Part shown: in pieces, positions 1 through 64,000 of the stretch
Numbering within the stretch: position 1 is the stretch's first letter
Layout of the letters: every line of letters begins with the position of its first letter
NCBI GenBank assembly: GCA_947503575.1
Contig: CANNDZ010000001.1
Span: forward strand, 744,001 to 808,000
DNA: 64,000 bases
Source of the DNA: an uncultured Kordiimonas sp.
GTDB taxonomy: Bacteria; Pseudomonadota; Alphaproteobacteria; Sphingomonadales; Kordiimonadaceae
Direction: 5' to 3'
The notes under the pieces: model-generated
Told to the model about the DNA's origin: nothing
Databases searched by the model: none
The model's input: only the letters and a program-made list of their open reading frames with translations
Position numbers and translations under genes: made by a program

Positions 1-9
1 GAGCCAGTG

Positions 10-85
10 GATGCCGGGGTCAAGCCCCGGTATGACGGTGAGATGTATCAAGCCCCGGTAGGGCAAGTGAGCCCGGGGGTAGGCT
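10..85. repeat. REP-like palindromic intergenic repeat, with degenerate second copy
   Basis: CCGGGG-tcaag-CCCCGG forms a 6-bp stem with a 5-base loop, followed by a partial copy of the right arm (tcaagccccggtagggca) and a further GC-rich stretch. Similar 'ccggggtcaagccccgg' palindromes are common dispersed intergenic repeats in alphaproteobacterial chromosomes. It lies beyond the 3' end of the leftward lipoprotein gene and could also act as a transcription barrier. Only one locus in this window carries it. Confidence 0.55.
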
Positions 86-99
86 CCGTTTTCAGGGCA

Positions 100-1182
100 T
101 CATCGTACCGGCAAAGTTAGCGCAATGCCGCTGCCGCCGCTATCTTGTTGTGCCTGCAGGTTGAACAGAATACGCAGCATCATGAAAACTTCTTTACTGC
201 TGGTGTCGCCGCTGTCGATAGCAAACCAGGTGCCCAAATGGTTAACCGAAACAATTGCGGATGAGGGGCGGTTATTACTGGTTTTTACACGGAACCCGAG
301 CCGATCATGAACTTCACGGTCCTGGATGGCCGGGTCCAGCGTGTCCTCCTCAATAAAAGAGGACAAATACCGCATCACGCCGAGCAAAGGCCTGGTCTCA
401 AGCGCAAGGGTTGAGCTGTCGCCCTTTAAACCCAGCGAAAGCTTTACTTCACTGCTTTCAGGATCAAGGCCGAAGGTTTTATGAACCTCTGTCCAGTCCG
501 GGGACCGCCTGCCTTCGTCGGACAAAATCATTACCAAAGTGTCTGATTTTTCGCCTGCGACTTCAGTGCCGATAGTAATTTTGCCGGCTCTTTGCAGGTT
601 CCCGAGAGCAGACACTGCGCGCGTGAAGCGCCGGTACTCTGCAGGAAATCCGCTGGATTGACTATATTGCTGATCATAATTGCGAACACCATTGATCGAG
701 CGCGAAAGCGGCAGAAGAACAGTGTCCAGCGACCAGCCATTTTCCAGCAAAATGAAAATTGGAGGAAGCTTGATGGGCAGCAATAGCTCTTTTGAAAATT
801 CCCTGCCTAACAGGGGCTTGTAGACGATGGTTGGCTGCTCGGCATAACTGATGCTGGGCGATAGCCTGCCCGTGGATACCACGCTGCTGTCGAGTGTCGC
901 TTCCCCGCCCAGGCGGAATGTCAGATCCGGGGACACAGTGATGCTGTCAATTTGCATGAATACAGGGGCTTCGGAATGGCGCAGACGAACCAGATTTGCC
1001 AGCAGCTCTTCACGGTCTGTGGCGGCAATAACCTCGATATAGTTCCCGCGGCTTTCTTCCAAATATTGCGGCCCAAAGCTTGAGCAAGCTGCCAAATGCA
1101 GGCAAGCCAAAATGCCAAGGCCCCAGTTAATGCAGCTATGGCTTTTTGCCAATAACGCGTTCACGACACGTTCCAAATGCAT
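100..1182 (-). CDS. putative lipoprotein of unknown function
   Basis: A 360-residue protein I do not recognise. The N-terminus has a hydrophobic segment ending in a lipobox (LHLAAC, Cys at about residue 33), so it is probably exported and lipidated. The mature part is mixed alpha/beta without repeats, metal motifs or further membrane segments. It ends in a small-residue-rich tail before a TLPVR terminus. The gene stands alone, is transcribed leftward towards the REP-like repeat, and has 316 bases of upstream sequence. The ATG used is the one that gives a plausible lipoprotein signal, although the n-region is long. Function not assigned. Confidence 0.7.
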   Translation of the reverse strand: MHLERVVNALLAKSHSCINWGLGILACLHLAACSSFGPQYLEESRGNYIEVIAATDREELLANLVRLRHSEAPVFMQIDSITVSPDLTFRLGGEATLDSSVVSTGRLSPSISYAEQPTIVYKPLLGREFSKELLLPIKLPPIFILLENGWSLDTVLLPLSRSINGVRNYDQQYSQSSGFPAEYRRFTRAVSALGNLQRAGKITIGTEVAGEKSDTLVMILSDEGRRSPDWTEVHKTFGLDPESSEVKLSLGLKGDSSTLALETRPLLGVMRYLSSFIEEDTLDPAIQDREVHDRLGFRVKTSNNRPSSAIVSVNHLGTWFAIDSGDTSSKEVFMMLRILFNLQAQQDSGGSGIALTLPVR

Positions 1183-1498
1183 AGTTGTTCTCCGGCCCCT
1201 GATCGAGAATGATTGCTTTGTAATACGTACACTCTGGAGTTGAATGTAGGCACTTTCAAGAGGCGATTACCAGATGACTGGGCATCTGAAGATGTCAGGC
1301 AAGCCCAAGAAACCCTGAAGAAGGATGAGATTTAGCCACAATTTGCCTGTGTGCCTCGCTCAACTGATTGGGCTTCAGAGATGTTCTGTGATGGTCGGGT
1401 TGCGTGAGGCTCTTGTTTATTTTTGGGTGGCGATGATGCGCGGTGCTTTGATCAAGAAATAGACCGCCCGATAATGTGGCATTCAGCATTACGTTCGC
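1183..1498. other. intergenic region holding a decayed repeat fragment
   Basis: No gene supported. The 64-aa minus-strand ORF here has no recognisable features. Bases 1391-1450 resemble the 5' end of the PD40 gene at 4.8 kb and its remnant at 4.0 kb. The rest shows only a short inverted pair (aagcccaa / ttgggctt) around 1300-1375. Confidence 0.5.
1391..1450 (+). repeat. third, diverged copy of the PD40 gene 5' end
   Basis: This stretch aligns with 4019-4078 and 4761-4820 through shared strings such as cttgtttatttttgg and gatgatgcgcggtgcttt, with scattered substitutions and a 1-base gap. It covers only the segment around the PD40 gene start codon; flanking sequence is unrelated. It is a detached relic, not a gene. 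Confidence 0.7.
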
Positions 1499-1972
1499 TT
1501 ACATATCCTGCTGAATAAGTGGCAAATGCTTCTTTACAGGCGAAGACTGAATGATCGAAGAGTTGGTCATCGCAAAGGGGATGATTTTATCAATGAGCGC
1601 TTGCATATCTTCTATCGATGAAACATAGGCGCGGGCGAGGAAACAATCCTCCCCGGTGATGCGGTCACACTCCACAACTTCAGGTATGGTTTGGAGTAAC
1701 TTGGCAACCTTTTCCAATTGCCCCGGAATGGGCCGTATGCGCAGCCAACAGGCAATATGATACCCGAGTGCTTTAGGGTTGATCGAGATCGTATATCCTT
1801 CAATTATGCCTGCTTCTTCAAGCCTTTTTATGCGTTCCGCCACACTGGGCGGCGACAGCCCAATCATGCGACCAAGTTCTGCGTGGCTAATCCTGGCGTT
1901 GTCAAACAGGGCATCCATAATACGCGCGTCGACACTGTCGATTTTGCCACTTTCATAACGAAGGCGTTTCAT
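1499..1972 (-). CDS. Lrp/AsnC family transcriptional regulator
   Basis: 157 aa, normal length for the family. An N-terminal winged helix-turn-helix (about residues 12-60, DARIMDALFDNARISHAELG then LSPPSVAERIKRLEEAGII) is followed by a RAM/AsnC ligand-binding domain (about 65-145). The family controls amino-acid metabolism and transport as oligomers that bind an amino-acid effector. It is divergent from an EamA-type exporter gene 80 bases away across an AT-rich gap, the usual arrangement for a local regulator of its neighbour. That target is inferred from position. Confidence 0.93.
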   Translation of the reverse strand: MKRLRYESGKIDSVDARIMDALFDNARISHAELGRMIGLSPPSVAERIKRLEEAGIIEGYTISINPKALGYHIACWLRIRPIPGQLEKVAKLLQTIPEVVECDRITGEDCFLARAYVSSIEDMQALIDKIIPFAMTNSSIIQSSPVKKHLPLIQQDM

Positions 1973-2052
1973 TAATTTAGCCTTTAAAAATTAGAAAAAA
2001 AATAACTATCACATTTTAACATCTATATCAAAGACCGGAATAGCATTGGATA

Positions 2053-2940
2053 ATGCGTGGCTTAACAACGATGCAGTATTATATGACGCAACCACCGTTC
2101 ACGAAATTGGCCGAGACCTTGCCGCCGCACGCCTGGTTCGGTGTTAGCGCGGTTTTCCATTACCTTGGTCCGTCGTTCGCCGTTCTGTTGTTTCCGGCTA
2201 TTGGTGTATTTGGGGTGGCCTGGATGCGGATTGCGTTTGCGGCGATTATATTTGAACCGTTCACCCGACCAATTGACACCATCCGTACCACCGATAACGC
2301 GACACGTCTTCTGCTCGTTGGGCTGGGCGCCTGCCTTGCCGTCATGAACACGTCATTTTATCTGGCGCTTGATAGGCTTCCTATGAGTTTGGTAGCAGCG
2401 ATTGAGTTCGTTGGTACAATTGGGGTCGCTCTTTACGGCCTGCGTACGCGCCGGAATATGGTTGCATTAGCACTCTCTGTTCTAGGGGTTTTCATCCTTA
2501 TTGACGTCAAATGGTCGAGCGACCCGCTGGGGTTATTTTGGGCTTTTCTGAACGGCGTGTTTTTTGTTGGCTACGTCGTTCTTGGTCATAAAGTGTCTGA
2601 ACATGGTGCCGGCGATGGCATTAAGCTGCTGGGGGCGGCAATGTTGATCGCTTTCATCTTTATTATGCCCGTTGGGTTCGTCGAGGCAGCAGGCGCGTTT
2701 GGCGCTTCTGAACTCATTCTTGCGGGCATTGCCGTTGCGCTCTGTTCGTCTGTTGTGCCGTATGTCTGTGACCAGCTTGCCATGTCGCGCTTACCACGGT
2801 CGAGCTTTGCGCTTCTCCTCGCTTTGCTGCCCGCAACGGCGACGGTCATAGGCGTAATCGTGCTCGGACAAATCCCATCCTCAACAGATATTGCGGGCAT
2901 CGCCTTCGTGATGATCGGTATCGCGATCCACAGGTCGTGA
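2053..2940 (+). CDS. EamA/DMT family transporter, RhtA-like amino-acid exporter candidate
   Basis: 295 aa with about ten hydrophobic segments arranged as two EamA repeats, typical of the drug/metabolite transporter superfamily in the inner membrane. The layout (a FGVAWMRI-type first repeat, a GLGACLAVMNTSFYLALDRLP segment, a second repeat ending in GIAFVMIGIAIH) resembles threonine/homoserine exporters. The divergent Lrp-type gene supports amino-acid efflux, but the substrate is inferred. No strong Shine-Dalgarno precedes the annotated ATG; ATGs at 2071 or 2083 are possible. Confidence 0.85.
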   Translation: MRGLTTMQYYMTQPPFTKLAETLPPHAWFGVSAVFHYLGPSFAVLLFPAIGVFGVAWMRIAFAAIIFEPFTRPIDTIRTTDNATRLLLVGLGACLAVMNTSFYLALDRLPMSLVAAIEFVGTIGVALYGLRTRRNMVALALSVLGVFILIDVKWSSDPLGLFWAFLNGVFFVGYVVLGHKVSEHGAGDGIKLLGAAMLIAFIFIMPVGFVEAAGAFGASELILAGIAVALCSSVVPYVCDQLAMSRLPRSSFALLLALLPATATVIGVIVLGQIPSSTDIAGIAFVMIGIAIHRS

Positions 2941-2983
2941 GGTCACATTTTAATTGTTTGGAAAGAAGAAAGAAACCAGAACC

Positions 2984-3946
2984 ATGGACTATAAACGGCT
3001 AGGAAAAACGGGGCTTGAGGTCTCAAATATTGCACTCGGGACGATGACATTTGGTGACGGCGCGGATGAAGCGATGAGCGGTGCAGTTTACGCAAAGGCG
3101 CGCGACCATGGCATAAATTTGTTTGATTGCGCCAATGTCTATGCCGGTGGGGAGGCTGAAAAAATTCTTGGCCGCCTCATCAATGGTCACCGTCACGACG
3201 TCATTATAACCTCCAAAGCCTATTATCCGATGAGCGACAAGCCCAACGACCGGGGTCTTAGTCGCAAACATCTGAGGCAAAACCTGGATGCCAGTCTCCA
3301 ACGCCTCAATATAGACTATATAGATATCTATTTTCTCCACGGGTTCGATACCATGACGCCTCTTGAGGAGAGTATTAGCGCGCTGGCCGATTTTGTACGC
3401 GAGGGCAAGATACTTTACCTCGGTATCAGCAACTTTGCGGCGTGGCAGGTGATGAAAGCAATCAGCGTCGCAAAGGCGTTGGGCACAGATATCCACTGCA
3501 TACAACCCATGTACAATCTCCTTAAGAGGCAGGCGGAGGTAGAACTTTTCCCAATGGCGGCATCTGAAGACCTTGGCGTGCTGGCTTATGGTCCGGTTGC
3601 CGGCGGGCTTTTGACAGGCAAGTATCTTGCGGGCCAGCCACAGGAGGGACGGTTTAATGACAGTAAGGATTATCAGGAGCGATATAAAGGCGACCTGATT
3701 GCAAACTCAGTGGCAAAATTTAATATGCTTGCTGAAGAATACGGACATAAACCTTCTAGTCTCGCAATAGCGTGGGCAGCATCTCATCCCTCGGTTACTG
3801 CGCCGCTCATTGGTGCCAGAACACCCGAGCAATTGACAGATGGCCTTGCCGCCAGCGAGGTTCCCCAAACAGATGCGCTTTGGCAGGCATTGTCGCGGCT
3901 CGTTCCCGCGCCTGCCGCTGCAAATGACAGAAATGACGAAGACTGA
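2984..3946 (+). CDS. aldo/keto reductase
   Basis: 320 aa counted from the ATG at 2984, which has a purine-rich ribosome site upstream; the ORF track extends to a TTG at 2954. An (alpha/beta)8 NADPH-dependent oxidoreductase that reduces aldehydes or ketones. The catalytic tetrad is visible: Asp48 and Tyr53 (NLFDCANVYAGG), Lys78 (IITSKAYY), His119 (IYFLHGF). SNF and the GPVAGGLLTGK segment match the YajO/aryl-alcohol-dehydrogenase-like branch. Physiological substrate unknown. A 29-base stretch of its 3' part (3783-3811) is repeated at 4682-4710, part of the local duplication. Confidence 0.93.
   Translation: MDYKRLGKTGLEVSNIALGTMTFGDGADEAMSGAVYAKARDHGINLFDCANVYAGGEAEKILGRLINGHRHDVIITSKAYYPMSDKPNDRGLSRKHLRQNLDASLQRLNIDYIDIYFLHGFDTMTPLEESISALADFVREGKILYLGISNFAAWQVMKAISVAKALGTDIHCIQPMYNLLKRQAEVELFPMAASEDLGVLAYGPVAGGLLTGKYLAGQPQEGRFNDSKDYQERYKGDLIANSVAKFNMLAEEYGHKPSSLAIAWAASHPSVTAPLIGARTPEQLTDGLAASEVPQTDALWQALSRLVPAPAAANDRNDED
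3783..3811 (+). repeat. left copy of short AKR-derived repeat
   Basis: Bases inside the AKR gene (ctcatccctcggttactg then cgccgctcatt) recur at 4682-4710 with a single mismatch. The match ends exactly where the second copy jumps to sequence matching 3969 onwards. It marks the left edge of a tandem duplication whose second unit lost about 157 bases. Confidence 0.85.
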
Positions 3947-3968
3947 TTGCGGTAATAAAGGATGCAAC

Positions 3969-4188
3969 AAATCCATGGTCAAAGCCGTAACGTCTACTGC
4001 ATTGACTTTACCCTGCATGATCGGGTTGACTTATGGTCTCGTTTATTTTTGGGGTGGTGATGATGCGCGGTGCTTTACTTTTTTCATTTCTTTTTCACGC
4101 GCGGTAACGACATCATGTGGGTTGATGCGCAAATATTGGATAGCTATCGAGGCCAATAGAGGAACGGCGCTTCCATTTGCAAATTGGC
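3969..4188 (+). pseudogene. PD40 gene remnant with 836-bp internal deletion
   Basis: This copy matches 4711-4837 (upstream region and the 5' end of the intact PD40 gene) and then jumps directly to 5666-5766 (its 3' end). The junction is an 8-base direct repeat, TTCTTTTT, present in the intact gene at 4830-4837 and 5666-5673, exactly 836 bases apart. Because 836 is not a multiple of three, the remnant's frame is broken and it stops after about 14 codons at 4105. The ORF track reads through part of it in another frame as an artificial N-terminal extension of the VOC gene. Confidence 0.9.
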
Positions 4189-4250
4189 CCACCCAAAAAA
4201 ATGCAGTAAACCTGTTACAACAAACAATTGTCGAAAGGGGACCCTGCAGC

Positions 4251-4667
4251 ATGATTGCCTATGTCACTGTCGGTGCTGATGACATCGCGCGCGCGAAACG
4301 CTTTTACTCTGCGTTTCTGCCAGCCCTTGATTACGAACTGACAGAGAGCACAGAGGGCCTCGCTTATGCGCTGCCCCAACAGGCGGGCCAATCAGTTTGT
4401 TCGCCGGATTTGTATGTTAAGCCAACCTTCGATGGACGGCCGGCCTCCGCCGGGAACGGTGCGATGATCGCGTTTGAGGCTCGCAGTCAACAGCAGGTTC
4501 GTGACCTTCACGCCGCCGCGCTTTCCGCGGGCGGCCAGGATGAGGGCCAGCCGGGCTTCCGTGCAAGGTATGGACCCCATTTTTATGTCAGCTACCTGCG
4601 CGACCCTCAAGGCAACAAGATCGCCCTGTTCTCCAGCGATCCGAACGAACCGGGGCGAGACGGATAA
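4251..4667 (+). CDS. VOC family protein (glyoxalase/bleomycin-resistance fold)
   Basis: 138 aa from the ATG at 4251, preceded by GAAAGGGG about ten bases upstream. The 275-aa ORF in the track runs back through the PD40 remnant and should not be used. One vicinal-oxygen-chelate domain: start MIAYVTVGADDIARAKRFYS, end YVSYLRDPQGNKIALFSS. Members bind a metal and act as lyases, dioxygenases or resistance proteins; this one carries no signal peptide and is presumably cytoplasmic. Substrate unknown. It lies between the two units of the scarred duplication. Confidence 0.88.
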   Translation: MIAYVTVGADDIARAKRFYSAFLPALDYELTESTEGLAYALPQQAGQSVCSPDLYVKPTFDGRPASAGNGAMIAFEARSQQQVRDLHAAALSAGGQDEGQPGFRARYGPHFYVSYLRDPQGNKIALFSSDPNEPGRDG

Positions 4668-4681
4668 GGCGGTGCTTCGCG

Positions 4682-4710
4682 CTCATCCCTCGGTTACTGC
4701 GACGCTCATT
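4682..4710 (+). repeat. right copy of AKR-derived repeat, joined to the PD40 upstream region
   Basis: Matches 3783-3811 of the aldo/keto reductase gene. The next base (4711) matches 3969, so 157 bases (3812-3968), including the AKR 3' end and its stop, are missing from this copy. It is non-coding here and lies in the leader of the PD40 gene. Confidence 0.85.
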
Positions 4711-4804
4711 AAATTCATGGTCAAAGCCGTAACGTCTACTGCATTGACTTTACCCTGCGCGATCGGGTTGACTTATGGTCTCGTTTATTTTTGGGGTGGT
4801 GATG

Positions 4805-5737
4805 ATGCGCGTTGTTTTGCTTTTTTCAATTCTTTTTGGTGTCTTTAGTCCATCTGCTTTTGCCCAGGACGCTTCTAATCAGAACGACTGGCCCGAGCTC
4901 AAGGGTGACTATTTGGGGCAGCCGGTGCCGGGAACCACGCCGCAGGTTTTTGCCCCCGGCCTCATCTCGCTTGATGGCGAGCGGGAGCTGAACTCCGTTT
5001 TCTCGCCGGATGGGCGCATTTTCATGTTCTCCCGCGTGGTAGAAGGCACCTTCAAGATGTTTTTCAGCTTTCGCCGCAATGATGGCACCTGGCAGGCACC
5101 GCGCATGGCCGCGCTTTCGAGGACATTTCCCGCCCACCGGGATGTGGACATGGTGTTTTCACCGGACGGTGACTGGCTGTATTTTATCTCTGACCGGCCG
5201 CTCAAGGGCTATTCGCTGGAGCGCTATAATATTTGGCGCAGCCGCATCACGCCCGATGGCCTGCATGACCCAGAGCCCCTTGGGGCGCACATTAATGGCC
5301 CCGGCCATGAGCTGTATCCCATGATGGTCGGCGATGGCAGCCTCTACTTCTCTGCCGTGCGGGACAACAGCCTTGGCCGGCGCGACAGCTACCGCGCGCA
5401 GTACGCAAATGGCAAATTTGAAACGCCGGTTAATCTGGGGCCCGGCATCAACAGCGACGTGGACGAGGGCGACATTTACGTCAGCTCGGATGAAAGCTAC
5501 ATCATTCATGTGGCATCAGGCAGGCTGGATGGTTTGGGCGACGGTGACCTTTATATCAGCTTCCGCCAGGCGGACGGCACCTGGGGCCAAGGTGTGAACA
5601 TGGGCCCCAACATCAACACAGACGGGATTGATTATTGCCCGATGGTAACTCCAGACGGGAAATACTTCTTTTTCACGCGTGGTAACGACATCATGTGGGT
5701 TGATGCGCAGATATTGGATAGCTATCGCAGCCAGTAG
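4805..5737 (+). CDS. secreted PD40/TolB-like beta-propeller protein
   Basis: 310 aa from the ATG at 4805, placed five bases after GGGGTGG and giving a clean signal peptide (MRVVLLFSILFGVFSPSAFA, cut before QDA). The track start at 4775 would add ten residues. The mature protein has repeated PD40/WD40-like blades: FSPDGRIFMFSR, FSPDGDWLYFISDR, SSDESYIIHVASGR, TPDGKYFFFTRG. Such periplasmic propellers bind proteins or polysaccharides; no catalytic residues can be assigned. Its flanks are duplicated upstream, where a deleted copy survives, so the gene may once have been present twice. Confidence 0.85.
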   Translation: MRVVLLFSILFGVFSPSAFAQDASNQNDWPELKGDYLGQPVPGTTPQVFAPGLISLDGERELNSVFSPDGRIFMFSRVVEGTFKMFFSFRRNDGTWQAPRMAALSRTFPAHRDVDMVFSPDGDWLYFISDRPLKGYSLERYNIWRSRITPDGLHDPEPLGAHINGPGHELYPMMVGDGSLYFSAVRDNSLGRRDSYRAQYANGKFETPVNLGPGINSDVDEGDIYVSSDESYIIHVASGRLDGLGDGDLYISFRQADGTWGQGVNMGPNINTDGIDYCPMVTPDGKYFFFTRGNDIMWVDAQILDSYRSQ

Positions 5738-5847
5738 AGAAACCGACCTTCAATTTACAAATTGGCTTGAACCATAAAGGCGCGTTCAATGAAAGAGCCG
5801 ACCCTAAGCGTAAAAGTGTAACTATTTTCGCCCATTCTGGAGGGAAC

Positions 5848-7041
5848 ATGACCCAATCGCAAATCCATCCTGATCAGGGCGTCTTCGTGCCAAAGCCAAC
5901 AGAGGTCAAGCAACGGTTCAACAGTTTGGACGTGCTGAGAGGTTTTGCGGTCCTTGCCATTTTTGCCGTTAATATCAAGATGATGGCGAACGGCTTTAAT
6001 CACTATCGGTTTAGTTCGTTTTGGGAGGGCGATGCCGCGCCTTTAATCGCGTGGCTGCTGTCGAACTTTGTCCACGGCAAGTTCATAACCATCTTCACGG
6101 TTCTTTTCGGGGCTGGCCTTGCCCTGCTTCTCGCCCGTGATGAACCCGTGCCCGTAGGGATCGTCCTGCGGCGCCTGTTTTGGCTGGCGGTGTTTGGGGG
6201 TATTCATCTGATTTTCATCCGAGAGGGCGACATTCTGATCTGGTATGCGCTCGTGGGATTTCTGGCCGTGCCCTTTGCCAAGCTGTCCAGTCGATCATTG
6301 TTTACTGTGGGTCTTGGCCTTCAGGTTTTGGTTTTCATCTACTACACCGTTGCCCCCTTGTCGGACACCGACATACCGACCCTGTGGCTGGCCACGCCAG
6401 ACGCGCATCAAGACGTTGCTGCCATTATGCTGGGACCCGTATCCGGGCAGATCGCCGCACGGCTAGAGGCTGCACCCTACTATATGGTCGACCTGCTTTT
6501 GGTCGGTGGGTTCTGGATCGAAACGCTGGGTAAAATGTTATTAGGTATGGCGTTTCTAAAATCGGGCTTCCTTGGCGGAAGGTTGCCTATCAAACACTAT
6601 ATTCTTTGGGGCGTTTTGGGCCTTTTCATCGCAACGGCAAATGATTTGCTGACCCCTTTTCTTGATGTGGAAGACAAGCTGCAAGGCGTTGTCCTGAGTA
6701 TAACAAGCTTCGCTCACTATTACGGCGGTGCCTTGGCTTGGAGTGCTCTTATCATTGGGTGTGTGTCCATGGGCTGGAAAGGTAGCTGGTTAGCGGCGGT
6801 AGGACGCACAGCCTTCACGGTTTATATCCTTCAGTCGGTGATCGGGCTTCTTTTGTTTTCAAGCCTCGGCTTTGGGTTGTTTGGTCAGCTGTCGCTTTTT
6901 CAGCTCATGATCGTCACGCTAATTGTTTGGGGCTTCTTTCTTTGTGCTGCGCCTCTTTGGCTTCGCTATTTCCGCTTCGGCCCCCTTGAATGGATATGGC
7001 GCTCATTGACCTATCAAAAGGTCCAGCGCTTTAGACGATAG
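5848..7041 (+). CDS. DUF418 domain-containing membrane protein
   Basis: 397 aa from the ATG at 5848, with GGAGGG four bases upstream; the track's start at 5767 lacks a ribosome site. Multiple transmembrane helices. The N-terminus RFNSLDVLRGFAVLAIFAVN is the hallmark of the DUF418/YeiB family, and the C-terminal part carries the DUF418 signature (GRTAFTVYILQSVIG then RYFRFGPLEWIWRSLTY). The family is related to acyltransferase-3/heparan-acetyltransferase-type membrane proteins, but its function is not settled. Convergent with the following methyltransferase, separated by five bases. Confidence 0.9.
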   Translation: MTQSQIHPDQGVFVPKPTEVKQRFNSLDVLRGFAVLAIFAVNIKMMANGFNHYRFSSFWEGDAAPLIAWLLSNFVHGKFITIFTVLFGAGLALLLARDEPVPVGIVLRRLFWLAVFGGIHLIFIREGDILIWYALVGFLAVPFAKLSSRSLFTVGLGLQVLVFIYYTVAPLSDTDIPTLWLATPDAHQDVAAIMLGPVSGQIAARLEAAPYYMVDLLLVGGFWIETLGKMLLGMAFLKSGFLGGRLPIKHYILWGVLGLFIATANDLLTPFLDVEDKLQGVVLSITSFAHYYGGALAWSALIIGCVSMGWKGSWLAAVGRTAFTVYILQSVIGLLLFSSLGFGLFGQLSLFQLMIVTLIVWGFFLCAAPLWLRYFRFGPLEWIWRSLTYQKVQRFRR

Positions 7042-7046
7042 AGCCT

Positions 7047-7847
7047 TTAAACCGGTTCAGCGACAATCACATAATTACGGCAATGACGCAGTGCCCCGTC
7101 AGCGTTTATCATATCAAGCGCCGCCGTGCGCAAGGTTTCACCGCGTTGTTTCAGCGCCTGCGCCAGCGTGCGATCAGTTACCATTTCAAGCCCGCGCGAA
7201 CTTAAATCAATCTGCGCATTTACGAATTTTTGTTTGTACCCAATAGTGAAGTGCTTGACCGCTTGCACTGCAAAGCCAGAGCGTTGCAACGTATCCACCA
7301 CCCACTGCGCGGGGTATTCCCGGTAGGGCCTGTGCCCAGACAGCAAAACGCAGGCGTCGCGGTGACGACCAATTTCCCATATGATCTGCCCTGCCTTTGT
7401 TTCAGGGCGTATGGTAGGCACGTAGGGCTCAAGGCCTGTGATATAAAGCGTGCCGCGTGTCAACGGCCTGAGCCGTGCAAACAGATACGGCTGGAAATAA
7501 GGGGCAAACCCTTCAATAGCCCCCAGCAAATAGTCCGCAAGAACGGTGTCAAACACCTCGTCTTTCAGCAGGGTTGCATCAGCCCAATTGCCCTCCACGA
7601 CTTGGTCTTTTGGTCGCTGTTTGGCGGCAAACTCTTCGCGTACCCAATCGGCCTCATTGGCGGAGCCGGTGACAGCTGTCCAGCGCTCGGTCGGCAGCCC
7701 GGCTACCCAGCTAAGGGAATTAACGCCGGTTCCCGCATCAAGCACCGCGCCCCACGGGCGGTCGCCCTGCATCTGTTCGATATGGCGGTACAGGGCTGAA
7801 TGTTTGCGGTCTTTCATGGGTGGCGCCTCAAGTGTCATGGTAAGCAT
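7047..7847 (-). CDS. class I SAM-dependent methyltransferase
   Basis: 266 aa, or about 256 if the second or third Met (MKDRKH) is used. A Rossmann-type SAM-binding motif AVLDAGTGVNSLSW lies near residues 34-47, with an acidic turn after strand 2 and VFDTVLADYLLGAIEGF at motif IV. The C-terminal half (YVPTIRPETKAGQIIWEIGRHRDACVL) has no specificity signature I can name. No signal peptide. The substrate (small molecule or protein) is unknown. The gene is convergent with DUF418 and separated by about 290 bases from the cytochrome gene. Confidence 0.85.
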   Translation of the reverse strand: MLTMTLEAPPMKDRKHSALYRHIEQMQGDRPWGAVLDAGTGVNSLSWVAGLPTERWTAVTGSANEADWVREEFAAKQRPKDQVVEGNWADATLLKDEVFDTVLADYLLGAIEGFAPYFQPYLFARLRPLTRGTLYITGLEPYVPTIRPETKAGQIIWEIGRHRDACVLLSGHRPYREYPAQWVVDTLQRSGFAVQAVKHFTIGYKQKFVNAQIDLSSRGLEMVTDRTLAQALKQRGETLRTAALDMINADGALRHCRNYVIVAEPV

Positions 7848-8136
7848 CGCTTATAGGCGCGCGCCCGAGGCTTGACAATGTACCACAGTGCTATTTGAGT
7901 CCCTTTGGAATGAAGGCAGCCTTCCCTCGATGGCGCAGCCTGTTTTTGTTGCCTGCATGAGTGGAAATTTTAACCGGTAGGCCATAGACTTAGGTTTAAA
8001 TGAGGCATCTGGCCCCTAGCCTTTCGCGGCTCTTATGCTAGGCTGCTATCACTCAGTAGTATAGTATAGCATTCCAGTATGGGAGCCTGATTGCGGCACG
8101 CGCTCAAGGCAGGCGAACCAGGAAAGACGGAAAGGT
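7848..8136. other. divergent intergenic region, no gene seen
   Basis: It holds the promoters of the leftward methyltransferase and the rightward cytochrome gene. AT-rich tracts (agtagtatagtatagc near 8055) could include a -10 element, but no convincing promoter pair, operator or RNA could be called. Confidence 0.4.
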
Positions 8137-9228
8137 GTGGTTGTGCGAAAGTTCAGTTTTTTCTTCCTGATCGCCGCTCTTGTGTCAACAGCGCCAAACG
8201 CAGGCGCCGAAGACTATGAATACCGGACAATCCGCGATCCCCGTAAGCTGACGGACGAACAATCGACCAGGGCAGCCGCCAACTATCAGCGCTATTGCTC
8301 GCTGTGCCACGGCGCGGACAGGCAGGGGTATGTGAACGATCACGCCCCTTCGTTGCGCAGCAAAAGTCTTTTCAGTTCCGGTGTGCCGCACGAGGTGCTG
8401 CGCCCCATCCAGTATGGTCGGGATGGCACGCCCATGGGCGGCTATCTCGATGAAGTGGGCGGGCCGCTGACGCTTGATGAAACCTGGGATCTGACCTATT
8501 GGCTGTTTTGGCAGGCCGACACCGAGCGTGTGCGTATCACCAAAGAGCTGGTGCAAGGTGATCCCGCGCGCGGCAGGGACCTGTATGCCGAGCACTGCAC
8601 CGAATGCCACGGCGCAAACGGCGAGGGTGTGACCGCGCCCGCGCTTGGCAACGCCTCTGCGCTGTCGCACAACTCTGACGAATTTATCCGCTATGCGATC
8701 CGCGAAGGGCGCGACGGCACGCCGATGCAGCCCTGGAAAGATATATTATCGTCCACAGATATTGATAACCTGACGGCGTTCCTCAGGAGCCGTGCCAGCG
8801 GCTGGGAGCAGTCCAAGGTGGTGCTGCGGGACGTGCCGACGCCCGACCAGTATGTCATCAACAAAGCGGGCGACGACCCGGACTTTGACCTGCAGGATGG
8901 CCTTTATGTGTCCTCGCCTGACCTGTTGCGGGCGCTGGAGGCAAAGAACCGGATGGTTCTTTTGGACACCCGCGTCACATCTGTTTGGCAACGCGTACAC
9001 ATCGAAGGGGCCGTGCCGCTACCCTATTATGTGGATCTTGACGATGTGGTCGCTGATTTGCCGAGAGATGTGCAGATTGTGGCTTATTGTTCCTGCCCGC
9101 GCGCGGCGGCAGATCATGTGGTGGGGCAACTTAGGGAGCGTGGCTTTACCCGCACGGCCACCCTGTATGAGGGTATTTTTGGCTGGATGAACATGGGCTT
9201 TCCGGTCGTCAACGGTAAATCCCAATAG
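8137..9228 (+). CDS. periplasmic diheme cytochrome c fused to a rhodanese domain
   Basis: 363 aa with a signal peptide (residues 1-24, cut after NAGA). Two class I cytochrome c domains follow, with CSLCH at 54-58 and CTECH at 154-158; each is followed by GRDGTPM, whose Met is the likely axial ligand. Residues about 255-355 form a rhodanese-like domain (VLLDTRVTSVWQRVHIEGA) with the catalytic loop YCSCPRAAAD, which retains the nucleophile-position Cys. An electron-transfer/sulfur role is inferred. Start is GTG at 8137 or GTG at 8143; both have purine-rich sites upstream. Confidence 0.9.
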   Translation: MVVRKFSFFFLIAALVSTAPNAGAEDYEYRTIRDPRKLTDEQSTRAAANYQRYCSLCHGADRQGYVNDHAPSLRSKSLFSSGVPHEVLRPIQYGRDGTPMGGYLDEVGGPLTLDETWDLTYWLFWQADTERVRITKELVQGDPARGRDLYAEHCTECHGANGEGVTAPALGNASALSHNSDEFIRYAIREGRDGTPMQPWKDILSSTDIDNLTAFLRSRASGWEQSKVVLRDVPTPDQYVINKAGDDPDFDLQDGLYVSSPDLLRALEAKNRMVLLDTRVTSVWQRVHIEGAVPLPYYVDLDDVVADLPRDVQIVAYCSCPRAAADHVVGQLRERGFTRTATLYEGIFGWMNMGFPVVNGKSQ

Positions 9229-9303
9229 AATTATACCGTCAACTCGGGTTATCCTTGACCTGCCGCTCAGCAGCGGTGGTTTGAGGAAAAGAGGGAGACG
9301 AGC

Positions 9304-9660
9304 ATGACGTATGTGGATGGATTTGTTGCAGCGGTACCAACGGCAAACAAGGAAAAATACCGCAAACACGCCGAAGAAGCCGCGGTGTTTTTTAAACGGC
9401 ACGGTGCCCTGCAGGTGATGGAATGCTGGGGTGATGAAGTGCCAAAAGGCGAGGTGACCGATTTCTATGGTGCAGTGAAAGCGAGCGAAGATGAGACCGT
9501 TGTTTTCGCGCTGGTTATCTGGCCCGATAAAGCGACGCGGGAAGCGGGCAACCCGAAGGTTTTTGCCGATATGGAAGCCGCCGGTAGTGACATGAGCGAG
9601 ATGCCGTTTGACGGCAAACGCATGATCTACGGCGGTTTCGAGACGATTGTTGACGTTTAG
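9304..9660 (+). CDS. DUF1428 family protein (YbaA-like)
   Basis: 118 aa, the usual size of the family. Characteristic start MTYVDGFVAAVPTANKEKYRKHAEEAA, central MECWGDEVPKGEVTDFYGAVKA and end MPFDGKRMIYGGFETIVD. A small cytoplasmic dimeric alpha/beta-barrel (ferredoxin-like) protein of unknown biochemical role. A GGGAG ribosome site stands six to ten bases before the ATG. It is the first of three rightward enzyme genes, each with its own 70-130-base leader, so a shared operon is uncertain. Confidence 0.9.
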   Translation: MTYVDGFVAAVPTANKEKYRKHAEEAAVFFKRHGALQVMECWGDEVPKGEVTDFYGAVKASEDETVVFALVIWPDKATREAGNPKVFADMEAAGSDMSEMPFDGKRMIYGGFETIVDV

Positions 9661-9789
9661 GAAAAGGCCCGCCACACTTTTGATGGTGATCTGACTATAG
9701 TGTATTCGGTGTAGGTGGCATAGCGGTCAGGACGCCACGGGTAACACGCGGCGCGTGCGGCGAAACCGGATAAAGCGGGAGGAACGGCC

Positions 9790-10350
9790 ATGGCAGAGCA
9801 AGCAACTTTCACGGCCATGCAGGACGGCACCCTTGAGGACTGGCAAATCATCGGCGCCGCCCACATGGAAGAGTTCAAGAACACAGCTGATCGTTTCATC
9901 GGCATGTTAAAGTCGCTGGAGCAATACACGCTGGGCTTTGCCTGTGACCAATTGCAACATTCTTTGATGGCCGGCACCCTGGCGCGCCGGGCAGGCGCAT
10001 CGGATGAAGAAATTGTCATCGCTCTGTGTCACGATATCGGTAAAGCCATCAATGTGCCCAACCACGGCCCCATCGCTGCGGAGATGATGCGCCCCTATAT
10101 CAGCGACAACAGCTATCACGTTATCCGCAACCATCAAGCGTTTCAGGGTGAGCACTATTATCATTATCTGGGGGCACCAACGGACCTGCGCAAACAATGG
10201 AAAGACGAGCCCTGGTATGACCTCGCCGTCAAACTGGTAGATGAATGGGATGCGCCTGCCTTTGATCCGGATTTTGAAGTCGACAGCCTGGAAAGCTTTA
10301 TCCCCCTGATGCGCAAAGTGTTTCACGACAAGCCTGTCGCTGCCGGGTGA
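9790..10350 (+). CDS. HD-domain protein (putative metal-dependent hydrolase or oxygenase)
   Basis: 186 aa. Histidine/aspartate metal ligands are visible in order: QHSL, CHDIGK, NHGPIA, RNHQAF, and a late Asp in VDEWDAP. This pattern fits the HD superfamily. The extra histidines between HD and the last Asp recall the mixed-valence di-iron branch (PhnZ/TmpB type), but the Tyr/Glu pair that PhnZ places before the first His is absent (Phe at the Glu position), so phosphonate oxygenase activity is not claimed. Cytoplasmic. Ribosome site GGGAGGAA before the ATG. Confidence 0.82.
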   Translation: MAEQATFTAMQDGTLEDWQIIGAAHMEEFKNTADRFIGMLKSLEQYTLGFACDQLQHSLMAGTLARRAGASDEEIVIALCHDIGKAINVPNHGPIAAEMMRPYISDNSYHVIRNHQAFQGEHYYHYLGAPTDLRKQWKDEPWYDLAVKLVDEWDAPAFDPDFEVDSLESFIPLMRKVFHDKPVAAG

Positions 10351-10454
10351 CGTTGAGAGGTGAGCCCCGTTCATATCCTGTTTGGGCCAAAACGCGCTGT
10401 AGCTGCCTCGATCTTGGCGCAGCAAGGGTTTTGATGTAAGGAAGAAACCAGTCC

Positions 10455-11537
10455 ATGTGGCCTAACCGAAAACTACTTGATGTGCTTGGTATCGACCTGC
10501 CGATAATACAGGCACCGATGGCGGGGGCGAACGGTTCGGCCATGGCGATTGCGGTTGCCAAAGCCGGTGGGCTGGGTTCGCTGCCTTGTGCCATGCTGAA
10601 CCCGGCAAAGGTAAGGGCGGAAATCGGTACCATTCGGCACCAGACCGAGAAGCCCATAAACCTCAACTTCTTCTGTCATACCCTACCCACGCCTGATACC
10701 AACCGCGACGCGGCCTGGAAGCAGCATCTGACCCGCTATTATGATGAACTTGGGCTGGATGCGTCAGTGTCGGCACCCGCTGTAACTCGTGCGCCATTCG
10801 ATGAAGCCATGTGTGACGTCATCGAGGACGTCAAACCCGAGGTAGTCAGCTTTCATTTTGGACTGCCGGCAGGCCACTTGCTTGACCGCGTCAAAGCAGC
10901 GGGCAGTCGTGTGCTGGGCTGCGCAACAACGGTCGAGGAGGCACGATGGCTGGAAGCAAACGGTTGTGATGCCATAATCGCGCAAGGTCATGAAGCGGGC
11001 GGCCACCGGGGTATGTTTTTGGGCAGTGACATCACGACCCAGGCGGGTACTTTTGCGCTCGTGCCGCAGGTCGTGGATGCCGTGAAAGTCCCCGTGATTG
11101 CAGCGGGTGGCATCGGCGACGGGCGCGGGATAGCGGCGGCATTTGCGCTTGGTGCCGCAGGGGCGCAAATCGGTACCGCTTACCTCCTGACCCGAGAATC
11201 CCTGATTTCCGATCTGCACCGAAAAGCGCTGGGGGATGCGCGGGATGATGGCACTGCGTTGACCAACCTGTTTTCCGGCAGGCCCGCGCGCGGCCTGTTG
11301 AACAGGGTTATGCGAGATATCGGTCCTATGTCTGATCTGGCGCCTGCTTTCCCGACAGCCGGGCAGGCGCTGGCACCGTTGAAGGCGGCTGCCGAAGCCG
11401 AGGGACTGACCGATTTTACATCGCTGTGGGCGGGACAGGCTGCCAGCTTATGTCAGGAAACCAGTTCAGGCGACCTTACCTCCCAGCTTGCCGAAGCAGC
11501 CGCACGTCGGCTCAAGGCACTGGGTTTGTTTGGTTGA
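10455..11537 (+). CDS. nitronate monooxygenase / NAD(P)H-dependent flavin oxidoreductase
   Basis: 360 aa TIM-barrel FMN enzyme of the 2-nitropropane dioxygenase family. N-terminal DLPIIQAPMAGANGSAMAIAV, the central QGHEAGGHRG segment with the catalytic His, and the FMN phosphate-binding AAGGIGDGRGIAAAFALGA are all in place. The family oxidises propionate-3-nitronate or alkyl nitronates, or acts as an NADH:quinone reductase; which applies here cannot be told. Follows the HD gene at 104 bases with a GGAAGAAA ribosome site. Convergent with the patatin gene. Confidence 0.93.
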   Translation: MWPNRKLLDVLGIDLPIIQAPMAGANGSAMAIAVAKAGGLGSLPCAMLNPAKVRAEIGTIRHQTEKPINLNFFCHTLPTPDTNRDAAWKQHLTRYYDELGLDASVSAPAVTRAPFDEAMCDVIEDVKPEVVSFHFGLPAGHLLDRVKAAGSRVLGCATTVEEARWLEANGCDAIIAQGHEAGGHRGMFLGSDITTQAGTFALVPQVVDAVKVPVIAAGGIGDGRGIAAAFALGAAGAQIGTAYLLTRESLISDLHRKALGDARDDGTALTNLFSGRPARGLLNRVMRDIGPMSDLAPAFPTAGQALAPLKAAAEAEGLTDFTSLWAGQAASLCQETSSGDLTSQLAEAAARRLKALGLFG

Positions 11538-11589
11538 TCATGGATAGCAGGAGTTTCCTGATGTTTGGTGGTGGCTCTGATAGCGGTTG

Positions 11590-13074
11590 TTATTTTTGGC
11601 CCTGAGCAAATTTGGCCCCCTGCAGGTAACCCAGCCCGATAAATGCCCATGTTTGATCATTTTTGAAATTCTGATCACCGGTGCTGTATTGTGGAAAATG
11701 AATCTGTAGCGCTTCAATGCCAAAGCCGTTCAGCTTGGCTTTCAGGTTTCTGTTGCTCAAATAATCTTCATAGTTGCCAGCGTTGTGGGCCGCCCAGTTG
11801 TAAAGTCTTTCAGGCGTGAACTGGAAATCAACATCTTCGCAGTACCAGTCTTTGATGCCTGGTTTGCGTGTATCATTGAGCGCAGTTTCAAAATCAGACC
11901 GTATCTTTTGGCCAATGCTCCCTCGCTTGGCTTGTTGCTGCATAGTGGGGCGTATGTCCTGAGGCAAGCCGGCCTTTATGTAATAAATCGTCGATGAAAC
12001 AGTGCCTGTTGCATCTTTGACAACACCTTTCACCCAGGATGTGGGCAGGGAAGAAAATGTCTGTGCGGCAAAAGCTTCGTCAATTTCTTCAACGGTTAGT
12101 GTCAAACCATACCGTCCCAGATTTGCTTTCAGGTTTCTGTAACCGTCATAAATATAGGCGGGATCATGCTCTGCATCGACAATAATGACATTGTCCACGC
12201 CGCGGCGGATCAGCGCCATGGCCCCCAGGTTTTCTGATTTTCCGCCATCCCACAGTTTGGATGGGCTTTCAATGCTGTCGGGGTAGAAGATATCAATCGG
12301 TGTCTTGAGAGGAGCGAACGCCGCCCCTGAAATAGCAACCGCTTCATGCCAAGCCTCAAACGTGTTGCCCTTGGTGCTCTGGTAACCGAAATCGCTCGTG
12401 CCGTAATGGATGGGTGTAATTTCCATCAGTTTCTGCGGCCAGGTACGCTCCACTTTTTTGGTGTCCAAAGTAGCATTTATGATCGGATAGGGCGCTTCTT
12501 GGGTGCGCACTATTTGCGCACTGCCTGGCAGCGTCATGGATTGTTCACCCTTGCCAAATGTCCGTTTTATACTCTCGCGGTACGCTCCACGCAGGGACCG
12601 TCCCGGCTTAAACCAGTTTGTGGTCAACACCTGCTTAGAGGAGACAAAGTTGCCGGTAATTGATAGGTGGCATACTTGCTCAGGGGTAGTGTCTGTCGAA
12701 AAAGTGGTGTCCCAAAAGTTGCTGTCCGGGGCTGCTCGGTTTTCATAGTTGGCAAACATGAAATAATTTAAATAGCCACCGCCCGAGACGCTAGAGACAA
12801 TATCAACTTTGTTCATCAGCTCGGGCTGGCTGTCGTATATGCCCTTTAGCACACCGTATGAAAACATGGCTGACCGCAGCCCACCACCAGAGAGGGCGAT
12901 GCCCCAGTCTATTGGCTTATCACCAATCAGCGCACGTTCGTCAGCATTGAGCGTCAGAGGCAGAAGCTTGCCATTTTGTTGTGGCACAATTTCGTGCTTT
13001 TTTACGGTGACGGTCTGGCCGCACCCCGCAACAAGCAGGGGAAGCAATAGTAAACTAATGAGGACTTTTTTCAT
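11590..13074 (-). CDS. patatin-like phospholipase, lipoprotein
   Basis: 494 aa from the ATG at 13074, chosen because it follows GGGAG by six bases and gives a lipoprotein signal (MKKVLISLLLLPLLVAGC, Cys18); the track start adds 23 residues. A lipid hydrolase with a Ser-Asp dyad: the oxyanion-hole motif LSGGGLRSA at about residue 62, the nucleophile elbow SSVSGGGY at about 94, and the catalytic Asp in LWDGGKSENLG at about 295. The C-terminal 150 residues are not recognisable. Anchored in the outer or inner membrane; substrate is presumably phospholipid. Confidence 0.9.
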   Translation of the reverse strand: MKKVLISLLLLPLLVAGCGQTVTVKKHEIVPQQNGKLLPLTLNADERALIGDKPIDWGIALSGGGLRSAMFSYGVLKGIYDSQPELMNKVDIVSSVSGGGYLNYFMFANYENRAAPDSNFWDTTFSTDTTPEQVCHLSITGNFVSSKQVLTTNWFKPGRSLRGAYRESIKRTFGKGEQSMTLPGSAQIVRTQEAPYPIINATLDTKKVERTWPQKLMEITPIHYGTSDFGYQSTKGNTFEAWHEAVAISGAAFAPLKTPIDIFYPDSIESPSKLWDGGKSENLGAMALIRRGVDNVIIVDAEHDPAYIYDGYRNLKANLGRYGLTLTVEEIDEAFAAQTFSSLPTSWVKGVVKDATGTVSSTIYYIKAGLPQDIRPTMQQQAKRGSIGQKIRSDFETALNDTRKPGIKDWYCEDVDFQFTPERLYNWAAHNAGNYEDYLSNRNLKAKLNGFGIEALQIHFPQYSTGDQNFKNDQTWAFIGLGYLQGAKFAQGQK

Positions 13075-13191
13075 GAATTGCTCCCGCTCATTACAAATAT
13101 GCTCGTAAAAGACGTATTTTACGGCTCTTTGCTGCAAAAACAATGGTTTACTTAACGGCTAATCACTCAGCTGGCGTCTTGCCTAACGGGT

Positions 13192-14379
13192 TCAGTTGGG
13201 CTCAAAGCTTTTCGCGATGGCCTCCGTTGCCGCACGGTAATGCTTGTGATACCCGGTGCCGACGGCGGCTGGGGCATTGCTGTGCACGGCAATAACCACA
13301 TCCCGTTTCGGGTTAACGTAAATCATCTGGCCGAAAATGCCGCTGGCGGTATAGGCCCCGTCATCCAAAAGCCACCATTTATAGCCGTAGCCATCGTATC
13401 CCTTGGACGGTGTTGTTGCCATGTCCATCCATCCTTCTGGCAGAATGTTTGTCCCCGATGGCAGCATGCCTTCATGTTTTGCAAACAGGCCAAGGCGGGC
13501 ATAATCCCGTAGGCTGGCACTGATACAACAACCACCTGTTTCAACACCAAAAGGTGTGGTTACTATCCAGTTGGCGTCATGTTCCATACCAAACGCCTGC
13601 CAGATTTTGGCGTTCATATAGTCAGCGGCGCTGTTACCAATGGCAGCGCGCAGTACCTCGCCCAAAAGGTTGCTCTCTGCAGTGTTGTAGTTGAACACCT
13701 CGCCTGGGGCATGGGCGCGCTTCAAGGTGCCCAGATAATCCGTGAGCGCAATGCCCTGCAAACCGCCAGCCTTTGATACATCTGATTCCGGGTCTTCATA
13801 GTCTTCGTTCCAGGCAATGCCGGAGGCCATCTGCAAGATATGGCGCAGTTTCACGCCGCCATAGTCTGTGCCGCGCATGCGGGGTAGATAATCCGCGACT
13901 GTATCATCCAGGCTGGTGATGTAGCCGTCTTTCATTGCCGCGCCGATCAGTGTGGAGGTGAAAGATTTGGTAACCGAAAAAGAAATCCAGCGACTTTCGG
14001 GTGTGTGGTCGGCGGCGTAATGCTCCAGCCGGATGGTATCGCCCTCAAGCACAGCCATGCCCATCAGCGGTTCCTGCAAAAGTAAATCCTGAACAGTATA
14101 TGTGGTTCCATCAACAACGTACGTCAGCGCCTTTAGGCTTTCATCAAGTTCTGTGGTTAACGGATAAGGCGTCGCGGACGCAGGCAGTGCGCGCGTTGGG
14201 GCCGCCCGGTCAATATGCGCGAACGCAATGCGGCGGTCTGCATCATTGAGAAACAGTACATTTGCGATGCCTTCATCGGCCATCCGTTTTATGAGCTCGT
14301 CTATTGCCTCTTCAGGTGCGGCAAAAGCAGCAGGGCCCATAAGGCATGCCAGCAGAAATGATTTCATGATCCGTTTCAT
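13192..14379 (-). CDS. periplasmic serine hydrolase, beta-lactamase/NylB-like fold
   Basis: 395 aa with a signal peptide (MKRIMKSFLLACLMGPAAFA). Class C beta-lactamase fold: nucleophile motif SVTK (ISFSVTKSFTSTLIGAA), second motif YNT (FNYNTAESNLLGEVLR) and a GIFGQMIYVNP stretch in place of KTG. This combination is typical of 6-aminohexanoate-dimer-hydrolase-like esterases or amidases rather than true beta-lactamases. An AGGA ribosome site lies seven bases before the ATG. A second, distinct serine hydrolase of the same superfamily occurs at 26.2 kb. Substrate unknown. Confidence 0.9.
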   Translation of the reverse strand: MKRIMKSFLLACLMGPAAFAAPEEAIDELIKRMADEGIANVLFLNDADRRIAFAHIDRAAPTRALPASATPYPLTTELDESLKALTYVVDGTTYTVQDLLLQEPLMGMAVLEGDTIRLEHYAADHTPESRWISFSVTKSFTSTLIGAAMKDGYITSLDDTVADYLPRMRGTDYGGVKLRHILQMASGIAWNEDYEDPESDVSKAGGLQGIALTDYLGTLKRAHAPGEVFNYNTAESNLLGEVLRAAIGNSAADYMNAKIWQAFGMEHDANWIVTTPFGVETGGCCISASLRDYARLGLFAKHEGMLPSGTNILPEGWMDMATTPSKGYDGYGYKWWLLDDGAYTASGIFGQMIYVNPKRDVVIAVHSNAPAAVGTGYHKHYRAATEAIAKSFEPN

Positions 14380-14436
14380 ACAAAGTCCTGACTTGATGGT
14401 GTCGAAAAAGCCGTTTGTGGATAGTGGCTAAGTGAG

Positions 14437-14466
14437 CGCGGGCCCGGGTTAGTGCCCAGGCCCGCG
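14437..14466 (-). terminator. possible terminator hairpin downstream of the Asp-box protein gene
   Basis: CGCGGGCC and GGCCCGCG form an eight-base-pair stem with further internal pairing across cgggttagtgccca. It sits 17 bases beyond the stop of the leftward 1084-aa gene. No U-tract follows on either strand, so it is a weak intrinsic terminator at best. Confidence 0.4.
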
Positions 14467-14482
14467 TTTGATGGCCTTAGTT

Positions 14483-17400
14483 TTACTGACCAGCTGGTAG
14501 CGGTGACCCCGGTGTCCAGGGTGCCCCCGCTTCCTGCAAGGCCGTCTGGAACGCGGGTACCGTGGTATCCACCAACGCCGAAATCCGGTCCATCACATCG
14601 GTGAGGCCTTCAAGGGCGTACGCAAACTGTTCCCGGTGTTGCTGGGTTGGGCCGTAAGCACCCCAATCAGCGGAAGCGGCATAATTTAGACGGCTTGAAA
14701 CTGTGGCGGGTGTCGCCCCCATGCCCTGCCGCGATTGTAGACCTCGAAGCTCATTGGTGATGGCTTCCAACTCTGTGCGGATGCTTTCATACATCGCCTC
14801 AAGCGCTTGCGTATCGGCCGGTGTCCGGTTCAGTGCGGTACGCATTAGAGCCAGCGTGTCGCGCAGGCCATCCAGGCTGGCGTTTGCCGCAGTTGCCTGC
14901 TTGATGGCATCCCCCACTTCTTTTTTGAAGGCAGCGCTTGCCATGTGGCCAGCACCCGGCAACGCACCCTCGCGGATCGGCGCCAGGTCGAATTGAACGG
15001 GATCAGCCAACTGCGTAATGGTGCCACCCACCCGTTGATAAAGGGTCGCGGAGTAGGTGCCTGGCGCTGCCATAAAGCCTTCATCTTCGTCGTCTGCTTC
15101 TGTAACGGCATCAACAGGTGCGTGGGTCATATCCCATGTTGCCCTGTGCAGTCCCTTTTTGGTGCTGCCCGTCACGCGGTTAACGAAAGCGCCATTCGTG
15201 TCGCGAATTTCAAGGAAGACGGCGGGTGCTGCTTCCTCGTTTTCGGCTTCGATGGCTTCCCAACTTGGATAAGTGGGGTAGTTTTCGTCTTTAACGGCGG
15301 CTTTGTCTGCCTCTTGCCGTCTTTCCTTTGCGGTTTGCAGGCTTTCCTTCAGATAATAGGTCAGCGTTGCACCGTGAGGCGGGTTGTCTGCGGCAAACTC
15401 GCTGTCGCCAACACTATCAGAATGCAGGCTGCTCTCCCGGTACCACTTGACCGCGCGACCGGGGCCGAACAGCAATGCATCCGCCTCGAGCGCCTCAGCG
15501 TCTATCGAGCGCAGCGGGCTATAGTCATCTAATATATAGATGCCGCGCCCGAACGTGCCGGCAACCAAATCATTTTCATCACGTTGAATGATGACGTCGC
15601 GCGTTGATATTGTGGGCATGCCGCCTTCGAGTTCAATCCATTTGTCACCACCATCAACGGTGAAGAAGACGCCAAACTCGGTCCCGATGAACATCAGGTC
15701 TTTGTTCACATGGTCTTGCACGATGCGCCATACTAGGTGTTTTTCGGGCAGGTCATCTGCAAGCGATGTCCAGGAGCGACCCAGATTGGTCGATTTGATC
15801 AGGTATGGCTTGTAGTCACCTTCTTTGTGGTTATCGAGCGCGACATAAACAGTGTCCCGGTCAAACAGGTCTGCCCGGATGTCGTTTACATAGGCGGTTG
15901 CAGGCACCCCGCGCACATCATCCAGCTCAATTTTTTTCCAATTCTGACCGCCATCTGTGGTGACCTGAATGAGGCCATCATCAGTGCCTGCCCACAGCAC
16001 ATTTTCATCCACCGGGCTTTCAGCAAAATTGGCGATGGTATGGAAGTTGGACATGGCGCCCAGGTCCCAGCCTGCTTCGACAGACCAAGTGCGGCCCATC
16101 ATGGGGTACTGCATGCGGTTGCCGTTTTTGGTCAGGTCTGGCGAGATGGGAGTCCAGCTATCGCCCCGGTTGTCAGAGCGCCAAACACGCTGCGAAGCGT
16201 GATAAATGCGCGCCGGGTCATGGGCAGACACATTGATGGGGGCATCCCAGTTAAAGCGCTCCGCCGGTTCGCCGGGGCGCGGTTGCGGTTTAATGTAAGT
16301 AACTTCACCGGTTTTTCTGTCATGGCGGGCAAGGCTGCCTTGCTGCCACTGTGAATAGACAATGTCCGGGTTGCCGGGTTCGGTTGCTGGCTGGTGGCCA
16401 TCCGCGAACAGCGTCAAAAACCAGTCTTTGTTTTTGATGCCTTCTTCGCGGTCGGTCCGCGACGGACCGCCTTGCGTGGAGTTATCCTGCGTGCCGCCAT
16501 AAACAAAGTAAAATGGTTTGGCGTCATCGGCTGCGACTTTGTAAAACTGGGAAACTGGCAGGTTGGAAATAAACTGCCAGTTTTTCATCCGGTCATGGGA
16601 CATGTAAATCCCGCCGTCAGAGCCAACGAGCACAAAATCCGGATCTGTTGGGTGGAACGCCATAGCGTGGTCGTCCACATGCTTTTTGTCGTTACCCAGC
16701 GGGCCCCAGGTCTTGCCGCCATCGTTTGAGACTTTGCTGTAGTTGCTCATCAGATAGATGCGGTCAAACTGGTGCTGGTCAGCAAACAGTTCCTGATAAT
16801 AATGCGGGCCTGTGCCGCCGCTGACTTCGTCTGACATTTTGGTCCAGCTTGCGCCGCGGTCCGTGGACCGGTAAAGCCCGCCCTTGCGGTTATCCACTTC
16901 AATTGCGGCATACACCACATCAGGCTGCATCGGCGAAATCGCCAGGCCGATTTTGCCCATATTGCCATCTGGCAGGCCGGTTTTCAGCTCTGTCCAGGTG
17001 TCGCCGCCGTCATCAGAGGTGAAGATGCCAGCCCCCGGCCCCGTGCCGACATAGGCGGCAATGGTGCGCTGGCGCGCCCAGGTGGCAGCATACAGACGGT
17101 CCGGGTTGCGTGGGTCCATTACAAGCGATGTAACGCCTGTCCATTCATCGGTTTCGAGGACGCGGGTCCATGTTTCGCCGCCATCCGTGGTTTTATAAAG
17201 GCCGCGTTCGCCGCCGCTGGTCCACAAAGGGCCTTGGGCAGAAACCCACACAATATCGGGGTTAGTGGGGTGGATCACGATGTCGGAGATATGTTCCGAC
17301 GCCTCAAGCCCCATGTTTTCCCAGGTTTGGCCGCCGTCATGGGATTTGTAGACGCCGTCACCAAAACTGATATGTCGACCGCCATTGTTTTCACCGGTGC

Positions 17401-17737
17401 CTACCCACACAATATTGGGGTTGCTGGGGCTGATCGTCACATCGCCGGTGGAATAGACATCCTGATCATCAAAAATGGGGGTCCAGGTTGTGCCGTTGTT
17501 TTCTGTTTTCCAGACGCCGCCAGAACCCACAGCAACATACCATGTTGACGGGTCGGTTTGGTCAACGGCAATGTCGGCAATGCGGCCCGACATATAAGCT
17601 GGCCCGATATTGCGCAGTTTCATGGATGAGAAGGTTTTGCTGGATAGTGTATCCGTTTCGGATTGTGCATGAAGCGGACCCGCCGACCCCATAAAAATTG
17701 CTGCTGCAACACATGCAGATGTGACAAGACGTTTCAT
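14483..17737 (-). CDS. secreted Asp-box (BNR/VPS10-like) beta-propeller protein
   Basis: 1084 aa with a signal peptide (MKRLVTSACVAAAIFMGSAGPLHA, then QSE). At least nine Asp-box turns are readable (TENNGTTWTP, SHDGGQTWEN, TTDGGETWTR, SDDGGDTWTE, STDRGASWTK, SNDGGKTWGP, TTDGGQNWKK, STNLGRSWTS, TVDGGDKWIE), building one or two large propellers over about residues 35-730. A C-terminal region (about 740-1084) is less ordered, with a helical stretch near 930-1060. Annotated homologues are often called glycosyl hydrolase or sortilin-like, but no catalytic residues can be assigned. Monocistronic. Confidence 0.88.
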   Translation of the reverse strand: MKRLVTSACVAAAIFMGSAGPLHAQSETDTLSSKTFSSMKLRNIGPAYMSGRIADIAVDQTDPSTWYVAVGSGGVWKTENNGTTWTPIFDDQDVYSTGDVTISPSNPNIVWVGTGENNGGRHISFGDGVYKSHDGGQTWENMGLEASEHISDIVIHPTNPDIVWVSAQGPLWTSGGERGLYKTTDGGETWTRVLETDEWTGVTSLVMDPRNPDRLYAATWARQRTIAAYVGTGPGAGIFTSDDGGDTWTELKTGLPDGNMGKIGLAISPMQPDVVYAAIEVDNRKGGLYRSTDRGASWTKMSDEVSGGTGPHYYQELFADQHQFDRIYLMSNYSKVSNDGGKTWGPLGNDKKHVDDHAMAFHPTDPDFVLVGSDGGIYMSHDRMKNWQFISNLPVSQFYKVAADDAKPFYFVYGGTQDNSTQGGPSRTDREEGIKNKDWFLTLFADGHQPATEPGNPDIVYSQWQQGSLARHDRKTGEVTYIKPQPRPGEPAERFNWDAPINVSAHDPARIYHASQRVWRSDNRGDSWTPISPDLTKNGNRMQYPMMGRTWSVEAGWDLGAMSNFHTIANFAESPVDENVLWAGTDDGLIQVTTDGGQNWKKIELDDVRGVPATAYVNDIRADLFDRDTVYVALDNHKEGDYKPYLIKSTNLGRSWTSLADDLPEKHLVWRIVQDHVNKDLMFIGTEFGVFFTVDGGDKWIELEGGMPTISTRDVIIQRDENDLVAGTFGRGIYILDDYSPLRSIDAEALEADALLFGPGRAVKWYRESSLHSDSVGDSEFAADNPPHGATLTYYLKESLQTAKERRQEADKAAVKDENYPTYPSWEAIEAENEEAAPAVFLEIRDTNGAFVNRVTGSTKKGLHRATWDMTHAPVDAVTEADDEDEGFMAAPGTYSATLYQRVGGTITQLADPVQFDLAPIREGALPGAGHMASAAFKKEVGDAIKQATAANASLDGLRDTLALMRTALNRTPADTQALEAMYESIRTELEAITNELRGLQSRQGMGATPATVSSRLNYAASADWGAYGPTQQHREQFAYALEGLTDVMDRISALVDTTVPAFQTALQEAGAPWTPGSPLPAGQ

Positions 17738-17892
17738 TGATAGCCCCTCTTTGCCCTTAAGTGGTTTGGTAAAACCATATCACCTTCGGCCATCGCCTCA
17801 ATGGATAATTGGATGGTGCAACTATCGTTTATATTTCCGCCTTGGTGACGTTAGGGGCACATCGCGAGAGAGGCGCACTTAAATGGGCGCAG

Positions 17893-18570
17893 TTATCCGA
17901 GCCGGATCGCGCCGTCCGGCAGTTCGGCAGCGGCAATCACGGCAGTTTCGTTGGCAGCTGCCTCTCGCCACTTCATCATCAACGGGTTATCCATGACGGC
18001 AGTCATATAGGCGCGGGCGGTGTCGTTGACAGCGATGCCGTAACTTTCAAACCGGGTCACCACGGGCGCATACATCATGTCTGCGGCGGAGAAGCGACCA
18101 AACAAGAAGTCACCGCCTTCGCCAAATGTGCTGCGGGCTTCCAGCCAAATATCCTCCACGCGGCGCACATCGGCAGCAACTGCGTCGCTGAGTTTTAGCC
18201 CCGTGTGCCGGGCGCGCAGGTTCATCGGTGCATGGGTGCGCAGGGCCATGAAAGCGCTGTGCATTTCTGCCGCGATGGAGCGCGCGAAGCCGTAGGCACG
18301 ATTGTCTTCTGGCCACCAGAATTTTTCGGGCACAAGGCGGGCGCAATAGTCAATGATTGCAAGGCTGTCCCACACCAGCGCATCGCCGTGTTTCAAAACT
18401 GGCACTTGCCCGGCCGGGGAATGCTTCAGGAGCGCCGCTTTGGAAGACGGTGTATACAGGTCGATCTTGACCTCATCCATTGGTAGCCCCGTGTATTTTG
18501 CCGCAAGCCAGCCGCGCAGCGACCAGCTGGAATAATTTTTGTTGCCGATAACGATGGTGAGTTCGCTCAT
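17893..18570 (-). CDS. glutathione S-transferase family protein
   Basis: 225 aa, cytosolic GST length. The N-terminal thioredoxin-like domain begins ELTIVIGNKNYSSWSLRGWLAAKYTG, with Ser/Trp residues at the usual catalytic position, then the cis-Pro motif GQVPVLKHGD and VWDSLAIIDYCA, which bind glutathione. The all-helical C-terminal domain carries FLFGRFSAADMMYAPVVTRF, the N-capping/hydrophobic-staple segment. Detoxification or isomerase activity is inferred from the family only. The gene is isolated; its upstream region is shared with the gene at 18.95 kb. Confidence 0.92.
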   Translation of the reverse strand: MSELTIVIGNKNYSSWSLRGWLAAKYTGLPMDEVKIDLYTPSSKAALLKHSPAGQVPVLKHGDALVWDSLAIIDYCARLVPEKFWWPEDNRAYGFARSIAAEMHSAFMALRTHAPMNLRARHTGLKLSDAVAADVRRVEDIWLEARSTFGEGGDFLFGRFSAADMMYAPVVTRFESYGIAVNDTARAYMTAVMDNPLMMKWREAAANETAVIAAAELPDGAIRLG

Positions 18571-18948
18571 GCCTGCCCTCTCAATTCTTCATACGGGACC
18601 AGTCTTGCATCAGCGTATATCGCGTTCAAACGAGATTAGGTTGTCGAACAAGCAAGAATAAACCCACGCCGGTAGTGGCATGAGGCTGGGACTACACTAT
18701 AAATCAGAAAAGGCCTTTTACCTTGGTACTCAAAAAAGCCTTCCACTGCTTCCCGGCCAGCGCAAACAGCGTGCTGCATTGGCAGCTCCGCCAACCTCAG
18801 GCGATTATTGATTATAAAAATTACTACTATAGCACCACAACCATAGAAAATTCCTATCGAAAGTCAGTTGAAACTGTCGTCCATACATGAAGAAAATATG
18901 GTATTAAACTCCATAGGATTGCTCACCTCATAAGTGAAAGGATCTATC
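18571..18948. other. divergent intergenic region, nothing further identified
   Basis: 378 bases between the leftward GST and the rightward thioredoxin-fold gene. The right half is AT-rich and must contain a promoter. I see no ORF, RNA gene, palindromic operator or repeat that stands out. Confidence 0.4.
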
Positions 18949-19548
18949 ATGAGATATACTAGATTTTCTTTTCTAACCCTATGTTTTGTATCGTTTTTCA
19001 CTGCTGCGAGCGCCGTACAAGCTATTGATATTCGTGACTATCTTGTCGCGGAAGCAAGCCTTCTGGAGCCGACTGTTAGCGGGATAAACAGCAGTCACAT
19101 TTCTGTCCGGATGCGTCAGGGTGATGAAGAATCTAGGCTTGTGAACCTGTCCGAAAAGCGAGGTAAAGTACTTGTTCTCACCACATGGCACGAGAGAAGT
19201 GGTGCCTCGCGTGTTAATCTGCGCCAACTGCAAAGGTTGCAGAGAAAATTAGGTAAGGATGTGCTGGAAGTTATTGCCATTCATGACAGTGGCATCCATT
19301 TCGCCCGAGTGGCAAGGGAGATGGAGCGCTTAGGCTTCGGTGACTTGACGGTCGCTCAAAGCTTCGGTCCTCAAGTGATGCGTGATCTGGCGTTTCAGGC
19401 GGAGTTTTCTATGAACAGGGGTGGGCGTTTCACTTGGGTTATCGACCCGAAAGGTGAGTTTCGTTTGCTGACCGACACCATATTGTACTGGGTCGATATG
19501 CCAGCAGTTATGGAATTGATTGAGGCGCTCATTGAAGGCGACGTTTAG
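18949..19548 (+). CDS. periplasmic thioredoxin-fold protein lacking the CXXC
   Basis: 199 aa from the ATG at 18949, which has GAAAGGA six bases upstream; the track's GTG at 18934 lies before that site. A signal peptide (MRYTRFSFLTLCFVSFFTAASAVQA) is followed by a TlpA/AhpC-like pattern: GKVLVLTTWHERSGASRVNLRQLQRLQ, a later VIAIHDSG, and WVIDPKGEFRL containing the cis-Pro-like segment. Where TlpA proteins have WCxxC this one has WHERSG, so disulfide chemistry is unlikely. The fold assignment rests on pattern reading. A small hairpin follows the gene. Confidence 0.72.
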   Translation: MRYTRFSFLTLCFVSFFTAASAVQAIDIRDYLVAEASLLEPTVSGINSSHISVRMRQGDEESRLVNLSEKRGKVLVLTTWHERSGASRVNLRQLQRLQRKLGKDVLEVIAIHDSGIHFARVAREMERLGFGDLTVAQSFGPQVMRDLAFQAEFSMNRGGRFTWVIDPKGEFRLLTDTILYWVDMPAVMELIEALIEGDV

Positions 19549-19557
19549 ACAGCCTAG

Positions 19558-19575
19558 GGCAGACTGACGTCTGCC
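19558..19575 (+). terminator. weak hairpin after the thioredoxin-fold gene
   Basis: GGCAGAC-tgac-GTCTGCC forms seven base pairs with a four-base loop, nine bases after the stop codon. It is followed by agcattactttt, so only a partial U-tract exists. The opposite strand ends the hbd gene 90 bases away, so it may serve both directions. Confidence 0.45.
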
Positions 19576-19662
19576 AGCATTACTTTTGCCATTGGCCCTG
19601 GCATCGCATTTATGTCGATAACAGGGCCATCATTACCGCCCCGGGCCAACCGTGTCGCCAAC

Positions 19663-20535
19663 TTACCGTGTCGGGACGGGCATGTCGCCGTGATAGTCGT
19701 AAAAACCGCGCCCTGTTTTGCGGCCCAGCCACCCGGCTTCAACATATTTCACGAGCAGCGGGCAGGGCCGGTATTTGCTGTCGGCCAGGCCGTCATACAG
19801 CACCTGCATAATCGACAGGCAGGTATCCAGTCCAATGAAATCCGCGAGCGTCAAGGGCCCCATGGGGTGGTTGGCGCCCAGCATCATCGCGTTATCAATG
19901 GCTTCCACGCTACCCACACCTTCATACAGGGTGTAGATGCCTTCATTAATCATCGGCATCAGGATACGGTTGACGATAAAGGCCGGAAAGTCTTCCGAAA
20001 CAGCGGTGGTTTTCCCCAGTTTTTCGGTGAAGGCAGAGAACTTTTCAAACGTGTCATCTGCCGTGGCGATGCCGGGGATCAGTTCCACCAGTTTCATGAT
20101 CGGCACCGGGTTCATGAAATGCACGCCCATGAACTTGTCAGCACGGTCCGTGCTGGCCGCAAGCCGGGTGATGGAAATGGACGAGGTGTTAGAGGCCACC
20201 AAGGCGTCTGCCTTCAGGTGCGGGCACAGGTCCCGGAAGATGGCTTTTTTGATGTCTTCGTTTTCGACGGCGGCTTCAATCACCAGATCACAGGCGTTGT
20301 GCGCGGAAAGCTGGTCAGAAAGCGTGATACGACCCAGTGCTGCGTCCATGTCAGCCGGGGTGATTTTGCCTTTGCCAGCCTGGCGTTCCATGTTGCCGCG
20401 AATAACCGCAAGGCCGTTTTCTGCTTGCTCCATTGTGACATCCGTCAGAACCACATTGAGGCCGGCGAGCGCACTAACATGTGCGATGCCGTTCCCCATT
20501 TGACCGGCGCCAATAATGCCAACTGTATCAACCAT
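19663..20535 (-). CDS. hbd: 3-hydroxybutyryl-CoA dehydrogenase
   Basis: 290 aa from the ATG at 20535, with GGTGAG upstream; the longer track start would place that site inside the gene. It oxidises (S)-3-hydroxyacyl-CoA with NAD+. The N-terminal Rossmann motif VGIIGAGQMGNGIAHVSALAG, the catalytic His in FMGVHFMNPVPIMKLVELI with the paired Glu, and the dimerisation-domain end ADFIGLDTCLSIMQVLY are all present; length is typical. It lies downstream of etfBA on the same strand, separated by a strong terminator, which suggests its own promoter. Role: beta-oxidation or polyhydroxybutyrate/acetoacetyl-CoA metabolism. Confidence 0.95.
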   Translation of the reverse strand: MVDTVGIIGAGQMGNGIAHVSALAGLNVVLTDVTMEQAENGLAVIRGNMERQAGKGKITPADMDAALGRITLSDQLSAHNACDLVIEAAVENEDIKKAIFRDLCPHLKADALVASNTSSISITRLAASTDRADKFMGVHFMNPVPIMKLVELIPGIATADDTFEKFSAFTEKLGKTTAVSEDFPAFIVNRILMPMINEGIYTLYEGVGSVEAIDNAMMLGANHPMGPLTLADFIGLDTCLSIMQVLYDGLADSKYRPCPLLVKYVEAGWLGRKTGRGFYDYHGDMPVPTR

Positions 20536-20596
20536 CGTTTTTCTCACCATTGTTGCGCGCCCATCCGGTCACGCGCGTCTTTGAGTTACTATAGAC

Positions 20597-20626
20597 AAAA
20601 AAGGCGCCAGTTGAAGGCGCCGTTTT
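20597..20626 (-). terminator. Rho-independent terminator of the etfBA operon
   Basis: GGCGCC-ttcaact-GGCGCC on the minus strand is followed directly by TTTTTT. It lies 65 bases beyond the etfA stop and before the hbd start. The opposite strand also ends in a GTTTTT run, so it could be bidirectional. Confidence 0.85.
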
Positions 20627-20690
20627 TACAGATTTTTGCTGCAGCGGCCCACACCGCCCCAATGGGGGTATGGGCCAACGGCGTATTAGG

Positions 20691-21617
20691 CTAAAGCGCA
20701 GCTTCCAGGGCTGGCACGGCTTCAAACAAGTCAGCCACCAGGCCAAAGTCCGCAACCTGAAAGATCGGCGCTTCTTCATCTTTGTTAATGGCAACGATGA
20801 TCTTGCTGTCTTTCATGCCTGCCAGGTGCTGGATCGCGCCTGAAATGCCCACAGCGATGTAAAGCTCTGGCGCGACGATCTTGCCGGTTTGACCAACCTG
20901 ATAGTCGTTGGGCACAAAGCCCGCATCAACGGCTGCACGGGATGCCCCAACGGCCGCTCCCAGCTTGTCAGCAACCTTTTCAATGATCGCGAAGTTTTCG
21001 CCGGAGCCCATGCCGCGACCACCAGAGATGATAATTTTGGCAGATGTCAGTTCGGGTCGATCTGATTTGGACAGTTCAGAACCCACAAATTCGGACTTAC
21101 CATCTGTCGTAGCGGCACCAATTGCTTCAACAGAAGCGGAACCGCCTTCGGTGGCCGCTTTTTCAAATGCTGTTGCCCGCACGGTGATGACTTTTTTCGT
21201 GTCTGATGTTTGCACGGTTGCGATGGCGTTACCGGCATAAATCGGGCGCTTGAAGGTGTCTTCGCTCACCACTTCAACAATGTCAGAAATTTGCGCAACA
21301 TCCAGGGCGGCTGCAACCCGCGGCATAAAGTTTTTACCTGTGGTGGTGGCGGGCGCAAGGATGGCGTCGTAGCCATCTGCAACGCTGAGCACCACAGCTG
21401 CCAGTTCCTCGGCCAGGGTGTGAGCGTAGGCTGCATCGTCTGCAACCAGTACTTTGGACACACCGTCGATCGCAGCAGCGGCTTGCGCCGCACTGTCACA
21501 ACCAGACCCGGCAACAAGGGCATGCACGTCGCCGAAAGCTTTGGCCGCGGTTACCGCAGACAAGGTTGCATCCTTAACGGACGCATTGTCATGTTCAACA
21601 AATACGAGGGCCGTCAT
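20691..21617 (-). CDS. etfA: electron transfer flavoprotein subunit alpha
   Basis: 308 aa, typical length. The C-terminal FAD-binding domain has [41 protein letters not shown] and the late [23 protein letters not shown], all ETF-alpha signatures. With EtfB it carries electrons from acyl-CoA dehydrogenases to ETF:quinone oxidoreductase. The start codon overlaps the etfB stop by one base (TAATG), so the two are translationally coupled. Terminated by the hairpin at 20.6 kb. Confidence 0.97.
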
Positions 21618-22363
21618 TAGATTGCTCCCTTTTCTTTAAGGTTCGAGACCAGCTCTTCCACGCTTTCAACCATAATACCGGCTTCCCGCTTGGGTGGTTC
21701 TTCTACCTTCAGTGTGGTTAGGCGCTGGGTCATATCGACGTCAAAATCGCCAGGCGTTTTTTCATCAATCGGCTTTCTTTTGGCCTTCATGATATTTGGC
21801 AGGCTTGCGTAGCGTGGCTCATTGAGCCGCAGGTCTGACGTGATGATCGCCGGCAAAGCCAGTTTTACTGTTTCAAGGCCGCCGTCAATTTCACGTGTCA
21901 CGTTCACGGAACCACCATCCACAGTTACTTCAGACGCAAATGTGCCCTGTGGCCAGCCCAAAAGCTGAGCGAGCATTTGCCCCGTTTGGCTGTTGTCGCC
22001 GTCAATCGCCTGCTTGCCCAGCAGCACAATATCCGGGCTTTCAGCTTCAACGATACCCTTTAGGACCTTGGCAATAGCGAGCGGTTCAGCGTCGGCGTCG
22101 TGTTCAACCAGAATGCCGCGATCCGCACCCATGGCAAGCCCGGTGCGGATGGTTTCCTGTGCGGCTTTTGGGCCGATCGAAACAATAATAATTTCTTCCG
22201 CAGTTCCCGCTTCTTTGAGCCGGATGGCTTCTTCAACGGCGATTTCATCGAAGGGGTTCATCGACATTTTGACATTGGCGAGTTCAACGCCGGTGTTGTC
22301 GGACTTGACGCGAACTTTCACGTTATAGTCCACCACCCGTTTGACGGGTACCATGATTTTCAT
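21617..22363 (-). CDS. etfB: electron transfer flavoprotein subunit beta
   Basis: 248 aa from the ATG at 22363, the family's normal length and ten bases after GGGAG; the track start adds 14 residues. Recognisable by [20 protein letters not shown], the AMP-binding stretch [29 protein letters not shown] and the ETF-beta signature [44 protein letters not shown]. Forms a heterodimer with EtfA in the cytoplasm. First gene of the etfBA operon. Confidence 0.97.
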
Positions 22364-22543
22364 GGGTTTCATTCTCCCGATGTGTTGCTGAGGCAAACGC
22401 CCCAAAAACCTGGTGATTGCGGGTCGCGCATTGTAGTGCGCGAGCCCTTGGATTCATTAGGCTGAACAGCGTTATCGTATCGCTTTTGCCGAGTCAATCA
22501 TGACCCGACGTAAAGCAGCGCCCGATAGCAGCATGTCAAGGCC

Positions 22544-23110
22544 TTAGCGGTTGGCCCCCGGAACCCACAGCACGTCGTTTGCGCCGTTGTCATTCAGGTG
22601 CCTTGCCAGAACAAATAGGTGGTCCGACAGCCGGTTCAAATATTTTATTGCTGTCGGGTTGATAGGTTCTGCCTTGGATGCGGTGATCGCTACCCGTTCC
22701 GCGCGGCGCACAATGGTGCGTGCAAGGTGCAGATAGGCGCTGGCGGGGGACCCACCGGGCAGGATAAAACTGGTCAAGTCAGCCAGGGTATCATTCATGG
22801 CGTCGATTTCCTGTTCCAGCCGGGTGACTTGTGCTTCGGTCGCGCGCAGCACCATATCGGAGGGCGTGAAATCATCGCCGGGGGTTGCCAGGTCCGCGCC
22901 AACATCGAACATGTCGTTCTGTATGCGGCTCAGCATACTGTCGGCGGGCCCGGCTGTGGACAGTCGGGCAATGCCGATCGCCGCGTTGGCTTCGTCAACC
23001 GTGCCATAAGCCGCCACGCGGGCATTGTCTTTGGTCAGGCGTCGGCCGCCAGCCAGCGATGTTTCGCCGCCGTCGCCGCCCCGGGTGTATATTTTTGTCA
23101 GTTTAACCAT
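22544..23110 (-). CDS. cob(I)yrinic acid a,c-diamide adenosyltransferase, PduO type
   Basis: 188 aa. Transfers the adenosyl group of ATP to cob(I)alamin to make coenzyme B12. PduO/MMAB hallmarks: the N-terminal ATP-binding KIYTRGGDGGETSLAGGRRLTKDNARVAAYGTVDEANA, then the TRRAER-like VRRAERVAITAS and YLNRLSDHLFVLARHLN. The presence of the enzyme suggests that the cell uses an adenosylcobalamin-dependent enzyme such as methylmalonyl-CoA mutase. It follows the twin-TM gene by seven bases on the same strand, and the pair probably forms an operon. Confidence 0.95.
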   Translation of the reverse strand: MVKLTKIYTRGGDGGETSLAGGRRLTKDNARVAAYGTVDEANAAIGIARLSTAGPADSMLSRIQNDMFDVGADLATPGDDFTPSDMVLRATEAQVTRLEQEIDAMNDTLADLTSFILPGGSPASAYLHLARTIVRRAERVAITASKAEPINPTAIKYLNRLSDHLFVLARHLNDNGANDVLWVPGANR

Positions 23111-23117
23111 GGTATCC

Positions 23118-23306
23118 TCAGGCTGTTGCGGCAGTTAAAACAAGTAACAGCAAGGTCAGGGCCTGCAGCGCAACCCGCGCCTGCATCAGTTTGTTACCAT
23201 ATTTGCGGTTAAAGTCGGAGCCTTTAGCCATGCCAATTGCACCAGTGAACATGACAACCAACGTCGCGAAAGCCGAAATTAGCGCCAGGATGAACAGAAG
23301 TTTCAT
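23118..23306 (-). CDS. small twin-transmembrane protein (HIG1-like)
   Basis: 62 aa from the ATG at 23306; the track's 141-aa ORF reads in from upstream non-coding sequence. Two hydrophobic helices (LLFILALISAFATLVVMFTGAIGMA and MQARVALQALTLLLLVLTAATA) flank the cytoplasmic turn KGSDFNRKYGNKLMQ, the arrangement of HIG1-domain/twin-TM proteins seen in alphaproteobacteria. HIG1 proteins are linked to cytochrome oxidase assembly, but the role of this branch is not established. It is co-transcribed with the adenosyltransferase. Confidence 0.85.
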   Translation of the reverse strand: MKLLFILALISAFATLVVMFTGAIGMAKGSDFNRKYGNKLMQARVALQALTLLLLVLTAATA

Positions 23307-23435
23307 TTTGGACTCACTTGAATCATGATAGGCCACTACTATACTGGTCCGTGCAAGCGCAGCAATGCCAATTGTTGGCAACAGCGCATCCGCGACACCG
23401 TGTCTCAAGGCGTGAATGAAAAAGGGTACCTGATA

Positions 23436-24437
23436 ATGAAGATAACCTTGTTGAAATTGGTCTCTTATTTGACACTGGTTTTTGGGGGCGCCAACGCAGC
23501 GCAGGCACAAAGCGGTGAAATTTTTGCTGATGGAGTTTTGCAACCGTCACTGCAGGCCGCATTTGATGCAGTGAACCCAGGCGGTATTATCCGAATTGAA
23601 CCCGGCGTTTACACGGAAGGCGCTACGCTGAAGGAAGGCCGGGACGGTGTGTTAATCAGTGGGGCACCCGGCGTTGTGTTTGATGGTGCCAAAGTTGGCG
23701 GCAAGGGTACGTTTGTCCTGAAGTCAGACAATATCACCATTGATAATATCGAATGCAGAAACGTTGCGGTGCGAGACCGTAACGGTGCGTGCGTACGCTT
23801 GGAAAACAAAAATCTGACCTTGCGCAATGTTAAGTTCATCAACAATGAAAATGGTGTTTTGACCACGGCTGGCGCAGAAAAAATTCTGATCGAAGACAGT
23901 TTATTTGAAGGTAACGGCAAAGCCGGGCGCGCCCACGGCGTGTATGTCAGCGGTGCGGACCAGGTAATTGTGCGCCGTAGCCGTATCATTGGGTCCAAGG
24001 ACGAAGGCCATGGCTTGAAAATACGCGCGCGGTATCTGCTGGTGGAAGATAGTGTGGTTGCATCGCTTGAAGGCGTGGATAGCTATTTGATTGATATCCC
24101 CAATGGCGGCACGGCTGTTGTGCGCAACAGCTTGTTGGTTGAAGGCGCGAACACCGCAAACTGGTTTATTCTTTCTTTCGGGGTTGAAGGCGCGAAATTT
24201 GACCGTAATTCGCTGAGGCTTGAGAAAAACATCATTGTGACGGACCGCGAAGGTGGGTCCAAATTTATTAACTTGGCTGAAGGCATGCCCACTCCGTCCC
24301 TGAGCGGCAACGTGATTGTGGGCGACATTGAGTATGACTGGCCAGGCGGTAACTATTTTTTCGATAGCCGCCGTGAGCTGAAATGGCCCGATGCGCCGGA
24401 ACTGCCCGAAGTTGACCTTGGCACCAAGGGCCAGTAG
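23436..24437 (+). CDS. secreted right-handed parallel beta-helix protein
   Basis: 333 aa from the ATG at 23436 (AAAGGG about ten bases upstream), giving a signal peptide MKITLLKLVSYLTLVFGGANAAQAQ. The mature chain has regular 22-24-residue coils (IRIEPGVYTEG, VLISGAPGVVFDGA, ITIDNIECRNV, LTLRNVKFINN, ILIEDSLFEGN, VIVRRSRIIGS, LLVEDSVVASL) typical of pectate-lyase-like beta-helices. No catalytic Asp/Arg set for pectate lyase or polygalacturonase is evident, so it may bind or modify polysaccharide, but this is inference. Monocistronic. Confidence 0.85.
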   Translation: MKITLLKLVSYLTLVFGGANAAQAQSGEIFADGVLQPSLQAAFDAVNPGGIIRIEPGVYTEGATLKEGRDGVLISGAPGVVFDGAKVGGKGTFVLKSDNITIDNIECRNVAVRDRNGACVRLENKNLTLRNVKFINNENGVLTTAGAEKILIEDSLFEGNGKAGRAHGVYVSGADQVIVRRSRIIGSKDEGHGLKIRARYLLVEDSVVASLEGVDSYLIDIPNGGTAVVRNSLLVEGANTANWFILSFGVEGAKFDRNSLRLEKNIIVTDREGGSKFINLAEGMPTPSLSGNVIVGDIEYDWPGGNYFFDSRRELKWPDAPELPEVDLGTKGQ

Positions 24438-24497
24438 GGCATTTCTAAGTTTCTAGTCGACTTGGCGATATTGACTATATATCGCAGGTGACCAGCT

Positions 24498-26072
24498 TTA
24501 GCCGTTGTAGCTGTTGATGAACGACGTCAGGTCGTCCGTGCCCTCAATCAGGCGGCGCTGCAGGTCAATCTCCCGGTCTATTCTGCTTTCAATCTCGCGG
24601 CCTTCGTTTGATGTCATGAACTGGCTTAAAAACGGGGATTGGCGCAGCCAGCGAATGTCCCGCCATCCCAGATTTATGGCCTGAGCAAGATGCCGCCCCA
24701 CTTCGGCCGGATGACCAAGCGCTGCCGCAATTTCAGCCAGATGAACATGTGATCCTGCCCAGGTGTCGGCTTCAAGATCTGCAAGTGTAGCCGGATGAAA
24801 CAGGTCTTTTGGTTCAGGCGTTTTGCCAGAAAGCGCTGTTAACGCTGCCAAATCCTTATGGCCACTGGCACCAGCAGCTTCAAAAAGCTTTTTGGCTTCC
24901 TGCATGTTGCCAAGCATTAATGCCGCGCGCCCGCGCAGTTGCAGAATTTGTGGTGCAAACCGGTCATCTCCTGTGGCTTGATCCAGAATTTCCAGCGCTG
25001 TTTCGGGGGTGCCATGCCTTAAATGTGACCTGGCGACTTCGCTGAGTACAACAATCTGGCCGGGGTTAAGTGATAGAGCCTTAGTGTACCAGTCTGTGGC
25101 TGCCGGATGGTTAATCAGTTCCAGCATTTGTGCAACCTGAATTTCTGAATACCGGGAGGTTCCGCCCGCTTGTTTTGCGCGTGCCTCAAGCAATAAGGCC
25201 TGATGCAGATTGCCCTGAATCAGTTGGGTATGGGCGGCGCTGGAGATTGCAGCCGTGTTGTTGGGGTCGATCTGGTAGGCATATTGGTAAGCTGACAAAC
25301 TTTCGTCTAATCGCCCCTGGGAGCCAAGCGCATAGGCAAGGGCGGACCATGCATTGCTGCTGTCCGGGCGTTCAGCAATCAGGGACCGTGCAATCGTTTC
25401 TGATTCCTGTTCTTCCCGTTCCCCGCCGCCAAACTTTGTTGTTTTGGTCGAAAGCGCAAAACTAAGCGAAAGACGGGCACCAAAATTGTCAGGTTCTTGC
25501 GCCAAAGCTTCCCGTAACATAACAATAGCGCGGTCGGTTTCCCGGGCCTGATGAAGGCTGAGTTGTTGACGCGCGCGCTGCACCAAAATTGCTGTTGCCG
25601 ACTTGGGTTCAATGGTTGCAACAGGCTCTGTTGCTTTTGGCTCAGGATCGTGTGTCGCCACGGTCGAAATAATGGCAAAAAGCGCCAGGACCAGTCCAAC
25701 CAGGGCGAACGCTGCGCGGTGGCGGGGCATAAACCCGGCAGGTGCCTGGTCGGTTGTTGCGTCAGTCTTTTCTGCCGACCCCACGGTCGCATACCCCTGG
25801 CCACGAACTGTGCGTACATAAGCGGGGTTTTTTGGATCGTCACAAAGGGCCTTGCGCAAAAGGGCAATCCTTTGTGCAACGGTTTCATCACTTACGTGGT
25901 CTGCCCGCCAGACGGAGCGGGCAAAATCGGCAATATCCACTGGCTCTGGTGATGCTTCCAGCAGTTTGACGAGCGCGTCAAAACTCAGATCAGGCAACCT
26001 GACCACACGATCACCCAACTGAACGGTGCGTGCTTCGGTATCAACCAGTAAGTCTTTCAAAACATAGCGCAT
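24498..26072 (-). CDS. ToxR/CadC-like one-component regulator with periplasmic TPR domain
   Basis: 524 aa. Residues 1-100 are an OmpR-type winged helix (VRLPDLSFDALVKLLEASPEPVDI, then VAQRIALLRKALCDDPKNPAYVRTVRGQGYA). One transmembrane helix lies at about 117-138, and the rest is a TPR-rich periplasmic domain (AWSALAYALGSQGRLDESLSAYQYAYQIDPNN and similar). No receiver domain, so it senses directly across the membrane. It is divergent from the serine hydrolase gene, with inverted repeats between them, which suggests that the hydrolase is its target. Confidence 0.9.
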   Translation of the reverse strand: MRYVLKDLLVDTEARTVQLGDRVVRLPDLSFDALVKLLEASPEPVDIADFARSVWRADHVSDETVAQRIALLRKALCDDPKNPAYVRTVRGQGYATVGSAEKTDATTDQAPAGFMPRHRAAFALVGLVLALFAIISTVATHDPEPKATEPVATIEPKSATAILVQRARQQLSLHQARETDRAIVMLREALAQEPDNFGARLSLSFALSTKTTKFGGGEREEQESETIARSLIAERPDSSNAWSALAYALGSQGRLDESLSAYQYAYQIDPNNTAAISSAAHTQLIQGNLHQALLLEARAKQAGGTSRYSEIQVAQMLELINHPAATDWYTKALSLNPGQIVVLSEVARSHLRHGTPETALEILDQATGDDRFAPQILQLRGRAALMLGNMQEAKKLFEAAGASGHKDLAALTALSGKTPEPKDLFHPATLADLEADTWAGSHVHLAEIAAALGHPAEVGRHLAQAINLGWRDIRWLRQSPFLSQFMTSNEGREIESRIDREIDLQRRLIEGTDDLTSFINSYNG

Positions 26073-26108
26073 GATCGAAGTCTAACCTTGTTTGAAACCG
26101 GGTGCTTC

Positions 26109-26127
26109 AAGAAAATTCAATTTTCTT
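26109..26127. promoter_or_regulatory. inverted repeat in the regulator/hydrolase intergenic region
   Basis: AAGAAAAT-tca-ATTTTCTT is a perfect 8-3-8 inverted repeat between the divergent ToxR-like regulator and serine hydrolase genes. A second, wider pair (TGTGAC at 26130 and GTCACA at 26152) follows immediately. Both are candidate binding sites for the regulator; which strand is regulated is unknown. Confidence 0.5.
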
Positions 26128-26201
26128 CATGTGACCAAACGGGTTCCTGGCGTCACATTTTCTGCCGATGTTTTAGTTGGATCGATTGTGAGGAGATAAC
26201 A

Positions 26202-27269
26202 ATGAAAAAACTATTTTTGGCAGTGGCAATAATGGGTTTTGTCACCACACCTTTGGCCGCAAACGAGCCCTGGGGTGACATGAAGACGCTGGAAGAAAAT
26301 GTGCGCAAGGGTACTTACGGCACGGTAACAAGCGTCTTGATCATGGAGGATGGCAAAACTGTTTATGAGGGGTATTTCAACGGCGCTGACGCAACTACTC
26401 TGCATAACACGCGGTCTGTAACAAAAACCATTACAGGACTGGCAGTTGGCGCGGCGGTTGATGACGGCGTCATGCGTATGGATACACCTGCGGCGACTTT
26501 TTTTACGGATATTGCGCCCTTTGAAAACCCGGATCCGCGTAAATTTGATGTTACCATTGAAGACTTGATCACCATGACCAGTGTGCTGGAATGCGATGAC
26601 AATGACAATTTCTCGCGCGGCACCGAAGCGCGCATGCACAATGTGGAGGATTGGGCATCTTTCTTCTGGGATTTGCCCATTCGCGGCTATCCAGGGTGGA
26701 TGGAAACCCCTGCGACAGCAAAATATGGACGCGTTTTTGCCTATTGCTCGGCCGGTATTGAAATGGCGGGCTGGGCTGTGGAGCGGGCAACAAAAACACG
26801 CTTTCAGGACTATGTGAAAACGAAGTTTTTCGACCCCATGGGTATTGAGCGTTTTGAATGGCAGGAAAACGGCCTTGGGCAGGCCCATAAAAGCGGCGGT
26901 TTGTCACTGACGGCGCGCGGCCTGGCCAAATTTGCCGAAATGCAGCGCAGTGGCGGCGTTTACGGCGGGCGCCGTGTGCTATCAGCGGCTTGGACGGCAG
27001 AAGCCGTGAAGCCACGTGCAGTCATTAACGCCGAAGCAGGCACCGAGTATGGCTATACCTGGTGGCTGGGGGGCTATGAAATATCAGATGTGCAGTTCAA
27101 GACTTATTTCATGACCGGAAATGGCGGAAACCGGGTAATGATCATGCCGGCCCATGATCTTGTGGTCGTGATCACGAAAACAGACTTTGGCCAACGTGGT
27201 ATGCACCAGAAAACCAATGCGTTTTTTGAGCAGGAGATCAACGCGCGCTTGGCGCGGAGGGCGAATTGA
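26202..27269 (+). CDS. periplasmic serine hydrolase, beta-lactamase/esterase fold
   Basis: 355 aa from the ATG at 26202, six bases after AGGAG and giving a signal peptide (MKKLFLAVAIMGFVTTPLAA, then NEPW); the track start adds 38 residues without a ribosome site. Nucleophile motif SVTK (NTRSVTKTITGLAVGAA), second motif YCS (FAYCSAGIEMAGWAV), and GNGGNRVMIMP near the third site. It belongs to the class C beta-lactamase/6-aminohexanoate-hydrolase superfamily. The divergent membrane regulator probably controls it. Not closely similar to the 13.2-kb hydrolase outside the motifs. Confidence 0.9.
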   Translation: MKKLFLAVAIMGFVTTPLAANEPWGDMKTLEENVRKGTYGTVTSVLIMEDGKTVYEGYFNGADATTLHNTRSVTKTITGLAVGAAVDDGVMRMDTPAATFFTDIAPFENPDPRKFDVTIEDLITMTSVLECDDNDNFSRGTEARMHNVEDWASFFWDLPIRGYPGWMETPATAKYGRVFAYCSAGIEMAGWAVERATKTRFQDYVKTKFFDPMGIERFEWQENGLGQAHKSGGLSLTARGLAKFAEMQRSGGVYGGRRVLSAAWTAEAVKPRAVINAEAGTEYGYTWWLGGYEISDVQFKTYFMTGNGGNRVMIMPAHDLVVVITKTDFGQRGMHQKTNAFFEQEINARLARRAN

Positions 27270-27289
27270 GAATTTGCGCGGATGACAGT

Positions 27290-28141
27290 TTACATCAGGG
27301 AAGCTAGCAAGGCCTCAGGGCTCATGCCGCTCTCTCTGATAGACTGCAGGGTTTGCGCTTTGTCCCGTTTGGCGAAGCGCACGCCCTTGTCATCTGTCAG
27401 CAAACCATGGTGGTGGTAGGTGGGGGTCGGCAGGCCCAACAGGCTTTGTAACACCACATGGATATGAGTGGCATGCCAAAGGTCTTGCCCGCGCACGACA
27501 TGGCTGACGCCTTGCAGGGCGTCATCATACACCACCGCCAAATGGTAACTGGTGGGCGTGTCTTTACGGGCCAGTACCACGTCCCCCAGTTCTTGCGGGG
27601 TCGCAATAATGTCGCCGCGCTCGGTATCATTCCATATCAGATTGTCGCCAGTGATGGACAGTGCAGCGGTGAGGTCCAGCCGCCACGCATGGGCATCCCC
27701 CGCCGCAATGCGGTTAGTGCGCTCTTTTGTGCTTAACGTGCGGCAGGTGCCGGGATACAGCGGACCGTCCGGTCCATGCGGCGCGGTGGGTGCGCGCGCA
27801 ACCTCGGCCACTATTTCCTTGCGGGTACAAAAACAGGGGTAAACAACATCCTGTTCTTTCAACTTCTCCAGCGCCTTTGCATAGTCATCGAAATGGTCCG
27901 ACTGCACGCGTACCGGTGTTTCCCACGTCAGGCCCAGCCATGCCAGGTCCTCATAAATGGCCTGTGTAAATTCTGGCTTGCAGCGGGTGGTGTCGATATC
28001 TTCAATGCGCAGGATAAAACGTCCCCCTGCAGCCACCGCCGCGCGGAACGCCATCAGCGCCGAATAGGCGTGCCCCTTATGCAGCAACCCTGTTGGGCTT
28101 GGCGCAAAGCGGGTTATCATCGTACCGCCATTTGGTGTCAT
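27290..28141 (-). CDS. gluQRS: glutamyl-Q tRNA(Asp) synthetase
   Basis: 283 aa from the ATG at 28141; the track start lies within the TetR gene. It activates glutamate and attaches it to the queuosine base of tRNA(Asp). It looks like the catalytic half of GluRS: RFAPSPTGLLHKGHAYSA with the HIGH-like motif, RFILRIEDIDTTRC, a KRDKAQTL KMSKS-like loop, and the zinc ligands CFC with a later YPGTCR. No anticodon-binding domain, as expected. It starts four bases after the TetR stop codon, so the two are probably co-transcribed. Confidence 0.93.
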   Translation of the reverse strand: MTPNGGTMITRFAPSPTGLLHKGHAYSALMAFRAAVAAGGRFILRIEDIDTTRCKPEFTQAIYEDLAWLGLTWETPVRVQSDHFDDYAKALEKLKEQDVVYPCFCTRKEIVAEVARAPTAPHGPDGPLYPGTCRTLSTKERTNRIAAGDAHAWRLDLTAALSITGDNLIWNDTERGDIIATPQELGDVVLARKDTPTSYHLAVVYDDALQGVSHVVRGQDLWHATHIHVVLQSLLGLPTPTYHHHGLLTDDKGVRFAKRDKAQTLQSIRESGMSPEALLASLM

Positions 28142-28145
28142 TGCT

Positions 28146-28745
28146 TTACTCACGCCTGGGCAGATCCCTTGTGGCCAAGCAGGTTGATAACAGGGAGTCC
28201 ATAAGTGTTTCATCGATTTTGGCATGCCCCATCAGCAAGCGATACAACACCGCGCCAAACATCATGTCGAGTGTTAAATCAACTGGCATATCCGCGGCCA
28301 ACTGACTGGTTTCAATTGCTTGCCGGATGAGTGCCTCTGCTTCTGTGCGACGGGACTGAATGAAATGACTTCTGAATGCTTTGGCGATTTCGCTTGATGC
28401 ATCCGCCGACGCCAAGGCAAGCGCCACATGCCGCCCTGCAGGGTCATTGAAGGTGGAGGAGACACTATAAAGCAGGCTTCGCAGGGCTTCAATCGGATCA
28501 TCTGAACCGACTTGCTTAGCTTCCGGAACAGCCTCAATCAGCGCGGCCATGGCGAGCTCGTGCGCATTCGACCAATAACGATAAATAGTGGGCTTGCCGA
28601 CGCTGGCGCGCGCCGCGACGGCTTCTATCGTTACAGCTGGTACCCCGCGATCCTGAATAAGTGCGGCGGTTGCCGTCATGATTTTCTGGCGGGTTGCCTC
28701 GCTTCTGGGGCGGCCTCTAGGTTTTGATTTGCTTACCTGTGACAC
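28146..28745 (-). CDS. TetR/AcrR family transcriptional regulator
   Basis: 199 aa, starting with GTG. The N-terminal HTH is classic (RQKIMTATAALIQDRGVPAVTIEAVAARASVGKPTIYRYWSN, about residues 20-60), preceded by an arginine/lysine-rich arm. The C-terminal ligand domain resembles TetR_C-type helices (FRSHFIQSRRTEAEALIRQAIE). An 18-bp perfect palindrome sits 26 bases upstream between it and the divergent VOC gene, a likely operator for both. Ligand unknown. Confidence 0.94.
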   Translation of the reverse strand: MSQVSKSKPRGRPRSEATRQKIMTATAALIQDRGVPAVTIEAVAARASVGKPTIYRYWSNAHELAMAALIEAVPEAKQVGSDDPIEALRSLLYSVSSTFNDPAGRHVALALASADASSEIAKAFRSHFIQSRRTEAEALIRQAIETSQLAADMPVDLTLDMMFGAVLYRLLMGHAKIDETLMDSLLSTCLATRDLPRRE

Positions 28746-28770
28746 AGCAGGAGTTGACTCCTATTTATAT

Positions 28771-28788
28771 TTACGTTACGTAACGTAA
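28771..28788. promoter_or_regulatory. 18-bp palindromic TetR-type operator
   Basis: TTACGTTACGTAACGTAA is a perfect palindrome between the divergent TetR and VOC genes. Length, symmetry and position match TetR-family operators. On the plus strand it overlaps the expected -10 region downstream of TTGACT at 28754, so bound repressor would block both promoters. Confidence 0.8.
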
Positions 28789-28858
28789 CATAAATGAGTC
28801 GCATCTACAAGCAATGTGACTTAACTTTATAGCAATTTTCTAAAGAAAGGGCCCGGCC

Positions 28859-29326
28859 ATGAGTGATAACAGCAAATCACCCGGTAAACCTAATGGTGTT
28901 GCAGCCTATTTTTGTGTCAAGGGCGCTGCGGAGGCCATCGAATTTTATGAGAGGGCATTTGGTGCAAAACAGGTTCTCAGGCTTGAAAACTCTGATGGCA
29001 AAATCGCACATGCAGAAATCCAGATTGGTGACACGGTACTCATGCTGGCGGATGAGTGGCCTGAATTTGGTGCGCTTAGCCCGGTAAGTATTGGCGGTTC
29101 ACCGGTGAAATTCACCATTGTGGTGAAAGACGCGGATGCAGCTTTTGCGCACGCGATTTCTTGCGGTTGCAGCGAACTTCGCGGTGTTGAGGATCAATTT
29201 TACGGCTTTCGTGGGGGCATGGTGAGTGACCCCTTCGGCTACAGCTGGTTTATTCAGCACCAGGTGGAGGATCTGAGCGAGTCTGACATGCAGGCGCGCT
29301 GGGCCAAAGTGCAGGCCGATATGTGA
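28859..29326 (+). CDS. VOC family protein, PhnB-like
   Basis: 155 aa. A single VOC/glyoxalase domain of the PhnB/3-demethylubiquinone-type branch: VAAYFCVKGAAEAIEFYERAFGAKQVLRL, then KIAHAEIQIGDTVLMLADEWP, and the closing FYGFRGGMVSDPFGYSWFIQHQVEDLS. Cytoplasmic, no signal peptide. The TetR regulator across the 18-bp palindrome probably represses it; a stress or resistance function is inferred from that arrangement only. AAAGGG ribosome site upstream of the ATG. Confidence 0.9.
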   Translation: MSDNSKSPGKPNGVAAYFCVKGAAEAIEFYERAFGAKQVLRLENSDGKIAHAEIQIGDTVLMLADEWPEFGALSPVSIGGSPVKFTIVVKDADAAFAHAISCGCSELRGVEDQFYGFRGGMVSDPFGYSWFIQHQVEDLSESDMQARWAKVQADM

Positions 29327-29412
29327 GTCGGATAAATTTGCCGAGTCGCGGTTGAATTTGTCACATATTGCGCAAAATCCATGGTTCCCATTCGATTATG
29401 GTTTTTTGCCGC

Positions 29413-29442
29413 TACATTATAGTTTTTGCCACTATATAATGT
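29413..29442. repeat. imperfect inverted and direct repeats upstream of the HNH leader
   Basis: ACATTATA at 29414 and TATAATGT at 29435 are inverted, and the surrounding tttttgccgctacat / tttttgccactata strings are direct repeats. The element sits just upstream of the -35 box at 29444, where an activator or repressor site is plausible. Confidence 0.4.
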
Positions 29443-29443
29443 C

Positions 29444-29471
29444 TTGTCATACGCTCGTAACACTGTATCTT
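29444..29471 (+). promoter_or_regulatory. sigma-70-type promoter of the HNH gene
   Basis: TTGTCA, a 16-base spacer and TATCTT give a reasonable sigma-70 promoter. Transcription would begin near 29478, directly before the structured leader at 29483-29562. Confidence 0.5.
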
Positions 29472-29482
29472 GATTTTAGTGA

Positions 29483-29562
29483 CATCGGAAGGGACTTCAC
29501 CGGGTGTGAAGAGAACTCGGGCCGATGATAGGTGTCGGCTCTCCTTCCGCGGGATTAGGGGG
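29483..29562 (+). promoter_or_regulatory. structured 5' leader with mutually exclusive pairings
   Basis: CATCGG (29483) can pair with CCGATG (29522), enclosing a perfect CTTCAC-cgggt-GTGAAG hairpin (29495-29511). Alternatively CGGAAGG (29486) pairs with CCTTCCG (29543). The first structure would release CTCCTT (29541) to pair with the ribosome site AGGGGG (29557). This looks like a translational on/off leader, but I recognise no known riboswitch class. Confidence 0.45.
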
Positions 29563-29569
29563 AACACTC

Positions 29570-30142
29570 ATGGGTGTCGCATTTGCGCCCAGACTACCAA
29601 CGCCAGAGACCTGTCCGGCACTGGTTCTCAATGCCGACTATAGGCCGCTTAGTTATTATCCGCTCAGCATATGGAACTGGCAAACCGCACTGAAAGCCGT
29701 GTTTTTGGAACGCGTTAATATCGTATCAGAATATGATACGGTGGTGCATTCGCCGTCTACGACGGTCAGCCTGCCAAGCGTGATTGCGCTGAAAAATTAT
29801 ATCCGCCAGCCGGAATACCCAGCATTTACGCGGTTTAACTTGTTTTTGCGCGACAGGTTTACCTGCCAGTATTGCGGATCACCGGATGAACTGACATTTG
29901 ATCATGTGATCCCCCGAAGCCAGGGGGGGCGCACCAGCTGGGATAATATCACCGCCGCTTGTTCGCCCTGCAATTTGCGCAAGGGTGGGCGTACGCCGAA
30001 ACAATCCGATATGCACCCGAGGCGAATGCCCTACCGCCCGACCACACACGAATTAAACGCCAATGGCCGCCATTTCCCGCCCAATTATCTTCACGAAAGT
30101 TGGCGGGATTATTTGTATTGGGATATTGAACTTGAAAATTAA
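29570..30142 (+). CDS. HNH endonuclease family protein
   Basis: 190 aa from the ATG at 29570, preceded by AGGGGGA. The HNH nuclease core is complete: CQYCG, then LTFDHVIPRSQGGRTSWDNI and ACSPCNLRKGGRTP, with a CxxC...CxxC zinc site around the catalytic His. An N-terminal part (ALVLNADYRPLSYYPLSIWNWQTALKAVFLERVNIV) is typical of a family that is widespread as a single chromosomal gene in alphaproteobacteria and has no clear restriction partner. Its cellular substrate is not known. The next gene's TTG start lies inside its last codons. Confidence 0.93.
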   Translation: MGVAFAPRLPTPETCPALVLNADYRPLSYYPLSIWNWQTALKAVFLERVNIVSEYDTVVHSPSTTVSLPSVIALKNYIRQPEYPAFTRFNLFLRDRFTCQYCGSPDELTFDHVIPRSQGGRTSWDNITAACSPCNLRKGGRTPKQSDMHPRRMPYRPTTHELNANGRHFPPNYLHESWRDYLYWDIELEN

Positions 30143-30833
30143 ATGCCTGTTTTTTGCGCCCTTGTTACTGTTAGGGCTTAGCTTTTCTGTCCATGCGCAG
30201 GCTGACGCCTGTGGCACAAACGGCGTGTCGCTTGATCATGTGATTTGGGCAGTGCCCGATCTGGAAGATTATGTCACCCGGTTTGAAGCGCTGACAAGTA
30301 TCAAGCCCAAATACGGCGGGGAGCATACCAACGGCGTAACGGCCAATTATCTGGTGGCTTTGGGGCCATGCACATACCTTGAAATTGTTGGGCCCAAGCC
30401 GGGTGTTACGCCCGAAATGATGGGCGACCGCGCGGCCATGTATGCACGCGAGCATGTTGCAGGCTTTGCCTTTGGCGCGGACCTTGACAGCCCCCCAGAA
30501 GCGCTGAGCAGCCTTACGCTCGGTAAACGATCAGAAGGTGGGCGCACCAAACCCGATGGCTCCGCGCTGTCGTGGGTAACGGCAGGCCTGACAGACTTTG
30601 ACTTTGGTGAGGACAAGTTTCAGTTTGTTATTGACTGGACCAGCGAACCGCACCCGGCGAACACAGCGGCAGAAGGCGCAGAAATCCTGCAACTTACTAT
30701 CGCCAACCCGCAGGTAACAGGCCTGCGTGACCTGGTGGAGGGGAACCGCCTGCCAATTGTGTTGCAGCCATCGGGTGTGCCCAATATATGGCTGACAATT
30801 AACACCCCGCGCGGATCTGTGATTTTACGGTAG
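30132..30833 (+). CDS. exported VOC-like protein (glyoxalase-3-type domain)
   Basis: 233 aa if translation begins at the TTG at 30132, nine bases after TGGGA and overlapping the HNH gene by 11 bases; this yields a proper signal peptide (KIKCLFFAPLLLLGLSFSVHA, then QAD). The track's ATG at 30063 would put HNH-frame sequence before it. The mature part begins VSLDHVIWAVPDLEDYVTRFEALTSIKPKYGGEHTNGVTANYLVALG, a glyoxalase-like domain with the HxxW/E pattern. Periplasmic localisation is unusual for VOC proteins. Function unknown; likely coupled to HNH translation. Confidence 0.8.
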   Translation: MKIKCLFFAPLLLLGLSFSVHAQADACGTNGVSLDHVIWAVPDLEDYVTRFEALTSIKPKYGGEHTNGVTANYLVALGPCTYLEIVGPKPGVTPEMMGDRAAMYAREHVAGFAFGADLDSPPEALSSLTLGKRSEGGRTKPDGSALSWVTAGLTDFDFGEDKFQFVIDWTSEPHPANTAAEGAEILQLTIANPQVTGLRDLVEGNRLPIVLQPSGVPNIWLTINTPRGSVILR

Positions 30834-30844
30834 AGTTAGCAGCG

Positions 30845-30872
30845 GCAAAAAAGCGGGCCTTAAACCCGCTTT
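30845..30872 (-). terminator. terminator between the VOC-like gene and coq7
   Basis: AAGCGGG-tttaagg-CCCGCTT on the minus strand is followed by TTTTTTGCC. It overlaps the coq7 stop codon and lies 12 bases after the convergent VOC-like stop, so it can end transcription in both directions; the U-tract favours the coq7 strand. Confidence 0.78.
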
Positions 30873-31441
30873 GAAATCCAGATCGCGGCACGGCACCCGG
30901 CTTTGATCGCGGTCGACAATACAGGATAGCCAACGGCTTCCTCGGCGCCGTGTTCTTCGGCAATCTTCTTGTGCTCAACTTCTTCGGCCTGAAACTGCTC
31001 GATCACTTCTTCCAGTTCCGGGTCTTTGCCTTTCAGCGCCTGGCGTTGCTCTTCATAGTGCTCGTCGATCACTTCTTCAACCGCCTGCGTGCAGGCCATG
31101 GCCGCTTTTTCACCCATGAGCGCCGTGGTGGCACCCAGCGCAAACCCGGCAATGTCCCAAAGGGGGGTCATGATGGTGGGCCGCACCTTGCGTTCGGTCA
31201 CGATTTTATTAAACCGGTCCAGATGCACCTTTTCCTGTTCGTGCATGTGCTGCAACAGGCCCGCCTTGGGGTGATTGTCGCCCAATATGGCGCGCTGGCC
31301 CGCATAAATGCGCACAGCACCAAATTCGCCAGCATGATCCACCCGCACCATACGCTCTTTTTCCTGATCCAGCGTGCGGTCACCTGGCAATGGCAGTGGC
31401 TCAGTGTGGGATGCTTGATCGTTTGGCGTTGCTTTTGCCAT
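30860..31441 (-). CDS. coq7: 2-polyprenyl-3-methyl-6-methoxy-1,4-benzoquinone monooxygenase (CoQ7)
   Basis: 193 aa, four-helix di-iron enzyme of ubiquinone synthesis that hydroxylates the demethoxyubiquinone ring. Carboxylate/His ligands are visible: RVDHAGEFGAVRIYAGQ, HEQEKVHLDRF (ExxH), VEEVIDEHYEEQ and QAEEVEHKKIAEE (ExxH). The C-terminal KAGCRAAIWISKRV is typical of the family. It stands first (5' side) in no obvious operon but is followed closely upstream by dsbB and the VTT gene on the same strand; gaps are 20 and 12 bases, so co-transcription from 32.5 kb is likely. Confidence 0.96.
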   Translation of the reverse strand: MAKATPNDQASHTEPLPLPGDRTLDQEKERMVRVDHAGEFGAVRIYAGQRAILGDNHPKAGLLQHMHEQEKVHLDRFNKIVTERKVRPTIMTPLWDIAGFALGATTALMGEKAAMACTQAVEEVIDEHYEEQRQALKGKDPELEEVIEQFQAEEVEHKKIAEEHGAEEAVGYPVLSTAIKAGCRAAIWISKRV

Positions 31442-31461
31442 GAGGGAACTGTCCTTTTATA

Positions 31462-31950
31462 TCAGCGTGCGCGACCAATTTTGCGCAAGCAAAACAGCGT
31501 TAACGCTGAAGCCAGAATAAAGTTATAGCCCGCCATCGCGATGCCAAACAAGGACCATGCTATTTCGTCGCACCGGATCAACGGCGCATTCATGATGGAT
31601 TCATAAAGTTCGTTTGCGCTATCCGCAATGCCGACGACACTTGAGCAGGTGGAAATGCCTTCCCACCAGCGCTGTTCTACCCCCACATGAAACATAGCAA
31701 GCCCGGCGTCTGTAGCGAACACCAGCGCCAGCAAAAACAGCACCGGTTTTTGCGGCACCTTTGGTGCCGCGGTTGCCACCAGCGCGACGCCCATGGCCAC
31801 CATGTAAGGATACCGCTGCCACCAGCACATGTCGCATGGGTGGTAGCCCGCGAACTGAAACCCGAAGGCGGTAGCCAGAATAATCGCTGCTGCCACGCCC
31901 GCAAACAACACCGGGTTTTTATGCGGGAAAGAGAAAAGGGAATTGCTCAT
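31462..31950 (-). CDS. dsbB: disulfide bond formation protein B
   Basis: 162 aa, four-TM inner-membrane quinone reductase that reoxidises DsbA. The first periplasmic Cys pair is CDMC (FAGYHPCDMCWWQRYPY) after helix 1; the second pair is CSSV... to IRCDE, spaced by about 27 residues. Short loops and length match the DsbB/DsbI family. Lies between the VTT-domain gene and coq7 on the same strand. Confidence 0.92.
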   Translation of the reverse strand: MSNSLFSFPHKNPVLFAGVAAAIILATAFGFQFAGYHPCDMCWWQRYPYMVAMGVALVATAAPKVPQKPVLFLLALVFATDAGLAMFHVGVEQRWWEGISTCSSVVGIADSANELYESIMNAPLIRCDEIAWSLFGIAMAGYNFILASALTLFCLRKIGRAR

Positions 31951-31962
31951 GACGATGCTGCC

Positions 31963-32541
31963 TCAGATAAATTTCAAAACAACAAACCCGGCGATGCCCA
32001 GCGCGACCATTGCGCTTGTGACAAGCCCCAGGCGTTTTTCAATGAAGGCCCGAATGGGTTCGCCGAACTTCCACAATAGCCCTGCCACCAGGTAAAAGCG
32101 TGCGCCGCGCGCAGGGATGGAGGCGGCAACAAACAATAGCGGGTTCATGGCAACCAGCCCGCTGGCGATTGTGACCACCTTGAAGGGGATAGGGGTAAAG
32201 CCTGCCACCAGAACAATCAGGATACCCCATTCATCATAATACCCCCGGAAGTTTGCGAATTGGTTCTCATAGCCATAAAATTCAACAATCGGGCGACCGA
32301 TGGTTTCAAACAAGGCGGCACCTATTATGTAGCCTGCAACACCGCCCAGCACTGAAAATATCAGCGTAATCGTGGCAAGCCGCCATGCTTTCAACCGGTT
32401 GGCCAGCACCATGGGGATCAGCATAAGATCGATCGGCACCGGGAAAAAACTGGATTCGGCAAACGAAATCCCGGCCAGCCATTTTTCACCTGCCGGGCTT
32501 TGTGCCTTGTTTATCATCCAGTCATACAGTGGCCTGATCAC
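31963..32541 (-). CDS. VTT-domain membrane protein, YqaA/DedA-like
   Basis: 192 aa with about five hydrophobic segments. The VTT/SNARE-associated domain is marked by SFAESSFFPVPIDLMLIPMVLANRLKAWRLATITLIFSVLGGVAGYIIGAALFETIGRP and GFTPIPFKVVTIASGLVAMN. DedA-superfamily members are lipid scramblase/flippase-type proteins; YqaA-type ones are less studied. First gene of the apparent VTT-dsbB-coq7 unit. Confidence 0.9.
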   Translation of the reverse strand: MIRPLYDWMINKAQSPAGEKWLAGISFAESSFFPVPIDLMLIPMVLANRLKAWRLATITLIFSVLGGVAGYIIGAALFETIGRPIVEFYGYENQFANFRGYYDEWGILIVLVAGFTPIPFKVVTIASGLVAMNPLLFVAASIPARGARFYLVAGLLWKFGEPIRAFIEKRLGLVTSAMVALGIAGFVVLKFI

Positions 32542-32659
32542 GCGCTGCTTTCCTGTTATGTGCCTGTTTTACCGGACCGATGCATAGCAACGCGGGCACA
32601 CAAACACAATCTATCGATTGGGGGATTGCAGGAATGTGAACCGTGTCGAATAACGGCGC

Positions 32660-32687
32660 TTGACGCCGGTAGATTGCACAGTATGAT
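32660..32687 (+). promoter_or_regulatory. sigma-70 promoter of tRNA-Leu
   Basis: TTGACG, a 16-base spacer and TATGAT closely match the sigma-70 consensus. The expected start near 32694 is about 24 bases before the tRNA 5' end. Confidence 0.75.
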
Positions 32688-32717
32688 GCACCCCGCTCAA
32701 CCGAGCCTTCCTCACAG

Positions 32718-32804
32718 GCCCCTGTGGCGGAACTGGTAGACGCGCGGGATTCAAAATCCCGTTCCCTTTTGGGAGTGTCGGTTCGATTCCGACCGGGGGC
32801 ACCA
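32718..32804 (+). tRNA. tRNA-Leu (anticodon CAA)
   Basis: 87 bases including an encoded CCA. The acceptor arms GCCCCTG / CGGGGGC pair (one G-U); D-arm GGCGGAACTGGTAGACGCG; anticodon arm GGGAT-TCAAAAT-CCC with CAA reading UUG leucine codons; a long class II variable arm (gttcccttttgggag); T-arm GTCGGTTCGATTCCGAC. It has its own promoter and no integrated element beside it. Confidence 0.97.
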
Positions 32805-32831
32805 TTTCTCTTTAAGCTACCCAATGCCGTT

Positions 32832-34109
32832 CTAGCGCGGGAATCCGCTGATCCACATTATTTCTGCGGGGTCTTCCAGTTGCAGCAGGGCTTTGATGGC
32901 GGCTTGCTTGTCCGGGCTGTTTTCATAAAATCCGCGCGCAATTTGCTCCCCGACATAATACCCAAGATCTGCGACCCACTCGTCGTCGTAACTTTTGCCG
33001 TTGTTGCCGGTCCAATCGGAAAAGTCTGTTTTGTCTTGCTCTGCCAGGAACCGTTCAATGACCATTTGCTGGTTCGCGTTGCCGAAAGTGGTGTAGGGCA
33101 TGGGCACTGATTTTTGCCCGAACACGAGGTTGGCCAAAAAATCCGCCCCGCCTTCCACCAGCGCGTTCCCCAAAACCGTACGGTGGCTGGTGTTTTGAAG
33201 AAAATGCACATATTCGTGCAAAATCACCCACAGGCTGTCGTTTGGTGTGCTGAGGAAAGGCGCTGTCCATGCTGGCAATCCGGATGCGTGGGTTTTATCC
33301 AGCGTGACAAAATCCAACCCGAGGAGAAGGCCATTGCTGCTTGCGGTGCCAGCGGACGTATGCCGCCCGACAATGAAATGCACTTTTGGCAGGTCCCCCG
33401 CGCCCGCAGTGTCGCGCAGGCGGTTCATGGCCGTAATAACGCGGGGCGCAAGGCGCTGCAGTTCCTGCAGGGACTGCCGAAGGCTGGCATAATAGAGGCG
33501 GTTGGCCTCCACATGCGCGGTAAAGGCCTCAACGCTATCGACCTTCATCGACACATAGTCGACCATCGCGGGTGAGGCCTTGGCAAAATAGTGCGTGTTA
33601 TAAATGTCGGCTTTCTTGTGTGGTTCTGCGGATCCTGCCTGACCAAAGGCATCGAAAAACCGCTGAGCATCGGCAAAATTCAAGACACTTGCTGTGTCTA
33701 CCTTGTCACGGGTTTGTTGATTTTCATTTTCCTTGAGAAGCGCAAGTACTGTTGGGAAGCCGGGTTGATCTCTTAAAGGGGCGAAAAACTCGCCCTGCTC
33801 GAAATGGCTGTACCCTGCATAACCGCTGTCAGCTAACACCTTCATTGTCGCCAGTGCAGCAGCCAGATCACCTGCCAGGATATAATTGCCAATGGCCTGA
33901 TTAAGGCCGTATTCGGCGCTCAGTCCAAAGGACACAGCTTTTTCGTATGCGGCTGCAGCGGCGGCATGCTCTGTTGCTTTCTCCAGCGTGTTTGCTTCGG
34001 ATTTCACTTTCAGGGCTTTTTCAAGATCAGACGCGGGCTGCGCGTCCGCAACCGCTATGGTGGGCAGTATCAGACCTGCCAAAAGCGCAAGACCGCAAAG
34101 GCGTTTCAT
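32832..34109 (-). CDS. putative periplasmic zinc metallopeptidase
   Basis: 425 aa from the ATG at 34109, with GGGGA six bases before; the signal peptide is MKRLCGLALLAGLILPTIAVADA. An N-terminal helical/TPR-like part (AAAAAYEKAVSFGLSAEYGLNQAIGNYILAGDLAAALATMK, about residues 35-90) precedes a gluzincin-like catalytic core with HEYVH (WVILHEYVHFLQNT) and the downstream EGGADFLANLVFG that can supply the third ligand. Combining TPR-like repeats with an HExxH domain is unusual; I cannot name a characterised family. Substrate unknown. Confidence 0.78.
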   Translation of the reverse strand: MKRLCGLALLAGLILPTIAVADAQPASDLEKALKVKSEANTLEKATEHAAAAAAYEKAVSFGLSAEYGLNQAIGNYILAGDLAAALATMKVLADSGYAGYSHFEQGEFFAPLRDQPGFPTVLALLKENENQQTRDKVDTASVLNFADAQRFFDAFGQAGSAEPHKKADIYNTHYFAKASPAMVDYVSMKVDSVEAFTAHVEANRLYYASLRQSLQELQRLAPRVITAMNRLRDTAGAGDLPKVHFIVGRHTSAGTASSNGLLLGLDFVTLDKTHASGLPAWTAPFLSTPNDSLWVILHEYVHFLQNTSHRTVLGNALVEGGADFLANLVFGQKSVPMPYTTFGNANQQMVIERFLAEQDKTDFSDWTGNNGKSYDDEWVADLGYYVGEQIARGFYENSPDKQAAIKALLQLEDPAEIMWISGFPR

Positions 34110-34284
34110 CGTTATTCCCCAAACCTTTTTCCTCGCCTCATTATACACAGTATCTCCATGATTACTACTTGTGTAGTTGAGCTATGCGAGGGTAATGGTT
34201 GCCGCAAACTTTCGGCGTATGGGATCTATGCTGTTTTGAGCAGGCAAGATGCTTTATCCGGGCGAACAGCTCACCTGCTGCAGG

Positions 34285-34911
34285 CTACTTCCGGGGCTTT
34301 TTAAGCACCATAAAGGCTACACCTTTGTGGCCGGGCTTGATGTTCAGCTCCACGTCAAAGCCTGCAGCCTTGAAATCTGCCTCCAGGTCTTGGGCTGAGA
34401 ATCGCGCCACAAAGGGTGCCAGGCCAAAAAGCTGCATAACCGGGATCAAATGGCCCAATACGCCGAACCCGTCCTTAATGCAGACTGTTGAGTTGATAAA
34501 AACGCCGCCGGGTTTTAGGGCATCAAATGTGCGCTTGATCGCTGATTGCCGATCCTCCAGAAGGTGCAAGACCGAAAGTGCGAGAGCCATGTCATAGCTT
34601 TCAGGCTGAAGGTCCAGATCCTCGATTGTATTGCGTTCAAACGTGATGTTGCTAATGCCTGCTTCTGCCGCTCGTTCGCGCGCGATGTCCAGCATATTTT
34701 CTGAAACATCGATCGCCCTGATGGTGGCAACATGCGGTGCGTGTTTGATTGCTGTTGAGCCAGTGCCACACCCAATCTCCAACAGGTGCATGTCGGGCTT
34801 CATGTAACTACGGCTAATCTCCAGCTTTTTTTGATAAGATTTTTCATCCTTAATCGGCTGCGCAGCATATTTTTTGGCGATTTTGTCCCAAAATTTCTGT
34901 GATGATTTCAT
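34285..34911 (-). CDS. class I SAM-dependent methyltransferase
   Basis: 208 aa. SAM-binding motif HLLEIGCGTGSTAIKHAP near residue 43, then IDVSENMLDIARERAAEAG, YDMALALSVLHLLED and LKPGGVFINSTVC, the Methyltransf_11/25 pattern. The N-terminus SSQKFWDKIAKKYAAQPIKDEKSYQKKL is shared by a small-molecule methyltransferase group found beside lipid or quinone genes. Substrate not determinable. Same strand as the metallopeptidase but 175 bases away. Confidence 0.9.
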   Translation of the reverse strand: MKSSQKFWDKIAKKYAAQPIKDEKSYQKKLEISRSYMKPDMHLLEIGCGTGSTAIKHAPHVATIRAIDVSENMLDIARERAAEAGISNITFERNTIEDLDLQPESYDMALALSVLHLLEDRQSAIKRTFDALKPGGVFINSTVCIKDGFGVLGHLIPVMQLFGLAPFVARFSAQDLEADFKAAGFDVELNIKPGHKGVAFMVLKKPRK

Positions 34912-34993
34912 TCTGTCCTCGCTATTTATAGTTTTATTTGCTGGATGTGGGGATGCTTAGTGCGCGGGTCTACCCCAAACGGAAAAAAGAAAA

Positions 34994-35890
34994 TTAGGGC
35001 GTCGCGAAACGGCTTTTGATATGCCTGATCAACTGATGCCCCAGCGGGGATAGGGAGCGCGCTGTTTCACGGTACAAGATTTTTGGCATCGAAGATTGCG
35101 GCAGGTCAGAAAGCGCAACAATCACAACGTCGCCCTGCTGCTCATAGGTTTGTGCCAAATTAAGCGGTAACAAAGTCACCATGTCTGTTGCGCGCGTCAC
35201 TTGCACAAGCGCTTCATAGTTTTCGCTCAAGCACAGGCTTTCGCCGCTGCTTGATGCACTAAGCGCATTGCCCACCGAAGCAAACTGCGCAGGGGCAGGG
35301 CTGTGACCAACAGAGTAACCGGCGAGGCTGGAAAGCGAGGGGCTTGCAATGCGGTTTAGCGGATGACCTTTTTTCACCAGCGCAACAATCGGTTGTGGGG
35401 TCAGTTCTATCGCCTGAATATCGGCCGCGGGGGGTGGCCCCGCCAAATCGCAAACCGCTATATCAACGGTGTCGTCGATCAAGCGTGCAACCAGACTGTC
35501 GGTGTCGCCGGTTTCCAGGCGAAGCTGCACGGCTTCATGGTCTTTGACCACAGTTTCAATAAGCTGGGTTGATAGTAAAACCGTATAAGCCGGACCCAGC
35601 CCGATGGTGATGTGGCCAGAGACCCCTGTGCCCCAGTCGCGCACCATTTTTTCTGTATCCGCGACGGAGCGCAGGATGTTGCGCCCCTGATCTACGAGGC
35701 TCGCCCCCAAATCTGTCAGTTTGAGGCGTCGTCCCTCGCGCTCAAACAGCTGGGTGTCCAGAAATGTTTCAAGCGCATGGATGCTTTTTGTCAGGGCGGG
35801 CTGTGTGATGTGCAAGCGCTCTGATGCTTTGGCCAGTGTGCCTTCATCGGCGATTGTTACCAGGTGGCGTAAATGTCGAACATCTAACAA
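34994..35890 (-). CDS. LysR family transcriptional regulator
   Basis: 298 aa from a TTG at 35890, giving the usual short LysR N-terminus (LDVRHLRHLVTIADEGTLAKASERLHITQPALTKSIHALE). The track's ATG at 35929 adds 13 atypical residues (IYIHYYITNGNIL) and would place a palindromic LysR-type site inside the gene. A winged HTH (about 1-60) is followed by a substrate-binding co-inducer domain. Divergent from a fatty-acid-hydroxylase gene 90 bases away, its probable target. Inducer unknown. Confidence 0.9.
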   Translation of the reverse strand: MLDVRHLRHLVTIADEGTLAKASERLHITQPALTKSIHALETFLDTQLFEREGRRLKLTDLGASLVDQGRNILRSVADTEKMVRDWGTGVSGHITIGLGPAYTVLLSTQLIETVVKDHEAVQLRLETGDTDSLVARLIDDTVDIAVCDLAGPPPAADIQAIELTPQPIVALVKKGHPLNRIASPSLSSLAGYSVGHSPAPAQFASVGNALSASSSGESLCLSENYEALVQVTRATDMVTLLPLNLAQTYEQQGDVVIVALSDLPQSSMPKILYRETARSLSPLGHQLIRHIKSRFATP

Positions 35891-35892
35891 TA

Positions 35893-35914
35893 TATTACCA
35901 TTGGTTATGTAATA
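35893..35914. promoter_or_regulatory. putative LysR-type operator
   Basis: TATTAC-N10-GTAATA is an interrupted palindrome with a T-N11-A core, the LysR box shape. It lies just upstream of the proposed TTG start of the regulator and about 70 bases from the divergent hydroxylase start. Confidence 0.55.
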
Positions 35915-35980
35915 ATGAATATATATCACTTTTTAGTATCATTTAGGCATCCTATTGTCACGCCTTAAGGGAGAGACATC

Positions 35981-36820
35981 ATGACAAGTGCCGCCATTAT
36001 CATTGCCGCCTGGTTTTTTATGATTCTGCTGGAAATCCTGGCAGGCCGGTTTCTGGAAAAAGAAAAAACCAAACTGCGCGATGTTGTGATTGAGGTGTTT
36101 TCAACCGCTAACGTGTTTTTCATAAGCGTGCCGCTGGTCATATTGGCGGGGGCAAGCTTGGCGGCATATCTATTCCCGGTTTATGCTGACGCGCTGGCTG
36201 GATTGCCTTTTTGGGCCATGTTCCTGTTGTTCATGGTGGGCGATGACATGATGCAATACTGGTGGCATCGGGCCAGTCATTCTTTCCCCATGCTGTATAA
36301 TCTGCATCGGGTTCATCATGATGCAGATTACCTGAACGTGCGCATCACCTACCGCAATGGACTATTTTACTATATCCCCATGCCAAGCCTGTGGGTCACA
36401 GGGTTGTTGGTTTACCTTGGCGGCGGCGAGGTCTATGCCTTTTATGCCGTTGCCAAAAGTATTGTTATTATCGGCGCTCATTCCAGCGTTCACTGGGACG
36501 AACCTTTGTATAAAATCAAATGGCTGTCGCCCCTGATGTGGGTTGTGGAACGTACCATTTCGACCCCGGCGACCCATTCAGCGCACCATGGTCGCCACAA
36601 GTCAGACGGGGTTACCCACTATAAAGGCAATTTCTCGAACTTCTTTTTCTTGTGGGATGTGCTGTTTGGTACTGCCAAAATTACCCGCCGGTACCCCTAT
36701 GAGTACGGCGTTGAAAACCTCAATGAGGTGACGGGTAGCCAGCTTTTGCTGTGGCCCCTGGTTGGCGGCAAACAGGGAACCGTTGAAACGGTTACGCCCG
36801 CGCCCAAAGCGGCGGAGTAA
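35981..36820 (+). CDS. fatty acid hydroxylase / sterol desaturase family protein
   Basis: 279 aa integral membrane di-iron oxygenase with the family's histidine clusters: HRASH (WWHRASHSFPMLY), HRVHH (NLHRVHHDADYLNVR), and SAHHGRH near the C-terminus, separated by hydrophobic helices at the start and middle. It hydroxylates or desaturates a lipid at the inner membrane with O2; the substrate cannot be read from sequence. Divergent from a LysR regulator across a likely operator. AGGGAGAG ribosome site. Confidence 0.93.
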   Translation: MTSAAIIIAAWFFMILLEILAGRFLEKEKTKLRDVVIEVFSTANVFFISVPLVILAGASLAAYLFPVYADALAGLPFWAMFLLFMVGDDMMQYWWHRASHSFPMLYNLHRVHHDADYLNVRITYRNGLFYYIPMPSLWVTGLLVYLGGGEVYAFYAVAKSIVIIGAHSSVHWDEPLYKIKWLSPLMWVVERTISTPATHSAHHGRHKSDGVTHYKGNFSNFFFLWDVLFGTAKITRRYPYEYGVENLNEVTGSQLLLWPLVGGKQGTVETVTPAPKAAE

Positions 36821-36907
36821 AACAACTAGACTTGCCGCCCGATACCACCCACGCCATAGTGTCCTGCGCTTAAGCGACGATATTTGTAGCAACAATAGGT
36901 CTGGCGA

Positions 36908-37459
36908 ATGCAACCCTTGATCCTGCCATTTGGTGGCAAAACCCCGGTTATTCATGACAGTGCTTTTATTGCCCCTGGCGCTGTTATCATTGGTGACGTT
37001 GAAATTGGGCCTGACGCCAGCATTTGGTATGGCAGTGTTTTGCGGGCGGATTGTAACAAAGTTATTGTCGGCGCCCGCAGCAACATTCAGGACGGTACCA
37101 TCATCCATGTCGATGTGCCCGACGTGGGCGGCACGCCGTGTATTATTGGTGAGGATGCATTGATCGGCCACAAATGCATGCTGCATGGCTGCACAATCGA
37201 AGATCGTGGTTTTGTTGGTATGTGTGCAACTGTACTGGACGGTGCCGTCGTCGAATCTGGCGGCTTTTTGGCGGCAGGGGCGTTTTTGGGCACATGCAAG
37301 CGTTTACCATCGGGCGAAATGTGGGCCGGTCTGCCAGCACGTAAATTCCGGGACCTCAAGGAGGGGGAAGACAAGATGATGCTGATGGGCGCGCAGCATT
37401 ATGTTCATGAAGCACACGCTCACAAAGCAGCGGTTGCAGACCTGGAAGCCACTGATTAG
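36908..37459 (+). CDS. gamma-class carbonic anhydrase family protein
   Basis: 183 aa left-handed beta-helix (hexapeptide) protein with the gamma-CA arrangement: VIIGDVEIGPDASIWYGSVLRAD, DGTIIHVDVPDVGG, IIGEDALIGHKCMLHGCTIEDRGFVGMCATVLDGAVVESGGFLAAGAFL. Three metal-site histidines (HVD, GHK, LHG) are present. In the cytoplasm it would hydrate CO2 or act as a structural acyltransferase-like protein; most bacterial homologues show weak or unproven activity. Its stop is followed by the 14-base tandem repeat and a convergent hypothetical gene. Confidence 0.94.
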   Translation: MQPLILPFGGKTPVIHDSAFIAPGAVIIGDVEIGPDASIWYGSVLRADCNKVIVGARSNIQDGTIIHVDVPDVGGTPCIIGEDALIGHKCMLHGCTIEDRGFVGMCATVLDGAVVESGGFLAAGAFLGTCKRLPSGEMWAGLPARKFRDLKEGEDKMMLMGAQHYVHEAHAHKAAVADLEATD

Positions 37460-37469
37460 GGCTAGAGCT

Positions 37470-37524
37470 CTAGACTCAGGGCCCTAGACCCGGGGCACTC
37501 GACTGAGGACCTAGACTATGTCAG
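37470..37524 (+). repeat. degenerate ~14-bp tandem repeat, polylinker-like
   Basis: Four copies of a variable unit, ctagactcagggcc / ctagacccggggca / ctcgactgaggac / ctagactatgtcag, run from 37470. The stretch 37464-37495 contains SacI, XbaI, ApaI and XmaI-type palindromes in a row. The last unit overlaps the 3' end of the leftward 183-aa gene. Confidence 0.65.
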
Positions 37525-38062
37525 GTTTTTCCTCATCTGCAGGGTCATCGTTAGCAAGTGCAATGCTTGCGTCTGGGCTGATGACCGTAGTGTCCCCCTG
37601 ATTGGGTTTGAACTTCAAAATCACGGTTGGCAGGATGCTAAGCTCAAGCTCAATATCGCTGAAATGAAACTTGTTGAAATTCAGCTTGCTGCGGGCTGCA
37701 CTCGCCCGGAACAATGAACTCAGGATCGTGTTAACCAGCTTTTTATCATTGGTTTCTTCCAGTAAAGCTGCTTTTTCTTCGTCGCTGATTATGTCTTTCA
37801 ATCGCAAATGCGGTACAACCTTGGGCGACAGGCCAAGCCCAACCTCCAGTTCGGTGACTTCATAACCGGCGCGTTCTATGTAAGGCAGGGCTTCGTTGAA
37901 CCGGGCTGCTGTTTTCCCCAGCGTATCGCCGCTGAATTCTTTCAGGCCTTCGACCGTTGCGGCATAAGCGGAACTTGCGTTTTCGCTCCAGGTTGTCGTG
38001 TTTTCCCGCCCCAGTAATTTTTGGCGCATATCTTCCAGTATGTGTGGCAACCCTTTGGTCAT
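37511..38062 (-). CDS. hypothetical protein
   Basis: 183 aa, no signal peptide or membrane segment. The N-terminal half looks amphipathic-helical (AYAATVEGLKEFSGDTLGKTAARFNEALPYIERAG); the middle is a mixed segment (YEVTELEVGLGLSPKVVPHLRLKDIISDEEKAALLE); the C-terminal part is beta-rich (FHFSDIELELSILPTVILKFKP) before an acidic tail. I do not recognise the family. It is convergent with the gamma-CA gene and divergent from an SDR gene. The tandem repeat reaches its last codons. Confidence 0.65.
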   Translation of the reverse strand: MTKGLPHILEDMRQKLLGRENTTTWSENASSAYAATVEGLKEFSGDTLGKTAARFNEALPYIERAGYEVTELEVGLGLSPKVVPHLRLKDIISDEEKAALLEETNDKKLVNTILSSLFRASAARSKLNFNKFHFSDIELELSILPTVILKFKPNQGDTTVISPDASIALANDDPADEEKPDIV

Positions 38063-38216
38063 TGTCGCGTGCTCCCCGAAGTATCGTTATCTTACCAAGA
38101 TGGCTGTAGCGTTCCGCCAAAACAAGGGTCATCCTGCTAAAACACGAGCGGAATGGAGCTATGGTTGAAATCAACTCCCCGCAGCGTACATTCATACAAT
38201 AGCAAGGGAGGTGGCA

Positions 38217-39182
38217 TTGGGTATAGCGCAGCAGCAAAAATTGGGGTCAGGCTTTGGTCATGGATCGGTCGCCGCCGATGTGATGGACGGAGTTGACCTG
38301 GGCGGTAAAACAGCGGTGGTAACAGGCGGGTATTCTGGCCTGGGTCTGGAGACAGTGCGCGCCCTGGTGGTGGCCGGGGCCTCGGTTACTGTGCCCGCAA
38401 GACGACCAGAAGCGGCACAGGATGCCCTCGCTGAGTTTGGTGATGTGGTGCAGGTTGCCAAGCTTGACCTGTCCGACCTGGCAAGCGTGCGGCACTTTGC
38501 GACAGACTATGCTGCGCAGGGCACCGCACTGGATATTCTTATTAACAACGCAGGTATTATGGCCTGCCCGGAAACCCGTGTCGGCAACAACTGGGAAGTA
38601 CAGTTTGCAACCAATCACCTTGGTCATTTTGTCATGACGAAAGGATTGATGCCTGCCCTTATGAAAGCGGCAGCACCTAGGGTGGTTAGTCTTTCGTCGG
38701 TGGCGCACAAGCGTAGCGGAATTTTGTGGGATGACCCGCATTTCCACTCCACCCCTTATGAGAAATGGGTTGCCTACGGTCAGGCGAAGACGGCAAATGC
38801 GCTTTTTGCGCTTGGTCTGCACCAACTGTATGCAGGCGATGGATTGCTGGCATTTTCGGTGCACCCTGGCGGTATTATGACACCATTGCAGCGGCATTTG
38901 CCGAACGAGGAAATGATTGCCCTTGGTTGGACCGATGCATCCGGTAATCTGTCTGAGGCGGCACAGAAAATGTTCAAGTCAGTTGCTGGTGGTGCAGCGA
39001 CCAGCCTTTGGTGCGCGACATCCGCTTTGTTGGACGGACATGGCGGGGTGTACTGCGAAGACTGTGATGTTGCCGATATTCAAACAGACGAGTCGCCAAG
39101 GTTCATGCATGTTGCGCCGTGGGCAGTTGATGAAGAGGATGCGGCGCGTTTGTGGGACATGACGGAGCAGATGCTGGGTTAA
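38217..39182 (+). CDS. short-chain dehydrogenase/reductase
   Basis: 321 aa from the TTG at 38217, placed five bases after AGGGAGG; the track's GTG at 38211 overlaps that site. NAD(P) Rossmann motif TAVVTGGYSGLGLETVRAL at about residue 30, ILINNAGIMACP, the catalytic Ser in VSLSSVAHKRSG and the YGQAK stretch with YxxxK (AYGQAKTANALFALGLHQLY). Length, HRSGI-like segment and the C-terminal part resemble retinol-dehydrogenase/WWOX-type SDRs. Substrate unknown. Confidence 0.9.
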   Translation: MGIAQQQKLGSGFGHGSVAADVMDGVDLGGKTAVVTGGYSGLGLETVRALVVAGASVTVPARRPEAAQDALAEFGDVVQVAKLDLSDLASVRHFATDYAAQGTALDILINNAGIMACPETRVGNNWEVQFATNHLGHFVMTKGLMPALMKAAAPRVVSLSSVAHKRSGILWDDPHFHSTPYEKWVAYGQAKTANALFALGLHQLYAGDGLLAFSVHPGGIMTPLQRHLPNEEMIALGWTDASGNLSEAAQKMFKSVAGGAATSLWCATSALLDGHGGVYCEDCDVADIQTDESPRFMHVAPWAVDEEDAARLWDMTEQMLG

Positions 39183-39403
39183 ACTATCGTCCAGTGAGGT
39201 TAAAGGCACTTATTTTGAGCAATTATGGATTTCCGGCAGACTTCGTCTTGACCCGCGCCCCATTTTGGGATGGTATTTGGGCCAAGAAACCTCGGCGCTG
39301 ATTGCGTGCCGACCAAAACATGTATCTAGGGGCGCCTGACAAAGACGAATGCGGGCAAATCGTCATAAGCTTTGGCGTTATCCATTAGGGGAAGGACAAA
39401 CTA

Positions 39404-39859
39404 ATGAGCATCTCTAAACTCAGCCACATCATGGAAATGTTCCGCTTCGGTGACAGGGAGTTGTCAGCGGATGACAAGAAAGAACTGGTTGAAGAAGTCC
39501 TGCTGATGACGCTGGCGCGCGCAACAAGTGCAGACTGCAACATCGATTCTGTTGAGGTCGCGAGCGTCCAGGGCATTATCAAAGACGCTACCGGGACCGA
39601 AATCAGCGAGCAGGACATTCGCATTGCCGCGATTTCTGACCTGTTTAAGGAAGCAAGCCTGAAGCGATATCTGTCTAAAATTCGGTCCAAGATTGATGTT
39701 TCGGACCGGCAGTTGGTGGTGTCCTCTCTTGGTAAGTTGATCAAAGTGGATGGTAAGGTCAGCCCGTTTGAAGTTGATTTTTTCAACGAGGTTGTCGATG
39801 CCCTTGGCCTGACCCCTGCGGAGATGGCTGGTTTGTCGGAAGACACCATCAAACGCTAG
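39404..39859 (+). CDS. TerB-family protein
   Basis: 151 aa all-helical cytoplasmic protein with the TerB pattern: LVEEVLLMTLARATSADCNIDSVEVASVQGIIKDATG and a repeat, DRQLVVSSLGKLIKVDGKVSPFEVDFFNEVVDALGLTPAEM, each with a DG/DC turn that could bind a metal. TerB is named for tellurite resistance, but in this single-gene context it is more generally a stress-related protein. Followed by a good terminator, so it is monocistronic. Confidence 0.9.
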   Translation: MSISKLSHIMEMFRFGDRELSADDKKELVEEVLLMTLARATSADCNIDSVEVASVQGIIKDATGTEISEQDIRIAAISDLFKEASLKRYLSKIRSKIDVSDRQLVVSSLGKLIKVDGKVSPFEVDFFNEVVDALGLTPAEMAGLSEDTIKR

Positions 39860-39905
39860 AATTTGGCGGCTGAATTAGACGCCATTACGGATAAATAAAA
39901 ATTAC

Positions 39906-39944
39906 AGCAGTCGTGGCCTTCGTCGCGGCTGCTTTATCTTTTTG
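39906..39944 (+). terminator. Rho-independent terminator after the TerB gene
   Basis: AGCAGTCG and CGGCTGCT form an eight-base-pair stem (one G-U) across a loop including ggccttcgtcg, followed by ttatctttttg. Located 47 bases after the stop codon. Confidence 0.75.
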
Positions 39945-39976
39945 TTTTCAATGAGAATTTTGGCTTCATGCGTGCA

Positions 39977-40002
39977 GATTCAAATTAGTTAAAATTTGAA
40001 TC
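39977..40002. promoter_or_regulatory. perfect 10-6-10 inverted repeat upstream of the pentapeptide gene
   Basis: GATTCAAATT-agttaa-AATTTGAATC lies about 97 bases before the pentapeptide-type gene and after the TerB terminator. No U-tract follows, so it is more likely an operator or RNA hairpin than a terminator. Confidence 0.5.
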
Positions 40003-40098
40003 AAACATTTACCGAAAACAAATCGCTGTTAAGTATCTTGGCGGTCACTTGGTAAGAGGCGATTCGCCTGTGACACAATTGCACGACGGGGTTATCCG

Positions 40099-40716
40099 AT
40101 GGACTTGAAAACACTGACCAACATGTTTCCGGCGCACAAACTGGTGATGGGCGAGCAGTTTGCACAGGAAAACATAAGCGCGCTGAAGATTCGCAGTGTT
40201 CTTAACTGGTCGGACACAATTTTCGTCAATTGTGATTTCAGCGAAGCGCAATTTCATTTGTTGATGGTTTCAAGTGCCATCTTTTTCAAATGTGATTTTT
40301 CAGGTGCTGTTTTTCGTGCCTGCGATATAGACGGCAGCGAGTTTATTTCCTGCAATCTAACCTGCTCTGACATGCTTGGATCAGTGGTCAGTGATACTAC
40401 TTTCACCGACTGCATCATTGGCGGTATTCGCGGCCCTGTTGATCAGGATGGTTTGAATTTCTATTTCCCTCGATATTCGCGCAGTCTGCCGCTCACGTCA
40501 CAGGCACCCTACTATGTGCTGACCGCCGTGGGGGAGATGGTCTATGTCTTCAAAACAGAAGAGAGCTGGCGCGTACACGGCACAAAACGACGGGTCACAA
40601 TCAAGCATGAAGATCTTGATCGGGCAGAAGAACCATACAAAACGGCGGTGCAAACAGCAGAAAAACTGGATCAGCAACGCCTGAGCCTGATGCTGGGACA
40701 TGATCTGGTGAACTAA
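40099..40716 (+). CDS. pentapeptide-repeat-like protein
   Basis: 205 aa. Residues about 28-115 contain degenerate A(D/N)LXX-type pentapeptide turns with phenylalanine/cysteine at regular positions (FVNCDFSEAQF, FFKCDFSGAVF, RACDIDGSEF, ISCNLTCSDM, DTTFTDC), predicting a short right-handed quadrilateral beta-helix. The C-terminal part (YFPRYSRSLPLTSQAPYYVLTAVGEMVYVF) is a different unrecognised domain. Pentapeptide proteins sometimes mimic DNA or protect gyrase; no evidence here. Cytoplasmic. Function unknown. Confidence 0.75.
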   Translation: MDLKTLTNMFPAHKLVMGEQFAQENISALKIRSVLNWSDTIFVNCDFSEAQFHLLMVSSAIFFKCDFSGAVFRACDIDGSEFISCNLTCSDMLGSVVSDTTFTDCIIGGIRGPVDQDGLNFYFPRYSRSLPLTSQAPYYVLTAVGEMVYVFKTEESWRVHGTKRRVTIKHEDLDRAEEPYKTAVQTAEKLDQQRLSLMLGHDLVN

Positions 40717-40721
40717 ACGCC

Positions 40722-41756
40722 TTACCGCGCTTTGGTGTGATCCGCGGACAACAGGCTTGCTCCAATAAGGGCGGCCTCTGGATCCGCAATAAGCCAAACC
40801 GGAATGTTGGCGATATAGTCCTCCATCGGCGGTTTATCCAAAAAGTGTTGGACTAGATCGCTTTTATTTACGAAATCAGCAATCTTTGGCAAAATACCAC
40901 CCCCAAGATACACGCCGCCAGTTGCACCTTGTGTCAGGGCCACATCAGCAGCAACGCCCCCCAGCATATTACAGAAAACCGAGAGCGTATCCCGGCATGC
41001 CTGATCGCTGCCTTCGGTCGCTATCTGACTGATGGTGCTGGGTTCATAGTTGAGCGGTGTAATGCCATTGAGGCTGCATATTGCCCGGTAAATACGTTGA
41101 ATACCAATTCCCGAAATCAGGGTTTCTACTGTCACACGCCCCATACTTTTTTGGATTTCGTTGAACACGGCTGTTTCCAGGTCGCCAGCAGGCACAAAAC
41201 TGGCGTGCCCGCCTTCTGTCGGTATGATGTTCACTTCATGGTTTCGGACAAACACCTGTGACAGTCCAAAGCCAGTGCCAGGGCCCATCACAGCTATAGG
41301 CCCGCTATTGCCGCCCTTTTCGGTGCCATGCAGTTGCAGCAGATCGCTTGTATCCAGCGCAGTTACAGATCGAGCGAGGGCTTGAAAATCATTTGCGATC
41401 AGCGTCTGGGATACAGCCAGACTATGGCAAATATCGTCGCCGTTGATATCCCACCCCAAGTTGGTCAGATAGGCGTGGTTGCCGCGCACTGGACCAGCAA
41501 CCGCCAAACAGGCTGCCGTAATGGTGTTGCTGCCATTGTCCTGCATATAGTGTTGGACCAGATCGATAGGATTACTGAAATCCGCACAGGGGTATGTTCT
41601 GTAACCATGGATTGCTATGGTATCCTGAACGGTGTTTTGGTCGGTCTCAGTTGCGACGCATGACCTTGCGGGTCCAACCGATGCCAGGGCAAAACGCGCG
41701 TTTGTACCGCCGATATCTGCCACAAGGATTGGTGTATTCTTATCGTCTGCGATCAT
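40722..41756 (-). CDS. glk: glucokinase
   Basis: 344 aa from the ATG at 41756, with AAGGCGG six bases upstream; the track start at 41855 would cover the operator. ATP-dependent glucose phosphorylation, hexokinase/actin fold: ILVADIGGTNARFALASVG (phosphate 1), a central LGWDINGDDICHSL, GPGTGFGLSQVFVR, the EGGHASF segment and VYLGGGILPKI near the adenosine site. It supplies glucose-6-phosphate to the zwf-pgl-edd-eda genes divergent from it. Its promoter shares the palindrome at 41833 with the lacI operon. Confidence 0.94.
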   Translation of the reverse strand: MIADDKNTPILVADIGGTNARFALASVGPARSCVATETDQNTVQDTIAIHGYRTYPCADFSNPIDLVQHYMQDNGSNTITAACLAVAGPVRGNHAYLTNLGWDINGDDICHSLAVSQTLIANDFQALARSVTALDTSDLLQLHGTEKGGNSGPIAVMGPGTGFGLSQVFVRNHEVNIIPTEGGHASFVPAGDLETAVFNEIQKSMGRVTVETLISGIGIQRIYRAICSLNGITPLNYEPSTISQIATEGSDQACRDTLSVFCNMLGGVAADVALTQGATGGVYLGGGILPKIADFVNKSDLVQHFLDKPPMEDYIANIPVWLIADPEAALIGASLLSADHTKAR

Positions 41757-41819
41757 ATTCAGCCGCCTTAAGTCAGGCGTCTTCCCACCGGTTAGCTGGA
41801 TTGATTGACTTGGTTGTGA

Positions 41820-41848
41820 TCGATAACTCTCATTGACAGCGCTGTCAA
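41820..41848 (-). promoter_or_regulatory. glk promoter (-35 inside the palindrome)
   Basis: On the minus strand TTGACA (41848-41843), a 17-base spacer and TATCGA (41825-41820) form a sigma-70 promoter, giving a start near 41813 and a 5' UTR of about 57 bases for glk. Confidence 0.7.
41833..41848. promoter_or_regulatory. 16-bp LacI-type operator between glk and lacI
   Basis: TTGACAGCGCTGTCAA is a perfect palindrome with a central CG, the shape of LacI-family operators. Its two TTGACA halves are the -35 boxes of the two divergent promoters, so one bound repressor would exclude RNA polymerase from both. Confidence 0.85.
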
Positions 41849-41860
41849 CAGTCATATACT
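41833..41860 (+). promoter_or_regulatory. promoter of the lacI-ppcL-zwf-pgl-edd-eda operon
   Basis: On the plus strand TTGACA (41833-41838), a 16-base spacer and TATACT (41855-41860) match the sigma-70 consensus. The start would be near 41867, leaving a leader of about 126 bases before the LacI start codon. Confidence 0.75.
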
Positions 41861-41992
41861 AGCCCATCACTCACTATAGCAGCGAGTTCTTTTGGTTTGC
41901 CAACAAAAACCGGTGGAACAATAATTTACCGGTATTGGACCGCTCCGGCGGAAGTGTGTGGTAGCCTCAGGCAACAAAGGGCAAAAAAGGTT

Positions 41993-43069
41993 ATGGCACC
42001 GGCGGTAACAATCAATGACGTGGCCAAGTTGGCGGGCGTATCAATAAAAACGGTGTCCCGTGTGGTTAACCGTGAACCCAATGTGCGTCAGCATACCCGC
42101 GACGCAGTGCAGAAAGCCATTCAATCCTTGAATTATAAACCCAGTCTTGCGGCGCGCGGGCTGGCGGGTGGCCGTTCGTTTCTGGTCGGGTTGATGTTTG
42201 ATAACGCCAGCGACAGTTTTCTTGTTGATCTGCAGCGCGGTATCTTGCGGATATGCCGAGACCATCATTATGGGCTGGCATTGTGCCCTGCTTCCCGGGC
42301 CAGCGATAGAACCGAGGACTTGATGCTGTGGGTTACATCTACACAGCCTGATGGTATTGTTTTGACGCCGCCGTTGTCGGATGACCGCGATTTGGTGGAC
42401 CGTCTTCTGGCGGCGGGTGTTCAATTTGTCTCGGTATCATCTGCAGGCACGGGTTCTGGCCCAGCCGTCTATATTGACGAGGCACATGCCGCACGGGCCA
42501 TGGCAGAACATCTTATCGCATCCGGCTACCGCGATATCGGGTTTATTAAAGGCCCGGCAGAGCATGCTTGTAGTGAATTGCGCTATCGTGGTTTTATTGA
42601 GGCTATGCAAGCGGCTAACCTGCCGGTTAATCCGGACTGGATACAGGTCGGTTCTTTTGATTTTGAGTCTGGGCTTGATGCAGCAAAAAAGATATTAGGA
42701 TCGAACAAAAACCAGGGACAATCGCGGCGTCCGCAGGCCATTTTTGCCAGCAATGATGATATGGCTGCCGGTGTTATGCATGCGGCATATCAGGATGGGC
42801 TCAGTGTGCCGGATGATCTGGCTGTCGCCGGGTTTGATGACACCCCTATTTCGCGGCAGTTTTGGCCCAGTTTATCGACTGTGCGCCAACCAATTGAAAA
42901 AATCGGTGAGCATGCAGCGGGCCTTCTGATGAACTGTATCGCTCCCGGCACCGCAATGATCAACCGGACTGACACGTCGACGTCATCCGATACTAGTATA
43001 GTCTTGCCATATGAATTGATGGTGCGTGGCTCGACACAGCCAGCAAAACCACAGCCAGCAAAACCCTAG
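41993..43069 (+). CDS. LacI family transcriptional regulator of the ED operon
   Basis: 358 aa from the ATG at 41993; residues upstream in the track are leader sequence. The N-terminal HTH is standard (VTINDVAKLAGVSIKTVSRVVNREPNVRQHTRDAVQKAIQSLNYKPSLAARGLA), followed by a periplasmic-binding-protein-like effector domain (FLVGLMFDNASDSFLVDLQRGIL to the DDTPISRQFWPSLSTVRQPIEKIG hinge). The C-terminus carries a QPAKPQPAKP duplication, written in DNA as two near-identical 15-base units. It is first in the operon and probably binds the palindrome at 41833. Effector unknown; a sugar acid or sugar phosphate is likely. Confidence 0.93.
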   Translation: MAPAVTINDVAKLAGVSIKTVSRVVNREPNVRQHTRDAVQKAIQSLNYKPSLAARGLAGGRSFLVGLMFDNASDSFLVDLQRGILRICRDHHYGLALCPASRASDRTEDLMLWVTSTQPDGIVLTPPLSDDRDLVDRLLAAGVQFVSVSSAGTGSGPAVYIDEAHAARAMAEHLIASGYRDIGFIKGPAEHACSELRYRGFIEAMQAANLPVNPDWIQVGSFDFESGLDAAKKILGSNKNQGQSRRPQAIFASNDDMAAGVMHAAYQDGLSVPDDLAVAGFDDTPISRQFWPSLSTVRQPIEKIGEHAAGLLMNCIAPGTAMINRTDTSTSSDTSIVLPYELMVRGSTQPAKPQPAKP

Positions 43070-43101
43070 TGTGTATGCGCAGAGAACCGGAGTTGAATGA
43101 C

Positions 43102-45921
43102 ATGACGGCCCAACCCAAGAAGAGCGGTGAAGCACGACGCCAGCATCTTTCGGCAGCGCACACTCTTGCCGCTGACCTACTATCCGGGGCACGTGATTTA
43201 CCGGCGCTGGAGCAGCAACTGCTGTCCAGAGCAAAACCCCTGTTGCGTGACAAACTTCAGCATATGACATCCCGCTGGCAAAGTCTTGACCGCCAAGAAA
43301 ATGTTGCCCGGTTATCAGCAGTGATTGACCGGTTGGCGCATGATGCCAATGGCCACTTGTTACCATTTGCAAAGTTTCAGGCGCTGCTTGAAGACGAAAT
43401 GGCGGGGTTTGTCGTCACCGCTCATCCTACATTTTCTTTTTCATCTGATGCATGGCGATGCGCTGGTGCCTTTATGGGTGGCTTGGTGAACGGTGACCAA
43501 GCGGCGGCTGATGCTTTTGACGTGCAGCCCCTGTCGCGAGTTCATCCCGACCGGTCGCCGACACTGCACGAAGAACTGGATTATGCCAATGTTGCGCTTG
43601 GCAATATGCGGCGCAGTTTGCGCACTGTGTACCGTGTGGCTTTTGACCGTGCAGCAGACCTTTACCCTGACCAGTACCGCGCGCTCAGGCCGCGCCTTGC
43701 CACTATCGCCAGTTGGGTTGGTTTCGACCTGGATGGCAGGACCGACATCAACTGGTCACTGGGTCTGTTGTTCCGTTACCGGACGGCAACCGCTGGTCTT
43801 GCCCTGTGCCAAACCGCGGTCGATGCTCTTAACGTGTCCGCGCCTGATACCGCCGTCCATATAGGCGCTGTTCGCGATGGCTTTGCCGAACTGGCAGACT
43901 GTTTCAAAAAAGGCGAGCTGGCACTTGCGTCCTATCAGGATCAGGATGGGTCAATTGCGGACTTCAACCGCTTAAGCGTTGAGAACCGCACCGCCAAGGA
44001 AGTAGCGCGCGACAAGATTAATGCAGCGCTAGAGGCATTGCTTGCACTGCCACTGGATGCAGCGGATTGGCGGGAAGTTGCGCTGTTATCGACAGAGTGG
44101 CATTCGGTGGGGCTGGGGCTATCACATATTCATTTTCGTCTGAATGCAGCCCAGTTGCATAATGCCATGGGGCCGGAAATCCACCTGACCCGTGCGCCAG
44201 ATGAAAGTGCCATGCGCCGCCATTATCTGGCAGCGATTAGCGAAAAACTGGAAACTGTCGAGCCGCAATCAATTCATTACGGCATGTTGGCAGCAGAACG
44301 CACGACCGCCAAGCGCGTGTTTATGATGGCGGCTCAATTCCGCAAGCATTTTGATGCGGCGACGCGCATACGTATGCTGGTGGCAGAGTCTGATACACCG
44401 TTTACGTTGCTGGCTGCGCTTTATTACGCCAAACTTTTTGGGGTTGATGACTATGTCGAAATTTCGCCGTTGTTTGAAACGGCGGTCGGGCTGGAACGTG
44501 GTGACCGCGTGATTGCGGAGCTGATCGATAACCCGCACTTTTTACAGTATATCAAACAACAGGGCCGTTTTTGCCTTCAGCTTGGCTTTTCAGATTCTGG
44601 TCGTTACATCGGCCAACCCGCGGCGGGTTTGGCCATAGAGCGGTTTAAGCTGCGCCTTGTGCGTCTTTGGGAAGCCCGGGGACTGGGCGACATACAGCTT
44701 TTATTTTTTGATACGCACGGCGAGTCTATCGGGCGCGGCGCTCACCCCGAAGACCTGAAAAGTCGCTTTCTTTATACGCAGCCGCCACGGGTGCGGCAGG
44801 CGCTGTCGGCCCTTGAAAGACCGGAAAAACACGAAGTTAGTTTTCAGGGAGCAGAGGGCTTTTTGTGGTTCCTGAGTGAAGAAACCGCGCTTGCGACGCT
44901 TACAGATTTTCTGGAGGTGCGGTTTGCCAGCTACAATGCTGATGATGATGCGCTATATGCTGAAAAAGGATGGGCGCTCGACTTTTTCCTGACCCTTGTA
45001 GAATATCAAAATCATCTGACCGATGATCCTGGGTATATACGGTTGATCGACTCCATCGGGCGTAGCCTGTTGTTTCCAACCGGCTCGCGGTCAATGCGGC
45101 GCCAAAGTGGCGGCGCGGTGCATCAAAGGCTGGAACGAATCTCCCAGATACGGGCAATCCCGCATAATGCTGTTTTGCAGCAGCTTGGATACCTGGCCAA
45201 TTCCTGCGCGGGTGTGGGTACAGCAATTGATCGCGCACCAGACAAATTCAATGCCGTGTATTCTCAATCTGACCGGCTTAAAATGGTTACCGGTATGGCA
45301 ATGCAGGCGCTTGCGCGCTCCGATGTCGGAATTATTGAGTCCTATGCAAAATTATTAAGCCCCGGATATTGGCTGGACCGCTGTGATGCGACTGTATCAG
45401 AAGATGCGCGCAGCAACCTCAGGCGACTATCAAGCGTGCTCGAGGGCTTGTTTGACAGTGATGCCATCGACGCCTGCATACGCAATTTGCGGCGGGATGC
45501 GGGCATGATGACCGATAGCATGGCTGAAGACAGCGCGATCCTGTCACCTGCAGTCGAAGGTTTGGACCAAGACCTGTTCGAGTTGCATGAAATGCGTATT
45601 GGACTGATTCAGTTTATTTTCATGAAATCCATGGAAGTGCCCCGTTTTTCCAGCCGGTTCGACTTTTCACTGGAAGAATTGCTTGTGGAATTGCTGCATC
45701 TTGAAGTGCCAGACACCGTGGCGCGATTGCGGGAAATATTTCCGGAAGCCTCTCGTCAGGAAAGCACGGCAAACTACGGTGAGGATGCGTCTTACGAAGG
45801 TGGACGCACATCCGGCTATGCGGATGTCCACCGGAATATTTTTGACCAATTGGATCAAGCCTATGAGCTGGTGCTTGCGCTCAGCGGCTTGATCGCGCTG
45901 AAAGTTGGGGCATTTGGCTAG
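43102..45921 (+). CDS. divergent phosphoenolpyruvate carboxylase-like protein
   Basis: 939 aa from the ATG at 43102 (GGAG nine bases upstream). A full-length PEPC homologue: FVVTAHPT (catalytic-His region, residue 108), PLFETAVGL (metal Glu), GFSDSGRYIG, FFDTHGESIGRG, PTGSRSMRRQSGG, RAIPHN. Compared with E. coli PEPC the motif SDSAKDAG has become SDSGRYIG, FHGRGGSIGRGG has become FDTHGESIGRGA, TAHPTE has become TAHPTF, and the C-terminal NTG is lost. Metal ligands and R-A-I-P are kept; the PEP/bicarbonate loop is not. It may do different chemistry or regulate. It sits between lacI and zwf in one operon. Residue numbers are approximate. Confidence 0.85.
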   Translation: MTAQPKKSGEARRQHLSAAHTLAADLLSGARDLPALEQQLLSRAKPLLRDKLQHMTSRWQSLDRQENVARLSAVIDRLAHDANGHLLPFAKFQALLEDEMAGFVVTAHPTFSFSSDAWRCAGAFMGGLVNGDQAAADAFDVQPLSRVHPDRSPTLHEELDYANVALGNMRRSLRTVYRVAFDRAADLYPDQYRALRPRLATIASWVGFDLDGRTDINWSLGLLFRYRTATAGLALCQTAVDALNVSAPDTAVHIGAVRDGFAELADCFKKGELALASYQDQDGSIADFNRLSVENRTAKEVARDKINAALEALLALPLDAADWREVALLSTEWHSVGLGLSHIHFRLNAAQLHNAMGPEIHLTRAPDESAMRRHYLAAISEKLETVEPQSIHYGMLAAERTTAKRVFMMAAQFRKHFDAATRIRMLVAESDTPFTLLAALYYAKLFGVDDYVEISPLFETAVGLERGDRVIAELIDNPHFLQYIKQQGRFCLQLGFSDSGRYIGQPAAGLAIERFKLRLVRLWEARGLGDIQLLFFDTHGESIGRGAHPEDLKSRFLYTQPPRVRQALSALERPEKHEVSFQGAEGFLWFLSEETALATLTDFLEVRFASYNADDDALYAEKGWALDFFLTLVEYQNHLTDDPGYIRLIDSIGRSLLFPTGSRSMRRQSGGAVHQRLERISQIRAIPHNAVLQQLGYLANSCAGVGTAIDRAPDKFNAVYSQSDRLKMVTGMAMQALARSDVGIIESYAKLLSPGYWLDRCDATVSEDARSNLRRLSSVLEGLFDSDAIDACIRNLRRDAGMMTDSMAEDSAILSPAVEGLDQDLFELHEMRIGLIQFIFMKSMEVPRFSSRFDFSLEELLVELLHLEVPDTVARLREIFPEASRQESTANYGEDASYEGGRTSGYADVHRNIFDQLDQAYELVLALSGLIALKVGAFG

Positions 45922-45954
45922 CTGTATGCCCCCACCCGTAAAGGAAGCTATTTG

Positions 45955-47433
45955 ATGCAAGAAGCGTTTGATCTGGTAATTTTTGGCGGCACGGGGGACC
46001 TTTCCCGCCGCAAACTGCTGCCTGCGATTTATGCTGGGCTGGTTGCCGGTCGGGTGGATGCCGCATCGCGTATCGTTTTAACGTCCCGCTCTGGTCTTGA
46101 AGGCGACGTTGCCGCTTGGCTCGACGGTATATTTGCAGAGAATGTGCCCGCCTGCGGTGTGGACGCAGCATCCCTAAAACAATTTGCCAACATGGTCACT
46201 GTCATCGAACTTGGCTTAACGGATGGCGGCGAAGATTGGGAAGCGTTGCAGTCGCTGCTTGCCGGCAACAGCGACCGTGCCATTGTGCATTTTCTGGCCG
46301 TGCCACCTTCGGTGTTTACACGCACCTGTAAATTGCTGGGTGATTATGGCTTAAACGACACCAATGCGCGTGTTGTACTGGAAAAACCGCTCGGGCATGA
46401 TCTGGCGTCAGCGCAGGCGATCAATGCTGAAGTAGGGCGTTGGTTTGACGAAAGCCAGACCTTCCGTATTGACCATTATCTTGGCAAAGAAGCGGTCCAG
46501 AACCTTTTGGCGCTTCGGTTTTCCAACATTATGTTCGAGCAGCTTTGGAGCGCACGAACCATTGACCATATCCAGATCACCATCGCTGAGGACTTAGGCG
46601 TTCAGGGGCGCGGTGCTTTCTATGAAGGCACAGGTGCCATGCGCGACATGGTGCAAAACCATTTGTTGCAACTGCTATGTCTGGTAGCAATGGAGCCACC
46701 CGCCCGGCTTGATGCAGATAGCATCCGCGAGGAAAAGCTTAAAGTTCTCAAGTCGTTGAAGAAATATACGGCAGACGAAGCGGAACAAAACATTGTGCGC
46801 GCGCAATATAGTGGCGGTGCAATGGCAGGCGAGGTTGTTGGCTCTTATGTCGATGATCTTGACCTTGACGGCGACAGCACAACAGAAACCTTTGTAGCGC
46901 TTAAGACCTATATTCAAAACTGGCGCTGGGCGGATGTGCCATTTTACCTGCGTACCGGCAAACGATTGCCAGATCGGTTTGCGGAAATTGTCATTCAGTT
47001 CAAGCCGATACCTCATTCACCGCACGAGGGGTGGGGCAAGCATATCAATCCCAACCGGTTTATCATCAGGTTGCAGCCAGAAGATCATTTGGCGCTGCGT
47101 ATGATGGTTAAAAATCATGGATCAGCGACAGAAGCGCTGAGGGAAGTGGAAATGAACCTGGATGCCGTTGGTGACGACGCGACCCGTCTGGGCCCTTACC
47201 TGCGGCTGATATTGGATGCTGCGCGCGGTGACCAGAGCCTGTTTGTACACCGCGAGGAGGTTGAGCACGCTTGGCGCTGGGTTGATCATATCGTCGAGCA
47301 TTGGCAAGCATCCGATGCACCGTTGAAGACCTATCAGGCAGGCACATGGGGGCCATATGAAGTCCATCACCTGATGGTCAGGGATGACCGCCAGTGGTTC
47401 CATGAAACAAGCGGGCGGCTCAGTAATGGCTAA
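45955..47433 (+). CDS. zwf: glucose-6-phosphate 1-dehydrogenase
   Basis: 492 aa from the ATG at 45955, seven bases after AAGGAAG. First step of the ED and oxidative pentose phosphate routes. Coenzyme fold FGGTGDLSRRKLLPAIYAGL, active-site signature RIDHYLGKEAVQNLLALRF with the catalytic His, and EDLGVQGRGAFYEGTGAMRDMVQNHLLQLLCLVAMEPP; length typical. Starts 34 bases after the PEPC-like gene, and its stop overlaps the start of pgl. Confidence 0.97.
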   Translation: MQEAFDLVIFGGTGDLSRRKLLPAIYAGLVAGRVDAASRIVLTSRSGLEGDVAAWLDGIFAENVPACGVDAASLKQFANMVTVIELGLTDGGEDWEALQSLLAGNSDRAIVHFLAVPPSVFTRTCKLLGDYGLNDTNARVVLEKPLGHDLASAQAINAEVGRWFDESQTFRIDHYLGKEAVQNLLALRFSNIMFEQLWSARTIDHIQITIAEDLGVQGRGAFYEGTGAMRDMVQNHLLQLLCLVAMEPPARLDADSIREEKLKVLKSLKKYTADEAEQNIVRAQYSGGAMAGEVVGSYVDDLDLDGDSTTETFVALKTYIQNWRWADVPFYLRTGKRLPDRFAEIVIQFKPIPHSPHEGWGKHINPNRFIIRLQPEDHLALRMMVKNHGSATEALREVEMNLDAVGDDATRLGPYLRLILDAARGDQSLFVHREEVEHAWRWVDHIVEHWQASDAPLKTYQAGTWGPYEVHHLMVRDDRQWFHETSGRLSNG

Positions 47434-48121
47434 CTGGCGACAGTTTGAAGACCGGGATGCCCTTGTGACGGCGCTTCGCGCTGGCATCGAAAGCCAGCTA
47501 CAGGCCGCTGTTGAAACGCGGGGTCAGGCATCTTGGGCTGTGTCTGGTGGTTCGACACCTAAACCGCTGTTTGAAGCAATGCAGCAGTCGCCCCTTGAGT
47601 GGCGGCACATCGACGTGGCCCTAGTCGACGAACGCTGGGTGCCTTTTGATCATCCACGTTCTAATGAGGTTTTTGTGGCTCAAAACCTGCTGGCAGCCCG
47701 CGCGGCGGATGCCCGTCTTGTGGGCATGAAAACCGGTCATGACACGGCAGCAGATGCCACCGAAGAGGTAAACACGCGCTACGGCGCCATTGCTCAACCC
47801 TTCGATAGCGTGCTTCTGGGTGTGGGGCTGGACGGCCACACTGCCTCGCTGTTCCCGGGTGCTGAGGGCCTCGAAGCGGCTTTTGCTGCAGGTGCACCAA
47901 CCTGTGTGGCGCTAACGGCCAAAAAGTCAGCTGTAACAGGCGACGAAGTAGACCGTATGAGCTTGTCTGCGGACGCCATTGCGCAGGCGCGCCATGTGCT
48001 TGTGATGATCACGGGTCATGAAAAAAAAGCAATGATGGAGCAGGCGCTGGAGCCATCATCCAGCTTGCCCATCGGACGTCTGCACGCGCTGAGACCTTTT
48101 GATATTTACTGGGCCCCCTAG
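47426..48121 (+). CDS. pgl: 6-phosphogluconolactonase
   Basis: 231 aa from the ATG at 47426, which overlaps the zwf stop region by eight bases and so suggests translational coupling; the track start at 47384 lies deeper in zwf. It hydrolyses 6-phosphoglucono-1,5-lactone. Family motifs: ASWAVSGGSTPKPLFEAM, VDVALVDERWVPFDHPRSNE (read as VALVDERWVP), and LLGVGLDGHTASLFPGAEGL. Length typical. Confidence 0.95.
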   Translation: MANWRQFEDRDALVTALRAGIESQLQAAVETRGQASWAVSGGSTPKPLFEAMQQSPLEWRHIDVALVDERWVPFDHPRSNEVFVAQNLLAARAADARLVGMKTGHDTAADATEEVNTRYGAIAQPFDSVLLGVGLDGHTASLFPGAEGLEAAFAAGAPTCVALTAKKSAVTGDEVDRMSLSADAIAQARHVLVMITGHEKKAMMEQALEPSSSLPIGRLHALRPFDIYWAP

Positions 48122-48156
48122 ACCCATAAAGATAATCCCTACTAAGGATAATACGG

Positions 48157-49959
48157 ATGACCCACCCCAAATTACTTGAAATTACCGAGCGCGTAAAAGC
48201 CCGATCCAAAGACAGCCGCAAGGCTTATATGGCGCGGATTGAGGCCATGCGCGCCGATGGACGCCCTCGCCCGCGTCTGTCATGCGGTAATCTCGCACAC
48301 GCTATTGCCGCGTGTTCTGAAACTGAAAAAGCGCAACTGGCAGCGGAAAATGGCATGGCCAACATTGGCATTGTCAGTGCTTATAATGACATGCTGTCTG
48401 CGCACCAGCCCTATCATGCCAAGCTGGATGACATGAAAAAATACATTGTCGAGGCGGGTGCCGTATCGCAGATGGCGGGCGGCACTCCCGCCATGTGTGA
48501 CGGCGTCACGCAGGGGCAAAACGGTATGGAACTGTCGTTGTTTAGTCGGGATGTGATTGCCTTATCGACAGCCGTTGCCATGACCCACAATGTGTTTGAT
48601 GGTGGTATGCTGTTTGGTATTTGTGATAAAATTGTGCCGGGCCTTCTTATGGGGGCTCTTTCATTCGGTCATCTGCCTTTTGTCTTTGTACCCGCTGGCC
48701 CTATGCCAACGGGTATTTCCAACTCTGAAAAAGTGAAGGTGCGTCAGCAATATGTAACGGGCGAGGTTGGGCGCGCCGAATTGTTGCAAAGTGAATCGCG
48801 CGCTTACCACAGCCCTGGCACCTGCACTTTTTATGGCACCGCCAATTCCAACCAGATGATGCTGGAAATGATGGGCCTGCAACTGCCGGGCAGCAGTTTT
48901 GTAAACCCCACAGACCCGCTTCGGGATGCCCTGGACCGGGCATCTGCAAGAACCATGGTCTCGCTGGCGGCACCCGACCGGAACGTTGGTCTTGCCGACA
49001 TGGTAACCGCAGAATCGATCTTAAACGGTGCAATCGGCTTGCTGGCAACCGGCGGGTCTACCAACCACACCATTCATATCGTTGCGATTGCTGAACGCGC
49101 AGGTATCCAAGTCACCTGGCAGGATTTTGCAGACCTTTCAGAAATCATTCCGCTTCTGGCGCGGGTGTACCCAAATGGACTGGCTGATGTAAACGCTTTC
49201 CATGCGGCGGGCGGTACACCGTTCATCATTCGGGAACTTCTGGGGGCTGGCCTGTTGCACGGCGACATTGAAACGATTTTGGGTAAAGGGTTGCAGCCCT
49301 TTGGTCAGATGCCGTCGCTGGAAGGCGATAGCGCTGTGTGGCATGACCCTGATGCAGACGCGGCAGACCCGATGATTGTTCGGGGTGCATCCGACCCGTT
49401 TCAGGCAACGGGCGGCCTTGCCTTATTGAAAGGGCCCTTGGGCCAGGCTGTGATGAAAACATCTGCTGTTAAGCCAGAACATCGTACTGTTGAAGCGCCC
49501 GCGCTGGTTTTTCAAAATCAGGACGAAATGATGGAGGCCTATAAAGACGGCAAACTGGAGCGCGATTTTGTGGCTGTGATCCGGTTTCAGGGGCCGCGCG
49601 CCAATGGCATGCCGGAACTCCACAAATTAACACCCAGTCTGGGCGTGTTGCAGGACAAGGGCTTTAAGGTTGCTTTGGTGACTGATGGCCGCATGTCTGG
49701 TGCCTCTGGTAAGGTGCCTGCGGCTATCCATGTTTCGCCGGAAGCCGCCATGGGGGGCTTGATCGCCAAAATAGAGGACGGTGACATGATCCGGGTTGAC
49801 CCAGAAGCCGGGCTGCTGGACGTTATGGTGGACAAGGCAACATTGGAGGCGCGGCCAGCATTTGTCAGCACGCCTGAATTACAAACCTATGGCCGTGATT
49901 TATTTGCAGTGATGCGCAACACTGTTTCTACCGCAGACCAGGGCGGTTCAGTATTTTAA
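48157..49959 (+). CDS. edd: phosphogluconate dehydratase
   Basis: 600 aa, IlvD/Edd family iron-sulfur dehydratase that converts 6-phosphogluconate to KDPG. Signature segments: [56 protein letters not shown] with a cluster Cys, [29 protein letters not shown] with another, and [26 protein letters not shown] near the end. Length matches the family. Begins 35 bases after pgl. Confidence 0.97.
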
Positions 49960-49970
49960 GGGGACAGCTA

Positions 49971-50606
49971 ATGGCAACCGTAACAGCAACAGTAGAAGAA
50001 GTTCTGGGCGCATCCCCCGTCATGCCTGTGTTGGCTTTTCGAAGTGCGGAAGAAGCTGTAGAGGTTTCAAGCGTCTTGTATGACTGTGGTGTGCGCGTGT
50101 TTGAAATTACACTTCGGCACGAAAGCGCGCTGGAGGCGATTAAAGAGGTTAAGGTTGCGCTGCCGGATGACGCGATTGTTGGTGCGGGCACAGTTTTGTC
50201 GCCCGATACGGCGAAACTGGCGCGCAATGCAGGCGCTGTATTTGGTGTGAGCCCCGGCCTGACAAAAGAATTAGGTAGTGCCGTAAGGGCGATGGGCTGG
50301 GCTTTTTTGCCCGGCGTTTCAACCATTTCCGAAGCAATGAGCGCGATGGATATGGGGTTCACTGCCCTAAAGTTTTTCCCGGCTTCTGTTTCGGGTGGGC
50401 CGGGTTTTCTGAAAGCTGCGGCCAGTGTGTTACCGGGCATACAGTTTTGCCCCACTGGCGGGATTTCCGCTGATACAGCACATGAGTATTTGGCTCTTCC
50501 CAATGTGCCGACAGTAGGGGGATCATGGATCACACCCCGAGTTGGCGATGGCACAATTGATCTTGCGGCGACACGCGAACGTGCAACCGCTGCCCTGAAC
50601 TTCTAA
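49971..50606 (+). CDS. eda: 2-dehydro-3-deoxy-phosphogluconate aldolase
   Basis: 211 aa TIM-barrel class I aldolase that splits KDPG into pyruvate and glyceraldehyde 3-phosphate. The Schiff-base Lys is in TALKFFPASVSGG, the catalytic Glu in VFEITLRH, and the phosphate loop in FCPTGGISADTAHEYLALPNVPTVGGSWI. Starts 11 bases after edd with AAGGGGACAGC upstream. Last metabolic gene of the operon; followed by a 79-base gap. Confidence 0.96.
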   Translation: MATVTATVEEVLGASPVMPVLAFRSAEEAVEVSSVLYDCGVRVFEITLRHESALEAIKEVKVALPDDAIVGAGTVLSPDTAKLARNAGAVFGVSPGLTKELGSAVRAMGWAFLPGVSTISEAMSAMDMGFTALKFFPASVSGGPGFLKAAASVLPGIQFCPTGGISADTAHEYLALPNVPTVGGSWITPRVGDGTIDLAATRERATAALNF

Positions 50607-50607
50607 A

Positions 50608-50625
50608 ATTCAACAATCGTTGAAT
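50608..50625. repeat. inverted repeat after eda
   Basis: ATTCAAC-aatc-GTTGAAT begins two bases after the eda stop codon. No U-tract follows; it could be an mRNA 3'-end hairpin or an operator for the symporter genes. Confidence 0.4.
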
Positions 50626-50685
50626 ATGGCTTGACCGGCTGCTTATAGTGCGACTAGTGTCCCGTATCTGGTGGGGAGACCGGTT

Positions 50686-51216
50686 TTGAAAATCATTCAT
50701 GTTGTTTTTGCCCTGTTGCTTGTAATCGCGGGGATTACCATTTTTGTGTTAGCGGGCGACCCCCCGATGGGCGCAACCGGGGTGCCGCACCCAACCATTG
50801 CTGGCCTGTCGATGGGGGGTGACGGTACGGCCAAATTGGCCGAAATTGGCCGTGCGCCCTATTATTTCCAGATAAGCGTTATATTGCTGGCAGGCTCGCT
50901 ACTGTATATGGGTGTGCCCGAACACAGGCGTGACACCATGCTGAAAGCGTGCTTTGCCGCAGGCTTGGCATTTGCCCTTTTCGTTTGGATCATGCTGTGG
51001 GCTGGCTATGAAAGCTATCTTGCTACCGGCGAAACAACGGTAATATTTGGTTTTCCTGCCCCAACGAACTGGATGTTTTGGGGGGTGTGGGGCAGCTTTG
51101 TTGCCTTTGACCTGTTTTATGTTTTTGCTTTCCGCCGCTATTTTTTGCACCCCGATGATGAGGCTGCGTTTGAAGCGTTGGTGCAGGAGCTTGACGCCGA
51201 GCGGGGGACCGACTGA
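50686..51216 (+). CDS. small membrane protein, putative symporter auxiliary subunit
   Basis: 176 aa from the TTG at 50686 (GGGGAG seven bases upstream); the track's GTG at 50671 overlaps that site. Four hydrophobic segments (VVFALLLVIAGITIFVLAG, FQISVILLAGSLLYMG, ACFAAGLAFALFVWIMLWAG, WGSFVAFDLFYVFAF) and an acidic cytoplasmic tail (EAAFEALVQELDAERGTD). It overlaps the symporter start by one base (TGATG), so the pair is co-translated. I do not recognise the family; the arrangement recalls other symporter plus small-subunit pairs. Confidence 0.75.
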   Translation: MKIIHVVFALLLVIAGITIFVLAGDPPMGATGVPHPTIAGLSMGGDGTAKLAEIGRAPYYFQISVILLAGSLLYMGVPEHRRDTMLKACFAAGLAFALFVWIMLWAGYESYLATGETTVIFGFPAPTNWMFWGVWGSFVAFDLFYVFAFRRYFLHPDDEAAFEALVQELDAERGTD

Positions 51217-52700
51217 TGGAAGAATATCGCCAGCCGATTATTCTGCTTTTTGTCGCCCTTTACATGGTTGCCTGCATATGGGTTGGCCTGTGGGCCATGC
51301 GCCGGACCAAATCCGCCGGGGACTTTTTTGTTGCTGGTCGTGGATTAGGCCCTTGGGTGGTTAGCCTTGCGGTATTCTCCTCCACGCTGTCCGGGTTCGG
51401 GTTCGTTGGCGGACCGGGCCTTGTGTACGCAACGGGCCTCAGTTCGATCTGGATGGCGGTGTGTTCGGCCCTTGGGTTTGCGACGGGGTATTACCTGATC
51501 GCTAAGCGTATCCGCATGATTGCTGAAGTGCGTAACGCCATGTCGTTGCCGGATATTGTGTTTGCGCGTTATGGCAGTGATGCAGCCCGCCTGTTGACCG
51601 CCGGGACCATACTTCTTGGTGTGCTGGGCTATCTGGCAACGCAAATTCTGGCGATGGGTGTGGTGCTACAATCCATCCTGGCGGGCACGGAAATGTTCGC
51701 AAACATCAGCCTGATTGCCAGTATCGCGATTTCTTCTGCCGTCCTGATTTTTTACTGCGTAACCGGCGGTATTGTGGCGTCTGTATATACAGACCTTGTG
51801 CAAGGCATTGTCATGATCATTGCAGGGGCTTTGGTGGTGATCACGGCGGCCAGTGTGTTTGGTGGCGGATTTGCCGAAGCAACAGATATTCTGCTGGCGA
51901 GTGACGGTGAAGATGTGATGCCGTTTGGAACATTAGGGCCTATGGCCTCGCTTTCGTGGTATTTCTTGTTTGGATTGGGCCTTGCGGGCCAACCGCATGT
52001 GGCTACCAAAATGATGATGAACCGCAAACTGTCGGACAATAAGGTTATCCTGCCGATGACCGTGTTCGGTTATGTTATCGCTGCCATGCTGTGGGTGTCT
52101 GTGGGCATTATCATGCGGGCGCTTGTGCTGGGTGATGTGGCCTTGCCGCTGTCGGGTGCTGATGAAGCGGCCCCTGCGTTTCTATCCACCTATGCGCACC
52201 CTGTTTTGGCGGGTGTTGTATTTGCGGGGCTGTTTGCGGCCATTATGTCAACGGCAGACGGTTTCCTGAATATTGGGGCTGCTGCGATTATTCATGATAT
52301 CCCCAAGGCACTGCGCGGTCGCTCGCTCAACAACGAGCTGTTCTGGGCGCGCACAGCAACCATTGTGTTGTCGCTGGTGGCGGCAGCGATTGCGCTATCA
52401 AGCGGGCAATTGATCGCCATTTTGGGCGCGTTTGGTTGGGGTACTTTTGCTGCGGCGCTTGTGCCTGTGGTGCTTATTGGCCTGAACTGGAAGCAGGCGA
52501 GTGCGCGGGCGGCCATCGCTTCCATTACGGTTAGTCTGATCATCAATTTTGCCATCCAGATATTCCAGATCCAGATACCGTACGCCATATCGGGCGGGTT
52601 CCTTGCCATGCTGACATCAATGATTTTATTCATTGGTTTGTCGCTGCTGGAAAAGCCCAAACCGTTGCCAAAAGACATTGATCGGATCATGGAACTGTAA
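51216..52700 (+). CDS. sodium:solute symporter family protein
   Basis: 494 aa, about thirteen transmembrane helices, SSS/SLC5 superfamily. Visible features: LYMVACIWVGLWAMRRTKSAGDFFVAGRGLGPWVVSLAVFSSTLSGFGFVGGPGLVYATG (helices 1-2 with the Na+-site serine/threonines), SLPDIVFARYGSDAARLL, and FAGLFAAIMSTADGFLNIGAAAI near helix 8. It would import an organic solute with Na+. Placement after the ED genes suggests a sugar or sugar-acid substrate, which is inference. Confidence 0.93.
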   Translation: MEEYRQPIILLFVALYMVACIWVGLWAMRRTKSAGDFFVAGRGLGPWVVSLAVFSSTLSGFGFVGGPGLVYATGLSSIWMAVCSALGFATGYYLIAKRIRMIAEVRNAMSLPDIVFARYGSDAARLLTAGTILLGVLGYLATQILAMGVVLQSILAGTEMFANISLIASIAISSAVLIFYCVTGGIVASVYTDLVQGIVMIIAGALVVITAASVFGGGFAEATDILLASDGEDVMPFGTLGPMASLSWYFLFGLGLAGQPHVATKMMMNRKLSDNKVILPMTVFGYVIAAMLWVSVGIIMRALVLGDVALPLSGADEAAPAFLSTYAHPVLAGVVFAGLFAAIMSTADGFLNIGAAAIIHDIPKALRGRSLNNELFWARTATIVLSLVAAAIALSSGQLIAILGAFGWGTFAAALVPVVLIGLNWKQASARAAIASITVSLIINFAIQIFQIQIPYAISGGFLAMLTSMILFIGLSLLEKPKPLPKDIDRIMEL

Positions 52701-52735
52701 CGTATTGAACCCCATGCAAAGGGATCAATTTATTC

Positions 52736-54184
52736 ATGACTAAACCCATCCTCGTTTTAATATCGAATGCTCTTCGGCTGGCTGACAATGCTGCGCTTGC
52801 AGAAGCGGCAGCAAGCGGTGCACCGGTTATCCCGGTCTTTATCTATGATGATGTGTCGCCGGATGTGCGGCCCATTGGTAGTGCTAGCAAATGGTGGTTG
52901 CTGCAGTCCCTTCAGGCCTTGTCAAAAGCTTTTGACGGCGTTGGTAGCCGTTTGATTGTGCGTAAAGGAGCGGTTGTTGATGTGGTCAGCGCTTTGGCGG
53001 AAGACACTGGCGCAGGTTCCGTGTTCTTAATGCGCGGTTACACGCCCGGAGAAGCGGCGTTTGAGGCTGCGCTTCATGATGAGTTGGCATCTGAAACATT
53101 TTCTGTGCGCCGGTTCGCCGGTAATCTGTTGATTGAACCGGAGGCCGTGCGCACCAAAACTGGCACACCCTATAATGTGTTTACGCCTTTCTGGCGCACT
53201 GCATCCGATTTGATCGATACGGTGGAGCCGCATCCCGCGCCAACCAGCCTGCTGACGCCCGATACCTGGCCAGCAAGCGATGAGATCGAAAGCCTGGGGC
53301 TGGAGCCGAAACCAGCGTATTGGGCTGATCCGATTGCCGCCACATGGACGCCGGGTGAAGCCGCAGCCAAACAGCGTTTGGAAGACTTTCTGTCCAGCCG
53401 CGTGAACGACTATAAAGCCGCTCGCGATGTACCCAGCATTGAGGCAACGTCAGCGCTGTCGCCGCATCTGGCCTTCGGTGAAATTGGTCCCCGCACCATT
53501 TGGTGGCAGACCAAACAGCGAGTTGCCAAGGATAATAGCATCAGTGGCGGTGGACACCATTTCCTGCGGGAACTTGGCTGGCGGGAGTTTTCAACCCACC
53601 TGTTGTTTCGCCGCCCCGAAATGCAAACAGAACCCATGCGCGACCAGTTCCGCGACTTCCCCTGGTATGAAGGGCGGGGGGACGGCCTGACCGCGTGGCA
53701 AAAAGGCCTGACGGGCTTCCCCATTGTGGACGCGGGCATGCGCCAGCTTTGGCAAACCGGATGGATGCACAACCGGGTACGGATGATTGTTGCGTCTTTT
53801 TTGGTGAAGGACCTGCTGTGGCACTGGCGCGACGGCGAGGCCTGGTTTTGGGATACACTGGTTGATGCCCACTTCGGCAACAATATCGCCAGTTGGCAGT
53901 GGGTCGCGGGATGCGGTGCCGACGCTGCGCCGTACTTCCGCATCTTCAACCCGATCACACAGGGCGAAAAGTTTGACCCGGATGGTAAATACGTGCGCCG
54001 GTTTGTACCCGAACTGGCAGACCTGCCCGATGCCTACATCCACAAACCGTTTGAAGCGCCTGCAGGCATTCTGCAAATGGCGGGGGTGCGGCTTGGGGAA
54101 ACCTATCCCAAGCCGATTGTTGACCGCAAAGTGGCGCGTGAAAATGCGCTGGCCGCGCTCGCCAGTATTAAAAAAGACCCCTAA
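52736..54184 (+). CDS. phrB: deoxyribodipyrimidine photolyase
   Basis: 482 aa class I CPD photolyase/cryptochrome-family enzyme that repairs UV dimers with FAD. N-terminal antenna-binding alpha/beta domain (LVLISNALRLADNAALAEAAASGAPVIPVFIYDD) and C-terminal FAD domain with HHFLRELGWREFSTHLLF, TGFPIVDAGMRQLWQTGWMHNRVRMIVASFL and NNIASWQWVAGCGADAAPYFRIFNP. Length typical. Starts 35 bases after the symporter stop; same direction, possibly cotranscribed. Confidence 0.95.
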   Translation: MTKPILVLISNALRLADNAALAEAAASGAPVIPVFIYDDVSPDVRPIGSASKWWLLQSLQALSKAFDGVGSRLIVRKGAVVDVVSALAEDTGAGSVFLMRGYTPGEAAFEAALHDELASETFSVRRFAGNLLIEPEAVRTKTGTPYNVFTPFWRTASDLIDTVEPHPAPTSLLTPDTWPASDEIESLGLEPKPAYWADPIAATWTPGEAAAKQRLEDFLSSRVNDYKAARDVPSIEATSALSPHLAFGEIGPRTIWWQTKQRVAKDNSISGGGHHFLRELGWREFSTHLLFRRPEMQTEPMRDQFRDFPWYEGRGDGLTAWQKGLTGFPIVDAGMRQLWQTGWMHNRVRMIVASFLVKDLLWHWRDGEAWFWDTLVDAHFGNNIASWQWVAGCGADAAPYFRIFNPITQGEKFDPDGKYVRRFVPELADLPDAYIHKPFEAPAGILQMAGVRLGETYPKPIVDRKVARENALAALASIKKDP

Positions 54185-54263
54185 ATCGCCTACACGCAAG
54201 TCCAATGGTGCATTTGTGCCAAAGCCACTATAGAAGGGGCGTGACCAGTTGCGGGATATTCAG

Positions 54264-56300
54264 ATGGCCAGAAAAACCAGGCGCGTGTTGAAACGACTAG
54301 GTGGTGGTGTCGTCTTTTTGGCAGTGCTGTATTTGGTTGCCAGCCCTTTTGTTGTGCCAATGATCGCGCAGCGATTTGTCAGTGATTTTGACGATGAGTT
54401 GAGCGTCAGGTTTGGATCAGCGTTATTCCATCCCCTTACTTTTGACCTTCTGGTCGATGACCTGGAGCTGCTGGGGCCTGATAAAACAGTTCTTGCGCAA
54501 ATTCCGTCTGCGCGGCTGCCACTTGATGTGAGTGACTTGCTTGCAGGAACAGGCACTTTCACGTCAGAGTCCCTGAACGCAAGGTGGCGTAACGAGGATC
54601 AGCAAGTCGTTGTTACCCTATCCGATATTGCACCAGCCCTCATTGCGCCCTTTGGTAAAACATTGGGTATCGAAATAGCCGCAGGCCGTTTTAGCGCACA
54701 GATTAATGCTCCGATTGAGGAGGGGCCGATTACCGGCAGCATTTCGGTTCGGGACCTTCAGGCACGCAGTACAGACATGCAAACGGATTTCAGCCTCAAG
54801 GCCCTGACACTGGATAGCGTTGAATTTGATCCAGAGGCGCAAACGCTAACTGTCGAGGACGTTACCATAGCCAGTTTGCGGGCCCGCAACGAGGACGCGC
54901 CAGCGGCCCTAAATGCTGAGGCGGTCACACTGGATAGCGCTACCTTTGACCTGGATGCACAAACGCTCACGACCAAGGACGTCGCCATAACAAGCCTGGA
55001 GGTGCGCAGCGGGGATGCGCCGGAGGCTCTAAACGCTGAGGTGGTCACACTGGATAGCGCCACCTATGACCTGGATGCACAAACGCTGACGACCAAGGAC
55101 ATTGCCATAACAAGCCTGGAGGTGCGCAGCGGGGACGCACCAGTGGCTTTTAACGCTGGAACGCTGACCCTGAACAGCGCTACCTTCGACACGGATGCGC
55201 AAACATTGAACGTGGGGCGTGTGGTGCTAACCAACCCCCTATTGGACAATATTGCTCTTCCGACACCCGGTCTTATCGCCCGTAGCCGTGCTGAAAAGCG
55301 CGCTGCAGAATTGCAGATTGCAGTCGACGGCATCGACGTTATAAACGCCGAGATAAATATGCTTGGGCACGGCCCTGATGCCATGCCAGTGCAGATCACC
55401 ACACCAACCATGACCCTGAGCGATCTTCGGTACGGGACAGATTGGTCCGGCACCCTAGAAGCTGCTGGCATGGTGAGTATAGGCGATACAGGTAACCCAG
55501 GCGGCACAACAAGCCCATTTACCCTTGCAGCACAGGTGGATAGCGCAGAGGCGGCAACCGGCCAGATAAGTCTGGTGGTTGACCGGCTGGATCATGCAGT
55601 GTTGTCCCCCGGCCTGTTCACTCTACTGGGGCGCGCATCTGCGGCGGGAACCTTCTATGCTGACCTGGAAGCCAGCAGCACAAATGGTGACCTGGATGGG
55701 TCACTATCCCTATTGTTCGACCAGTGGGAATGGGGTGACCTAAATCCGGATTATAGCGGCGAGCCGATCCCCTTACGCAAAGCGTTTAATATCTTACGCG
55801 GGCGCGGTGGGCGTGTGCGCATGAGCCTGCCGCTGGAGGGTAATCTAGACGAACCAACCTTCAGGGGGGATGCCGTGGTGCGCCGGGCAACCAATCGCGC
55901 CATCGGTGATATTGTGGGGGCTCCGTTCAAGCTTCTTGGTGCTCTCATACCCGGTGGCGGCAAGAGCGACCTGGAACTGAACAAGATCGAGTTTGATGCT
56001 GGTTCAGCTGAACTCACACCCCTTGACCGGTCCAAACTCAGCGCACTCGCCGTCGCGCTCATCGAGCGTCCCAGTCTTCAGCTTGAAATACAAGGTGCTG
56101 CATCTGAAAAGCTGGACTTCCCAAATACAGTCGCGCAACCGGGCGAATTGGCGGCCCTAAGCACCAAAAGAGCTGATGCTGTTAAGGTATATCTCATCGT
56201 TGCCGGTGTTGATGAGGCACGCTTAAGCACAACGATAAACACCACTTCTACGGAAAACGGAAAGGGCAAGCCTGTTGTGCGGCTAACCATCATCTCCTAG
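54264..56300 (+). CDS. DUF748/AsmA-like protein with internal 40-residue repeats
   Basis: 678 aa from the ATG at 54264; the track start is a TTG. One N-terminal membrane anchor (VVFLAVLYLVASPFVVPMIAQ) precedes a periplasmic region typical of DUF748 (FHPLTFDLLVDDLELLGPDKTVLAQIPSARLPLDVSDLL). Around residues 181-325 are three to four tandem 40-residue repeats. The C-terminal part has an OmpA-like pattern (LNKIEFDAGSAELTPLDRSKLSALA, then ALSTKRADAVKVYLIVAGV). AsmA/DUF748 proteins bridge inner and outer membrane or transport lipid; this role is inferred. Confidence 0.85.
   Translation: MARKTRRVLKRLGGGVVFLAVLYLVASPFVVPMIAQRFVSDFDDELSVRFGSALFHPLTFDLLVDDLELLGPDKTVLAQIPSARLPLDVSDLLAGTGTFTSESLNARWRNEDQQVVVTLSDIAPALIAPFGKTLGIEIAAGRFSAQINAPIEEGPITGSISVRDLQARSTDMQTDFSLKALTLDSVEFDPEAQTLTVEDVTIASLRARNEDAPAALNAEAVTLDSATFDLDAQTLTTKDVAITSLEVRSGDAPEALNAEVVTLDSATYDLDAQTLTTKDIAITSLEVRSGDAPVAFNAGTLTLNSATFDTDAQTLNVGRVVLTNPLLDNIALPTPGLIARSRAEKRAAELQIAVDGIDVINAEINMLGHGPDAMPVQITTPTMTLSDLRYGTDWSGTLEAAGMVSIGDTGNPGGTTSPFTLAAQVDSAEAATGQISLVVDRLDHAVLSPGLFTLLGRASAAGTFYADLEASSTNGDLDGSLSLLFDQWEWGDLNPDYSGEPIPLRKAFNILRGRGGRVRMSLPLEGNLDEPTFRGDAVVRRATNRAIGDIVGAPFKLLGALIPGGGKSDLELNKIEFDAGSAELTPLDRSKLSALAVALIERPSLQLEIQGAASEKLDFPNTVAQPGELAALSTKRADAVKVYLIVAGVDEARLSTTINTTSTENGKGKPVVRLTIIS
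54804..55240 (+). repeat. 120-bp in-frame tandem repeats in the DUF748 gene
   Basis: Units start at 54804, 54924, 55044 and 55164 with an exact 120-base period; each codes for a 40-residue block of the form VTLDSATFDLDAQTLTTKD followed by an AITSLEVRSGDAP turn. Units 2 and 3 are nearly identical at the DNA level; unit 1 is more diverged and unit 4 is truncated. Confidence 0.9.
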
Positions 56301-56368
56301 CGCAGCGTCGCGTTGACATATGCTAAGGTGCGGCCCACATCCTAATAACGACATAGGGGAAGCGACAC

Positions 56369-56953
56369 ATGAAAAAACAGGCTTCAAGCTTCGAATGGCG
56401 CAAAGTTGGTGCCGAGGTTGGCGCGATTGTTTTTGCGGTTTTGCTGGCCCTGTGGCTGGAAGGCTGGCGCGAGGACGTGGAACGCCAAGAGCGTGCAGAC
56501 CTGTTTCTGGACCGAATTCGCGCTGAAATCTCCCAAAACCGGGAAAACTTGCAGGAAACCATCCACCAGCATGAAGACTATATGGCCGGTCTTGAAGCTG
56601 CGATCAAAGACGGTAATGCGTCCATAGAAGCGGTTGGCCCCTTTTTGCAAATTGAAGGCAGTGCAACCAACAGTTCAGCCTGGCAGTCCGCCAAGATGTC
56701 TCAATCAATCAGCCAAATGCCGCCTGAAATGGTCGCCGATCTTGCATCCATATACGATACGCAAACCTACTACGCTAACTACCTCGCCTTTTTCTTCCAC
56801 AACTATACCGAACTCGCCACAGCCATCGAAGTTAATGACCGACCGATTGTTTCTGCGCGTAAGTTTTATCGGCATCTGGATGTTACCAATACGCTCGCCG
56901 AACAGTTACTTCGGCGGTATGACGCCTTCTTGCAACAGCAAAGCGGTAACTAA
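56369..56953 (+). CDS. small single-TM protein, first of a duplicated pair
   Basis: 194 aa. A short cytoplasmic start (KKQASSFEWRKVGAEVG), one transmembrane helix (AIVFAVLLALWLEGW) and a helical, coiled-coil-prone remainder (REDVERQERADLFLDRIRAEISQNRENLQETIHQHEDYM), with an AWQSAKMSQSISQMPPEMV stretch shared with the next gene. The layout resembles small inner-membrane proteins of the DUF6090 type, which is a guess. Upstream and 5' coding DNA is almost the same as for the next gene; the rest is about half identical. Function unknown. Confidence 0.75.
   Translation: MKKQASSFEWRKVGAEVGAIVFAVLLALWLEGWREDVERQERADLFLDRIRAEISQNRENLQETIHQHEDYMAGLEAAIKDGNASIEAVGPFLQIEGSATNSSAWQSAKMSQSISQMPPEMVADLASIYDTQTYYANYLAFFFHNYTELATAIEVNDRPIVSARKFYRHLDVTNTLAEQLLRRYDAFLQQQSGN
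56396..56502 (+). repeat. 107-bp identical block, copy 1
   Basis: Identical base for base to 57021-57127 (from tggcgcaaagttggtgccga to gagcgtgcagacct). It covers the transmembrane and early coiled-coil codons of the two paralogues. Confidence 0.92.
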
Positions 56954-56993
56954 TTTATTCCACGTCCTGATAACGACTTAGGGGAGGCGATAC

Positions 56994-57614
56994 ATGAAAA
57001 AACAGGGTTCGAGTTTCGATTGGCGCAAAGTTGGTGCCGAGGTTGGCGCGATTGTTTTTGCGGTTTTGCTGGCCCTGTGGCTGGAAGGCTGGCGCGAGGA
57101 CGTGGAACGCCAAGAGCGTGCAGACCTTTTTCTGAACCGTATAAAAACGGAGGTTCAGGAAAACCGGGATGACCTGCGGTCTGCGATGACAGAGAACCAA
57201 GCATATATCGACGGCTTAAAAGCTGTGTTAGATAGCGAGCAAATAGAGTTTACCGACCTCATGCCGTTCATTCAGGCTGAAAGTGCAAGTACGCAGGATG
57301 CCGCCTGGCAGTCTGCTCAGATGACACAAACCATTGCCAACATGCCTGCTGACGCTGTGGCCTCTTTGGCAAAAGTTTATGATTTGCAGGACGAATATGT
57401 CGATTACATGCGGATGTTTTTTCAACGGTTTATCGATATGGTTATGGAAATGCGCGCAGAGGAATCCCGCGAGCTGGGCGCCCAGCGATTTAGGCAGCAT
57501 CTATCTGTTAGCAACTCATTGGCGGAACAACTTCTAACCGGCTATGACGCATTTCTGGCAACGCACGGCCTCACCACCAAGGGTGAGAAGCAGGCGGCAG
57601 CTGGCGGCAGTTAA
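56994..57614 (+). CDS. small single-TM protein, second of a duplicated pair
   Basis: 206 aa paralogue of the preceding gene: the same start (MKKQGSSFDWRKVGAEVG), TM helix and EDVERQERADLFLNRI block, then diverging through AWQSAQMTQTIANMPADAV and a unique tail (LTTKGEKQAAAGGS). The 5' UTR (taacgacttaggggaggcga) also copies that of the first gene. Its stop overlaps the stop of the convergent CoA-transferase in a shared TTAA. The two could form a hetero-oligomer; no evidence beyond similarity. Confidence 0.75.
   Translation: MKKQGSSFDWRKVGAEVGAIVFAVLLALWLEGWREDVERQERADLFLNRIKTEVQENRDDLRSAMTENQAYIDGLKAVLDSEQIEFTDLMPFIQAESASTQDAAWQSAQMTQTIANMPADAVASLAKVYDLQDEYVDYMRMFFQRFIDMVMEMRAEESRELGAQRFRQHLSVSNSLAEQLLTGYDAFLATHGLTTKGEKQAAAGGS
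57021..57127 (+). repeat. 107-bp identical block, copy 2
   Basis: Second copy of the block described at 56396-56502. Sequence outside it differs strongly, including at synonymous sites. Confidence 0.92.
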
Positions 57615-58693
57615 TCCAGCTCTCCCAATATGTTCTCAGTATCCGCGCCTTTCTCGGCGGGGCCGTGCCGCACTTCTGGTTTTGTTCGGGAAAACTTTGG
57701 TGTGGGCGCGGGCTGGGTAACACCATCCACGTCAATAAAGCTCTCTCTTGCGGCGTTGTGAGGGTGCTTGTGCGCTTCCCAAAAGGGCAATATGGGCGCA
57801 AAACAGGCATCCGTGCCGTCCAGCAGGGCCTGCCAGTCTGCCAGTGTTTTACTTTTAAAAATTTCTGTCAGCTCTGCCTTCAGTGCTGGCCATTCACCGG
57901 GGTTCAAATGCTTTTGCATCCAGCTCTCATCCAGGCCAGTTTTATCAATAAATACCTGCATGAACTGCGGTTCAATCGCCCCCAGTGCAACATATTCGCC
58001 GTCTGACGTTTCAAACGTGCCGTAAAAATGCGCCCCGCCATCCAGTAGGTTCACACCGCGCATCGGTGCCCAGCGATGGCTTGCCATCAGGGAATGGAAA
58101 ATGGACATCAACGCGCTGGACCCTTCCACCATGCTGACATCCACAACTTGGCCTTTGCCAGATTTCTGGGCCTCAAGGAGCGCGCACACAAGCCCAAACG
58201 CCAGCATCATACCGCCGCCGCCATAGTCCCCTATCAGATTAAGCGGTGCCGTCGGCGGCGCGCCCGCTGGGCCAATGGCGTGCAGCGCGCCCGACAGAGC
58301 AATATAGTTGATATCGTGCCCGGCGGTGTGTGCCAGCGGTCCGGTTTGCCCCCAGCCCGTCATGCGGCCATACACCAGTTTGGGGTTGACAGCTGACACC
58401 TCGTCGGGACCAAGCCCCAGCTTTTCCATGACGCCGGGGCGGTATCCTTCAAACAAGGCATCAGCGGTTTCGCACAGTTTCAGGAAACTGGCTTTGCCGT
58501 CGTCGGATTTGAGGTCGAGCTCGATGGAGCGTTTGCCTCGGCGATTAATGTCAACCGCGAGGTCCGTTGCGCTGCGCCCCGGGCGTTCAACAGCAATAAC
58601 GTCTGCGCCCATGTCAGCGAACATCATGCCGGCAAACGGCCCCGGCCCAATGCCCACAACTTCAATAATACGATAGCCTGATAATGGTCCCAC
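57611..58693 (-). CDS. CaiB/BaiF CoA-transferase family, alpha-methylacyl-CoA racemase-like
   Basis: 360 aa from the GTG at 58693, six bases after GGAGGGG; the track's TTG start overlaps that site. Family start GPLSGYRIIEVVGIGPGPFAGMMFADMGADVIAVERPG with the RRGKRSIELDLKS segment. The racemase residues appear conserved: His in AHTAGHDINYIALSG and Asp in LIGDYGGGGMMLAFG, which favours alpha-methylacyl-CoA racemase over formyl/acyl CoA transfer. Role: branched or bile-acid/sterol-type fatty acyl-CoA metabolism. Followed upstream by an SDR dehydrogenase on the same strand. Confidence 0.9.
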   Translation of the reverse strand: MGPLSGYRIIEVVGIGPGPFAGMMFADMGADVIAVERPGRSATDLAVDINRRGKRSIELDLKSDDGKASFLKLCETADALFEGYRPGVMEKLGLGPDEVSAVNPKLVYGRMTGWGQTGPLAHTAGHDINYIALSGALHAIGPAGAPPTAPLNLIGDYGGGGMMLAFGLVCALLEAQKSGKGQVVDVSMVEGSSALMSIFHSLMASHRWAPMRGVNLLDGGAHFYGTFETSDGEYVALGAIEPQFMQVFIDKTGLDESWMQKHLNPGEWPALKAELTEIFKSKTLADWQALLDGTDACFAPILPFWEAHKHPHNAARESFIDVDGVTQPAPTPKFSRTKPEVRHGPAEKGADTENILGELD

Positions 58694-58760
58694 GCCGTGC
58701 CCCTCCAACTCAATGAACTGCTCTCATCAAATTAGGGGGCTTTTGCGGTGGGGCAAGCGC

Positions 58761-59531
58761 TTACTTTGGCGCCATACGGGCGGCTGCATCCATACGGATG
58801 GTCTCACCGTTCAGGTAAGCGTTTTCAACGATATGCCCCGCAAGCTTGGCGTATTCTTCCGGCATGCCCAGGCGCTTGGGGAAAACAACTTGCTCCTTCA
58901 GGCTTTCAACAGCGGCCTCTGGCAGGCCGTCAAACAGCGGCGTGTGAATAAAGCCGGGCGCAATGGTCATGACCCGAATGCCCTGACGGGCAAACTCGCG
59001 CGCGGTTGGCAATGTCAGGCCAACGATGCCGCCTTTGGACGCCGCATAAGCCGCTTGGCCAATTTGGCCTTCGTAGGCCGCAACCGAGGCGGTGTTGATG
59101 ATCACGCCGCGTTCGCCGTCTTCACCCGGTTCATTGGTTGCCATCGCTTGCGCGGCTTCCGCCAGCATATTGAAGCTGCCGATCAGGTTCACGCCAATAA
59201 CCCGACGAAAGTGGTCCATCGGGTATCGGTTGCCTTCACGGTCCAGCACTTTTTCAGGGTTGCCAATGCCCGCGCAGTTCACCGCAACACTAAGGCCACC
59301 GAACTCTGATACTGCAAGGGCAACCGCTGCTTTCACATCGTCTTCGCTGGTAACATCTGTGCGGATATAGCGGGCTTTGCCGTCCAGTTCTTTTTCCAGC
59401 GCCATGCCAAGGTCATCGTTTACGTCCACAATGATCGCGTTTGCGCCCTTGGCAACAAAGGCGCGCACTGTCGCACGCCCCAAACCTGATGCACCGCCGG
59501 TAACAAGAACGGTTTTGCCAGCAATATCCAT
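58761..59531 (-). CDS. SDR family 3-hydroxyacyl-CoA dehydrogenase-like protein
   Basis: 256 aa classical SDR. NAD-binding [49 protein letters not shown], catalytic Ser in [23 protein letters not shown] with YxxxK. The combination, particularly [26 protein letters not shown], is typical of HSD17B10/type II 3-hydroxyacyl-CoA dehydrogenases. Encoded 53 bases upstream of the racemase-like gene on the same strand; the pair probably works in acyl-CoA degradation. Confidence 0.92.
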
Positions 59532-59779
59532 GAAAGCTCTCCTGAAAAATCAGCAATTGAAAATTGGCTGGACCATAAGCGAAGCAAACACCGTGCGGCA
59601 AGCGTGAAATCGGCTTATCGGCTGCATCTATTTGTCTCATCGAAAGAAAGCGCGCTTACACAGGCATCATAATATTGTGATGCCCTTGCAGGGCTGATAA
59701 CACTTGGCGTCTGCGGTTCAGCCCCCCATATCGCTGAAACAAGCGAAATTTGGGCTCGCAAAGGATCAGGAGATATCCG

Positions 59780-61129
59780 ATGGACTATGATTATGACCTG
59801 TTTGTCATTGGCGCTGGATCAGGCGGCGTCCGCGCCAGCCGGATCGCATCAACCTTAGGGGCCAAAGTGGCCGTCGCGGAAGAATACCGCGTTGGCGGCA
59901 CATGCGTGATCCGGGGGTGTGTGCCCAAAAAACTGATGGTCTATGCGTCTCACTTTGCGGAAGACTTTGAAAACGCACGCGGCTTTGGTTGGGACGTGGG
60001 GGACACGTCGTTCAACTGGAAAACCCTGATCGAGCGCAAGGACGCAGAAATTGACCGCCTGAATGGGCTGTATGTGAAAAACCTTGCTGCCGCTGGGATC
60101 GAGATCATTAATGGTCGTGCCACAGTAGAAAGCCCTAACAGTGTGCGGGTGGGTGACAAGGTCTATACGACCAAAATCATTTTGGTTGCGACCGGCGGCT
60201 GGCCAACCCTGCCGGATGTGCCAGGCATTGAGCACGCCATAACCAGCAATGAGGCATTCCATCTGGACGAGCTACCAGAGGATGTTGTTGTGGTGGGCGG
60301 CGGTTATATTGCCGTTGAATTTGCCGGTATTTTCCATGGTATGGGCGCCAAAGTGACCCAGCTTTATCGCAGTGATCAGATTTTGCGCGGTTTTGATGAT
60401 GAAATTCGCGGGCATCTGCACGACGAAATGATTAAAAAAGGCATCGACCTGCGCACGCATGTGAACATCAATGCGATTGAAAAGGTGGACGATGGCTTGC
60501 TGCTGCATCTGACTGACGGAACAGAGCTGAAAACCAAAGCTGTTATGTATGCTACCGGGCGCGCGCCCAACACCAAGGGCCTTGGCCTGCATGAAGCGGG
60601 CGTCGCCTGCGATGAAAAAGGCGCGATCATGGTTGATGCCTACAGCAAAACCAATGTGGACAGCATTTATGCGGTTGGGGATGTGACGGACCGTGTGGCA
60701 TTGACGCCGGTTGCCATTAAGGAAGGCCACGCCTTTGCCCTGACAGTGTTTGGCGATACGCCCACGTCGCCAGAGCATGATGCCATCCCGACGGCTGTGT
60801 TTTCCCAGCCACCCATCGGCACGGTCGGGTTGACGGAATCAGAAGCCCGCGCAACGCACGGTCAGATTGAAGTCTATACATCCGATTTCCGGCCCATGAA
60901 ATATACGCTGGGCGGGTCAGACGAACGTGCCTTCACCAAGCTGATTGTTGACAAAAAAACCGACGTGGTTGTCGGCGCGCATATGGTTGGCATTGATGCC
61001 GCAGAAATTATTCAGGGCATTGGTATTGCGGTGAAAGCCGGGCTAACCAAGGCACAGTTTGACCAGACGGTTGCGGTGCACCCCTCAACCGCCGAGGAAT
61101 TTGTGTTGATGCGTACACCCAGGGCCTGA
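59780..61129 (+). CDS. gor: glutathione-disulfide reductase
   Basis: 449 aa from the ATG at 59780, preceded by CAGGAGA; the usual length. FAD- and NADPH-dependent reduction of GSSG. FAD motif DLFVIGAGSGGVRASRIASTLGAKVAVAEE, redox-active disulfide GGTCVIRGCVPKKLMVYASHF, NADP motif VVVVGGGYIAVEFAGIFHGMGAKVT with downstream Arg/Tyr residues, FAD site 2 IYAVGDVTDRVALTPVAIKEG, and the C-terminal catalytic HPSTAEEFVLMRTP. Ends before the bidirectional terminator at 61.18 kb. Confidence 0.96.
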   Translation: MDYDYDLFVIGAGSGGVRASRIASTLGAKVAVAEEYRVGGTCVIRGCVPKKLMVYASHFAEDFENARGFGWDVGDTSFNWKTLIERKDAEIDRLNGLYVKNLAAAGIEIINGRATVESPNSVRVGDKVYTTKIILVATGGWPTLPDVPGIEHAITSNEAFHLDELPEDVVVVGGGYIAVEFAGIFHGMGAKVTQLYRSDQILRGFDDEIRGHLHDEMIKKGIDLRTHVNINAIEKVDDGLLLHLTDGTELKTKAVMYATGRAPNTKGLGLHEAGVACDEKGAIMVDAYSKTNVDSIYAVGDVTDRVALTPVAIKEGHAFALTVFGDTPTSPEHDAIPTAVFSQPPIGTVGLTESEARATHGQIEVYTSDFRPMKYTLGGSDERAFTKLIVDKKTDVVVGAHMVGIDAAEIIQGIGIAVKAGLTKAQFDQTVAVHPSTAEEFVLMRTPRA

Positions 61130-61175
61130 AGGGTCTTTGTGCTGCAACTACGTCTATTCCCTGAAGAACGGTCAT

Positions 61176-61200
61176 AAAGCCCGACAATTAGTCGGGCTTT
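61176..61200. terminator. bidirectional Rho-independent terminator
   Basis: AAAGCCCGAC-aatta-GTCGGGCTTT is a perfect ten-base-pair hairpin between the convergent gor and CPBP genes. U-rich ends arise in both directions from the AAA/TTT arms. Confidence 0.88.
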
Positions 61201-61204
61201 AGGC

Positions 61205-62110
61205 TTAGTCTGGTTGTCCGGTACGCCTTGTTGCACGCAAGCAATAAAGTGTTCCAAGCACCAGTGCCAGCGTGCAAAATACGCTACCCTCGGGGCCCGT
61301 TCCTGCACCGTTTAACCAATGTGGCCCTGTTGGTACCAATTCAACCAGCAGGGCTGGTGTGCCGCTCTCCAGTCCGGTAATGGGAACATCAAAGCCAACG
61401 GCAGTAAACCAGTTCCAGCCAGCGTGCCAGCCCATCACACCCCAGATATTGCCGGTTCGCATAACCCACGCACAGGCAAAAAGCCCGAAGGCCAGAGTAT
61501 TCATATTGTCATACCAGGGGTTTGCCGGGTTGAAATGCATGAAGGCAAACAGCAGTGAACTAACAAGTACAGCGGCAAGCAGGTTGAACTTGCGGGTCAG
61601 CACAGACAAAAGCCATCCGCGAAAGACAAATTCTTCCACACTGGATTGCAATGCAAAGCCAACAAGCAAAAGGCTAATTTGTACAAGGGCAATGGGGGAC
61701 ATGAGCGCTGGCGCAATGGTGCCTGTGGTATATCCGCCAGCTATACTGATAGCCAGAACAACGGCAACCGTCATCCCTATGCCGATGCCGTATCCTCGCC
61801 AAAACTGTCGCCAACCATCGGGTGCAATCAGACCAACCGTTGCAAACGGCCGCCGTTCGACCCCTTTAATCCAGGCCACAAAAACGACCCCTACGGCACC
61901 AAAAGAAACCAGCAGAAGGCCCAGTAAACCATAGGTGCCAATCGGTTCTTGGTTAGCATCAACCAGTCCCATCGGAGCCAGTATGAATTCGCCAGTAATT
62001 ATGAGGGGCGCAGCAATCATGACCAAGGCCAGTACCGGGGCGAGCGCCCCCCACGGCAGCCAGCCGCGATGTTCTGTATCCGTGAAGATATATTTGGACA
62101 ATAAATCCAT
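61205..62110 (-). CDS. CPBP family intramembrane glutamic endopeptidase
   Basis: 301 aa with about eight hydrophobic segments. The Abi/CPBP active-site motifs are present: SSVEEFVFRGWLLSVL (EExxxR), SLLFAFMHFNP (FxxxH) and WGVMGWHAGWNWF (HxxxN-like). Rce1-type membrane proteases with roles from prenyl-protein processing to bacteriocin immunity; the function of this copy is unknown. Convergent with gor. Confidence 0.93.
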   Translation of the reverse strand: MDLLSKYIFTDTEHRGWLPWGALAPVLALVMIAAPLIITGEFILAPMGLVDANQEPIGTYGLLGLLLVSFGAVGVVFVAWIKGVERRPFATVGLIAPDGWRQFWRGYGIGIGMTVAVVLAISIAGGYTTGTIAPALMSPIALVQISLLLVGFALQSSVEEFVFRGWLLSVLTRKFNLLAAVLVSSLLFAFMHFNPANPWYDNMNTLAFGLFACAWVMRTGNIWGVMGWHAGWNWFTAVGFDVPITGLESGTPALLVELVPTGPHWLNGAGTGPEGSVFCTLALVLGTLYCLRATRRTGQPD

Positions 62111-62196
62111 CAGTGTTTCCTCGCTGTTTGTCGCACTGTTAGCGACTTATTATTATCTACTTTATATGGGAACCTGTGGCGGTGATTAAAGAGCCG

Positions 62197-63234
62197 CTAA
62201 CCGACCGAAGGTGCCAGCAATTGCAGTGTGCCTGCGCTTGCGTCCATGCGGGCGAGGGTGCCAACAGGCATAATGCTATTGTCTGAGATATGCCCAAACG
62301 GGGCGCCGTAATAGGCAGGTACGTTTGCTTTTTTGCAATAATGGTCAAAAATGTCCATCAGGGCAAAAGCGCCGTAACCGTCGCCGTCGTTGCCAACCCG
62401 TGTAAAGCCACCAAAGACAATGCCATTGAGCGCTTCCAGCGCGCCCGAAAGCTGCAAGGTGGATAGCATGCGATCAACCCGGTATATGGCCTCGCCAATG
62501 TCTTCCAAAAACAGGATTTTGCCGCGCATGTCCGGCATGTAGGGGCTGCCCGCCAGGGCGGTTAGCACGGTCAGATTGCCGCCAACCAGAACGCCTTCTG
62601 CGGTGCCAGGCACTATGGTTTGCACGCGCAGGTCATGCTGTGCCAGCGTGTCATAGTTTGGCACCGGGTTCTGAATAAGCGGTGCGGCACGGTCGAACAA
62701 AATCTGTTTCGCAGCCGTAACAACAGCGGGACGCCAGCGGGAGGTGCCATTGGGTCCATGGAAGGTGGTTAGGCCGGTTTGGGCATAAAGTGCATTCAGC
62801 AATGCTGTTATGTCGCTGTAGCCAATCACCACCTTTGGGTTGGCTTTTATGGCGTCAAAGTCCAGGTGGGGCAGGGTACGTGCCGCGCCCCAGCCGCCGG
62901 TAAGCGCAAAGACCGCCTTGACGTTTGGGTCGGTGAAAGCGTCCATCAGGTCGGCGGCGCGCTCTTCGTCGGTGCCCGCCAGATAACCAAACCGTTCGCG
63001 TACATGCTTGCCCATTGTTGGCTTCAGGCCGAGCCCGGCCATGTTTTCGGCGGCGATATCAAAGCGCACGCGTTCAAACACAGCGCCAGCAGGGGCCACA
63101 AGGCGCACTTCATCACCGGGTTTTAGCGCCGGGGCCAGCGGTTGCGTGCCCTGCGCTTTTGAAACGCGGGCGACACCCAGGCTGGTCACGGCTGCCGCTG
63201 CGCTAAGGCTTGCTAAAAACGTGCGTCTTTTCAT
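62197..63234 (-). CDS. LD-carboxypeptidase, S66 family, Tat-exported
   Basis: 345 aa with a twin-arginine-type signal (MKRRTFLASLSAAAAVTSLGVARVSKAQG). Serine peptidase that trims the D-Ala from tetrapeptide stems in murein recycling. Catalytic Ser in VIGYSDITALLNALYAQ, Glu in FLEDIGEAIYRVDRML and His in GAPFGHISDNSIMPVG. A Tat-exported version is less usual than the cytoplasmic LdcA, so it probably works in the periplasm. Upstream is an AT-rich 298-base gap shared with the GST. Confidence 0.92.
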   Translation of the reverse strand: MKRRTFLASLSAAAAVTSLGVARVSKAQGTQPLAPALKPGDEVRLVAPAGAVFERVRFDIAAENMAGLGLKPTMGKHVRERFGYLAGTDEERAADLMDAFTDPNVKAVFALTGGWGAARTLPHLDFDAIKANPKVVIGYSDITALLNALYAQTGLTTFHGPNGTSRWRPAVVTAAKQILFDRAAPLIQNPVPNYDTLAQHDLRVQTIVPGTAEGVLVGGNLTVLTALAGSPYMPDMRGKILFLEDIGEAIYRVDRMLSTLQLSGALEALNGIVFGGFTRVGNDGDGYGAFALMDIFDHYCKKANVPAYYGAPFGHISDNSIMPVGTLARMDASAGTLQLLAPSVG

Positions 63235-63532
63235 CGTTTCTTATCCCTCCCAAATGATGCCTGGCGAGCTCGTGCACCATTGCGAGACTACCTGTCATCA
63301 ACATCATTCTTGCCTATCTGACTGTTCTTTGACCACTGCTTTATGTGCGTTTTCGCGTCCGATACCCTTCTTTGGTTTAGTGAAAGCCAGCGCAGATGCA
63401 ATTTTGGTGTAGTAGCTGTCGGAATGTACCCAAAAGTGACAAAAATCGTAATTTTTTGAGGAATTTTCGTCCTTTTTTTGCCGTTTAATCGCCCTATTTC
63501 GACAGTCAGATACATTTTTTGGGAGCCACTTC
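63235..63532. other. divergent intergenic region, no gene seen
   Basis: 298 bases, AT-rich towards 63.44-63.52 kb, holding promoters for the leftward LD-carboxypeptidase and the rightward GST. The two minus-strand ORFs of about 75 aa here lack ribosome sites and recognisable features. Confidence 0.4.
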
Positions 63533-64000
63533 ATGATTAAAGTCCATCATCTGAACAACAGCCGGTCGCAGCGTATGCTCTGGTTCCTGGAAGAATTAGG
63601 CTGCGACTATGAGATTGTGCACTATACTCGTGACCTTGAAACCAGTCTGGCGCCGGACAGCCTGAAAGAGGTTCATCCGCTCGGCAAATCACCGGTGATT
63701 GAAGACGGCGATGTTAAAATTGCGGAGTCCGGTGCGGCCGTTGAATATCTTGCGCGCACCTATGGTCATGGCAAATTTTCGCTTGAGCCGGGCGATGCGG
63801 AGTATTGGAACTATGTTGAATGGTCGCATTATGCAGAAGGCTCGCTGATGCTGCCTTTGCTGTTACGGCTTTATACAACCCGTCTTGGTGACGCCGCCGA
63901 ACCCCTGGCCCCGCGGATCCAAAGCGAAATTGCCAATCATTTCACCTACACTGCCCAAGGCCTTGGTGATAAAGAGTTTTTTGCTGGTGGCAAGCTTACT
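63533..64000 (+). CDS. glutathione S-transferase family protein (partial, cut by window end)
   Basis: The first 156 codons, running off the window end, so not in the ORF track. ATG at 63533, eight bases after GGGAGCC. Translation begins MIKVHHLNNSRSQRMLWFLEELGCDYEIVHY, a GST N-terminal thioredoxin-like domain with Ser/Arg at the catalytic turn, then LGKSPVIEDGDVKIAESGAAVEYLA with the cis-Pro and the SNAIL/TRAIL-type glutathione-binding segment, then the start of the helical domain (EYWNYVEWSHYAEGSLMLPLLLRL). Distinct from the GST at 17.9 kb. Confidence 0.92.
   Translation, partial: MIKVHHLNNSRSQRMLWFLEELGCDYEIVHYTRDLETSLAPDSLKEVHPLGKSPVIEDGDVKIAESGAAVEYLARTYGHGKFSLEPGDAEYWNYVEWSHYAEGSLMLPLLLRLYTTRLGDAAEPLAPRIQSEIANHFTYTAQGLGDKEFFAGGKLT

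Follow-up and report, generated by a model that had tools for sequence, protein, structure and literature searches.

Stacked partial gene copies near tlpA in marine Kordiimonas as probable scars of stepwise gene capture

We find that two colinear repeat units in the DNA of an uncultured Kordiimonas are one layer of an accretion hotspot in marine Kordiimonas, at which arrivals keep landing beside one gene and leave truncated versions of nearby genes. The units are probably scars of the stepwise capture of foreign segments by one-sided homology, followed by small deletions. What was originally described as a single tandem duplication becomes one layer of a repeated process.

The entry of single non-mobile genes is usually inferred from gene content, and the joints are normally invisible. 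At the tlpA locus, the joints leave readable tags whose order should reflect their age, and they do so at one locus in several species. Such tags allow captures to be counted and dated against speciation, and allow us to ask why one spot is reused.

Repeat units and the deletion in PD40

The following features were mapped in the window, that is, the whole 64-kb stretch of DNA that was analysed.

1294-1335, plus strand: weak copy (tag) of the tlpA 3' end, with GAAACCCTGAAGAAGGATGAGATTTAG at its end, a trace of a displaced tlpA end (9.5 bits with a position matrix)
1391-1451, plus strand: third PD40 remnant (u3), comprising the 5' end of PD40 and its upstream region, at the original PD40 site (85% over 60 bp to unit 1, E 1e-10); the order of tag and then PD40 is as in the relatives G006 and G018
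1499-1972, minus strand: AsnC/Lrp regulator, cargo 1 (Pfam PF01037, PF13404)
2053-2940, plus strand: EamA transporter, cargo 1 (Pfam PF00892)
2984-3946, plus strand: aldo/keto reductase (AKR) gene, intact, cargo 1 (Pfam PF00248, 1e-69)
3783-3811, plus strand: AKR stretch that is duplicated at 4682-4710 (28/29 identical)
3812-3968, plus strand: 157 bp kept in unit 1 and absent from unit 2 (AKR 3' end and spacer)
3969-4188, plus strand: unit 1 PD40 remnant, a 127-bp 5' end fused to a 101-bp 3' end, without 836 bp
4088-4095, plus strand: deletion junction TTCTTTTT, single in unit 1 and double in unit 2 and relatives
4251-4667, plus strand: VOC/glyoxalase-like gene, cargo 2 (Pfam PF00903)
4682-4710, plus strand: AKR fragment at the start of unit 2, adjoining the VOC cargo
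4711-5766, plus strand: remainder of unit 2, comprising the PD40 upstream region, an intact PD40 gene (4802-5737; Pfam PF07676; orthologs at 85-86% in G018, G006, and G003), and 29 bp past its stop

Units 1 and 2 are colinear direct copies. Self-comparison of the window places unit 1 at 3783-3811 plus 3969-4188 and unit 2 at 4682-5766, with three matching blocks: 3783-3811 against 4682-4710 (97%), 3969-4095 against 4711-4837 (94% over 127 bp), and 4088-4188 against 5666-5766 (89% over 101 bp). These blocks bear out the colinearity claimed in a preliminary description of the window, and the gap at 3812-3968 corresponds to the 157 bp of AKR 3' sequence that it considered lost from unit 2. No clear microhomology or repeat was seen at the joint of this 157-bp deletion in unit 2. 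Mis-assembly of the region is unlikely because the copies are short and diverge from one another by 6-11%; moreover, the structure fits that of relatives.

PD40 in unit 1 has lost 836 bp between two copies of an 8-bp repeat. The two PD40 blocks of unit 1 overlap by exactly TTCTTTTT, which occurs twice in unit 2 (4830-4837 and 5666-5673), 836 bp apart. The spacings between units 1 and 2 (742 versus 1578) differ by the same 836 bp. Full-length PD40 in three relatives (G018, G006, and G003) has TTCTTTTT at both sites, which indicates that the direct repeat predates the deletion and that unit 1 is the deleted form. Spacings, junction, and relatives together confirm the earlier claim of a loss between the copies at 4830 and 5666. 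The 97-bp remnant that had been described also agrees closely with the remnant frame, which runs from an ATG at 4060 to a stop at 4159. In unit 1, the CAT before the repeat resembles the 3' copy of the relatives (TAT) and not their 5' copy. Thus, the exchange may have taken place 2 or 3 bases upstream of the repeat, and the homology was at least 8 bp. With the repeat at both ends of the undeleted form and a single copy at the junction, this slippage deletion is an ordinary case. It shows no difference from other deletions between short direct repeats, whether by replication slippage or annealing, in that 836 bp were lost and one TTCTTTTT was kept.

Unit 1 appears to have decayed late. Over the 72 nt of coding 3' end, the two units differ at five sites, four of which are synonymous. 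Chance would give a synonymous share of ~17-23% (P 0.004-0.01, from a small sample of five sites). Among the four differences that can be polarised, three are derived in unit 2 and the other is derived in unit 1. As the differences are mostly synonymous and mostly derived in unit 2, unit 1 would have been a working gene for most of the time since separation, and the 836-bp deletion would be late. Judged from these five sites only, unit 1 would thus have been functional until late, either as an intact duplicate or within a donor. Past the PD40 stop, identity between the units drops to 23/29.

Cargo genes and a third PD40 remnant

Both AKR and VOC look like acquired genes. Neither has an ortholog in the 19 other genomes of the genus, where the best match reaches ~39% for AKR and ~40-44% for VOC, so that both represent added DNA without orthologs in close relatives. 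The nearest AKR (59%) is in another family, and VOC orthologs are limited to two other genera within the family, at 84% and 80%. In G025, the arrangement is different, with a VOC gene ~2 kb away from PD40. No donor genome with AKR, PD40, and VOC in that order was found. The VOC reading frame also stays open on its 5' side through the unit 1 remnant and into the AKR gene (a 275-aa ORF at 3840-4667). VOC orthologs begin at 4251, and the open frame upstream of this point (3840-4250) is therefore probably due to chance.

A third PD40 remnant, u3, was overlooked in the preliminary description. It lies ~60 bp past the weak tlpA tag, and this order matches that of G006 and G018. In the relatives (G018, G006, and G003), PD40 is located downstream of argH and tlpA and, in most of them, after a small cytochrome-like gene. 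As in units 1 and 2, ~15 bp upstream of the gene are missing from u3, and these are present in relatives. A V-to-G codon change (GTT to GGT) is common to u3 and unit 1, and u3 retains the bases of G018 at sites where units 1 and 2 carry the same change. From its position and shared bases, u3 is best read as a PD40 stump at the old site, with AsnC-EamA-AKR inserted before the next PD40 copy.

We propose that each layer arose by capture. An incoming segment would carry the resident gene, or its end, together with foreign cargo, and a homologous crossover would take place in the shared gene. The other end would join without homology, either because the fragment was circularised (single crossover) or by homology-facilitated illegitimate recombination. 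After each event, the cargo would be accompanied by one intact gene and one partial copy of the shared gene. Within the window, an event of this kind may have placed AsnC-EamA-AKR before PD40, leaving the 5' remnant at 1391 behind, and a further event may have placed VOC after a PD40 copy, leaving the AKR fragment and a second PD40. The spare PD40 would later have lost its 836 bp between the 8-bp repeats via slippage or annealing. Upstream, the same process acting on tlpA would have produced the 3'-end tags that separate cargo genes in five species. In keeping with such captures, a partial direct copy of a resident gene flanks the added DNA, and the position of the non-homologous joint varies (over ~90 nt in the tlpA tags). 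The repeats with their orientation and their bias toward 3' ends, the lack of AKR and VOC orthologs in the rest of the genus, and the deletion between repeats that are ancestral are direct observations. From this pattern, we infer how the DNA entered, that a crossover took place, and in what order the events followed. Counting against capture, u3 is a 5' end but the tlpA tags are 3' ends, so that the homologous side would have to be the right one at u3 and the left one at the tags.

A tandem duplication within the genome is a possible but unlikely source of the units. It would have copied the AKR 3' end and PD40, with or without VOC, after which the left PD40 lost 836 bp and the right copy lost 157 bp (and the second VOC, if this was included). 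Tandem duplications are common, and the 3' coding parts of units 1 and 2 share 93% identity, against 80-88% between either unit and the relatives. However, capture accounts for units 1 and 2 with one gain and two deletions, whereas tandem duplication requires at least one additional event, either the loss of the right VOC or an independent insertion of VOC, and it leaves the third remnant and the tlpA tags between cargo unexplained. A plain tandem duplication brings no cargo, while one-sided homology gives both cargo and a partial copy, which favours the capture model. Thus, the history put forward in the preliminary description, of duplication followed by slippage deletion, holds in part. For unit 1 it stands, since PD40 is single and intact in the relatives, and the comparison with them for the ancestral order that it had proposed supports the direction from duplication to deletion. 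A single plain tandem duplication probably does not, given at least two PD40 events (the second evidenced by the remnant at 1391-1451) and the acquired appearance of AKR and VOC. With neither gene having orthologs in the genus, duplication and gene gain were probably one joint event each time.

Alternatively, the repeats might have been copied because they act as conserved promoters, terminators, or regulatory RNAs, although we regard this as extremely unlikely. The remnant in unit 1 does place the PD40 upstream region just before VOC, which it might drive, and the 91 bp of this region are 97% identical to unit 2. Promoter and terminator signal is, however, no higher than in shuffled controls. 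The tlpA tags consist of coding sequence and vary in length, and the 1391 remnant points toward the end of a convergent gene. Furthermore, the unit 1 remnant is absent from relatives, which speaks against the possibility, raised in the preliminary description, that the short sequence is a conserved functional element there.

Copies of the tlpA 3' end

The end of tlpA recurs downstream of the gene in five species. Using the last 153 nt of tlpA as a search model, we find that its last 35-135 nt are repeated between cargo genes, up to six times. The 12 extra copies are distributed as six in G006, three in G018, and one each in G000, G003, and G015. All 12 lie on the tlpA strand, downstream of tlpA, and extend to the stop codon, with similarity ending at, or within ~8 nt of, that codon. 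This is expected if the copies come from different genomes, with the coding sequence conserved between donor and recipient and the following sequence not. Their starts range from model position 19 to 108, a spread of ~90 nt. Two of the tags are more degenerate (G006 9765-9848 and G018 8640-8712). In the window, the score of the tag at 1294-1335 exceeds those of all 2.4 million control positions (maximum 8.7 bits), and in both G006 and G018 a tag occupies the corresponding position, immediately before PD40.

Only the end of tlpA behaves in this way. The first three quarters of the gene matched the gene itself and no repeats, and the last quarter has no copy in 1.2 Mb of control DNA (G000, G006, and G013). 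We rejected the tag as a general genomic repeat, as none occurs outside the locus in six species or in the control DNA. The absence of tags longer than ~135 nt may reflect the loss of longer repeats by recombination or a need for the remainder of the gene on the homologous side.

Among the genes flanked by tags, G000 has a retropepsin-like protease and G006 a PD-T4-6-like kinase; PD40 itself lies between tags in both G006 and G018. Some insertions leave no tag, as in G014, where tlpA is followed by cargo alone. The cargo directly after tlpA in G006 (L026:4301-5572) matches the PD-T4-6 phage-defence kinase (PADLOC, 6e-124). We do not favour reading the locus as a defence island, since this kinase was the only match among the cargo scanned with PADLOC. 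Two other first cargoes after tlpA are possibly defence-related: a two-gene block in G015 (L116:2583-5179) and, in G014, a GHKL-ATPase-like gene of 621 aa (L028:7311-9176) that has no PADLOC match. An HD-domain gene was also considered as the original neighbour of tlpA. This was not supported, as the gene is absent or distant in outgroups and lies elsewhere in three of six species.

Phages e14 and 21 integrate at the 3' end of icd, each bringing a replacement 3' end, and islands integrate at tRNA genes. In these elements, displaced direct 3' ends mark the insertions, as do the tags at tlpA. Mobile units might similarly attach at the 3' end of tlpA, each with a replacement 3' end, their recombinase being encoded elsewhere or lost. 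This would fit tags that are all 3'-terminal, on the same strand, ending at the stop, and only downstream of tlpA. However, the tag starts scatter over ~90 nt with no constant attachment core, and no match to a tyrosine recombinase (PF00589), the type of integrase searched for, was detected at the tlpA locus in six genomes. Together, these two observations disfavour a fixed attachment site. The cargo units are also small, and the AKR and PD40 copies would be left unexplained. We therefore consider site-specific integration distinctly unlikely. It is very unlikely that the tlpA 3' end is the attachment site of an undescribed trans-acting capture system that inserts genes singly or in small groups (the PD-T4-6-like gene of G006 among them) with one tag each, in the manner of a cassette array without an integron.

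Known systems and similar scars elsewhere

The recombination chemistry needed for capture by one-sided homology is already known. In E. coli, incoming DNA bearing lacZ was integrated mostly by single crossover, with partial lacZ duplications of 109-950 bp (PMC3240628). The layout of resident gene, cargo, and partial copy is the same as here, as is the variable length of the copy, and that system is RecA-dependent and works without a recombinase (PMC3240628). It differs in being a laboratory selection at one engineered locus, whereas the Kordiimonas repeats would be natural old scars, with tags of at most ~135 nt and stacked layers. The same paper introduces homology-facilitated illegitimate recombination in S. 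pneumoniae, A. baylyi, and P. stutzeri, with one homologous and one non-homologous side, and foreign DNA captured beside a shared gene, as we propose (PMC3240628). It differs in that insertion is predicted to be accompanied by deletion of resident DNA. Incoming DNA likewise yields partial duplications in the S. pneumoniae merodiploids formed by natural transformation (PMC3784515). Our literature search returned no description of a multi-tag tlpA hotspot and nothing closer than these two papers.

Comparable scars are rare elsewhere. The genome-wide rate was estimated from three 400-kb samples, which contained one such scar in G006 and one in G013. In G006, the last 41 bp of a gene that we take to be rimO (C1:899506-899546, in the L161/L162 region) recur 1.06 kb downstream (900564-900604), extending to the stop codon, and a 309-aa calcium-binding-repeat-like gene lies between the copies. 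In G013, a 248-bp stretch at the end of an RND-type gene and around it is repeated at 91% identity (C1:1213183-1213430 and 1215724-1215971), with the copy lying beyond a 708-aa gene on the opposite strand. In addition, a 103-bp internal fragment of the HD-domain gene in G014 is found 1.5 kb beyond that gene (L205, reverse strand, 2883-2985 and 4648-4750). HxlR-like, isochorismatase-like, and VOC-like genes, named by eye, separate the two. These scars suggest that the process is not confined to tlpA, although the tlpA locus is used far more.

Apart from units 1 and 2, the local direct repeats of comparable size in the 64-kb window are just one paralogous gene pair and one tandem repeat within a gene. 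The pair consists of adjacent genes at 56335-57614, the starts of which share a 183-bp stretch at 93% identity. We considered this repeat (56335/56960) as a scar and rejected it as an ordinary paralogous gene pair. The tandem repeat, at 54799-55204, has a 120-bp unit and lies within a 683-aa reading frame.
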